From: Oscillospiraceae bacterium
Lineage (GTDB): Bacteria > Bacillota > Clostridia > Oscillospirales > Ruminococcaceae
Direction of reading: 5' to 3'
NCBI GenBank assembly: GCA_024684395.1
Contig: JAIKWY010000191.1
Span: forward strand, 1 to 37,332
DNA: 37,332 nucleotides
In this document: piece after piece, positions 1 to 37,332 of the stretch
Layout of the letters: the number at the start of each line of letters is the position of its first letter
How positions within the stretch are numbered: position 1 is the first letter of the stretch
Program-made: the position numbers and the translations under genes
Notes under the pieces: model-generated
What the model saw: the letters and a program-made list of their open reading frames with translations, nothing else
Databases searched by the model: none
Told to the model about the DNA's origin: nothing

Positions 1-14
1 CCGTTTCCTCCTGT

Positions 15-105
15 GTCTAATGTACTCCACATTGCTCTATGGTCTAAACTGGAATGTCCAATACAGTCCATAGAGTAGTTCAGTGTCCATTATACTTCTT
101 TAGAC
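15..105. repeat. Imperfect inverted repeat at the window edge
   Basis: An outer pair GTCTAA (15-20) and TTAGAC (100-105) encloses a perfect 8-bp inner pair, CTCTATGG (35-42) and CCATAGAG (68-75). Inside that lies ACTG/CAGT. The core GTCYA recurs at 15, 42, 56, 66 and 85. The stretch has no credible gene and is more AT-rich than its surroundings. It could be the end of a small non-autonomous element or a recombination site; no enzyme for either is visible in the window. Confidence 0.45.
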
Positions 106-204
106 TCTTCAGGGGAAGACGCGGGGGATTTGACGGTTACCATCATTCTGGGCAAACCGTGGTGCATCCTTGCCTACAGCATTTTGTTCGGTCTGATCCG
201 CTGA
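79..204 (+). pseudogene. C-terminal remnant of an unidentified protein
   Basis: After an in-frame TAG at 76-78 this frame stays open to TGA at 202-204. It ends in a protein-like hydrophobic stretch (TVTIILGKPWCILAYSILFGLIR). It has no ATG and no good ribosome binding site. It may be the tail of a gene cut off by the dyad at 15-105, or chance coding potential just before pssA. I do not recognise the family. The stop lies 21 bases before the pssA start, as expected for an operon partner. Confidence 0.25.
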
Positions 205-225
205 GGCATCAACAAGGTGAAAAAT

Positions 226-888
226 ATGAAACCTCAAAAGATCGGCTACTATGATTATACCGTCACCCTGACCTATCTGGGGCTATTGCTGGCATGTTTC
301 GGCATCTTTCAGGTCATGAGGGAGCAATACTGGACGGCGCTGTTCTGCCTGATGGCGGCGGGTGTCTGTGATATGTTCGACGGCACCGTTGCCAAGACCA
401 AGGAGTGTGATGCGGGTGAAAAGCGCTTCGGCATCCAGATCGACTCGCTGAGCGACCTCATCAGCTTCGGCGTGTTCCCGGCGCTGTTCGTCTACCAGCT
501 CTCCGGCAGGCAGAAGCTCGCCGGGCTGTTTGCTTCGCTGTACATCCTTGCCGGACTGATCCGGCTCGCCTATTTCAACGTGCTGGAGGAGCGCAGACAG
601 CAGGAAGCCCCCGAACAGGGCAGCAGCTTCCTCGGCGTTCCGATCACCACGATCGCCGTGCTCCTGCCGGTGGTCTATCTGCTGTATGACTATCATGTGT
701 TCCGTGATCCGGCATTTTTCACGCTGCTGCTGTGCCTGACCGGGATCGGCTTCCCTGCGTTTTTTATACCACGCTGTCCCCGGCAGACAGCTCCTGAAGG
801 TGCTTGTCCAGCCGTCTGTCTCGCAGAAGGCGGCAAAGCTCCTGAACTCGCCTGTATCCCGTCCGCTTGTGGGCTATTATATCCATAA
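226..888 (+). CDS. pssA: CDP-diacylglycerol-serine O-phosphatidyltransferase (phosphatidylserine synthase), C-terminus disrupted
   Basis: The protein transfers a phosphatidyl group from CDP-diacylglycerol to serine in the membrane, the first step towards phosphatidylethanolamine. It carries the CDP-alcohol phosphatidyltransferase motif, with D-x2-D-G-x2-A followed by G-x3-D-x3-D, in the segment beginning CDMFDGTVAK and ending IDSLSD. The usual Arg after the Ala is Lys. Several membrane segments follow. I chose ATG 226 because AAGGTGA sits about 6 bases upstream; a GTG at 217 lacks such a site. Family-like sequence stops near base 757. The remaining 44 or so codons read psd sequence in the wrong frame and end at 886-888, so the natural C-terminus is missing. 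The psd frame starts inside this gene. A single-base change in T6 (760-765) would join both into one 440-residue protein. Confidence 0.85.
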   Translation: MKPQKIGYYDYTVTLTYLGLLLACFGIFQVMREQYWTALFCLMAAGVCDMFDGTVAKTKECDAGEKRFGIQIDSLSDLISFGVFPALFVYQLSGRQKLAGLFASLYILAGLIRLAYFNVLEERRQQEAPEQGSSFLGVPITTIAVLLPVVYLLYDYHVFRDPAFFTLLLCLTGIGFPAFFIPRCPRQTAPEGACPAVCLAEGGKAPELACIPSACGLLYP

Positions 889-1549
889 ATACCACATCGA
901 CATGACCGGCTGCGAAAAGACGCAGTTCGACTCCTTCAACGATTTCTTCACGAGAAAGAAGCGCATCCGCATCTGCAACGACAAACAGAAGCTTGGCAGC
1001 CCCTGTGACGGCTTTCTGAGCGCCTACCGGATCACCGATGACCTCCGGATGCAGATCAAGCACAGCACCTATTCCGTGGCAAGCCTGCTCCAAAGCAGGG
1101 AGCTTGCAGAGCAGTTCCGTGGTGGGCTCTGCTGTGTATTCCGGTTGGAACCCTGGCACTATCACCGGTATCTCTATGCCGTCAGCGGGAGCGTCCTGAA
1201 ACAGAAGCGCATCCCCGGCATCCTGCACTGCGTGCGTCCAATCGCCTGTGCGGCATACCCGGTCTATGTGCAGAACAGCCGGGAATACACCGTGATCCGT
1301 CATCCTGCGCTCGGCAATGTCATCCAGATGGAGGTCGGTGCGCTGCTGGTCGGCAAGATCCACAATCACAGGGTTCCGTCCGCTGTTGCATACGGCATGG
1401 AGAAGGGCTATTTCGAGTACGGCGGCTCCACGATCATTCTGCTGTTCCGGAAGGATGCGATGCAGCTTTTGCCGCAGTACAGCAGCCTGCCATTCTCAGG
1501 AAATGAGCTCCCCGTCCGCATCGGGCAGCCTTACGGCAGCATTCTGTGA
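800..1549 (+). CDS. psd: Phosphatidylserine decarboxylase, N-terminus merged with pssA
   Basis: The enzyme decarboxylates phosphatidylserine to phosphatidylethanolamine and acts directly after PssA. Family features are HIDMTGCE...FNDFFTRK near the N-terminus, PWHYHRY, the block MEVGALLVGKI, and GGST near the C-terminus. In GGST the Gly-Ser bond is the self-cleavage site that makes the pyruvoyl cofactor. Homology to other decarboxylases continues upstream of the first usable start (GTG 800) to about base 755 (RFLYHAVPGRQLLKVLVQP), after an in-frame TGA at 737-739. No ATG or good ribosome binding site is present in that stretch. About 15-20 N-terminal residues usual for the family are therefore lost or replaced by PssA sequence. 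The pyruvoyl centre itself looks intact. Confidence 0.85.
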   Translation: MLVQPSVSQKAAKLLNSPVSRPLVGYYIHKYHIDMTGCEKTQFDSFNDFFTRKKRIRICNDKQKLGSPCDGFLSAYRITDDLRMQIKHSTYSVASLLQSRELAEQFRGGLCCVFRLEPWHYHRYLYAVSGSVLKQKRIPGILHCVRPIACAAYPVYVQNSREYTVIRHPALGNVIQMEVGALLVGKIHNHRVPSAVAYGMEKGYFEYGGSTIILLFRKDAMQLLPQYSSLPFSGNELPVRIGQPYGSIL

Positions 1550-1552
1550 TAC

Positions 1553-1585
1553 AAAAAGAGGAAGGTCAGACCTTCCTCTTTTTTT
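1553..1585. terminator. Bidirectional terminator between psd and the DUF4340 gene
   Basis: An almost perfect palindrome with arms AAAAAGAGGAAGGTC and GACCTTCCTCTTTTT around one A. It carries an A run on one side and a T run on the other. It lies between convergent genes and can stop transcription from both. Confidence 0.85.
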
Positions 1586-1588
1586 GCA

Positions 1589-2977
1589 TTATTCAGCTGC
1601 GACCGCATCCGTCAGCTTCTCGTAGAAGCTCAGCACGCCGGTGTTGCCGGTCAGGCTGCGGCGGCGCACGGTCATGTGGGTGTTCTGCCCGTTGAGGGCG
1701 GCGATGTAGACATTCTCCTCACCGCTCGGATACAGCATCAGCACCGTCGTTTTCCCTTCGCTGTCCGTGAAGGTGAAGCTGGCGGCAGGCTCGATGTCCT
1801 CCGGGATGTCGAGCTTGATATCCAGCTCGTCCCATGCCAGATTAGCGACCGTATCATACAGGTTCCGGTGCAGCAGGCGCACGTTGTCGCTCATGCCGCT
1901 CAGATCCTTGCCGTCAAGCGCACAGGTGCCAGCCTGTGTATCCATCGTCATCTCGAACGATACATCGTCCACCTGCACCGTCAGGCTGCGTGCATTCTCA
2001 TAGGACAGCTCGACCAGCTTCTTGATGAGGATCTCCTCCGGTTTCAGCCCGAGGAAGCTCGCCTGTGTGCCGTTCATCTCGGCGACCTGTCCGGAAGCCT
2101 TGTTGAGGACGTACATGCCGGACGGCTGCTTGGAAACGAAAAGCAGCTCCTCCTTCACGTCGCCGCATGTGACAGTGAGCGTGTACTCCGGCTTGTCCAG
2201 CCCGAACTTTTTCAGATCGTCCGCCGTTTTTGCCACGCCCGCAAAGCCGTCATACTCGATACGTGTCAGCGAGGTGAGCATCTGGTTGACCGATGCGGAA
2301 TTGACATTGGCATCCTTCAGCGGGGCGTTCATCTCCCAGAGGTTGTTCTTCTTCACAAGATCCGCCACTGCTTCATTGCCCTTCATCAGGCGGAAGCCGT
2401 CGATCTTGACGTCGCTGCTTTCGAGCATCAGGCGATCCTTGAGGTAACTCGTGCCGCCACGGAGGATCTCGCCCTTGCTGTAGTCCACTGCATAGACGGT
2501 GCTGTCACCGGGCTTCATCACATACCAATAATCCTGCGTCACGGAAGCTGTGCCGACATTGAGCACATACTCCTGTGCGCCGTCGCTCAGCGTGATGACT
2601 GCCGGCGAAGCAAGCCCGTAGGAGGCAAGGTTCTCGGCGGGAACGTCGAACTTCTGCGTCGCCGTCAGCTCGCTCATGTAGTTCACAACGGCGTTGACAT
2701 AGTAGGTATTCAGCCGGATCTCGTCCGGATAATCGGTCTCGGTGATCTGCCACTCGCCGGTCTCTGCCGTGATGAGGAAGTGTCCCTCGTCATTGTCGAA
2801 GCGCACCGACCCGATCGTGTCGGGGTCATAGTTGAAGAGACGCATGGCAGCCGATTCCGCCATGATCGCCGCTTCCTCCTTCTGCTTGGAGCGGTCAACA
2901 GCGATATAGCCGCCGATCGCACCGCCGAGCAGAACGAGCAGCACGGCTACGGCGATGATGATCTTCTTGGAACTCAT
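1589..2977 (-). CDS. DUF4340 domain protein, partner of a Gld-type ABC exporter
   Basis: A 462-residue protein with one N-terminal membrane anchor (residues about 5-25, KKIIIAVAVLLVLLGGAIGG) and a long extracytoplasmic part. It resembles DUF4340 proteins, often encoded after GldG-like subunits. I chose ATG 2977 because it overlaps the TGA of the upstream gene as ATGA and has AGGAGG a few bases upstream; a longer version from 2998 has no such support. It is the last gene of a four-gene minus-strand operon. The molecular role is unknown; a function in assembling or sensing the exported substrate is inference. Confidence 0.85.
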   Translation of the reverse strand: MSSKKIIIAVAVLLVLLGGAIGGYIAVDRSKQKEEAAIMAESAAMRLFNYDPDTIGSVRFDNDEGHFLITAETGEWQITETDYPDEIRLNTYYVNAVVNYMSELTATQKFDVPAENLASYGLASPAVITLSDGAQEYVLNVGTASVTQDYWYVMKPGDSTVYAVDYSKGEILRGGTSYLKDRLMLESSDVKIDGFRLMKGNEAVADLVKKNNLWEMNAPLKDANVNSASVNQMLTSLTRIEYDGFAGVAKTADDLKKFGLDKPEYTLTVTCGDVKEELLFVSKQPSGMYVLNKASGQVAEMNGTQASFLGLKPEEILIKKLVELSYENARSLTVQVDDVSFEMTMDTQAGTCALDGKDLSGMSDNVRLLHRNLYDTVANLAWDELDIKLDIPEDIEPAASFTFTDSEGKTTVLMLYPSGEENVYIAALNGQNTHMTVRRRSLTGNTGVLSFYEKLTDAVAAE

Positions 2978-4551
2978 GAGTACCTCCTCTTGAGCCATAC
3001 ACCGGCGCCCACCAGAGCCATGCAGAAGGGCACGACCACAAAGAGGATGTTGGTGTTGTTGGCTTCCTTCTCGGAATTGAGACGCAGCGTATCATAGCCA
3101 CGCTCCTTGTCCTCAATGCCCATGTCCAGATCGACGTCACTGTCATACATCCAGGAGAACACGGAAAGCGCCAGATTGACGGGGATGATCATATAGTCCT
3201 GCTTTACGTTGGTATCGTCGATAAATTCCGCATTGCCCATGAGCATGATGCGGGCATTGTTCCGGCGGGTACTCTCGGCATACATCGCCAGATCGAGCAC
3301 CTGCCCCTCGATATCCTGTGCGGAGGGGTTGTCGCCGCCGCACACCTCGCCGACAGCGGAAGACATCGCATTGCCCAGCTGATCCGTGGAATTGGCAACG
3401 GTCTGGAGCAGCGAACCGGAAGAAACGGTGTTATCCGTCGTGCCGGAGCTGCCGAGCAGCTGGTAGAAGCTGCGGGTGCGGCTCATATACGGGATCACGC
3501 CTGCATCCACATAGTCCAGCAGACCGGAGGTCAGGTCGATCTCCTCCTCGGAGCCGACCACGTTGCACCGGAAGGTGTAGGGGTCGCCGTCGATGTGGAG
3601 GGAATTGTCCGTCTCGGCTACGATGTCATAATCCATCGCCAGACCGAAGGACTCGAAGATCGACTCGAAGTTCTTGTAGCGGACAGTCTCCTCGTTCGGG
3701 GACATCCAGAAGCAGATGTTGCCGCCCTGGTCGAGGTAGGCATTGAGCTTGCGCAGCTCGTCGTTGTTGATGTCCTGCTGCGGTGCCGCAAAGATCAGGA
3801 GCGCTGCATCGTCCGGAACGGTCTCGTTCATCGAGAGGTCGAGCGCAGCGGTGGAGTAGTTGCGGTTGGTCAGATTCTCGCAGAGCTTGGTATAATTGCC
3901 CTCGATCGTCTTCTCGCCGTGACCGCCGACGAAGTAGATCATGGTATCTCTGCCGCTCACAACAGCGTCAATGGCGCCGGTGATGATGTTCTCACCGGTG
4001 AAGTAAGCGGAATCATGCACGGTATTGCCGCTGTCATCGGTGGTGTAGTTGTCCTTGTACATGGTGTTGCTGACGATGTGCTTGCTTCTGTCCTCGCAGC
4101 AGATGACCATGTCGCCACGGCTCAGACGGAAACCGCCCTCGTCCTGGAGCTTCGTGGTCAGCTCCGGATCGGCATCCGGCTCGAAGTCCACGAAATTGAT
4201 CTTGTCATAGGAAGCATATTCCTGCAAGGAATGATACAGCGCCATGCTCTGGGTATCCGTGGAGAGCACGTCCATATCCATCAGGAAGTAGAAGTCCACC
4301 TGCTTGTCCAGCTTCGAGAGGTAATCCTTGGTCGTGTCCGTCAGCTCATACATCTTCGAGGGCGTCATATCCCAGATGACATCGAGACGGCTCGCCAGCA
4401 GGTTGAGCGGGATCGCAATTGCCAGTACCAGTGCCGCAAGCAGTGCCGCAAAGGCAGTGGAGCGCATTGATTTCTTGTTTTTCTGATTGACAGCCGAAGC
4501 CTTCACCGGCTTTTTTGCCGATGCTTTCTCCAGCTTTGTTTTCTCTGCCAT
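2974..4551 (-). CDS. GldG-like ABC exporter-associated membrane protein
   Basis: A 525-residue protein with a basic, Lys-rich cytoplasmic N-terminus and one membrane segment (about residues 30-52). A large extracytoplasmic domain follows, with a second hydrophobic segment at the very C-terminus (NILFVVVPFCMALVGAGVWL). Position and content match the GldG/ABC-type auxiliary transport subunit first described in gliding bacteria, where it works with the GldA ATPase and GldF permease. Homologous sets are common in non-gliding Firmicutes, where the substrate is unknown. It ends 4 bases into the DUF4340 start (ATGA overlap). It starts 12 bases after the permease gene stop, with GGAGGG just upstream. 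Confidence 0.85.
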   Translation of the reverse strand: MAEKTKLEKASAKKPVKASAVNQKNKKSMRSTAFAALLAALVLAIAIPLNLLASRLDVIWDMTPSKMYELTDTTKDYLSKLDKQVDFYFLMDMDVLSTDTQSMALYHSLQEYASYDKINFVDFEPDADPELTTKLQDEGGFRLSRGDMVICCEDRSKHIVSNTMYKDNYTTDDSGNTVHDSAYFTGENIITGAIDAVVSGRDTMIYFVGGHGEKTIEGNYTKLCENLTNRNYSTAALDLSMNETVPDDAALLIFAAPQQDINNDELRKLNAYLDQGGNICFWMSPNEETVRYKNFESIFESFGLAMDYDIVAETDNSLHIDGDPYTFRCNVVGSEEEIDLTSGLLDYVDAGVIPYMSRTRSFYQLLGSSGTTDNTVSSGSLLQTVANSTDQLGNAMSSAVGEVCGGDNPSAQDIEGQVLDLAMYAESTRRNNARIMLMGNAEFIDDTNVKQDYMIIPVNLALSVFSWMYDSDVDLDMGIEDKERGYDTLRLNSEKEANNTNILFVVVPFCMALVGAGVWLKRRYS

Positions 4552-4563
4552 GTCTATCCCTCC

Positions 4564-5298
4564 TTAGCTGCGGCTGTAGCGGCGCTTCTCGATGGCGATG
4601 ATGTTCCAGCAGACCACAACTGCGGTCAGGCTCAGGAAGAAGATCAGATCCTCGAGCCGGAACATACCCTGCGAGAAGTACAGGAAGCGGCGCTGCATGG
4701 AGAACCAGGTGATGACCGAATTGAGTCTCGGATAGGCATTGACCAGAGCGGTGGCACCGAACAGGTCAAGGAACAGCAGACCCTCCATGATGATCTCACC
4801 GATGATGGCTGCGATGATGGCGTTGCCCGTGAGCTGGGAGAGCAGCATACCCACTGCGATGCAGACCAGACCCCACAGGAAGAAACCCAGGTAAGCGCAG
4901 ATCAGCGCCGACCACTGCACCACGCCGTGACCCGCGATATAGATCGGGAAGAAGAGCGTGGTCAGAATCATGAAGATATAGATCGTAACGATGGAGAAGA
5001 ACTTCGCCAGCACGATCTTCGGAACGGAGAGCGGGCTCGACAGGAGCAGTACCTCCGTGCCGCCCCGGCGCTCATCGGCGAAGGAACGCATCGTCAGGAT
5101 CGGGATGATGAAGATGAAGTAGAAGAAGTTGTTGTAGAAGATGTTCGGGAACGAGAATTTCAGGGTATTTGTGCCGGAAAGATCGGCAATGGCGCTGATG
5201 AAGCTCACCGAGAAGACGAACATGAACAGCGACGCCAGTACGTAGGCGAACGGCGAAAAGAAGAAGGATTGGATTTCCTTTTTATATAGTGCAAACAT
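4564..5298 (-). CDS. ABC-2 type (GldF-like) permease
   Basis: A 244-residue integral membrane protein with about six hydrophobic segments, beginning MFALYKKEIQSFFFSPFAYV. The motif MRSFADERRGGTEVLLLSSPLS is typical of ABC-2 permeases of the GldF/NosY type. The start at 5298 has AGGAGG about 8 bases upstream; a longer frame extending to 5610 runs over the ATPase gene and is not supported. It pairs with the ATPase encoded immediately upstream and the GldG-like protein downstream. Confidence 0.88.
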   Translation of the reverse strand: MFALYKKEIQSFFFSPFAYVLASLFMFVFSVSFISAIADLSGTNTLKFSFPNIFYNNFFYFIFIIPILTMRSFADERRGGTEVLLLSSPLSVPKIVLAKFFSIVTIYIFMILTTLFFPIYIAGHGVVQWSALICAYLGFFLWGLVCIAVGMLLSQLTGNAIIAAIIGEIIMEGLLFLDLFGATALVNAYPRLNSVITWFSMQRRFLYFSQGMFRLEDLIFFLSLTAVVVCWNIIAIEKRRYSRS

Positions 5299-5308
5299 GG
5301 CGGGCCTC

Positions 5309-6310
5309 CTATTCTTGCTCCGCAGCATCAGGCTGCTCGGGCGTTTCGTTGAGGAGATCCTCCAGTGTAGAGCCTTTTTTGCCCTGTGCGGTGATCTTGA
5401 GGAACACCTGCTCGAGTGTGAGCTTTGCCATGGACATCTCCACGATGCTGATCTTGTTGGCGACCAGCACGGACATGATCTCGCTGCGGACATCCTCGCT
5501 TTGCAGCTCGACCTCGCAGGAGAAGCGGTCATCGCCGCTCTCGTTGATATTCGTGATCTCACCCACGCCACGGATGTCCTTGAGCAGGCGGATCGCCAGC
5601 TTCCTGTCACCCTCGAGCGTGAGGTTGAGGCGTGTATCCGCCATCAGGCTGCGTTCGAGATTGTCGATGGAATCGACCGCCAGGATCTCGCCCTTGTTGA
5701 TGATGACGACACGTTCGCAGACAGCGCTGATCTCCGCTAAGATATGCGAGCTGAAAATGACGGAATGATCCTTTCCCAGCTCACGGATGAGCGCACGTAC
5801 CTCGCTGACCTGTGCCGGGTCCAGTCCGACCGTCGGCTCATCGAGGATGAGCACCTTCGGATCGCCGAGCAGTGCCTGCGCGAAGCCGACACGCTGCTTA
5901 TAGCCCTTGGACAGGTTGCGGATGAGACGCCGGCGCATGTCCGTGATGCTCAGGCGCTCCATTGCGGATTCGACCTGGCTCTTGACGTCCGCACGCTTGA
6001 CGCCCTTCAATCCTGCGCAGAAGCGCAGATACTCCTCCACCCGCATATCCGGGTAGACCGGCGGGATCTCCGGGAGGTAACCGATGCACTTCTTGGCATC
6101 GGATGCCTGCTCGGTAATGTCAAAGCCGTTGACCGTGACCGTGCCCCATGTAGACGGCAGATAGCCGGCGATCATGTTCATTGTCGTGGATTTTCCGGCG
6201 CCGTTCGGTCCGAGAAAGCCCAGGATCTCCCCGTCACGGATCTCAAAGCTGATCCCTTTGACGGCAGCGTTGTGCCCGTAGTATTTTGTCAGATTCTTGA
6301 TCTCGACCAT
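5309..6310 (-). CDS. ABC transporter ATP-binding protein (GldA/CcmA type)
   Basis: A 333-residue ATPase that powers the adjacent ABC-2 permease. Walker A is GPNGAGKST at residues 34-42, the signature is LSKGY, Walker B is VLILDEPT, and a switch His follows in FSSHIL. After the nucleotide-binding domain there is a roughly 100-residue C-terminal extension like that of DrrA/CcmA-type exporter ATPases. It is the first gene of the operon ATPase-permease-GldG-DUF4340. The substrate is unknown; export or membrane anchoring of an envelope component is the usual guess for this set. Confidence 0.92.
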   Translation of the reverse strand: MVEIKNLTKYYGHNAAVKGISFEIRDGEILGFLGPNGAGKSTTMNMIAGYLPSTWGTVTVNGFDITEQASDAKKCIGYLPEIPPVYPDMRVEEYLRFCAGLKGVKRADVKSQVESAMERLSITDMRRRLIRNLSKGYKQRVGFAQALLGDPKVLILDEPTVGLDPAQVSEVRALIRELGKDHSVIFSSHILAEISAVCERVVIINKGEILAVDSIDNLERSLMADTRLNLTLEGDRKLAIRLLKDIRGVGEITNINESGDDRFSCEVELQSEDVRSEIMSVLVANKISIVEMSMAKLTLEQVFLKITAQGKKGSTLEDLLNETPEQPDAAEQE

Positions 6311-6705
6311 ACAGGATCTTCACCCTTTCCTCTTTATGATACCGTCCTCCCTCTCAGGACAGTTATATATAGTATGCCATAAAATAATGAACGTGAGATG
6401 AACGCAATATGAATCAAATGTGAAACAGAGCGGAAAACGACTAAGTTTCCCCTGTTTTCCCGGATGTCAGGCAGCTTTTGCCGTGAGCACCTTCCATAGC
6501 ATAGCATCTGTATGTGGCGAACGTGTGAACAAATGCGGTGGATTTGCTGAAAATATGTAAGAATTGTGGTGGATTCTGAGAAAAGTGATGAAGGGGACGT
6601 GAAAAATCTGTAAAATCACATCGTCAATATATCCAAAAAGAGAACTCCCGCTATATGGAATCCGCCGAAAAAAACGGAAAAGGCAGCCGGAATCACCGCA
6701 AACTA
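6311..6705. other. Gene-free divergent region between the ABC operon and the cellulase
   Basis: About 395 bases with no credible gene. It must hold the minus-strand ABC operon promoter: TTCATT and TATATA, 16 bases apart on the minus strand around 6365-6395, are a weak candidate. A 94-codon frame on the minus strand (6751-6467) has no ribosome binding site and runs through the cellulase promoter, so I do not call it. The rest is AT-rich and could hold regulator sites for the cellulase. Confidence 0.4.
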
Positions 6706-6734
6706 TTGACAAAGAATTCAGGATTGAGTATAAT
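6706..6734 (+). promoter_or_regulatory. Perfect housekeeping promoter of the GH48 cellulase
   Basis: TTGACA (6706-6711), a 17-base spacer and TATAAT (6729-6734) match the sigma-A consensus exactly. The transcript would begin near 6741 and carry a roughly 140-nt leader. That leader has short hairpins (ATGGG/CCCAT around 6758-6786, and GCGGA/TCCGC around 6836-6850). Confidence 0.9.
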
Positions 6735-6882
6735 AAATTGTGAAAAACCATAGCTCATGGGTGTGCTGTGCACTGCGGCCTCCCATAGTGTGTTTTTCTG
6801 TTCAGCGTGTACGAGCAGGGAGACCTGCAAAGCCTGCGGAGCGATCCGCAAAACCAAAATTCAACGAGAGGGGAAATTACAA

Positions 6883-9501
6883 ATGCATTTCAAGAAGAGC
6901 AAGGCTGTACTTGCTGCGATCATGGCAGCTGCTATGACTGCAAGCGCAATGACAGCAACCATCTCTGCTTCTGCAGCGACCCGCAGAACCAAGACTGAGG
7001 TTTTCGGTGATTCTACTTATGCAGAGCGCTACCTGTCCTACTATGATGATGTCATCACCAATGGTCAGGCAAACGGCTACCTGTCCGAGAATACCAACGG
7101 TTCTTCCTTTGGTATCCCGTTCCATGCAAGAGAGGAAGTCATCATCGAGGCTCCTGACTACGGTCATGAGACAACTTCTGAGGCTATGTCCTACATCGTA
7201 TGGATGGCAGCCATGAGAGACAACATCGCTGCAAACCACAGCGATCAGGTAAGCAAGTCTGTTACCAACACCAACGACCTGGCAAAGGCTTGGAAGACTC
7301 TGGAAGCTATGATCCCGACCGTACAGGACAACTTCTGGTCCGGCTCCAGCGTAAGCGCTCAGTACTGCGGCGAGTATGACAAGCCGGAGCAGTGCCCGGG
7401 CGAGTGGGGATCTGAGCCTGATAAGACTGCTTCCAACCCGATCTACAGCAAGTTCACTTCCGCATACTCCGGTGAAAAGGGTCTGTACCTGATGCACTGG
7501 CTGGGCGACGTTGAGAACTGGTACGGCTTCGGCAAGGGTACCGAGTTCACCTTCATCAACACCTTCCAGCGTGGTGAGCAGGAGTCCTGCTGGGAGACTG
7601 TTCCGCATCCGTGCGTAGAAGAGCTCGAGTATGGTATGAAGGGCACCCGTGGTATGAAGGGTATCTTCAACAGAGACTCTCAGGTTGCTAAGCAGTACGC
7701 TTACACCAACGCTCCTGACGCTGAGGATCGTGCGATCCAGGCAGTATTCGACTCCATCAAGTGGGGCGTAGACGATTCTTCCGTTAATGCTCTCGCTGGT
7801 AAGATGGGTGACGAGTGCCGTAACAACATGTATGATAAGTACTATCAGGAGATCGGTGAGAACACCTCCTGGAGCAACGGCGGTTCCGACAAGGGCAAGC
7901 ACTACCTGATGAACTGGTACACCTCCTGGGGCGGCTGCCACGATGGTCAGAACAACTGGATCTGGCAGATCGGTTGCTCTCATGCTCATGAGTTCTATCA
8001 GAACCCGCTGGCAGCTTACGCTCTGGTAACTGAGGATAAGCTCGCTATGAAGGCTTCTGGCGCTAAGGAAGACTACACCACTTCTCTGAAGACTCAGCTC
8101 GAGTTCTATCAGTGGCTGCAGTCCGCTGACGGCCCGATCGCCGGCGGTGCTACCAACTCCTACAAGGGTCGTTATGAGGCCTATCCGTCCGGTGTATCTA
8201 CCTTCAATGGTATGATGTACGTAGAGCACCCGGTATATGCTGACCCGGGTTCCAACCACTGGATCGGTAACCAGGTATGGGCTGTTCAGCGTCTGGCTGA
8301 GCTGTACTACTGGTGCCTCGAGGACGGCAACGGTTCTCTGGTAACTCCTGGCGGCGAGAACATGGACAAGGCTCTCGAGAAGATCCTCGACAAGTGGGTA
8401 GCTTGGTTCGTAAGCAACACCGTACTGACCGAGAACGGCGACTTCTACATCCCGTCCAACCTCGACTGGAGCGGTCAGCCTGACAAGTGGTCCGGCAAGC
8501 AGTCCGACAACAGCGGTCTGACCTGCAAGATCACCGGCTACGGCAACACCGACCTCGGCTGCGTATCTTCTCTGACCAACACCCTGATCTACTATGCTAA
8601 GGCTAAGGGTGCCAAGACTGCTGACATCGCTGGCTACACCGAGGATTCCGTAGGCGGCGCATACAAGAGCGGTATCGACGGCGTAAGCAAGGGCGGTTCC
8701 AAGACCTACACTGCAAGCGATGCAGATCTGCCGAAGGTATCTCTGTACCTGGCTCACGAGCTGCTCGATCGTCAGTGGGAGCTCGGCCGTGATGACCTCG
8801 GTATGTCCAGACCTGACCACAACGGTTCTCTCGCACGTTTCTTCAGCCAGCCTGTATGGGTACCTGAGAACTTCGACGGCGAGATGCCGAACGGCGATGC
8901 GATCAAGAACGGTATCAACTTCCTCGATATCCGCAGCATGTACGAGGATTCCTCCAAGTGCGCTGGTGTCAAGACCTCTGACGAGGCTATTGCTCTCGTT
9001 AAGAAGCTGAGAGAAGCTTATGATAAGGACGTTGCTAACGGTGCTAAGTGGTCCAACAACTACTCCGCATCCGATGACGGCGGTAAGGCAGAGCTCGAGA
9101 AGTTCGAGAACGTTGCTGCTGTAGAGCTGAACTACCACAGATTCTGGCACGCTGGTGACTGCATGGTTGCTATGGGCGTTATGGCAGAGCTGTATCCGGA
9201 TATGAAGCCGGGCACAACTTCCACTGAGAATCCGACTGAGCCGACTGAGGAGACCACTGAGGAGACCACTGAGGAGACCGATGCTCCTGGCGAGAAGAAG
9301 TACGGCGACGTTGACTGCAACGGCAAGGTTGACATCATCGACGTTATCACGCTGAACAAGAACCTGATGGTTGGCGAGCAGCTGAAGCCGCAGGGCAAGA
9401 TCAACGCTGATGTTGATGACAACGGCGTTGTTGACGAGGTTGACTCCCTCAACATCCTGAAGTATGTTGTAGAGATCCTCGAGTCCTTCCCGGTAAAGTA
9501 A
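6883..9501 (+). CDS. GH48 processive cellulase with C-terminal dockerin (cellulosomal exocellulase)
   Basis: An 872-residue secreted enzyme. Order: signal peptide (residues 1-32, ending ATISASAA), GH48 catalytic domain (about 35-770), Thr/Glu/Pro linker (about 776-806) and dockerin (about 807-870). GH48 enzymes are reducing-end exoglucanases central to cellulosomes. The conserved HETTSEA block (95-101) holds the active-site acidic residues. The dockerin has two calcium loops, DVDCNGKVDIID and DVDDNGVVDEVD, and would bind a scaffoldin cohesin. I chose ATG 6883 because GAGAGGGG lies about 9 bases upstream and a clean signal peptide follows; a longer frame from 6757 is not supported. Codon choice (GCT, GGT, GTA, CTG) is strongly biased compared with neighbours, as in highly expressed genes. 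Confidence 0.96.
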   Translation: MHFKKSKAVLAAIMAAAMTASAMTATISASAATRRTKTEVFGDSTYAERYLSYYDDVITNGQANGYLSENTNGSSFGIPFHAREEVIIEAPDYGHETTSEAMSYIVWMAAMRDNIAANHSDQVSKSVTNTNDLAKAWKTLEAMIPTVQDNFWSGSSVSAQYCGEYDKPEQCPGEWGSEPDKTASNPIYSKFTSAYSGEKGLYLMHWLGDVENWYGFGKGTEFTFINTFQRGEQESCWETVPHPCVEELEYGMKGTRGMKGIFNRDSQVAKQYAYTNAPDAEDRAIQAVFDSIKWGVDDSSVNALAGKMGDECRNNMYDKYYQEIGENTSWSNGGSDKGKHYLMNWYTSWGGCHDGQNNWIWQIGCSHAHEFYQNPLAAYALVTEDKLAMKASGAKEDYTTSLKTQLEFYQWLQSADGPIAGGATNSYKGRYEAYPSGVSTFNGMMYVEHPVYADPGSNHWIGNQVWAVQRLAELYYWCLEDGNGSLVTPGGENMDKALEKILDKWVAWFVSNTVLTENGDFYIPSNLDWSGQPDKWSGKQSDNSGLTCKITGYGNTDLGCVSSLTNTLIYYAKAKGAKTADIAGYTEDSVGGAYKSGIDGVSKGGSKTYTASDADLPKVSLYLAHELLDRQWELGRDDLGMSRPDHNGSLARFFSQPVWVPENFDGEMPNGDAIKNGINFLDIRSMYEDSSKCAGVKTSDEAIALVKKLREAYDKDVANGAKWSNNYSASDDGGKAELEKFENVAAVELNYHRFWHAGDCMVAMGVMAELYPDMKPGTTSTENPTEPTEETTEETTEETDAPGEKKYGDVDCNGKVDIIDVITLNKNLMVGEQLKPQGKINADVDDNGVVDEVDSLNILKYVVEILESFPVK

Positions 9502-9520
9502 TCATCTGATCCCAAACATC

Positions 9521-9553
9521 AAATCACGGCAGCTCCGGCTGCCGTGATTTTTT
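9521..9553 (+). terminator. Terminator of the GH48 gene
   Basis: Thirteen-base arms AAATCACGGCAGC (9521-9533) and GCTGCCGTGATTT (9538-9550) around TCCG, ending in a T run. Confidence 0.9.
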
Positions 9554-9569
9554 GCATGATGAGGACAAA

Positions 9570-9604
9570 AATAGCCCTCCGCATCGGATGCGGAGGGTCT
9601 TTTT
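9570..9604. terminator. Terminator downstream of the LysR gene, bidirectional
   Basis: Arms CCCTCCGCATC (9575-9585) and GATGCGGAGGG (9587-9597) with A and T runs on the two sides. It stops the minus-strand regulator gene and backs up the cellulase terminator. Confidence 0.8.
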
Positions 9605-10515
9605 CAGGTATTCTGCTGGCTGAGATACGCAACGAGCTTCTTGATATAGATATCGCCCATCTCACTGAGGATGACGTTTTTCTTTGTGATATAGCCAATT
9701 TCCATCGTACCGATCTCATCGGCGATCGGCACGGCGGTATAGCCGTCGCCGTTGAGCTCGCCGCAGATGATGCCGGAGCAGAACGTATAGCCCTGCAAGC
9801 CCGTCATCAGATTCAGCATCGTGGAGCGGTCGGATGCCTTGATGACCCGTGCAAAATCCGCCGTGCTGATGATCTCCTCGGCATAGTAGAGCGAGCTCTT
9901 GTCGCCCTGCTCAAAGGTCAGGCACGGGTATTCGGAGAGCTCCTCGATGGTGACGCTCTTCTTCCCTGCCAGCGGATGATTGTCCGCTAAATAGGCAAAA
10001 ACCTCGCATTCGATCAGCTTGTGGAACTTCAGATGCTGCGTTTGCAGGATCCTGCCGATCATCTGGCGGTTGAAATCGCTGAGGTAGAGGATGCCGATCT
10101 CACTGCGGAGCGTCGTCACGTCCTCGATGACATTGGCAGTCTTGGTCTCCCGGATGGCGAACTCATAATCATGCGTATTGAAATCATGCACAAGGTCGAT
10201 AAACGCCTGTACTGCGAAGGAATAGTGCTGTGTCGAGACGCCGAACTTCTTCCGGGAATGCCCGCCGACATAGCGCTCCTGCAGGGTCTCATACTGCTGG
10301 TAGACCTGCCGCGCATAGGCAAGGAACTCCGAACCGTCCGCCGTCAGGGTCACGCCCTTACCGGAGCGGTGAAAGATGGTGATGCCAAGCTCCTTTTCCA
10401 GCTCCTTGACGGCGCTCGTCAGCGAAGGCTGGGCGATATAGAGGATCTCCGCCGCCTTGTTCATCGAGCCGCATTCGGAGATGGTGATCGTGTAATGTAG
10501 CTGCTGTAAAGTCAT
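9604..10515 (-). CDS. LysR family transcriptional regulator
   Basis: A 303-residue regulator. The N-terminal winged helix-turn-helix (about residues 1-60) contains the LysR pattern SMNKAAEILYIAQPSLTSAV followed by KELEKELGITIFHR. The rest is a two-lobed effector-binding domain. ATG 10515 has AAAGGAG 8 bases upstream. The effector cannot be told from sequence. It lies convergent to the cellulase gene with terminators between, so a link to cellulose use is not implied. No divergent gene shares its promoter; the next gene upstream (comEA) is on the same strand and ends at 10653. Confidence 0.92.
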   Translation of the reverse strand: MTLQQLHYTITISECGSMNKAAEILYIAQPSLTSAVKELEKELGITIFHRSGKGVTLTADGSEFLAYARQVYQQYETLQERYVGGHSRKKFGVSTQHYSFAVQAFIDLVHDFNTHDYEFAIRETKTANVIEDVTTLRSEIGILYLSDFNRQMIGRILQTQHLKFHKLIECEVFAYLADNHPLAGKKSVTIEELSEYPCLTFEQGDKSSLYYAEEIISTADFARVIKASDRSTMLNLMTGLQGYTFCSGIICGELNGDGYTAVPIADEIGTMEIGYITKKNVILSEMGDIYIKKLVAYLSQQNT

Positions 10516-10555
10516 ATGTGGCTCCTTTCTGTCGTGCTGTTTTGGGTCCTGTCTT

Positions 10556-10584
10556 ATTATAGCACAACTATCACGGTTTGTCAA
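10556..10584 (-). promoter_or_regulatory. Perfect housekeeping promoter of the LysR gene
   Basis: On the minus strand TTGACA (10584-10579), a 17-base spacer and TATAAT (10561-10556). Just upstream (10598-10612) lies CTATAAATTTAATAG, a near-perfect dyad that could be an autoregulatory LysR site. Confidence 0.85.
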
Positions 10585-10623
10585 TCCTATATTTCCTATA
10601 AATTTAATAGTCTATCATTTTGC

Positions 10624-10656
10624 GTAAAAGCCGGAGATCAGTTCTCCGGCTTTTAC
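10624..10656 (-). terminator. Hairpin at the end of the recD2-comEA operon
   Basis: Arms GTAAAAGCCGGAGA (10624-10637) and TCTCCGGCTTTTAC (10643-10656). The upstream arm on the minus strand overlaps the comEA stop codon. It separates comEA from the LysR promoter. A T-rich 3' arm supports termination, although the tail after it is short. Confidence 0.7.
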
Positions 10657-11666
10657 AGACTCTGGTTCCCTTCATCATCCACAGCCAAATACGGCGCCCA
10701 CGCATAGTAAAGATCCGTCTCCTTCTCCATGCCCGTTGCCATCATGATCTCGAGCGTATTCTGAAAGACATGGATCTTCTCGTCCCGCAGTATCAGGATC
10801 GCATCCGCCAGCTCCTCCGTGCATCCCGGCAGCATCATGAGCTGCTCCTTGGTCGCTGTGTTCAGGTTGATGACAGGCGGTTCTGCCGGTTCGGCTCCCG
10901 GGGCATCCGTCGGCTGCTCCGGCGCAGGCAGCGGCTGTTCATTCGTCAGATAGACATAGTCGAGCATCTCCTGATAGCGCTTCTCGCCGATGCCATGTAT
11001 TTGCAGCAGCTCCGTCCTGTTCCGGAAGCCGCCGTGCTCGTTCCGGTAGGCGATGATCGCCTCAGCTGTTGCCTCCCCGATGCCGGGGATCTGCGCCAGC
11101 GCTGCCGCATCCGCCGTGTTGAGGTCAACGGGAAAGCGGATCCCGGTCGGCTCCTTGGCTTCCGTTCCGGTCGTATTCTCGGTCGCTTCCACGGGCAGCG
11201 GCTGTTCATTTGTCAGATAAATATAGTCAAGCAGCTCCTGATAGCGCTTTTCGCCGATGCCATGTATTTGCAGCAGCTCTTCCCTGTTCCGGAAGCCGCC
11301 GTGCTCGTCCCGGTAGGCGATGATCGCCGCAGCCGTGACCTCTCCGATGCCAGGGATCTGCGCCAGCGCTGCCGCATCTGCCGTGTTGAGGTCAATGGGA
11401 AAGTGTATCTCGGTTGGCTCCGTCGTTGACTCGTCCGTTCCGGTCATATCCTCAGACGACGGATCCGTTGCGGCGTGCTTATTCCGGGAGGATGTCTCTG
11501 CTTCCTCGTCGTCAAGGATGACCGTCCGCTCGGCGACCGGACCCGGATGAGAATAGGGCTGCACCGTCTCAAAGGACGCCCGATAGCTGTGGTACTGCCA
11601 CAGGCTCAGCCCTGCCACGACAACGGCATAGGCAGCGTACAGCACCCACTTGTCTGGCTTTTTCAT
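10653..11666 (-). CDS. comEA: ComEA-like competence DNA-binding protein with three helix-hairpin-helix modules
   Basis: A 337-residue protein with one N-terminal membrane anchor (residues about 8-24), a Ser/Thr/Glu-rich spacer and three HhH modules. Modules one and two are nearly identical, each with DLNTADAAALAQIPGIGE and later LLQIHGIGEKRYQE. The third is diverged (NLNTATKEQLMMLPGCTEE). ComEA binds incoming DNA at the outer face of the membrane during natural transformation; typical ComEA has one such module. The start ATG overlaps the stop of the mreB-like gene (ATGA), so it is translationally coupled. No strong ribosome binding site is seen, which fits coupling. Confidence 0.88.
   Translation of the reverse strand: MKKPDKWVLYAAYAVVVAGLSLWQYHSYRASFETVQPYSHPGPVAERTVILDDEEAETSSRNKHAATDPSSEDMTGTDESTTEPTEIHFPIDLNTADAAALAQIPGIGEVTAAAIIAYRDEHGGFRNREELLQIHGIGEKRYQELLDYIYLTNEQPLPVEATENTTGTEAKEPTGIRFPVDLNTADAAALAQIPGIGEATAEAIIAYRNEHGGFRNRTELLQIHGIGEKRYQEMLDYVYLTNEQPLPAPEQPTDAPGAEPAEPPVINLNTATKEQLMMLPGCTEELADAILILRDEKIHVFQNTLEIMMATGMEKETDLYYAWAPYLAVDDEGNQSL
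10927..11421. repeat. 228-bp intragenic duplication within comEA
   Basis: Copies at 10927-11154 and 11194-11421 have the same length (76 codons) and are nearly identical, separated by 39 bases. Both cover a complete HhH module plus the linker NEQPLP. The close match suggests a recent duplication or ongoing gene conversion. Confidence 0.9.
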
Positions 11667-12682
11667 TGATATTTGTAGACCGTCACGCCCTCGAAGCCGT
11701 CGAGCAGGTTGTTGATCTTCTGGAAGGCAAGACCTGTCCCCTTGGCAACGCAGTGTACCGCATCCTTGGCGAGGATGCAGTTGACGTTCAGCGTGCGGTG
11801 GATGAGCTCCCGCAGACCGCCGAGCAGTGAGCCGCCGCCCGTCAGCAGGATGCCGTTCTCATAGATATCGCCGACCAGCTCCGGCGGTGTCTCTTCGAGC
11901 ACCTTCTTGATGCCCTCCATGATGGCGAAGACCTCGTCCTCCATCGCATCAAAGAGCTCCATCTCGTTGATCTCGACCGCATCCGGCAGACCACGCATCA
12001 CGCTACGCCCCTTGACGATCATGGTGATGTCATCCCGGGGGTCATAGAGATTGGTGAGCTTGATCTTGACCTGCTCTGCCGTCTGGTCGCCGATGAGCAG
12101 CTTGTAGTGGTTCATCATATACTTCTGGATCGCCTTGTCGATGGCGTTTCCGGCGACCTTGATGGAATGCGAGGTCACGATGCCGTTCATGGATACGATC
12201 GCCACATCCGTGGTACCGCCGCCGATGTCCACGACCATATGCCCCTTCGCTCTGCCGATGTTGATGCCTGCGCCGAGCATGGCGGCGATCGGCTCGTCGA
12301 TCAGATATGCCTTCCGGCAGCCCGCTGCCATCACGCAGTCGGCAACGGCACGCTTCTCCAGCTCCGTGATGAACGCCGGCACACAGATGATGATACGGGG
12401 CTTCACGAGCTGGCTCCCGCAGACCTTCAGCAGAAATTCCCGGAGCATACACTGCGTGAGCAGATCATCCGAGATGACGCCGTTCGCCATCGGGTGGACA
12501 ACTTCGATGTAGGCGGGGGTCTTGCCGATCATCTGGTATGCCTCCTTACCGACGGCAAGGATGCGCTGGGTGCTGGTATTGTAGGCAATGACAGACGGCT
12601 CCGACAGCACGACGCCCTTCTTGCCGTAGGTCATGACAATGTTGGCGGTGCCGAGATCAATGCCGATATCGGGTGTACTCAT
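11663..12682 (-). CDS. mreB: MreB/Mbl-like actin homologue
   Basis: A 339-residue protein of the MreB family, whose filaments guide wall synthesis in rods. Phosphate-binding motifs are GIDLGTANI at the N-terminus, DIGGGTTDVAIVS in the middle and LTGGGSLLGG near the C-terminus. Length fits the family. It overlaps comF upstream and comEA downstream by ATGA junctions. This is not the usual mreBCD context, so it is probably a paralogue rather than the sole MreB. A role with the competence machinery is only suggested by position. Confidence 0.88.
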   Translation of the reverse strand: MSTPDIGIDLGTANIVMTYGKKGVVLSEPSVIAYNTSTQRILAVGKEAYQMIGKTPAYIEVVHPMANGVISDDLLTQCMLREFLLKVCGSQLVKPRIIICVPAFITELEKRAVADCVMAAGCRKAYLIDEPIAAMLGAGINIGRAKGHMVVDIGGGTTDVAIVSMNGIVTSHSIKVAGNAIDKAIQKYMMNHYKLLIGDQTAEQVKIKLTNLYDPRDDITMIVKGRSVMRGLPDAVEINEMELFDAMEDEVFAIMEGIKKVLEETPPELVGDIYENGILLTGGGSLLGGLRELIHRTLNVNCILAKDAVHCVAKGTGLAFQKINNLLDGFEGVTVYKYQ

Positions 12683-13404
12683 GGGGTTTCCTCCTTCGAT
12701 GGGGATGATCTTTTTTCAGGCGGAGCGGTGGTCGCCGCAGCCGCTGCAATGACGGCGGCTGCGCCCTGCTGTTTGAGCAGAAAGGCACACCGATCCATCG
12801 TATTTCCGGTGGTCAGCACATCGTCACACAGCAGAATGCGCTGCCCGGTCAGGTCAATAGCATGGATGTGGAAGCTGTCCACATTCCTGGCACGCTCGGC
12901 AGCCGTCAGATTGTGCTGCTCCCGGACGCTCTTGTCCTTGTACAGCACGTCCTCCCGGTACGGAAGTTCGAGCAGTGCGGCGATCTCCTTTGCGATCAGC
13001 GCCGCCTGGTTATAGCCCCGCTGCCGCTCTTTCGAGGGATGCATGGGGACGGGCATCACGCAGTCGATCTCGCCGAAATCTATGCCATGCCGCAGACGCT
13101 CCGCCAGGATGCGGGCTGTGAATGCGGCAAAATTCGTGTTCTGCGACTGTTTCATCCGGATGATGGCAGGGATCGCCTCATCCGCATAGGCACATGCCGC
13201 AAGCGCCCTGTCATAGGAGAATTTCCGCTTCGCACAGATGCAGCCGACCTTGCCGCAGCGCCGGCAGACGGCATCGTGTTCGAGGATCATCTTCTCCCCG
13301 CAGGCATCGCAGACCGCCTTGTCCGATCCGATGAAGGCATTGCAGCCCGGACAGCGGTTCGGCCATAACAGCTCAAAGAGTGAGCGCTTCCATCTCGGTC
13401 CCAT
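12679..13404 (-). CDS. comF: ComF family phosphoribosyltransferase-like protein
   Basis: A 241-residue ComF protein, needed for transformation in species where tested. The N-terminus has zinc-binding pairs (CPGC, CDAC, CRRC, and C-x-C in GCICAKR). The C-terminus has the phosphoribosyltransferase motif ILLCDDVLTTGNTM and the RGYNQA block. I chose ATG 13404 because GGAGGA lies just upstream; this overlaps the end of recD2 by 32 bases. It ends in an ATGA overlap with the mreB-like gene. Confidence 0.93.
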   Translation of the reverse strand: MGPRWKRSLFELLWPNRCPGCNAFIGSDKAVCDACGEKMILEHDAVCRRCGKVGCICAKRKFSYDRALAACAYADEAIPAIIRMKQSQNTNFAAFTARILAERLRHGIDFGEIDCVMPVPMHPSKERQRGYNQAALIAKEIAALLELPYREDVLYKDKSVREQHNLTAAERARNVDSFHIHAIDLTGQRILLCDDVLTTGNTMDRCAFLLKQQGAAAVIAAAAATTAPPEKRSSPSKEETP

Positions 13405-15625
13405 CTGGCTCCTCCGGTCTGATGCTGCGTTCGAGCATGTCACGCAGGCAGGAATAACGGTTGGTGCGTTGATTGTTCAGCACCATCTGCTCGACCTTCT
13501 GCGGCGTGCCGACGATGATGAGCAGCCGCTTGGCACGGGTCACGGCGGTATAGAGCAGATTGCGGTAGCTGAGCTTCTCATATTTCCCGAGCAGCGGGAT
13601 CACGACCGCCTCGAACTCGCTGCCCTGGCTCTTGTGGACGGTGATGGCATAAGCAAGCTCGAGCTGCTCCATGAGCATGATCGGGTAGACCGTCCGCCGC
13701 CCGTCAAAGTCGATGACCGCTTCGCCGCGCCGGCGGTTGATGGTCAGGATATGCCCGATGTCGCCGTTGAAGATGCCCTGTCCGTTCTCGCCGTCCTTCG
13801 TCCAGGTGATGTCGTAGTTGTTCTTGGTCTGCATGACCTTGTCGCCCTCCCGAAATTCATAGTAGGGGGCACGCACCTGCAACTTGTTCGCCTCCGGAGG
13901 ATTGAGCCGTGCCTGCAATGCCTTGTTCAGCTCGACCACGCCGAGCACGCCACGGCGTGAAGGACAGATCACCTGGATATCCTTGGTCGGTGAGAACTGA
14001 AACTGCGGTGCAGCCGGCAGCCGGCGGCATACGAGGTCGAGGAGCAGATCGACAGCCTGGTCAAATTCCGTGCGGTGGAAGAAGAAGAAATCGCTGTCCT
14101 TGCGCATCAGGTCGGGCATGTCCCCGTGGACGATGCGGTGCGCATTCGTGACGATGGTGCTCTGCTGCGCCTGCCGGAAGATCTCCCGCAGCTCGACCAC
14201 GGGCATACAGCGGCTGACGATCAGATGCTGGAGCAGATTGCCTGCACCCACGGAGGGCAGCTGGTCGCTGTCACCCACAAGGATGACCTTGCAGCCGAGC
14301 CGCAGCGCCCGCAGCAGGTGTGAGAACAACAGCACGTCCACCATCGACATCTCATCCACGACCAGAACATCGCAGGCAAGGGGATTTTCCTCATTATGGA
14401 CAAATTTCTGCTGCCCTGACGGGTCAAACTGCACTTCGAGCAGCCGGTGGATGGTCTTGGCATCATAGCCGGTGAGATCGGCGACACGCTTCGCCGCACG
14501 TCCGGTCGGAGCGGCGATCATGACCCGGTTCCCCTGCTGCTCAAAGCAGGAAATGATGGCATTCAGCGTGGTCGTCTTACCGGTGCCGGGACCGCCGGTG
14601 AGGATGAGCAGTCCCCGGGACAGCGCTGCCCGGATGGCATCCTTCTGCAAGTCGGCATAGGTCATGCCGGTGCTCTGTTCGGCGGCGCTGATCATGGCGT
14701 CAAAGTCGGAATGATCCCGGATGCCGAAGTCCCGCATCACGCCGATGCGGTCGGTGATGTACTGCTCGGCATCGTAATATTCCTTCAGATAGACAAATTC
14801 CCGCTCACTGCCTTGCTTGCGGTATTCGACGATCGTCTCCTCCTTCAGCTCGGCATTATAGGCGTCATAGAACGCCGTTTCGTTGATGGCAAGGAACTGC
14901 ACCGCCGCCGGACAGAGCCGGTCGAGCGGCAGACAGGTGTGTCCGATGCCGAGGTTGTGCCGGAGCAGATGCTGAATCCCGGCGCCCACACGGCACTGGG
15001 AATCCCGTGGGATGTGCAGGTCATGGGCATAGCTCTCCACATCCTTGAAGCTCATCCCGACCTCTTCCCCGCACAGCAGATAGGGGTTCTGCTCGATCGT
15101 ATCCCGGCAGTGCTCGCCCCACACCCGATACGCCCGCATCGCATAGCGGGACTTGATGCCATAGCCCTCAAAATAGGACAAAACGGTGCGCAGCGAGAAG
15201 ATATGCTTCGCCTCAGCAGCGACCTCCTCGCACTTCCGGCGGGACATGCCACGCACCTCCATCAGGCGCATGGGGTCGGTCTCCATGATCTCCAGCGTGC
15301 GGGTGCCGAAGACCTCGACGATCTTCCCGGCAAGCACCTTGCCGATGCCCTTGAACACGCCGGATGCAAGGTAGCGCTCGATGCTCTCGGCGGTGTTGGG
15401 GAGCTTGCGCTCGCAGCTTTCCACCTGGAACTGCTGCCCGAAGCGGGGATGCGTCACATACTGCCCGGTGAGGGAAAGGCACTCGCCCTCTTCCACGTCA
15501 CCCAGCTCGCCCGTGACCGTCACAGGCTCGCCGCTGACGTTCAGATCCAGCACTGTATAGCCGTTTTCCTCATTGCGGAACAGGATGTTCTCGATCATCC
15601 CTTCGATATGCTCCGTCTCTGCCAT
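13373..15625 (-). CDS. recD2: RecD2-type ATP-dependent 5'-3' DNA helicase
   Basis: A 750-residue superfamily 1B helicase. An N-terminal OB-like and HhH region (AESIERYLASGVFKGIGKVLAGKIVEVFG) is followed by Walker A GGPGTGKTT (about residue 342), the Walker B segment VDEMSMVD, GDSDQLPSVGAG and the C-terminal block AYAITVHKSQGSEF. RecD2 works without RecBC in repair and recombination. ATG 15625 has GAGGTGA upstream; a longer start at 15655 lacks one. It heads the operon recD2-comF-mreB-like-comEA. Confidence 0.95.
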   Translation of the reverse strand: MAETEHIEGMIENILFRNEENGYTVLDLNVSGEPVTVTGELGDVEEGECLSLTGQYVTHPRFGQQFQVESCERKLPNTAESIERYLASGVFKGIGKVLAGKIVEVFGTRTLEIMETDPMRLMEVRGMSRRKCEEVAAEAKHIFSLRTVLSYFEGYGIKSRYAMRAYRVWGEHCRDTIEQNPYLLCGEEVGMSFKDVESYAHDLHIPRDSQCRVGAGIQHLLRHNLGIGHTCLPLDRLCPAAVQFLAINETAFYDAYNAELKEETIVEYRKQGSEREFVYLKEYYDAEQYITDRIGVMRDFGIRDHSDFDAMISAAEQSTGMTYADLQKDAIRAALSRGLLILTGGPGTGKTTTLNAIISCFEQQGNRVMIAAPTGRAAKRVADLTGYDAKTIHRLLEVQFDPSGQQKFVHNEENPLACDVLVVDEMSMVDVLLFSHLLRALRLGCKVILVGDSDQLPSVGAGNLLQHLIVSRCMPVVELREIFRQAQQSTIVTNAHRIVHGDMPDLMRKDSDFFFFHRTEFDQAVDLLLDLVCRRLPAAPQFQFSPTKDIQVICPSRRGVLGVVELNKALQARLNPPEANKLQVRAPYYEFREGDKVMQTKNNYDITWTKDGENGQGIFNGDIGHILTINRRRGEAVIDFDGRRTVYPIMLMEQLELAYAITVHKSQGSEFEAVVIPLLGKYEKLSYRNLLYTAVTRAKRLLIIVGTPQKVEQMVLNNQRTNRYSCLRDMLERSIRPEEPDGTEMEALTL

Positions 15626-15663
15626 GCGCTCACCTCGCTTTTGATTTTTGTGCATACATAATT

Positions 15664-15692
15664 ATTATACCGCATTTTCCGACAGAATGCAA
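15664..15692 (-). promoter_or_regulatory. Promoter of the recD2-comF-mreB-comEA operon
   Basis: On the minus strand TTGCAT (15692-15687), a 17-base spacer and TATAAT (15669-15664). This gives a leader of about 30 bases before the recD2 start. Confidence 0.8.
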
Positions 15693-15730
15693 GCGTTTTT
15701 TCATTTTCTCATGTGAAGCAGCCCCCTCCG

Positions 15731-15815
15731 CCGCCGTTCGGCGGCACCTCCCCCAACGGGGGAGGATCAGGGGGGGCGCTGGCGCGCCCCGACCCGCCTT
15801 GGGGCTTCGCCCCAA
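15731..15815. repeat. Cluster of four GC-rich hairpins
   Basis: Four perfect hairpins follow each other: CCGCCG/CGGCGG (15731-15744), CCTCCCCC/GGGGGAGG (15747-15765), GGGGCGC/GCGCCCC (15773-15790) and TTGGGGC/GCCCCAA (15799-15815). They lie between the recD2 promoter and the 3' end of the minus-strand gene at 15847. The last could help end that gene's transcript. The array looks like a REP-type intergenic element. Confidence 0.75.
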
Positions 15816-15846
15816 ACCCTATCAATCACTACGGTTTCGGCATTTT

Positions 15847-16209
15847 TCACGATGGGGCGGAATTCTGGCGGCATTTCTCCGCCATGAGCGCCTGCGCTTC
15901 CGGGAGCGGCACCGCCCGGAAGGTGCTGTATTCCCGTGCCATATCGCGGCAGAGCGCTTCCGTTTCCGCATCCTCCGGCGGATAGACGAGCAGCACACAG
16001 CGCAGCACCTCGGCATCCATCCAGGCGGTCTGGGCGGCATAGTACCGGAGCAGTGCCTCCGTCCGGGGCGTGGCATCCGTGACCGGCAGCACCGCAAAAA
16101 CGCACAGCTGCGCCGGATCTTCCACCTCCGGCGCATTGTGCATGATCAGCACACCGATCCCTCCGAGCACCAGCAGCACCAGCACGCCCACAAGCAGCAT
16201 CTCATCCAT
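15847..16209 (-). CDS. Small membrane-anchored protein of unknown function
   Basis: A 120-residue protein with one N-terminal membrane segment (residues about 4-23, MLLVGVLVLLVLGGIGVLIM). The rest is an acidic soluble domain with two or three predicted helices and several Cys. AGGAGG sits 7 bases before the ATG, so translation is well supported. I do not recognise the family. It stands alone between two hairpin-rich stretches with no clear promoter upstream; the repeat array at 16230-16582 forms its upstream region. Confidence 0.7.
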   Translation of the reverse strand: MDEMLLVGVLVLLVLGGIGVLIMHNAPEVEDPAQLCVFAVLPVTDATPRTEALLRYYAAQTAWMDAEVLRCVLLVYPPEDAETEALCRDMAREYSTFRAVPLPEAQALMAEKCRQNSAPS

Positions 16210-16229
16210 AGCCGTCCTCCTTTCCTGCT

Positions 16230-16370
16230 CTTGCAGTATATGCAGCAGACGGGCGGTTGGCTATCCTCATTGAAAAATGAGGGTACGCTGTGGGGATTCA
16301 AGACCACTTTGCACCATAAATTAAATCCCCAGAAACCTAAATCAGAGCATCCGCAAGGATGCGACGTGCT
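16230..16370. other. Hairpin-rich spacer before the tandem repeat
   Basis: No gene. It contains CCTCATT/AATGAGG around 16264-16282, a longer GGGGATT/AATCCCC pair around 16292-16330, and GCATCC-GCAA-GGATGC around 16347-16362. These sit directly before the first 94-bp structured repeat. Confidence 0.5.
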
Positions 16371-16582
16371 AAGTAAAAACAACGATGCCCCCTTTGGCGC
16401 AGCCATTGGGGGCATGTGGTCGTTGAAAAGGCGTACCATCCTCCTCGAAGCAGGACGGGTGCAGCGTCACGCTGCCTAAGTGAAAACAACGATGCCCCCT
16501 TTGGCGCAGCCATTGGGGGCATGTGGTCGTTGAAAAGGCGTACCATCCTCCTCGAAGCAGGACGGGTGCAGGGGCTCCCTGC
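16371..16582. repeat. Tandem pair of a structured 94-bp repeat (period 107)
   Basis: Copies at 16371-16464 and 16478-16571 differ at very few positions. Each has a long hairpin (TGCCCCC/GGGGGCA; 16386-16414 and 16493-16521) and is followed by a short hairpin. That short hairpin is GCAGCG-TCA-CGCTGC in the first copy (16461-16475) and GCAGGG-GCT-CCCTGC in the second (16568-16582). The second copy ends exactly at the stop codon of the minus-strand permease gene. A third, diverged copy lies at 27549-27640. Confidence 0.9.
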
Positions 16583-19500
16583 CTAATCGACGGATTTCAG
16601 GGATTCCGCCATGTTGATGCGTTCGAGCTTGATGCCCATGAACAGGTTGACGATCACGTTGAAGGACAGCGTGAGCGCAATGCTGTAGACATAGCTCAGC
16701 GGCATGACCTGATTCCGGAAGGATACCAGATCCACGATGATGTGGTCGATGACGTAGTGATTCAGCATGATGCCGAGCACGATCCCGACGCCGATGCCGA
16801 TGATCGTCAGCGCCAGGTTCTCACGGAGCACATACGCCGATGTCTCGTTCTTGAAGAAGCCGAGCACCTTGATCGTGGCGATCTCCCGGATGCGCTCGGT
16901 GATGTTGATGTTCGTCAGATTGTAGAGCACGACGAACGCCAGACCCGCCGCACAGGCGATGATCAGCAGCACGATGTAGTTCAGGCTGCCCATCATCTTG
17001 TTCATGCGCTCCCGCAGCTCATCGAACAGCAGGATCGTCGTGACACGGTCGTCCTTGGAGATCTCCGCAGAGAGCTGGTATACGTCGGCATCCTCCGGGA
17101 AGTTCAGGAACGCCGAGTTGATCTCCGGCATGTCGCCGGTCTGCTCTTTGATCGTCTCCGGGCGCATCATGATGTAGTTGTAGACATGATTCTCGAAGAT
17201 GCCCGAGATGCGGACGTGGATCTCCTGCAGATCCTCATTGCGGAGCGTGACGGTGTCGCCGGTGTTGATGCCGTAGCGGTCGTGGATGCTGTTGCTGATG
17301 ACCGCCTCACCGACCTCCGGGAACGGGATGGGCTCGTCCGTCATGGTGTGCAGCTCCATATAGTCTGCGATGCGCTCGGTCTCATAGGGCGCCATCAGCG
17401 TCAGGCTCTTGACCTTCTCCTCTGTGACCAGATCCCATGAGCCAGCGTGCATCAGCAGGCAGCTTTCGGTGTTGTCGTCTATGATCTTCTGCAGGTCGGC
17501 AGGGAGCACTTCGCTGTAGCTCTCCTTGAAGCCCGCCTGTGCATCTGCCAGGATGATCTCGCCATACTGGATGTCCGCAAAGCCGGCAACGGAATCCCGC
17601 AGGCCAAAGCCAGTCAGCAGCAGTGCCATGCAGCCGCTGATGCCGAAGACCATCATGAAGAAGCGCCGCTTATAGCGGAAAATGTTCCGGATGGAGACCT
17701 TGTGCAGGAATTTCAGCCGGTTCCAGATGAAGGGCAGATATTCGAGCAGCACACGCTTGCCCGCCTTCGGTGCCTTCGGACGCATCAGGCTGGCAGCCGT
17801 CTCGCTCAGCTCGATGCGGCAGGACAGCCATGTCGTACCCATCGAACAGAGCAGCGATACGCCCAGCATCGCCAGCGCCAGCTTCCAGTTCAGCACATAG
17901 ATCAGCGGCAGCGGGATGTACATCAGCTCATAGCTCATCCAGATGACCGTGGGGAACACAAGCGAACCCATCGCATAGCCGAGGATACAGCCGATCACAG
18001 CAGCGATGCCGGAATATGCCATGTACTTGCCCATAATCGTGAACTCGGAATAACCGAGCGCTTTCAGCACGCCGATCTGGGTGCGCTGCTCCTCGACCAT
18101 GCGGCTCATGGTCGTCATGCAGACCAAAATCGCCACGAGGATGAAGAACACCGGGAAGACCTGTGCCACCTGATCCACGATCTGGGAGTCGCTCTCGAAG
18201 CAGGAATAGCCGATGTTGGTATTCCGGTCGAGCACGAAGGTATCCGGCTTTTCGAGGTCAGCGACCTCCTGTTCGGCGTCGGCAAGCTCCTGCTCGGCAT
18301 CGGCGATCTTCTCGTCAAATTCCTTCTTGCCGTCCTTGTATTCTTTCAGACCGTCCTCATATTCCTTCTTGCCGTCCTCAAATTCGACAAGACCGTCCTC
18401 GTATTTCTGCTTGCCGTCCTCATATTCTTTCAGACCGTCCTCGTACTTCTGCTTGCCCTCCTCGAACTGCTTCACGCCGTCCTCGTAGTCCTTCAAGCCG
18501 TCCTCGTACTGCTTCTTGCCGTCCTCGAACTTCGCCTTGCCTTCCTCATACTTGGCGACAGCCTCGTCATACTGGCGCTTGCCGTTCTCATATTCGGATC
18601 TGCCGGCTTCAAAGGCAGCACGTCCGGCGGCAAGCTCCTGCTTCTTGGCATTGAGGGTGTCCTGGTTCTCCTGCACCTGCTGCCGTCCGGCATCGAGGGC
18701 AGCACGCTGTGCCTGTATCTGCGCACGGGCGGCATTGATCTGCTCCTGTGCGGCGGTGAGCTGTGCCTTCGTCTCCTCGGGGAGCATGTCCCACATCGGC
18801 TGGAGCTGTTCGATCTGCATCTGCACCGCCTGCTCCTGTGTGGCAAGCTGGGATTCCGCATCGTCGATCTGCGCTGCACCGGCGTTGATCTCTGCCCATG
18901 CCGCATCGAGCTGCTGCTGACCGGCAGCAAGCTGAGACTCGCCGTCTTTGATCTGCTGCTCGGACTCGTCAAGCTGCCGCTTGGCATCCTCGAGCTTCTT
19001 TCCGTTGTCATCGAGCTGCTGTTTGCCGTCCGCAAGCTCCTTTTCCGCCTTGTCGAGCTCCTCCTTGGAGTCATCGAGCTTCTTCTTGCCGTCTGCAAGC
19101 TCCTGCTCTGCCTTGTCAAGCTCCTCCTTTGCCTCGGTGAGCTCCTGCACGGCATCCTCGAGCTCCTGCTTGGCATCTGCTAATTCCTGCTCGGCGTCAT
19201 CGAGCTCCTGCTTGCCGTCCCTGAGCTCCTTTTTGGCATCGTCAAGCTCCTGCTGTCCCTCGGCACGCTTTTCTTCCAGCTCTTCCCTGCCGTCGGCGAT
19301 CTCGGCTTCTGCATCGGCGACGATCCGGTCATACCGGGCGGTCGCCTGCGTTTCGGTCAGATTTTCCCAGACCGGCGTGAGCGCCTTGATGGTGTCCTTG
19401 TAGGGCTTGGAGTAGATCGCATCGTCATTGTCGAGGGAGACGAAGATCTCAGTGTAGTAATCCACATCGAACGACTCCGGCGGGAGATAGAGATATGCCC

Positions 19501-20086
19501 GCACGGTGCCGTCACCGATGGAGGTCGTGCCACGCTCGAAGTTCAGGTAGTAGGTCGAATGGCAGGCGCCGACGACCTTGAATTCCTGGTATTTCAGGGC
19601 GTCGATGGTGTCCTCATCGTTGGAATCGGACACACGCACCGTGCTGCCGACGATCATGCCCGTGGTCTCTGCCATGCCGGCGTCCATGAGGCATTCATCC
19701 GGGCTCTCCGGCATACGCCCTTCTGTGAGCTGCAACAGGTTGATGTCCTTGGGGATGGAGTGCGTTTTCAGGACGAAGCCTGTCTCGTCCTCGCCCTCGC
19801 AGATGACATCGAGGGAATGGCATCCCTCGGCGAACCGCACGCCCTCCTGCTCCCGGAGCGCATCGACATCCTGCTCCTCCCAGCCGAGGGTGGAAACGAG
19901 CCGGAAGTCGTAGAGGTTGCCCTCCTCGAAAAAGCGATCGACCGTGGCGATCATGTCTGGCATGGTGACACGGATGCCCGCAAAGAAGCCGACACCGAGC
20001 ATGATGATCGCCATGATGGCAAGGAAGCGCCCGAGTGTCGCCCGGATCTCACGCAGCGTCGTGCGCCGCATCATATTCCGCTTCAT
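16583..20086 (-). CDS. FtsX-type ABC permease with a giant extracytoplasmic coiled coil
   Basis: A 1167-residue protein. Order: membrane segment (about residues 20-40), MacB-like extracytoplasmic domain, a coiled coil of about 350 residues (roughly 255-612), then membrane segments of a first FtsX core (from about 640). A second extracytoplasmic part and the C-terminal FtsX core (about 1030-1160) follow. The coiled coil ends in a heptad run of the type K-x-Y-E-D-G-L/K, repeated about a dozen times. Such two-core permeases pair with a MacB/LolD-like ATPase, here encoded directly upstream with a 4-base gap. The substrate is unknown; mechanical signalling across the envelope or lipid/peptide export are both possible. 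I chose ATG 20086 over a longer start at 20113 that would overlap the ATPase gene. Confidence 0.88.
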   Translation of the reverse strand: MKRNMMRRTTLREIRATLGRFLAIMAIIMLGVGFFAGIRVTMPDMIATVDRFFEEGNLYDFRLVSTLGWEEQDVDALREQEGVRFAEGCHSLDVICEGEDETGFVLKTHSIPKDINLLQLTEGRMPESPDECLMDAGMAETTGMIVGSTVRVSDSNDEDTIDALKYQEFKVVGACHSTYYLNFERGTTSIGDGTVRAYLYLPPESFDVDYYTEIFVSLDNDDAIYSKPYKDTIKALTPVWENLTETQATARYDRIVADAEAEIADGREELEEKRAEGQQELDDAKKELRDGKQELDDAEQELADAKQELEDAVQELTEAKEELDKAEQELADGKKKLDDSKEELDKAEKELADGKQQLDDNGKKLEDAKRQLDESEQQIKDGESQLAAGQQQLDAAWAEINAGAAQIDDAESQLATQEQAVQMQIEQLQPMWDMLPEETKAQLTAAQEQINAARAQIQAQRAALDAGRQQVQENQDTLNAKKQELAAGRAAFEAGRSEYENGKRQYDEAVAKYEEGKAKFEDGKKQYEDGLKDYEDGVKQFEEGKQKYEDGLKEYEDGKQKYEDGLVEFEDGKKEYEDGLKEYKDGKKEFDEKIADAEQELADAEQEVADLEKPDTFVLDRNTNIGYSCFESDSQIVDQVAQVFPVFFILVAILVCMTTMSRMVEEQRTQIGVLKALGYSEFTIMGKYMAYSGIAAVIGCILGYAMGSLVFPTVIWMSYELMYIPLPLIYVLNWKLALAMLGVSLLCSMGTTWLSCRIELSETAASLMRPKAPKAGKRVLLEYLPFIWNRLKFLHKVSIRNIFRYKRRFFMMVFGISGCMALLLTGFGLRDSVAGFADIQYGEIILADAQAGFKESYSEVLPADLQKIIDDNTESCLLMHAGSWDLVTEEKVKSLTLMAPYETERIADYMELHTMTDEPIPFPEVGEAVISNSIHDRYGINTGDTVTLRNEDLQEIHVRISGIFENHVYNYIMMRPETIKEQTGDMPEINSAFLNFPEDADVYQLSAEISKDDRVTTILLFDELRERMNKMMGSLNYIVLLIIACAAGLAFVVLYNLTNINITERIREIATIKVLGFFKNETSAYVLRENLALTIIGIGVGIVLGIMLNHYVIDHIIVDLVSFRNQVMPLSYVYSIALTLSFNVIVNLFMGIKLERINMAESLKSVD

Positions 20087-20090
20087 GCCG

Positions 20091-20795
20091 TCACCACTCG
20101 ATATCTGCCACATCGACGATGTGGTCGTTCATGCGGATGCTCGAAACGGTGCCGGACTTGACCGTGATGATGCGGTCTGCCATTGCCGCAAGTGCGGAGT
20201 TGTGGGTGATGACAACGACCGTCATGCCCTTCTTGCGGCAGGTGTCCTGCAACAGCTTCAGCACCGCCTTGCCGGTGTTGTAGTCGAGGGCGCCGGTCGG
20301 CTCATCGCAGAGGAGCAGCTTGGGATTCTTTGCCAGCGCACGGGCGATCGCCACACGCTGCTGCTCGCCGCCGGAGAGCTGTGCCGGGAAGTTCTTCATG
20401 CGCTCGCCGAGCCCGACCTGCATGAGCACCTCCTCGGCATCGAGGGGATCCTTGCAGATCTGCGCTGCCAGCTCGACATTCTCCTTGGCGGTCAGGTTGC
20501 CGACGAGGTTGTAGAACTGGAACACGAAGCCCACGTCATACCTCCGGTAGGCGGTGAGCTGCTTTTTGTTATAGCTCGAGATCTCGGTGCCGTCCAGCCA
20601 GACATGACCGTCCGTCAGCGTGTCCATGCCGCCGAGGATGTTGAGGATGGTGGTCTTGCCTGCGCCGGATGCGCCGACGATCACGCAGAACTCGCCCTTG
20701 TTGATCTCGAAGTTCACATCCCGGAGGGCATGGATCTCCAGCTCACCGGTCTTATAGGTCTTTCTGACGTTCTGAAATTCGACAAATACGCTCAT
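20091..20795 (-). CDS. ABC transporter ATP-binding protein (MacB/LolD type)
   Basis: A 234-residue ATPase with Walker [10 protein letters not shown] at residues 41-49, signature LSGGEQQR, Walker [13 protein letters not shown] and switch VITHN. It would drive the large FtsX permease encoded 4 bases downstream. ATG 20795 has AAAGGATC about 9 bases upstream; the frame extends to 20843 without a better start. Confidence 0.94.
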
Positions 20796-20852
20796 AGATC
20801 CGATCCTTTCTGTTTCTTCTGTCAGAGATGTAAAAAAGTGCATACACAGTTT

Positions 20853-20881
20853 ATTATAGCATAGTTTCCGTCAGAAATCAA
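20853..20881 (-). promoter_or_regulatory. Promoter of the ABC ATPase-FtsX operon
   Basis: On the minus strand TTGATT (20881-20876), a 17-base spacer and TATAAT (20858-20853). Confidence 0.8.
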
Positions 20882-20910
20882 TGCTATTTTGGAAGAAATC
20901 CGGAACCGCC

Positions 20911-20939
20911 TTGACATTCTCCGCCAAACATGCTATCAT
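20911..20939 (+). promoter_or_regulatory. Promoter of the sigma factor operon
   Basis: TTGACA (20911-20916), a 17-base spacer and TATCAT (20934-20939). It diverges from the ABC promoter 30 bases away. The leader of about 135 nt holds a TGCATAA/TTATGCA pair (around 20968-20997). No ECF-type autoregulatory promoter is visible here. Confidence 0.8.
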
Positions 20940-21081
20940 GATACATAGATACACGCATACAGCAGGATGCATAAATCTATCTGCTGCAAATTATGCAAAA
21001 CGCCGATTTTGATGCTGTGCTGTCAAAAATGCCCCGGATGATGTGTATGTAGGGTAAAGAGCCGGAAAAGGAGGTGGGCAG

Positions 21082-21612
21082 ATGCTTTCAGCCAGTGAAA
21101 CAGACATCCCGCTCGGGATACAGAAGAAAACGATCCGCATGACCGGCGTGAGCTTTGCGGCGCTCGACAAGTACAAGGATCTTGTCTACCGCACGGCGCT
21201 CACAGTCACGGGATGCCATGAGGATGCCGAGGACATCACGCAGGAGGTGTTCTTCAAATACTTCCGCATGGATCCGGAATTTGAGGACGAAACGCACGAG
21301 AAAGCGTGGCTTTTGCGGGTGACGATCAATGCGGGGCGCAATCTCCTGCGGAGCGCATGGTTCCGGAAGCGTTCCGATGCGGATATCACGCTGTTCCCTG
21401 CGGCGGAAGATGCGCCGGGAGATTCCGCCGTCCTGAAGGCGGTGCTGGGGCTGCCGGAGAAGTACCGCACGGCCATTTATCTGCATTATTATGAGGGCTA
21501 CAGTGCGGCCGAGATCGGCGAGCTGACCGGACGGTCGGCGGCGGCGGTCGGACAGCATCTGAGCCGCGGAAGAGAAAAGCTGCGCAAGATCCTGGGAGGT
21601 GACGGAGCATGA
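21082..21612 (+). CDS. ECF RNA polymerase sigma factor
   Basis: A 176-residue extracytoplasmic-function sigma factor. Region 2 is at about residues 28-62 (YKDLVYRTALTVTG, DAEDITQEVFFKYF). Region 4 is at about 123-172, with the helix-turn-helix YSAAEIGELTGRSAAAVGQH. AAAGGAGGTG lies 8 bases before ATG 21082. Its stop overlaps the next gene's start (ATGA), the classic sigma/anti-sigma arrangement. The target promoters are unknown; ECF-like motifs occur elsewhere in the window at 32624 and 32725. Confidence 0.93.
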   Translation: MLSASETDIPLGIQKKTIRMTGVSFAALDKYKDLVYRTALTVTGCHEDAEDITQEVFFKYFRMDPEFEDETHEKAWLLRVTINAGRNLLRSAWFRKRSDADITLFPAAEDAPGDSAVLKAVLGLPEKYRTAIYLHYYEGYSAAEIGELTGRSAAAVGQHLSRGREKLRKILGGDGA

Positions 21613-22076
21613 GTTTTGAGAATAAGATCAGACAGGCCTATGACAGCGTTCATGCGCCGGATACGCTGACCGAACGGCTGCGGGAGGAGCTGCAGCGGGA
21701 TCTGCGGCAGGATGCGGATGCCGTAGGCGGCATCGTAACGGAAGCGCCAAAGCGGGACATCGTCCGGACGCTGCTGCACGGCGGTGCGTTTGTGGCAGCC
21801 ACGGTCATCCTCTGCGGCGGGTTCGGATTTGCGCTCTGGTCGATGCGGGACAAGACGGTCGTGTTCCATCCGGGCTCGAATGTCTCTGCGCCGGCGGATG
21901 AGCAGGTCGTGATGCCGGAAATGGCAGGGCTTTCCCGTCAGACGGCACAGCAGACGCTCGAAGCACTCGGTCTGGCGGTCGAGTTCAGCGGCGACGGCAG
22001 CACGGTCGCACGTTCGGAGCCGCCTGCCGGTGCAAGGGTGACAAAAGGCAGCACGGTGCGGCTCGTGATGGAGTGA
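21609..22076 (+). CDS. Membrane protein with PASTA domain, probable anti-sigma factor
   Basis: A 155-residue protein: a cytoplasmic helical part (1-55), one membrane segment (about 57-77) and an extracytoplasmic PASTA domain (about 100-155). The PASTA features are VVMPEMAGLSRQTAQQTLEALG, then SEPPAGARVTKGSTVRLV. PASTA domains bind muropeptides or beta-lactams in PknB kinases and PBPs. The overlap with the sigma gene suggests it holds the sigma factor and senses the wall. No zinc anti-sigma motif (HxxxCxxC) is present, so the anti-sigma role is inferred from position and topology. Confidence 0.8.
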   Translation: MSFENKIRQAYDSVHAPDTLTERLREELQRDLRQDADAVGGIVTEAPKRDIVRTLLHGGAFVAATVILCGGFGFALWSMRDKTVVFHPGSNVSAPADEQVVMPEMAGLSRQTAQQTLEALGLAVEFSGDGSTVARSEPPAGARVTKGSTVRLVME

Positions 22077-22153
22077 GACGGGGTATAATCCCCCTGATCC
22101 CGGGCATACTTACTACACCGGAGCAGATGCCCCGGCGGCGGGTCGTCCGGGTG

Positions 22154-22189
22154 CCGCACATCCCGCTTGTGATCTGCCGGGATGTGCGG
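22154..22189. repeat. Long perfect hairpin before a micro-gene
   Basis: Twelve-base perfect arms CCGCACATCCCG (22154-22165) and CGGGATGTGCGG (22178-22189) around a 12-base loop. No T run follows, so it is not a standard terminator. It sits 17 bases upstream of the small frame at 22207. A smaller GGGG-TATAAT-CCCC hairpin lies near 22080. Confidence 0.6.
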
Positions 22190-22206
22190 AGATGGGAGTG
22201 AACGTC

Positions 22207-22287
22207 ATGAGCAAGAACAAGCGCCACAACCGGAACCCCGAACAGGAGAAGCCGGAGCAGGGCGGCTCGGAGCCGAGCTGCGCCTGA
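22207..22287 (+). CDS. Possible 26-residue micro-protein
   Basis: ATG 22207 follows GGGAGTG by about 7 bases and reads 26 codons to TGA 22287. The peptide is hydrophilic, basic at the start (MSKNKRHNRN) and acidic/Gly-rich later, ending in Ser-Cys-Ala. It lies after the sigma/PASTA pair and just before a terminator. I do not recognise it; it could be a real small gene or chance. Confidence 0.4.
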   Translation: MSKNKRHNRNPEQEKPEQGGSEPSCA

Positions 22288-22301
22288 CCCGCTGAAAACA
22301 G

Positions 22302-22336
22302 GAAAGCTGCACTCTTTTCAGGGTGCAGCTTCTTTT
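22302..22336. terminator. Terminator between convergent sigma operon and peptidase gene
   Basis: Arms GAAAGCTGCACTC and GGGTGCAGCTTC around TTTTCA, followed by TTTT on the plus strand. It ends the sigma operon and lies just past the stop of the minus-strand peptidase. Confidence 0.75.
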
Positions 22337-22345
22337 CATGTGATG

Positions 22346-23107
22346 CTATTCAGATCGCAGCAAAAACTGCGGCTGCTCCTGTGTGAGCAGTTCTTTAGCT
22401 GTCTGGTAGGTGTGGAGCCATTCCGGATAGTGCAGCTTTTCGCCTGTCGTATGCTCATTGTAATACCCGACGCTCAGATTCACGCCGCAGCATTGCCTGC
22501 ACAATGTGACAATATCCGTGCGGGCTTTGATCCCTGCCGAGGTGTAGTGTGTATGGGATTCGACATGATCAATGAATGCCTGTGTGACGGGCAGACGGTA
22601 GGTCTTGTATTCGGTGGCATTGCAGCGGTCGAACTGGATCATATACTGATGCGCATTCAGCTCTGCGGCAATGTCCGGGTAGTGTTCCATCAGATGATGC
22701 GCACCGATCTGTCCATGTTCTTCGCCGTCCGTGATGAGGAGAGAATGACCGCTCTCCTTGAGAAGCCAGAGGATCGCGCATCCGGCTCTGTCATCAGCGC
22801 CGATGCCCCAGCCCTTCCAGCCGCCCTGGGAGATGATCTGCCCTTCGGCATCAAATACCGGCTTATGCGGCTGTTTGCGGTACATTTCAGCATAATTCGG
22901 GACATAGAATGTATCCCAGACTGTATCGGCATGTGCGACCAATACGACACGGTCTGCCCTGTTTCCCGGGACATACACAAAATTGTTCTTTCCGCCGTCA
23001 AACTGTGCGATCGACCCATCGAGCTCCGCAAACCGGGACAGGACGGGCATGGCGTCCTCCAGCCGCATGGACAGGAACTCCATCAGGGTATCTTTGACAG
23101 GATCCAT
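22346..23107 (-). CDS. Zinc metallopeptidase-like protein (M20/M28/M42 clan)
   Basis: A 253-residue protein with the metal-ligand pattern of the M20/M28 clan: VLVAHADTVWD (His and Asp), GIGADDRAG (bridging Asp), TDGEEHGQIGA (catalytic Glu pair), FDRCNATEY (Asp) and a late His in NEHTTGE. No signal peptide, so probably a cytoplasmic aminopeptidase or amidohydrolase. AGGAGGTG lies 9 bases before ATG 23107. A hairpin separates it from gpmI. The substrate cannot be named. Confidence 0.8.
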   Translation of the reverse strand: MDPVKDTLMEFLSMRLEDAMPVLSRFAELDGSIAQFDGGKNNFVYVPGNRADRVVLVAHADTVWDTFYVPNYAEMYRKQPHKPVFDAEGQIISQGGWKGWGIGADDRAGCAILWLLKESGHSLLITDGEEHGQIGAHHLMEHYPDIAAELNAHQYMIQFDRCNATEYKTYRLPVTQAFIDHVESHTHYTSAGIKARTDIVTLCRQCCGVNLSVGYYNEHTTGEKLHYPEWLHTYQTAKELLTQEQPQFLLRSE

Positions 23108-23137
23108 TCTGCTGCACCTCCTATGGTTTTACAAGAA

Positions 23138-23167
23138 GGGCATCTCCGGACAGATCAGGAGATGCCC
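23138..23167 (-). terminator. Hairpin after gpmI
   Basis: Ten-base arms GGGCATCTCC (23138-23147) and GGAGATGCCC (23158-23167), followed on the minus strand by TTCTTGTAAAA. The weak tail may allow some read-through into the peptidase gene. Confidence 0.65.
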
Positions 23168-23184
23168 AGCCGTTTTGTTGAAGA

Positions 23185-24705
23185 TCAGTCCACGATCAGG
23201 GACTTGCCTGTCATCTCTGCCGGCTGCGGGAGCTCGAGGAGCTTCAGCATCGTCGGTGCCAGATCTGCCAGCACGCCGCCCTCACGCAGCTGCACATCGC
23301 CGGCGCCTACCACGATCAGCGGTACCGGGTTGGTGGTGTGTGCGGTGAACGGAGAGCCGTCCGGCTCCATCATCTTGTCGGCATTGCCGTGGTCTGCGGT
23401 GATGAGCGCAGCGCCGCCCTTGGCAAGGATCTTCTCGACCATTCTGCCGACACAGGTATCCACTGCCTCCACTGCCTGTACAGCGGCATCGAATACGCCG
23501 GTGTGACCGACCATGTCGCAGTTGGCATAGTTCAGGATGATAACATCATACTTGTCGGAGTCGATCGCCTCGCAGACGGCATCGCATACCTCGTAGGCGC
23601 TCATTTCCGGCTTCATATCGAAGGTCTCGACATCCGGGGACTTGATGAGGATTCTGTCCTCGCCCTCGAAGGTCTTCTCCTCGCCGCCGTTGAAGAAGAA
23701 CGTTACATGCGCGTACTTCTGTGTCTCAGCGATTCTGAGCTGGGTCTTGCCGCACTTGGCAAGGTACTCGCCCATTGTCATGGTCAGCTCCTCGGGCGGG
23801 AAGGCTACCTCGACATTCGGCATGGTGGCATCGTACTGTGCCATGCAGACGAAATGTACCGGGAAGCGGCCGTTTCTGCGCTCGAAGCCTGTGAACGCAT
23901 CATCCACGAAGGCACGGGTGATCTGACGGGCACGGTCAGGACGGAAGTTCGCAAATACGACGGAATCGCCCGCCTTGATCGGCTCGCTGCCTGCAATGAC
24001 GGTCGGGAGCATGAACTCGTCCGTTACCTCGTTGGCATAGCTGTTCCTGATCGCCTGTACCGGATCGGTCTCCTGTACGCCCTCGCCGTAAACGAGCGCT
24101 GCATATGCCTTCTCGACACGATCCCAGGCATTGTCTCTGTCCATCGCATAGAATCTGCCGGAGATCACGCCGATCTTGCCCAGGCCGATCTTGTCGAGCT
24201 CCTTGACGGTCTCCTCCATGTACTCCGCAGCGGAGGACGGGGGAACGTCTCTGCCGTCGAGGAAGGCATGGATGTAGACCTTCTCCAGACCGAAGCGCTT
24301 TGCCATCTCCACGATGCCGAAGATGTGCTCCATGTGGGAGTGTACGCCGCCCGGAGACAGCAGACCCATGATGTGCAGGGCGCTGTTGTTTGCCTTGGCG
24401 TTCTCCATCGAGTGAACGAGTGCCGGATTCTCGAAGAAATCGCCGTCCTGGATGGACTTGGTGATCTTCACGAGCTGCTGATACACGATACGGCCTGCGC
24501 CGATGTTGGTATGACCGACCTCGGAGTTGCCCATCTGACCGTCCGGCAGACCTACATCCAGACCGGAGGCACCGATGATGGTGTTCGGGCCCTGCATGTA
24601 TTTGTCCAGATTCGGCTTCTTGGCTGCTGCGATCGCATTGCCGTAGGAATCCGGATTAAAGCCATAGCCGTCCATAATGATAAGTGCTACGGGTTTCTTT
24701 GCCAT
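23185..24705 (-). CDS. gpmI: 2,3-bisphosphoglycerate-independent phosphoglycerate mutase
   Basis: A 506-residue manganese-dependent mutase that converts 3- to 2-phosphoglycerate in glycolysis. It begins KKPVALIIMDGYG with the first metal-binding Asp. The phosphorylated Ser is Ser61 in MGNSEVGHTN, and the second metal site includes TADHGNADKM near the C-terminus. Length fits the family. AAAGG lies about 11 bases before the ATG. It is a distal gene of the pgk-tpiA cluster. Confidence 0.97.
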   Translation of the reverse strand: MAKKPVALIIMDGYGFNPDSYGNAIAAAKKPNLDKYMQGPNTIIGASGLDVGLPDGQMGNSEVGHTNIGAGRIVYQQLVKITKSIQDGDFFENPALVHSMENAKANNSALHIMGLLSPGGVHSHMEHIFGIVEMAKRFGLEKVYIHAFLDGRDVPPSSAAEYMEETVKELDKIGLGKIGVISGRFYAMDRDNAWDRVEKAYAALVYGEGVQETDPVQAIRNSYANEVTDEFMLPTVIAGSEPIKAGDSVVFANFRPDRARQITRAFVDDAFTGFERRNGRFPVHFVCMAQYDATMPNVEVAFPPEELTMTMGEYLAKCGKTQLRIAETQKYAHVTFFFNGGEEKTFEGEDRILIKSPDVETFDMKPEMSAYEVCDAVCEAIDSDKYDVIILNYANCDMVGHTGVFDAAVQAVEAVDTCVGRMVEKILAKGGAALITADHGNADKMMEPDGSPFTAHTTNPVPLIVVGAGDVQLREGGVLADLAPTMLKLLELPQPAEMTGKSLIVD

Positions 24706-24726
24706 AAATCTCTACCTTTCTATACA

Positions 24727-24760
24727 TGAGAATGCCTGCGCTGTAAAACAAGCAGCGCAG
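24727..24760. terminator. Weak hairpin between the membrane protein gene and gpmI
   Basis: Arms CCTGCGCTG and CAGCGCAGG around TAAAACAAG, with no clear T run on the minus strand. It may be an mRNA processing or stability element rather than a terminator. Confidence 0.4.
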
Positions 24761-24772
24761 GACTTCGGGGAT

Positions 24773-25534
24773 TCAAGTCCAGAATACTACGTATCCTGAA
24801 TCGTAGTCGAGCAGCATTCCTGCGCCGGAAAACCACGGCGACGAACTGGAATGCTCATAGATCACCGCACCGTGCAGATCATCCTCCGGCTGCACCCGTT
24901 CGATCACCCAGTAGGGCAATTCCACCGGGCAGTTGGGGAAATCATAGCACGAGCAGGCTGCCAGTTCCTCACTGGTCATGTCCTCTGCACGCTTTGTTTC
25001 CGTGCGATGGCCGCCAAAGCTTTCGGCATAGCGATCGAGCATCGTCGTGTCGGTGTAGAACGACAGATACGTCGAGCGGTGGGAATCCGGAGTGAGTTTG
25101 ACGCCCTCCGTGAGAAAGTGATACCCCTCACAGACCGCCGGAAGTGAAGCCGGGAGCGTGTCCGGGCTACCGGCTATATACCGCTTGACGGGATAGAGCT
25201 GCGGAACATCCGCAAAGCCGTTCACGAACATGAGCGGTGTGAAATAAAGTACCATGCTGCACAAGATCGCTGTGCGCAGAATGTGCAGGAGGGGCTTTTC
25301 CTTGCCGGTTTCCCGGGCTTTTCCGGAGAGCTTCCCCAAAAAGCCGTTTGCTGCGATGATCGCCAGCAGCAGAAAGAAGGCCGGAGGGAATGTCAGCAGG
25401 ACATAACCGATGAAAATACATGCGGGAACGAGCAGCACCGCCATGACGATATTCACGGCGAGCCACGGCTTACGCTTTCGCACCTCTGGCTCCCAATGCT
25501 GCCCCGATGCGGGGTCAAGGATCTGATCGTCCAT
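24773..25534 (-). CDS. Membrane protein of unknown function, paralogue of the next gene
   Basis: A 253-residue protein with three hydrophobic segments in the N-terminal half and a soluble C-terminal domain. It shares with its neighbour at 25543-26226 the blocks LYPVKR, then LP-x-x-C-x-G/H-Y-x-F, YLSFYTD (neighbour: WLSFTTD) and a C-terminal LDYDSGYVVFWT (neighbour: LDYAEGRFMVMT). ATG 25534 has GAGGTG close upstream; a GTG at 25546 is less likely. Family unknown. Confidence 0.72.
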   Translation of the reverse strand: MDDQILDPASGQHWEPEVRKRKPWLAVNIVMAVLLVPACIFIGYVLLTFPPAFFLLLAIIAANGFLGKLSGKARETGKEKPLLHILRTAILCSMVLYFTPLMFVNGFADVPQLYPVKRYIAGSPDTLPASLPAVCEGYHFLTEGVKLTPDSHRSTYLSFYTDTTMLDRYAESFGGHRTETKRAEDMTSEELAACSCYDFPNCPVELPYWVIERVQPEDDLHGAVIYEHSSSSPWFSGAGMLLDYDSGYVVFWT

Positions 25535-25542
25535 GGCACACC

Positions 25543-26226
25543 TCACGTCATCACCATAAACCGTCCCTCGGCATAATCAAGTACGATTGCCTTCGGGTAA
25601 TAGTCGCTGATGTAGTAGAACACAGTGCCTTCCGGGATCTCGGCATCGTCCGCAATGTCCATGTTGAACATCCGCATGACCCAGCGGTATTTTCCCGCAT
25701 CGGTGATCCGGGAATGCCCCTGCCGGTCGTAGAAGACCGCATAGGCATCGAGTGCTGCCTTGTCCGTGGTGAAGCTCAGCCACGAGGTCGGATGATAGTC
25801 CTGTGCGACCATGCTGCCCTGTGTGCGGAAGGTGTAGTGTCCGCATCCCTTCGGAAGCGTATCCGGGAGCAGCCGGTCATAATAGGCGTGGTTCTCGCCG
25901 TAGACGCCGTGCGTATAGACCGCCCGCTTGACGGGATACAGCAGCTTTGTCTGCTTGAAGCCCACCAGAATCATCAGCGGCACATAGACTGCGATCATGG
26001 CGGCGATCGCCAGTCCCCGGAACACATACAGGACAGGCTTGAGCCTGTCGAGCCGGGTGATGATCTTTGACACGACACCGACCAGAAGGCACAGTATCAC
26101 GGCAACGATCAGCAGAACACTGGTGATGCCCGGCAGAGAAACGACCGCCAGAAGCCACACCGGGAAAACGATGTGGAGGGTCAGGACGATGTTGTTCACT
26201 GACCTCCACCCGTTATGCAATTTCAT
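25543..26226 (-). CDS. Membrane protein of unknown function, paralogue of the gene at 24773
   Basis: A 227-residue protein with three hydrophobic N-terminal segments and a soluble C-terminal domain, clearly related to the following gene. ATG 26226 lies 9 bases after the tpiA stop; no strong ribosome binding site is seen, but alignment with the paralogue supports this N-terminus. A GTG at about 26199 preceded by GGAGG is an alternative. Function unknown. Confidence 0.7.
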   Translation of the reverse strand: MKLHNGWRSVNNIVLTLHIVFPVWLLAVVSLPGITSVLLIVAVILCLLVGVVSKIITRLDRLKPVLYVFRGLAIAAMIAVYVPLMILVGFKQTKLLYPVKRAVYTHGVYGENHAYYDRLLPDTLPKGCGHYTFRTQGSMVAQDYHPTSWLSFTTDKAALDAYAVFYDRQGHSRITDAGKYRWVMRMFNMDIADDAEIPEGTVFYYISDYYPKAIVLDYAEGRFMVMT

Positions 26227-26235
26227 GAATGGGGC

Positions 26236-27012
26236 TTAGCCCTCAACTGCTGCCTGTACGATGGTGTTGAAGTCATTAGCCTTCAGAGAAGCGCCGCCGA
26301 TCAGACCGCCGTCGATGTCGGGCTTTGCCAGCAGCTCTGCGGCATTGCCTGCGTTCATGGAACCGCCGTACTGAATGGTGACAGCCTGTGCAGTCTCCTC
26401 ATCATAGAGCTTTGCCAGCTGTGCACGGATGAAGGCGCAGACCTCCTGTGCCTGATCCGGGGTAGCGGTCAGACCGGTGCCGATCGCCCATACCGGCTCG
26501 TAAGCGATAACGACCTTCTTCACATCCTCCTTGGAAACCTCCCACAGGTCGAGCTTGATCTGACGGGCAATGACTTCCTCGGTGATGTTGCACTGACGCT
26601 CCCACTTGAGCTCGCCTACGCATACGATCGGCTTCAGACCGGCTGCGAGGGCTGCTGCGGTACGCTTGTTGACGGTCTCATCGGTCTCGCCGAAGTACTG
26701 TCTTCTCTCGGAGTGGCCGATGACAACGTACTCAACGCCTACCTCTACGAGCATATCCGCAGAGATCTCGCCGGTGAATGCGCCGGACTTCTCGAAGTGT
26801 ACGTTCTCAGCGCCGACCTTGACATTGCTGCCGGCAGTAGCGGCAACAGCGGTCTCGAGGTTGGTGAACGGTACGCAGGTGATGACCTCGACCTTGCCCT
26901 CAGCATTGGCGACCAGCGGCTTGATGGCTTCGATGAGCTCCTTAGCCTCGGGGCGGGTCTTGTTCATTTTCCAGTTGCCGGCGATGATCGCCTTTCTTAC
27001 AGACTTATTCAT
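26236..27012 (-). CDS. tpiA: Triosephosphate isomerase
   Basis: A 258-residue TIM-barrel enzyme that interconverts dihydroxyacetone phosphate and glyceraldehyde 3-phosphate. Family landmarks: AGNWKMN with the catalytic Lys, VVIGHSERR with the catalytic His, AYEPVWAIGTG with the catalytic Glu, and YGGSM near the C-terminus. AAAGGAG sits 9 bases before ATG 27012 but only 3 before an ATG at 27018; I prefer the former. Codon usage is strongly adapted, as for other glycolytic genes. Confidence 0.96.
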   Translation of the reverse strand: MNKSVRKAIIAGNWKMNKTRPEAKELIEAIKPLVANAEGKVEVITCVPFTNLETAVAATAGSNVKVGAENVHFEKSGAFTGEISADMLVEVGVEYVVIGHSERRQYFGETDETVNKRTAAALAAGLKPIVCVGELKWERQCNITEEVIARQIKLDLWEVSKEDVKKVVIAYEPVWAIGTGLTATPDQAQEVCAFIRAQLAKLYDEETAQAVTIQYGGSMNAGNAAELLAKPDIDGGLIGGASLKANDFNTIVQAAVEG

Positions 27013-27036
27013 GTTCATTTACTCCTTTGGTCATGA

Positions 27037-27429
27037 TCAGACGGAAAGCTCTTCCTCGTCCTCGTCAGCAGTGGCGGGATAGTCGAACTTTTTCGCTCTT
27101 TTGGTGAAGAAGCAAGCCTTCTTGGCGCTCTTCTCCTTCTCTTTCTTCTGCTTCGTCTCCTCGGACTCCTCCGTGTGGAAATCGTTATTGCTCAGGATGT
27201 TGATGCCGTTCTTGACAGGAGACAGCACCAGACCGATGGCAACACCGGACAGGAAACCGATGGTCGCTGCGATGCAGATCGGACCTACCTGGCTCTCCTT
27301 GACCTTATCGGCAACAGCAGCAGGCGCTGCCTTGACTCTCTCGGCGAGGTCGCTGCTCTTTACCTTATTGACGAGATCCAGCTCAAACGGGCCGATCTTC
27401 AGCGGATCGAGATTCAGATTGATCTTCAT
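27037..27429 (-). CDS. Small single-pass membrane protein
   Basis: A 130-residue protein. The N-terminus is amphipathic (MKINLNLDPLKIGPFELDLVNKV). One membrane segment at about residues 52-70 (ICIAATIGFLSGVAIGLVLSP) follows. The C-terminal tail is highly charged, Lys/Glu-rich and then acidic. AAGGAGG lies 8-9 bases before the ATG. It sits between pgk and tpiA on the same strand. Family not recognised. Confidence 0.75.
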   Translation of the reverse strand: MKINLNLDPLKIGPFELDLVNKVKSSDLAERVKAAPAAVADKVKESQVGPICIAATIGFLSGVAIGLVLSPVKNGINILSNNDFHTEESEETKQKKEKEKSAKKACFFTKRAKKFDYPATADEDEEELSV

Positions 27430-27548
27430 GATGATTCCTCCTTTTCGAGGGAGTTATAGAGATAAGAGGTAAGAACCCTTCTTGCCTCTCTTCTCACTTA
27501 TTTGAAAGATTCAAGCTGCCGCATGGCAGCGGTTATCTAACCGCATCA
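27430..27548. other. Spacer between pgk and the small membrane protein gene
   Basis: Holds the ribosome binding site of the small gene and short hairpins such as GCTGCC-GCAT-GGCAGC (around 27515-27530). No gene is seen. It adjoins the structured repeat at 27549-27640. Confidence 0.4.
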
Positions 27549-27640
27549 GCTTTGCTCCCTTTGCGAAGCATCGGGAGCAAGCGGACACGAAAACAGTGCA
27601 CCTTTCTCCTCAAAGCAAGATGCCAGCAGGGGCTCCCTGC
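27549..27640. repeat. Third, diverged copy of the structured repeat
   Basis: It matches the pair at 16371-16582 in order and shape: a hairpin TGCTCCC/GGGAGCA (27553-27579), a linker with CTCCTC-AAGCA-GA (27605-27620), then the identical 15-base hairpin GCAGGG-GCT-CCCTGC (27626-27640). As at 16582, it ends exactly at the stop codon of a minus-strand gene, here pgk. Confidence 0.75.
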
Positions 27641-28861
27641 TTATTTCTCTGCGATAACTGCTACGCCCGGGAGCACCTTGCCCTCGAGGTACTCAAGGGA
27701 TGCGCCGCCGCCGGTGGAGATGTGGCTCATCTTGTCAGCAAAGCCGAGCTGCATAACAGCTGCTGCGGAGTCACCGCCGCCGATGATGGTGGTAGCATCG
27801 GTCTCTGCCAGAGCCTTGGCAACTGCGATGGTGCCCTGTGCGAGAGTCGGGTTCTCAAATACGCCCATCGGGCCGTTCCATACAACGGTCTTAGCGGACT
27901 TCACTGCATCAGCAAAGAGCTTCTGGGTCTCGGTACCGATGTCCAGACCCATCTTGTCAGCCGGGATCTCGGAGGACTTTACGTTCTCGATAGCGATCGG
28001 AGCGTCGATCGGATCCGGGAAGGAAGCTGCAACAGCAGTATCTACCGGCAGGAGGATCTTCTTGCCGAGCTGCTCAGCCTTTGCGAGCATCTCCTTGCAG
28101 TAGTCGATCTTCTCGTCGTCAACGAGGGACTGACCGATGGAGCCGCCCTGTGCCTTGATGAAGGTGTAAGCCATACCGCCGCCGATGATGAGGGTATCGC
28201 ACTTCTCGAGCAGGTTGGAGATAACGTTCAGCTTGTCAGCGACCTTTGCGCCGCCCAGGATGGCAACGAACGGACGAACCGGGACCTCTACGGCATTGCC
28301 GAGGTACTGGATCTCCTTCTGCATCAGGTAGCCAACAGCGGTCTCCTTGACGAACTTGGTCACGCCGGCAGTGGAAGCATGTGCTCTGTGAGCGGAACCG
28401 AATGCATCCATTACGAATACCTGACCGTCTACGAGGTCAGCGAGCTCCTTGGCGAAAGCCTCGCCGTTCTTGGTCTCCTCATCGCCACGGAAGCGGGTGT
28501 TCTGGAGCACGACGATGTCTCCGTCAGCCATAGCAGCTACAGCAGCCTTGGCATTCTCGCCGACTACGGTGTCATCGTTAGCGAAGGTAACCTTTGCGGA
28601 AACCAGCTCTGCCAGTCTGTCAGCAGCAGGCTTGAGGGAGAACTTCTCCTCCGGACCGTTCTTCGGCTTGCCCAGATGGGAGCACAGAACGACCTTGGCA
28701 CCGTTCTCGACCAGCTTGTTGATGGTCGGCAGTGCAGCCTGGATTCTGTTATCGTTGGTGATAACACCATCCTTGAGCGGAACGTTGAAATCCACTCTGA
28801 CGAGGACCTTCTTGCCCTTTACGTCAATATCTTCTACTGTAACCTTGTTCAAACCTGCCAT
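27641..28861 (-). CDS. pgk: Phosphoglycerate kinase
   Basis: A 406-residue glycolytic kinase that transfers phosphate from 1,3-bisphosphoglycerate to ADP. Landmarks: [11 protein letters not shown] near the N-terminus, LCSHLGKPK, the hinge segment [13 protein letters not shown] and the C-terminal nucleotide-binding [11 protein letters not shown]. Length is normal. AAAGGATG lies about 10 bases before the ATG. It heads the glycolytic cluster; gap, which often precedes pgk, is not in the window. Codon usage is highly adapted. Confidence 0.97.
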
Positions 28862-28945
28862 TGTTATGACATCCTTTCACATAAATTTCGGGCTTTTGCC
28901 CGTCTTCGCCACGGCGTGACGGAACGTCAGACCATGTACTTTATT

Positions 28946-28974
28946 ATTATACACTATTTTCGGAAAAACTGCAA
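28946..28974 (-). promoter_or_regulatory. Promoter of the pgk cluster
   Basis: On the minus strand TTGCAG (28974-28969), a 17-base spacer and TATAAT (28951-28946). The leader of about 80 nt has a CGGGC-TTTT-GCCCG hairpin near 28887-28900. Confidence 0.8.
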
Positions 28975-29024
28975 GGGGTTTTTGCTAATTTTTTATCAGG
29001 GAGGGCATCAAAACAAGATTTCTC

Positions 29025-29053
29025 TTGCCAAACGCCGGAAAATGTGGTATACT
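29025..29053 (+). promoter_or_regulatory. Promoter of the zinc-ribbon gene
   Basis: TTGCCA (29025-29030), a 17-base spacer and TATACT (29048-29053), 45 bases before the start codon. Confidence 0.75.
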
Positions 29054-29097
29054 GATAAGGAATACAGGCGTTCTCACCGCCGGAAGGAGGCACAGAG

Positions 29098-29598
29098 ATG
29101 AACGACCCGAAGGACAAGCACCCGGAGCAGGAGTTCCAGCCGGATCTCCAGAATACACAGACCGTCTATGGCCCGCCGGTCCCCAATGCCGAGACGGAGA
29201 GAAGGATGCTCGAAGAGGCAAGGAAATTCCAGCCCGATCTCCAGAACATCCAGATGACCTACGGACCGCCGCTCGGACCGCAGTCGTCCCCGATCGGCTT
29301 CTTCACGAGCGGCATCTTCCCGATGGGCACGAACCAGCCGCCGGAGGGACAGTGGACATGCCCCAACTGCCGTTACAGCAATACCGGCAAGTTCTGCTCC
29401 AACTGCGGTCAGCCCAAGGAAATGCCGCCGGAGGGCGTATGGGTCTGCCAGTGCGGCTTCCGGAATACCGGGAAGTTCTGTGAAAACTGCGGCAGCCCCG
29501 CACCTGTGCCGGAGGGATCTGTCTGGGTCTGCGCCTGCGGCAGACGGAACACCGGCAAATACTGCCCGGACTGCGGCAGAGAACGCTCATCATCCTGA
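29098..29598 (+). CDS. Triple zinc-ribbon protein with duplicated YGPP motif
   Basis: A 166-residue cytoplasmic protein. The N-terminal half holds a tandem motif FQPDLQN-x-Q-x-x-YGPP at residues 13-27 and 44-58. The C-terminal half has three zinc ribbons with NTGK-Y/F-C-x-x-C. The first has CxxC/CxxC (Cys 88, 91, 100, 103). The second and third have a shortened CxC first knuckle (Cys 117, 119, 128, 131 and 145, 147, 156, 159). GGAAGGAGG lies about 9 bases before the ATG. Function unknown; tandem ribbons usually bind nucleic acid or protein partners. Confidence 0.85.
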   Translation: MNDPKDKHPEQEFQPDLQNTQTVYGPPVPNAETERRMLEEARKFQPDLQNIQMTYGPPLGPQSSPIGFFTSGIFPMGTNQPPEGQWTCPNCRYSNTGKFCSNCGQPKEMPPEGVWVCQCGFRNTGKFCENCGSPAPVPEGSVWVCACGRRNTGKYCPDCGRERSSS

Positions 29599-29613
29599 AA
29601 GGAGTATGCTACT

Positions 29614-29790
29614 GTGAATATCCCGAACGATCCTGCGATCCTGGTCAGCTTTCTGAACACGCAGCTGCGTGACTTTTATCCCTCTCTGGAGGAATTCTGC
29701 AAGGTCAATGACTGTGATATGGACGCTATCAGCCAGAAGCTCGCTGCCATCGGCTATACCTATGATGCGGCACAGAACCGCTTCCGCTGA
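29614..29790 (+). CDS. DUF4250 family small protein
   Basis: A 58-residue protein matching the DUF4250 pattern: N-terminal IPNDPAILVSFLNTQLRDFYPSL, then a helix and IGYTYDAAQNRFR at the end. It starts with GTG 29614, with AAAGGAG about 9 bases upstream; an ATG at 29606 is out of frame. It lies between the zinc-ribbon gene and the next small gene and is probably co-transcribed. Function unknown. Confidence 0.85.
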   Translation: MNIPNDPAILVSFLNTQLRDFYPSLEEFCKVNDCDMDAISQKLAAIGYTYDAAQNRFR

Positions 29791-29803
29791 GAAAGGAGAA
29801 GCT

Positions 29804-30097
29804 ATGGACGACGAGAAGAAGGACATGCCTGCGGCCGAGGAAGAAGTGGCCGCACCGAAGCTCAAGATCATCTGCCGTGTGCAGGAAGGCACGTACACCG
29901 AACAGCTCGTGACCGAAGCCCCCGTCCAGAGCGGCGGCGAGGATGCCAAAGAGCTGCTCCACACATTCGTGCCGGAAGCGCTCACCCGTGACCTGATGGA
30001 TGCCTGCGGGGAGAACTCCGTGGTGGTGTTCCGCACGGATTCCCGCCAGATGGAGGAGTTCCGGACGCTGATCGACGAGCATGACGGACGGGCATGA
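29804..30097 (+). CDS. Small acidic protein of unknown function
   Basis: A 97-residue protein with an acidic, Ala/Glu-rich N-terminal tail (1-20) and a compact alpha/beta remainder (KLKIICRVQEGTYTEQLV ... SVVVFRTDSRQMEEF). AAAGGAG lies 7 bases before ATG 29804, and the upstream gene stops 13 bases before. Not recognised. Last gene of a three-gene plus-strand group. Confidence 0.75.
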   Translation: MDDEKKDMPAAEEEVAAPKLKIICRVQEGTYTEQLVTEAPVQSGGEDAKELLHTFVPEALTRDLMDACGENSVVVFRTDSRQMEEFRTLIDEHDGRA

Positions 30098-30117
30098 AAA
30101 TAGGCTGAAACAAGAAT

Positions 30118-30148
30118 GAGGCAGGACATTGCGTCCTGCCTCGTTTTT
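30118..30148. terminator. Bidirectional terminator between convergent genes
   Basis: Arms GAGGCAGGAC (30118-30127) and GTCCTGCCTC (30133-30142) around ATTGC, followed by GTTTTT. It serves the plus-strand small genes and lies right behind the minus-strand lipoprotein gene. Confidence 0.85.
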
Positions 30149-30674
30149 ATGCTTCTATCTGCGCATGAAGGAGCTGCACATAGGTCGAGCCCTTCTCCTC
30201 ATACATATTGTACACGCCGTCCACTATGATCTCTGTGCCGGTCTCCGGGTAGTCATCCGGGTAGACGGCATCCTTCTCCAGCACGAACTCGATGCCCTGC
30301 GCACAGCAGGCAGTCGCATCGGAGATGAGCACGGCGAAGTATTCCTTGCCGGTCTCTTCATCCTGATAATAGGCGAAAGGTCCCTTGGCACGGACATTCC
30401 TGCCGGCGTAGGCTTCGGGATTGTAGACCATGTCATAGACCTGCGCATAGACCATGTTGCTGTCGAGCTGCGTCAGGTCAATATCCCCCTCCGACGGGAC
30501 AAATGCCGAGGACGGCACAGGTGCGGTCGCCGCTTCCGTGTCCGCTTCGAGTGCTGCGATGGTCGGGACTTCGGTCGCCTCCTGTGCAGCGATGAGGGAA
30601 TCCATCTGCGAGGTGTTGCCGCAGCCTGTCAGGAATGCTGCCGCCAGAATAACGGCTGTGTAACGCTTTTTCAT
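30147..30674 (-). CDS. Lipoprotein encoded with the metal ABC importer
   Basis: A 175-residue lipoprotein: signal peptide with lipobox FLTGC (Cys18), a low-complexity Ala/Glu/Thr spacer to about residue 55, then a small beta-rich domain. That domain has NPEAYAGRNVRAKGPFAYY and a Cys-Cys pair (ATACCAQG), which suggests an OB-like fold. ATG 30674 overlaps the permease stop (ATGA), with AGGAGG upstream. It is too short and lacks the His clusters of a ZnuA-type binding protein. Its position suggests a metal-related role, which I infer only from context. Confidence 0.82.
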   Translation of the reverse strand: MKKRYTAVILAAAFLTGCGNTSQMDSLIAAQEATEVPTIAALEADTEAATAPVPSSAFVPSEGDIDLTQLDSNMVYAQVYDMVYNPEAYAGRNVRAKGPFAYYQDEETGKEYFAVLISDATACCAQGIEFVLEKDAVYPDDYPETGTEIIVDGVYNMYEEKGSTYVQLLHAQIEA

Positions 30675-31528
30675 GCCCTTTTTCCTCCTGTAATGGCAGA
30701 AACTGCCCAGAATCCGAAAAATACAACGATGTCCGCTGTCACGATCGTGGAGCCGACCGGTGTGGAGAACAGGATCGAGAGGATGATGCCCGCAGCGGCG
30801 CATACGACCGAGATCACGGCGGAGCAGATGATAACGCTCTTGAAGCTCTTGAATACCCGCATCGCCGAGAGCGCCGGGAAAATGATGAGCGCCGAGATCA
30901 GCAGCGAGCCGACCAGGTTCATCGCCAGCACGATGATCATGGCGGTCACAACGGCGATGATGAAGTTATAGAGATTTGCCTGGATGCCGCTTGCCTGTGC
31001 GAAGCTCTCGTCAAAGGTCACGGCGAAGATCTTGTGGTAGAACAGCAAAAAGATAGCAAGCACCACGACCGCCATGATGACGCAGAGGGTCACATCGAGC
31101 GGTCTCAGCGTCAGGATGGACGTGGAGCCGAACAGGGTGCTGCACACGTCGCCGGAGATGTTCGACGAGGCAGGGAACACATTCATCAGCATATAGCCGA
31201 TGGCGAGGGCTCCGACCGAGATCATCGCCACGGCGGCATCGCCCTTGATCTTGGTGTTCTGTCCTGTCCGCAGGAGCAGGATCGCCGCAAGCAGCGTGAC
31301 CGGGAGGACGATCGCCATGCGGTTGGTCAGTCCCGTGACGGCTGCCACTGCCATAGCGCCGAATGCCACATGCGAAAGCCCGTCACCGATGAACGAGAAG
31401 CGTTTCAGCACGAGCGTCACGCCGAGCAGCGAGGAACAGAGTGCGATCAGCAGCCCGACAACGAACGCATAGCGCACGAACGAGTAATTGACAAAATAAT
31501 CGACAAGTTTTTCAAGACTGCTCATCAT
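30671..31528 (-). CDS. znuB: Zinc/manganese ABC transporter permease (ZnuB family)
   Basis: A 285-residue permease with eight or nine hydrophobic segments. Family landmarks are RFSFIGDGLSHVAFGAMAVAA near the N-terminus and LVGSLLISALIIFPALSA in the second half. ATG 31528 has AGGAGG 5 bases upstream; the next codon is also ATG. It overlaps the ATPase gene by 17 bases and the lipoprotein gene by 4. Family substrates are zinc, manganese or iron; zinc is most likely but not proven here. Confidence 0.92.
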   Translation of the reverse strand: MMSSLEKLVDYFVNYSFVRYAFVVGLLIALCSSLLGVTLVLKRFSFIGDGLSHVAFGAMAVAAVTGLTNRMAIVLPVTLLAAILLLRTGQNTKIKGDAAVAMISVGALAIGYMLMNVFPASSNISGDVCSTLFGSTSILTLRPLDVTLCVIMAVVVLAIFLLFYHKIFAVTFDESFAQASGIQANLYNFIIAVVTAMIIVLAMNLVGSLLISALIIFPALSAMRVFKSFKSVIICSAVISVVCAAAGIILSILFSTPVGSTIVTADIVVFFGFWAVSAITGGKRA

Positions 31529-32222
31529 CCAGACCTCCTGCTGCAAGGAACGACTGCCCGACACGGCTGTTCCGGTATTCGTCCACGGTGCCGAAGAAGA
31601 GCTGCTTCCGGCTGCCGATGTGCAGGATATGCGAGGCATAGCGCACGGCGGCGTTGACATCGTGGGAGACCATGATGATGGTCACGCCCTCCTTGTTCAG
31701 ACGGGCGATCATTTCGTAGAGGTCGAGCTGTGCCTTCGGGTCAAGTCCCGTGACCGGCTCATCAAGGAGCAGGAGGTGCTTGGTGGCACACAGTGCTCTT
31801 GCCAGCAAAACTCTCTGCTGCTGACCGCCGGAAAGATCCCGGTAGCAGCGCTTCGCCAGATGGTCGATGCCGAGCTGCTGCATGGTCTCGTCGGCACGCT
31901 GCTTTTCCTCCTTGGTGTAGAAGGGACGCAGCCCCGAACCGGACAGGCATCCGGAGCGCACGATCTCCCGGACGGATGCCGGAAAATCCCGCTGCACGAT
32001 CGTCTGCTGCGGGAGGTAGCCGATGCCCTTGGTATGGCGGGTGATCTCGCCGCTTTTCTGGGACTTTAACCCGAGCAGCGCCTTGACGAGCGTGCTCTTG
32101 CCGGACCCGTTCTCACCGAGGATGCAGAGGTAATCGCCCTCCTCCACGATGAAATTGAGCCCTTCGGCAACAATGCCGTCCTCATAGCCCAGGACGGCGT
32201 CTTTACAGGTGATCTGTATCAT
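31512..32222 (-). CDS. znuC: Zinc/manganese ABC transporter ATP-binding protein (ZnuC family)
   Basis: A 236-residue ATPase with Walker A GENGSGKST at residues 36-44, the Q-loop region GYLPQQ, signature LSGGQQQR, Walker B LLLLDEPVTGLD and switch VSHDV. ATG 32222 has GAGGAA 4-5 bases upstream; a TTG at 32234 is less likely. First gene of the importer operon. Confidence 0.92.
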   Translation of the reverse strand: MIQITCKDAVLGYEDGIVAEGLNFIVEEGDYLCILGENGSGKSTLVKALLGLKSQKSGEITRHTKGIGYLPQQTIVQRDFPASVREIVRSGCLSGSGLRPFYTKEEKQRADETMQQLGIDHLAKRCYRDLSGGQQQRVLLARALCATKHLLLLDEPVTGLDPKAQLDLYEMIARLNKEGVTIIMVSHDVNAAVRYASHILHIGSRKQLFFGTVDEYRNSRVGQSFLAAGGLDDEQS

Positions 32223-32246
32223 ATCATTCCTCAAATCTGATGAAAT

Positions 32247-32261
32247 TGAAAATCGGTTTCA
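32247..32261. promoter_or_regulatory. Candidate metal-regulator operator
   Basis: TGAAA-ATCGG-TTTCA, a perfect 5-base inverted repeat with a 5-base centre, lies between the importer promoter and its first gene. Shape and place fit a Fur/Zur-type operator (general form TGAAAATnATTTTCA), which would repress when metal is sufficient. The regulator is not in the window. Confidence 0.5.
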
Positions 32262-32267
32262 TTTTTA

Positions 32268-32295
32268 ATTATAGCATAGTTTGGGCAATTGTCAA
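32268..32295 (-). promoter_or_regulatory. Promoter of the metal importer operon
   Basis: On the minus strand TTGACA (32295-32290), a 16-base spacer and TATAAT (32273-32268), directly upstream of the inverted repeat at 32247-32261. Confidence 0.85.
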
Positions 32296-32360
32296 GGTTG
32301 GAAACGGTTTTTTCACAGAAATTTCATATTTATACAGGAGGGATCACCTGTGAGCCGGTG

Positions 32361-32448
32361 GGAGCGCCCGTTCGCTTCGCTCCGGGCGCTCCTGGGGGAC
32401 GGGGCTGCGGCTGCGACCCCTTTTTTGGGGGTGCTGCGCCCCCCTTTT
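32361..32448. repeat. GC-rich intergenic hairpins
   Basis: GGAGCGCCCG (32361-32370) pairs with CGGGCGCTCC (32383-32392). Further on, GGGGGT (32427-32432) pairs with GCCCCC, followed by TTTT (32445-32448). They lie in a 540-base gene-free stretch (about 32296-32840), otherwise occupied by the promoter cassettes at 32595-32816. The second hairpin could terminate plus-strand transcripts. Confidence 0.55.
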
Positions 32449-32594
32449 ATATAAGAGCGGGTTAAGGGGGCGGCTTGCAGTGCATTTTCAGCGCATGTTC
32501 TGTGCCTGCAATTTCAGGTGAAGCCCGGCGTGCGTCTGCCCTGTGCGGGCACGCACCGGCGGAAGGGGTGGCTTTACAGAGAATCACCCCCAGA

Positions 32595-32680
32595 AAAGTT
32601 TTTTGAAAAAATCCGAAAAACCCTGTAACGTTTCCCATGCATTTTGCGTCATATATAAGTGAAAGGGGTAAGATGTGCGC
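32595..32680 (+). promoter_or_regulatory. ECF-like promoter cassette, copy 1
   Basis: A TTTTTTGAAAAAA stretch, then TGTAAC (32624-32629), a 17-base gap and CGTC (32647-32650), followed by ATATATAAGTGAAAGGGG. TGTAAC with a CGTC/CGAC-like -10 is the general form of ECF sigma promoters. It is repeated 101 bases downstream. Confidence 0.65.
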
Positions 32681-32695
32681 TGAAATCCTCCCCCC

Positions 32696-32780
32696 AAAAA
32701 TTTTTTTGAAAAAACCAAAAACCATGTAACGTTTCCCATCCATCCTGCGATATATATAAGTGAAGGGGAAAGATGCGCCC
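32696..32780 (+). promoter_or_regulatory. ECF-like promoter cassette, copy 2
   Basis: Same layout as the copy at 32595: TTTTTTTGAAAAAA, TGTAAC (32725-32730), a 17-base gap, CGAT (32748-32751) and TATATATAAGTGAAGGGG. The conserved blocks match exactly while the spacers differ, so this looks like a maintained duplicate. Confidence 0.65.
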
Positions 32781-32787
32781 GGGATGC

Positions 32788-32816
32788 TTGACATACGGCA
32801 GCGGATGGGGTACAAT
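32788..32816 (+). promoter_or_regulatory. Housekeeping promoter of the dockerin protein gene
   Basis: TTGACA (32788-32793), a 17-base spacer and TACAAT (32811-32816), about 60 bases before the start codon and downstream of both ECF-like cassettes. Confidence 0.8.
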
Positions 32817-32876
32817 AAAAGCAGAAGAACCGCGCATATCCCGCAAAACATGCTCATGCAGAAAGGTGGTATTACT

Positions 32877-34793
32877 ATGAAAAAGAAGATGAAGAGAGCC
32901 ATTGCCTGCCTGTTGTCCCTTGCCATGCTGACGGGGAGCATCGTCACGGGGACTGTGGCAGCCGACACCACAGCAGAGACGGAAACGATCGCTATAGATG
33001 CCGAGGCGGAGTTTCTCCCGGTCGCAGTCTATGTGCAGCTCAGTGCGGAGCATGCGGCACAGCTTGATGCGTTCCGGCAGGAATATGAAGCATTCCGTGA
33101 CGAGAAGGAAGCCGGTCTGGTACCGCTGTCAGAGGAGGAAAACGAAGCCTATGACCGGTTCGTCAAGGGCGAGATCTCGCAGGAAGAGTATACTGCCATC
33201 TCTAAGAAGAACCAGCCGCTCATTGATGCCATTGCGGATCAAGTCGGTGAAGCCTATTTCAAGTTCAATGCAGATGCCAGGAACCTTGCCGAGAGCGAAG
33301 CCGCAGACAGAATGGCGGAATGGGGCATTTCCGGTCTCAATTTTACCAATGTGTATACGGACAGCGCCAGCTACTGCCTCAGCGGCGAAGTGACGGCTGT
33401 ACAGGCTGAAATGCTGCGCAATGATCCGGCTGTGACAGCGGTGGAGGAATTTGAGCCGCTCGAACTCCCGCCGGCCGAGCCTGATACCGCGGAACCGATC
33501 ACCATTGAGACGGATACCTTCAGCTATACATGCTACACGCCGCTGTCGAACATCCGGAATTACATTGACGAGAGGGACGAGCTCTCCATCCCGGATACAA
33601 AGGCGAATCTCATGGTGACGGGCGCTTTCCAGGATAAGACTTCCGGCAGAATCGTGTACACGGCGATCGAGCTGAACTCGAAGGCCGGCGCTTACCGCGG
33701 CAGGATCCTGTACTGGGACAATGTGCCCGGGAATGTGCCGCTCCATGCAGGCGACCTGCTGAATCTGACGGGCTATTCCCCGATTGAGCCTTATCCGCCC
33801 GTGTATCCGTGCGGTGAGGACACGCAGTTTGAGGTCATCGGCAACGGCTGCGATCTGCTCGGCGAGGAATTTGAAGAGGTCATCGAGCATGAGAAGCGCC
33901 TTGCGGGGTATTATGCCCTTGGCGCCGGACTCGAAAACTACACCGAGTACTACACGCCTGTGGAAGAGGAAGCGAAGAACTGGGACTACTACTGGAACCT
34001 TGACGATTATGCCGTTTACAAGGACTATGTCAGAACGCACGGAAAACCATTCACCGATGGTGAGATGCAGTTCGTCCCGGAGGATACGCTTCCGGCGGAG
34101 ACAGAGCTCCCGTGGTATGAGAATATGCACTATTATGTGACGAATGATACTTACTTTGACGGGATCACCTATTGGGTCGATGAAAAGCTGACGGATCAGG
34201 ATGTCATCGAGATGGCAGAGACACCTTCCTACTTCGGCTTCCCGGATGCATGGCATCTTGACAAATACGAGATGCTCTATGATGACGGGGATTCGGGCGC
34301 TTATATGGATGTTGGGTGCCATGTCGTGCGACCCTTCGGCGCATCCCACTGCGGCAGCATTTCTCTGCGGTTTGACCAGCTGAAGAACATCGGTGTGCAG
34401 GAGATCCCGGTCATCCGGAGCGTTGTTGATCTGTACCGGATCCAGCTCACGCTGGAGCATTCACAGTTTGCACAGGAGCATGTGCGGATCAACAGCTACG
34501 GCTATGATTTCCGGTTTGACCCGCCCTACGGCACGACTGATGCATATTACAGCTTCGGCGATCCTTCCGGTGACGGCGTTGTCAACGCCTCCGATGCAGC
34601 AGCCGTCCTGATCGAGGCAGCGGCTGTCGGCGCAGGCATGGAGACGGGCTTTACGGAGACACAGCTCTCCGCCGCCGATGTCAACCGGGACGGCACGGTC
34701 AACGCATCCGATGCGGCAGTTGTTCTGGTGTATGCATCCGCAGTCGGCTCGGGCGACCGGTATGCGAAGATCAGCGATTTTGTCAAGACATAA
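32877..34793 (+). CDS. Secreted dockerin protein of unknown function (cellulosomal)
   Basis: A 638-residue secreted protein: signal peptide (residues 1-29, ending TGTVAA), a helical charged region (about 45-190, with VAVYVQLSAEHAAQLDAF), a large Tyr/Asp-rich region of unknown fold (200-555) and a C-terminal dockerin (about 563-632). The dockerin has two calcium loops, DPSGDGVVNASD and DVNRDGTVNASD. It would attach to a scaffoldin cohesin like the GH48 enzyme, but its dockerin is of a different sequence type (Ala-rich helices). No glycoside hydrolase, esterase or carbohydrate-binding motif is recognised. AAAGGTGG precedes ATG 32877. Three promoters lie upstream. Confidence 0.85.
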   Translation: MKKKMKRAIACLLSLAMLTGSIVTGTVAADTTAETETIAIDAEAEFLPVAVYVQLSAEHAAQLDAFRQEYEAFRDEKEAGLVPLSEEENEAYDRFVKGEISQEEYTAISKKNQPLIDAIADQVGEAYFKFNADARNLAESEAADRMAEWGISGLNFTNVYTDSASYCLSGEVTAVQAEMLRNDPAVTAVEEFEPLELPPAEPDTAEPITIETDTFSYTCYTPLSNIRNYIDERDELSIPDTKANLMVTGAFQDKTSGRIVYTAIELNSKAGAYRGRILYWDNVPGNVPLHAGDLLNLTGYSPIEPYPPVYPCGEDTQFEVIGNGCDLLGEEFEEVIEHEKRLAGYYALGAGLENYTEYYTPVEEEAKNWDYYWNLDDYAVYKDYVRTHGKPFTDGEMQFVPEDTLPAETELPWYENMHYYVTNDTYFDGITYWVDEKLTDQDVIEMAETPSYFGFPDAWHLDKYEMLYDDGDSGAYMDVGCHVVRPFGASHCGSISLRFDQLKNIGVQEIPVIRSVVDLYRIQLTLEHSQFAQEHVRINSYGYDFRFDPPYGTTDAYYSFGDPSGDGVVNASDAAAVLIEAAAVGAGMETGFTETQLSAADVNRDGTVNASDAAVVLVYASAVGSGDRYAKISDFVKT

Positions 34794-34810
34794 CCTACTC
34801 TTCCTCTGTA

Positions 34811-34845
34811 AAAGACCGGCACTTCCTGCGAAGTGCCGGTCTTTG
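34811..34845. terminator. Terminator between the dockerin protein and DHHW genes
   Basis: Fourteen-base arms AAAGACCGGCACTT (34811-34824) and AAGTGCCGGTCTTT (34831-34844) around CCTGCG. Usable from both sides. Confidence 0.85.
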
Positions 34846-34876
34846 TCTGTCAAAAAACTTTTGCGGGGTGGGGGTA

Positions 34877-35968
34877 TCACCAGATCTGGTCCCAGTTCTC
34901 CATGCTGCACAGGAACAGCGCCTGTGTGTAGTCCGCCGGATCCGCTGCCGTCAGGTAGGCGCTGCGCATCCGGGTGAGGTCGATGATGCAGATCTCGCTG
35001 TAGTGCTCCGCTAAAAACGGGATCATGCAGTCTGCAAAATCATCCTTGTAGAGCAGTAGCTTCCGTCCGTTGTCGAGATTCGTCTTGACCACGAGCTTTT
35101 CGCAGGGTGTGCCGAGGTAGAAGCGGTACATATCCTCCGTTTCGAGGGCGCTCTCGTCATAGAGCTGCTTGCCACGGTCTTCCACACTGCCGTCGCCGTA
35201 ATATGCCGTCACACGGGTGATCTGTACGCCGTTCTCATTCCGGTAGCGGTCGAGGACATCCGCCTTGACACCGCCGTAGAGCGTCCGGGCATAGAGATCG
35301 CCTCGGTACTCCGTGGACAGGTGCGAAATGACGTAATTCTCATACGGCACCGCCGTCAGACCCATCTTCTTCACTGCCGCCTGGTAGACGCAGTAGCTGC
35401 CGTAGCTCGTCCAGTGGGAATCCGTGCGGTAGTAGATATAGTTGTTCTTGTGGGAGGACAGCACGTTGTAGGCATCCACGCAGCGCACGCCGGGGGCGGT
35501 CTCCGCATAGATCGCCTGGATGCGGTTCTTCTGGTCGGCATTGACGGCGTTTGCGGGGAGCGTGGTCTTGTAGACCTCCGAGGCAGACGGCACAAGGATC
35601 AGATAGGTCGGCATCCCGGTCATATCATAGAAATCATTGACCGGCTCTGCCGAGGTCTCTGCATCCGGCACCTCCTCGTTGATGAGCTTTTCGAGGAGCA
35701 TGTCATCGGTGACATACACGCCCTGGATCATCTTTTCGCCGAGCAGGAGATCCGCTTCGCTCTTGACACGGAACAGCTCATCATGGAAGCCGATGTGCTC
35801 CGTGAGGTAGGATTCCACACGCTCCGACCATTCGCCGTTGATGAGCGACTGCGGGGTCGGCAGCGGGAATGCCTCCGGGCGGAACGAGAGGATCGTGTTT
35901 GCCAGCACGGTCAGGTATACCTCTGCCGTGATGATCACGGTCAGGCGGTGGAGATTGTCTTGCTTCAT
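34877..35968 (-). CDS. DHHW family (AlgJ/AlgX-like) acyltransferase partner
   Basis: A 363-residue protein with an N-terminal membrane anchor (residues about 8-28) and an extracytoplasmic SGNH-like domain. The D-x-H motif is TDSHW at residues 182-186, in the place of the DHHW motif. AlgJ/AlgX-type proteins transfer acyl groups, usually acetyl, to a polysaccharide outside the membrane after an MBOAT partner moves them across. AGGAGG lies 6 bases before the ATG, and the MBOAT gene stops 9 bases upstream, so the two are an operon. Confidence 0.85.
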   Translation of the reverse strand: MKQDNLHRLTVIITAEVYLTVLANTILSFRPEAFPLPTPQSLINGEWSERVESYLTEHIGFHDELFRVKSEADLLLGEKMIQGVYVTDDMLLEKLINEEVPDAETSAEPVNDFYDMTGMPTYLILVPSASEVYKTTLPANAVNADQKNRIQAIYAETAPGVRCVDAYNVLSSHKNNYIYYRTDSHWTSYGSYCVYQAAVKKMGLTAVPYENYVISHLSTEYRGDLYARTLYGGVKADVLDRYRNENGVQITRVTAYYGDGSVEDRGKQLYDESALETEDMYRFYLGTPCEKLVVKTNLDNGRKLLLYKDDFADCMIPFLAEHYSEICIIDLTRMRSAYLTAADPADYTQALFLCSMENWDQIW

Positions 35969-35977
35969 ACTACCCTC

Positions 35978-37330
35978 CTACAGTCGCAGCCAGAGGCTCT
36001 GCATCCGCTCGCCGTAGAGCATCGAGGCAAGGCTCAGGAGCAGCAGCAGGACATTCACGGCGGGACGGATGATCATCATGCGTCTGCCGAATTTCGTATC
36101 CGTGATGCGCTCACTGATGTTGCGGAACAGGTCGGTCGCAATGTACAGACCGATCAGGAGCACGGCGATATAGGATGTGAAGAAATACAGCCCGTTCCGG
36201 TCGGCGATGCCCTCACCGAAGCCGAGCATGGATGCCCAGATCGTGCCGGCTTCCGCAAGGCTGTCTGCAAAGAACAGCACCCACGCAAATTGCAGCACGA
36301 TGGCAGTATAGAACAGCCCCACGACATAGCGCTTTTTCAGTGCGGGGCCGAACAGGAGCTGTTCGGCGGTGAGGAGCAGTCCGATCGTCAGTCCCCAGAG
36401 GGCGAACTGCGGTTTGAGCCCGTACCAGCCGCCGATGAGCGTCCACATCACGATCATGCCGGTATACTTCCGCCATTTGCTCTGGTGTTCGCCGAATAGG
36501 AAATAGCGGAAATTCGTCTGGAACCAGAGTACGAGCGTGATGTTCCAGCTCTGCATAAAGGTGGTGATGCTCGATGTGAAGAAGGGCTGGCTGAAATTCT
36601 TCGGCAGCGAAAAGCCGAACGCCCTGCCGAGTCCCCGTGCCATTTCCGAATAGCCGAGGAGCTCGAAATACAGGTACATCGAAAAGGCGATGGTCGTGAG
36701 CCATGCCGTGAGCATACTGAGCTGCCCTGTCTGGCGCAGTTCCCGGAAGATATAGCCGAAGGTATCCGCCAAAACGACCTTTTCCGCCAGTCCCCGGATG
36801 AACAGCGAGAGCCCCTCGCTGAGATCCTCGATGGTGGCGGGCTTTTCCTCAAGCTGTTCCTTATATTCGAGGAAGCTGAGCAGCGGTCCTGCATACAGCA
36901 CCGGGAAGAAGGTCAGATACAGCGCCAGCTTGGCGAAATTGACCTCTGCCGTGTGCCTTCGCCGGTAGATGCCGATGAGATAGCCCAGTCCGAGCAAAGT
37001 ATAGATGGCGATGCCGAACGGGAACAGCAGATCGGAGGTCACGCTGCTGCGGATCCATGCCATCGCACTTGCCTGCATGATGGCGGAGAATGCCAGCACA
37101 CAGGCGCTCAGCTTGCGCTTATCCTGCCATTTTTCGAGCAGCAGACCTGTGCCGTAGTCGTACATGACACATGCCGCCAGATACAGCACCCGCACCGGAC
37201 TGCCCCAGCCATAGAGCAGCAGTCCCGTGATGAGGAGAAAGATGCGCTTCCCCTTGTTCGGGATCAGGTAATAGCACAGCAGCAGCACCGGGAGGACTAC
37301 TACCGTGAAGGTGAAGGAGGATAGATACAT
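35978..37330 (-). CDS. MBOAT family membrane acyltransferase-like protein lacking both family histidines
   Basis: A 450-residue membrane protein with about ten or more hydrophobic segments, beginning MYLSSFTFTVVVLPVLLL like AlgI/DltB-type MBOATs. The middle contains family blocks FFPVLYAGPLLSF and GYSEMARGLGRAFGF. The usual first His (RRWH) is Asn263 in FMQSWNITLV and the usual second His (WHG) is Tyr303 in GGWYGLKP. It pairs with the DHHW protein downstream. The ATG at 37330 is 2 bases from the window end, so its ribosome binding site is outside the window and a longer N-terminus cannot be excluded. Confidence 0.85.
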   Translation of the reverse strand: MYLSSFTFTVVVLPVLLLCYYLIPNKGKRIFLLITGLLLYGWGSPVRVLYLAACVMYDYGTGLLLEKWQDKRKLSACVLAFSAIMQASAMAWIRSSVTSDLLFPFGIAIYTLLGLGYLIGIYRRRHTAEVNFAKLALYLTFFPVLYAGPLLSFLEYKEQLEEKPATIEDLSEGLSLFIRGLAEKVVLADTFGYIFRELRQTGQLSMLTAWLTTIAFSMYLYFELLGYSEMARGLGRAFGFSLPKNFSQPFFTSSITTFMQSWNITLVLWFQTNFRYFLFGEHQSKWRKYTGMIVMWTLIGGWYGLKPQFALWGLTIGLLLTAEQLLFGPALKKRYVVGLFYTAIVLQFAWVLFFADSLAEAGTIWASMLGFGEGIADRNGLYFFTSYIAVLLIGLYIATDLFRNISERITDTKFGRRMMIIRPAVNVLLLLLSLASMLYGERMQSLWLRL

Positions 37331-37332
37331 AC

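Follow-up and report, generated by a model that had tools for sequence, protein, structure and literature searches.

The described systems closest to the element analysed here are the REP and BIME repeats of Escherichia coli and Pseudomonas, which, like it, are short G+C-rich palindromes present in many intergenic copies, in mosaics and in tandem, with a preference for positions 3' of genes. Known REP-like repeats lie near gene ends at rather loose distances, and their spread is explained by the RAYT transposase. In enterobacteria, ERIC sequences are small mobile intergenic repeats of ~100–170 bp. Integron attC sites also follow stop codons, and an identity with them was set aside because copies of the element sit behind core genes (pgk, groEL, RNase III). 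ERIC and RU-1 to RU-3 (the latter three as described in the accessible part of PMC2759123) are similar to the element in being intergenic mobile repeats of ~100–170 bp and differ from it in their enterobacterial hosts; the likeness is one of description. According to the accessible part of PMC3733652, the REPs of some genomes lie close to the 3' ends of ORFs, and a TAG stop is often part of the GTAG terminus of a REP.

The window (the whole stretch of 37,332 nucleotides that was analysed) corresponds to contig C208 in the draft assembly G000, which totals 4.2 Mb. It carries three copies of an element that, read on the minus strand, is a mosaic of ~130–175 nt consisting of a head hairpin (A), a small hairpin (B), a long hairpin (C), a further hairpin (D) and a tail. 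On the element strand, hairpin A of most copies reads, 5' to 3', GCNNGG-AGC-CCNNGC or GCAGCG-TGA-CGCTGC and is followed by NGGC or ACCC/ATCC. Hairpin B is centred on TTGCTTCGCAA or TCCTGCTTCGAGGA, with a T-rich linker next in many copies, and hairpin C has the form CRCWTGCCCCC..loop..GGGGGCAWNGY, often followed by GTTTTTTC. Hairpin D and the tail complete the element, which ends near GGTTTCAGACAATGGTGCA in many copies. The modules occur as complete A–D units, as tandem copies, and as one head type joined to several different bodies.

The initial annotation of the window described two tandem copies of 94 bp and a third, diverged copy at 27549–27640. Two tandem copies are present, with a unit of 107 nt (16369–16475 and 16476–16582, 95% identical), and the third copy extends over 27513–27640 (Table 1). 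The tandem units differ at five positions, four of which fall within the 15-nt head hairpin: two constitute the paired change that the annotation had quoted for the short hairpin and two lie in the loop. The paired change quoted for the long hairpin was likewise found in the sequence, and so was the contact with stop codons, copy 2 adjoining the TAG of a gene for an FtsX-like permease and copy 3 the TAA of the phosphoglycerate kinase gene (pgk). Elsewhere in the window, two plus-strand genes (6757–9501 and 32760–34793) encode proteins with C-terminal repeats that look dockerin-like by eye; the product of the former, also by eye, resembles a family 48 glycoside hydrolase, and together these features would suggest a cellulosome producer. 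The host bacterium is related to rumen species. Its assembly (4.2 Mb, listed contamination 4.26) is larger than those of the drawn members of its genus (1.5–2.9 Mb) and is possibly a mixed bin.

Table 1. Copies of the element and adjoining genes in the window, and half-heads and heads with other bodies elsewhere in the genome
Feature	Position	Strand	Basis
Copy 2, first in transcription order, 107-nt tandem unit; head adjoins the FtsX-like TAG	16476..16582	-	
Hairpin A (head) of copy 2, GCAGGG-AGC-CCCTGC, distance 0 from the stop	16568..16582	-	fold
Hairpin B of copy 2	16543..16565	-	minus-strand fold
Hairpin C (long) of copy 2, outer stem AACGA/TCGTT, then GTTTTC	16488..16531	-	fold, consensus
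Copy 1, second in transcription order, A to D	16345..16475	-	115.3 bits
Hairpin A (head) of copy 1, GCAGCG-TGA-CGCTGC	16461..16475	-	fold
Hairpin D of copy 1, GCATCC-TTGC-GGATGC	16347..16362	-	consensus
Copy 3, A to D; head adjoins the pgk TAA; in the pgk-tpi cluster, separating pgk from the gene after it	27513..27640	-	113.5 bits
Hairpin A (head) of copy 3, GCAGGG-AGC-CCCTGC	27626..27640	-	fold
Hairpin C of copy 3, TGCTCCC/GGGAGCA, no T-run after it	27552..27580	-	fold
Hairpin D of copy 3, GCTGCC-ATGC-GGCAGC	27515..27530	-	consensus
Host gene, FtsX-like ABC permease, stop 16583-16585	16583..20086	-	
Host gene, phosphoglycerate kinase, stop 27641-27643	27641..28861	-	
Half-head	L099:3996	+	
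Half-head	L103:18273	+	
Half-head	L107:6822	+	
Half-head	L121:4886	+	
Half-head	L102:2565 (counted from the other end)	-	
Head with another body	L106:2951	+	
Head with another body	L120:5226	+	
Head with another body	L110:14753	+	
Head with another body	L138:13618 (counted from the other end)	-	
Head with another body	L133:11392 (counted from the other end)	-	
Head with another body	L154:6972 (counted from the other end)	-	

The three copies belong to a large family, as the annotation had proposed. When the genome was searched at the DNA level, 41 matches were obtained at E ≤ 10; a covariance model built from 30 aligned copies gave 102 matches in it at E ≤ 1, of which 64 scored at least 42 bits and were kept, the 38 below 42 bits being dropped. 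The annotation would have abandoned its claim had there been no further copies, or copies with broken stems; both further copies and preserved stems were found, the stems pairing in 95.5% of the 2,954 stem cells analysed below. Rfam returned no match at gathering level for the whole window and none up to E = 10 for 16300–16620, and searches of an open-access library yielded, by title and abstract opening, no description of this repeat family.

Positions were determined in ~1.16 Mb of the genome, the window included, in which a purpose-made hexamer gene finder called 979 genes. The sampled stretches were picked to contain copies, so the copy density is not representative, while the position test is independent of that choice. 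The annotation had asked whether copies cluster at stop codons, and they do: in 27 of the 64 the start is no more than 1 nt away from where the upstream stop codon ends, against a chance expectation of 0.87% for a random intergenic start and strand (binomial p ~1e-38). A further nine lie 2–13 nt from the stop, and the remaining 28 are farther off, overlap gene ends or have no such gene. The head faces a gene end in 51 of the 64 copies, 32 of them between genes of the same direction and 19 between convergent genes; ten more copies are inverted, one is divergent and two lie at the ends of a fetched stretch. The same orientation is seen for the hairpins taken by themselves. Counting 6-bp hairpins with 3-nt loops and at least four G-C pairs, the sample holds 78 with an AGC loop and 44 with a TGA loop (10 and 4, respectively, within coding sequence), and 28 of the former and 7 of the latter lie at −3 to 5 nt from a stop. 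In the reverse orientation, none of the 78 (GCT loop) and none of the 44 (TCA loop) does.

The stop codons next to the copies were compared with those of the sample. The 27 closest copies follow TAA in 18 cases, TAG in six and TGA in three, whereas the 935 genes of the sample use TGA 471 times, TAA 390 times and TAG 74 times. In several copies behind TAG, the head begins with the G of the stop codon itself. Both features would be accounted for if the element were a MITE moved by a DDE transposase for which TAA and TAG stops supply a TA-type target. We consider such an origin quite unlikely. When the flanks were inspected by eye, neither terminal inverted repeats of the whole element nor a TA duplication was seen, TA stands at the start of the head in only 3 of the 28 copies that are not near a stop, and three of the 27 closest copies use TGA.

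The head is not always followed by the body described above. The motif GCNNGGAGCC occurs 132 times in the genome sample, and 29 of these occurrences lie within 1 nt of a stop; its reverse complement is never found there (0 of 132). Among the 29 stop-adjacent occurrences the paired 3' arm is present in 23 and absent in six. Twelve occurrences that lack the 3' arm lie outside called genes, five of them at a stop; L121, the sixth of the stop-adjacent half-heads, overlaps a second called gene. Of these six, L151 resembles a poorly paired head with another body. Half-heads consist of a stop codon, directly followed by GCGGGGAGCC and then by unrelated sequence. In other cases a complete stop-adjoining head precedes differing repeat bodies, which begin with TGGCAGACGCACGCC, TGGCATCTTATG or TGGCAGGTACTAAGG, and several repeat families therefore seem to share one left end. 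Half-heads, heads and heads with other bodies all sit at stops, and the element thus varies at its far end while its junction with the stop stays the same.

This pattern could arise if a mobile repeat targeted stop codons, its copies being attached, whatever the gene, directly after the stop (or with the third base of the codon), starting from the head, with copying that often stops early; the graded series of half-head, head, head with another body and full element would then follow from the early stops. Deletion at the hairpin tip after insertion gives the same picture, and early-terminated copying is thus put forward as a hypothesis. We know of no transposase family that attaches copies directly after stop codons, and we hold targeting of this kind to be possible but doubtful. 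If it does occur, the mechanism would be new and might be coupled to translation termination, to mRNA 3' ends or to hairpin-primed copying.

The covariance model found matches (E ≤ 0.01) in 13 of 41 genomes. All 13 belong to this genus, some of them with no more than one weak match, and the search drew a blank in its 16 genomes from other families. The copy-richest relatives are G005 (62 matches), G013 (20), G019 (17), G011 (10) and G023 (10). Under stricter filters (E ≤ 1e-4), G000 alone matched among 148 genomes of the family, two other genus members in that draw having none; the same two were also free of copies in the 41-genome search. A scan of named genomes with a degenerate pattern, which may omit records of the own genome, returned 12 stretches, 11 of them from Oscillospiraceae RGIG8346, a MAG from water-buffalo rumen. 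The repeat family was found in one genus only. The twelfth stretch (L192) comes from a Dehalococcoidia MAG contig of Lake Baikal and is perhaps a chance match.

Hairpins A and C are retained in the diverged relatives. Of the 75 relatives' matches compared, mostly the best ones of each genome, 26 are no more than 1 nt from a stop and a further 10 are 2–13 nt away. The proportion within 1 nt varies by genome: 16/37 in G005 (37 of 62 matches compared), 1/14 in G013 (14 of 20), 3/13 in G019 (13 of 17), 5/6 in G011 (6 of 10), 1/4 in G023 (4 of 10) and 0/1 in G021 (1 of 2).

Orthologous gene ends were compared for five genes. The pgk ends of 27 genomes, read by eye, have a conserved C-terminus and TAA in every case; heads follow in G000, G045, G023 (5 of 6 pairs) and G006 (1 nt away, with a 4-nt loop), and half-heads in G011 and G004. 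The FtsX-like gene (22 genomes) also has a conserved C-terminus, with a head in G000 behind TAG, an imperfect one in G005 behind TGA (4 of 6 pairs) and none seen in the other 20. For groEL, the C-terminus was reached in 13 of 27 rows. Heads stand directly after TAA in G000, G005, G019, G043 and G002, a head lies 5 nt off in G009 and a half-head is found in G004; the bodies behind the stop-adjacent heads vary by species, those of G000 and G005 being alike. A gene that we take, from its family assignment, to encode a CDP-alcohol phosphatidyltransferase ends in TAG in four of 26 genomes, and in three of them (G000, G005 and G021, by eye) a head starts on the G of that TAG; the other 22 genomes use TAA or TGA, and no head was seen in them. 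RNase III (26 genomes) is followed by a head in G000 only, where the protein is one residue longer before the stop than in the relatives, so the C-terminus is altered in at least one case. At groEL and pgk, species differ in the body that begins at or next to the stop, and most of the relatives read lack the element there. By these comparisons, genes mostly retain their native end whether or not they carry the element, and the body behind a given stop can be specific to a species.

The annotation had read the paired changes as meaning that the fold is selected. Stem statistics were collected from 140 matches (139 distinct) of G000 and its relatives, aligned to the covariance model. The stems do co-vary, with 416 two-sided changes against 97.8 in shuffles and a covariation score of 0.393 against 0.117. 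Selection on the fold of a transcribed RNA is expected to tolerate G-U more than A-C, and the tRNAs of this sequence set do so, with 14 G-U against no A-C in eight distinct tRNAs. A control of 54 terminator-like hairpins shows 22 G-T and 12 A-C, a weaker contrast than that of the tRNAs. In the element, 25 cells are G-T, 28 are A-C and 106 are other mismatches, as counted in an alignment fitted to the covariance model. G+C-rich stems and shared descent could contribute in part to the low number of G-T cells.

A second line of evidence comes from 16 sites of G000 and its close relative G005 matched by their flanking sequence, 11 of which lie within 13 nt of the G000 stop (one more pair was unalignable). 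These sites carry 20 two-sided Watson-Crick changes, one other two-sided change and 15 one-sided pair-breaking changes. Thirteen of the 20 Watson-Crick changes sit in the head, five heads carrying two or three together, and at C212:37478 and C26:93597 the whole head type differs, including the loop and the following bases, while the downstream sequence is mostly unchanged. Palindromes that are copied, corrected or exchanged as DNA units would yield such whole-unit differences. With G-T about as rare as A-C and heads that differ as whole units, the conclusion that the fold is selected does not follow from the paired changes. REPs that flank orthologous RAYT genes also change yet stay palindromic, from which the authors of PMC2817692, in the part of it accessible, infer strong selection on REP traits.

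The same data bear on the first of two options offered by the annotation, an RNA element in the 3' region of mRNAs. A cis-acting 3' UTR element (a riboregulator, or one acting in processing or stability) with its fold under purifying selection would explain the strong covariation, the retention of hairpins A and C in diverged relatives and the sense-oriented head right at the stop. It would also explain why the minus strand folds far better than shuffled sequences: z is −4.6, −4.1 and −3.9 for the three window copies, each beating all 200 shuffles, and weaker on the plus strand (−3.5, −3.0 and −3.1). We nevertheless judge this explanation unlikely in view of the equal rarity of G-T and A-C, the whole-unit head differences at matched sites, the half-heads that persist at stops and the lack of an Rfam match. 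Moreover, most of the genus members read lack the element at four of the five genes, and at groEL 8 of 13 have no head directly at the stop. The second option, a palindromic repeat at gene ends, is the better fit of the two.

Elements near stops are presumably transcribed, since they lie in sense direction behind their genes, and judging from this arrangement they probably form part of the upstream gene's 3' UTR. Of the 36 copies at −1 to 13 nt from a stop, 18 have a T-run behind hairpin C (11 of 24 between same-direction genes, 7 of 12 between convergent ones). A rival explanation is that the family consists of intrinsic terminators, in which hairpin C and its U-run end transcription and the remainder is decoration. 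The T-runs and the 51 heads that face a gene end are in line with such a role. The other 18 near-stop copies lack the T-run, copy 3 inside the pgk-tpi cluster among them, a terminator pattern scan of both window regions left hairpin C unflagged, and terminators do not need contact with a stop codon. The element also differs from intrinsic terminators in its extra hairpins before and after hairpin C, in the unconserved T-run and in its lineage-specific repeat sequence, and we regard this explanation as very unlikely. The lack of a T-run in copy 3 suits a setting in which termination would be costly, although as a single case it proves nothing.

How does the element compare with the REPs? In these, a GTRG/CGTC tag stands directly before the palindrome; here it is found in 1 of 64 copies on the element strand and in none of 64 on the opposite strand. 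On the opposite strand the palindrome is preceded by GCCN in 42 of 64 copies (GCCA in 27) and by GGGT in eight, and GCCN is possibly the element's own tag, reminiscent of the REP tag with other letters. The RAYT domain (Y1_Tnp, PF01797) has no match in G000 and is absent from the five relatives with most copies, and a RAYT/Y1 transposase was accordingly rejected as the mobiliser; in a draw of the genus it was found in 1 of 31 genomes (G021, partial), while 5 of 14 control genomes were positive. Two RVT_1 (reverse transcriptase) matches occur in G000, L290 (G000:C9:61762-62385) and L291. REPs are short palindromes as opposed to a multi-hairpin unit of 130–175 nt, and they keep looser distances from gene ends, whereas the junction here is often exactly at the stop. 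G-T pairs, whose frequency is named as support for REP transcription in the accessible part of PMC3733652, are very few here. Although it behaves like REP and BIME repeats, the element is not filed as a REP because the tag and the RAYT are both lacking; the mosaic and tandem palindromic modules that characterise BIMEs are present.

Taken together, the copies are probably lineage-specific, REP/BIME-like mosaic palindromic DNA repeats whose left end, the head A, lies on the upstream stop in many copies. We read them, as the best explanation, as a new REP-like DNA repeat anchored at stops, whose cassettes spread and recombine. On this reading, palindrome cassettes would be copied to gene ends as DNA and would recombine there, and palindromy would be held at the DNA level, through hairpin-mediated copying, correction or conversion, rather than by selection on the RNA acting point by point. 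Neither an insertion caught directly nor a duplicated target nor an enzyme that would mobilise the element was found. Counting against the reading are also the 28 of 64 copies that lie outside −1 to 13 nt of a stop, the low share of stop-adjacent copies in G013 and the one-sided pair-breaking changes at the matched G000–G005 sites.

A stop-anchored DNA repeat of this kind may still have consequences for the transcript. Within the transcript's 3' UTR, a terminating ribosome would have to open the head, and hairpin C, with its T-run in half of the near-stop copies, could act by slowing or ending transcription or by protecting the end of the mRNA. An effect of this kind, from hairpin C or from the head, is putative and would be secondary. 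E. coli REPs within 15 nt of stops stall ribosomes, according to earlier work cited in the accessible part of PMC12306157, and by this parallel the head could act on terminating ribosomes.

Covariation alone, as this family illustrates, is no proof of a selected RNA. About four in ten copies start no more than one base from where a stop codon ends, which points to an unrecognised process that copies or maintains DNA at the ends of genes. The junction is often exact, one gene end can bear different bodies in different species, and no RAYT is found, which makes two old questions testable: how palindromic repeats come to lie at stop codons, and whether their paired changes are due to selection on RNA or to the copying of palindromes at the DNA level. 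What deserves attention in this finding is how exactly the element is tied to stop codons.
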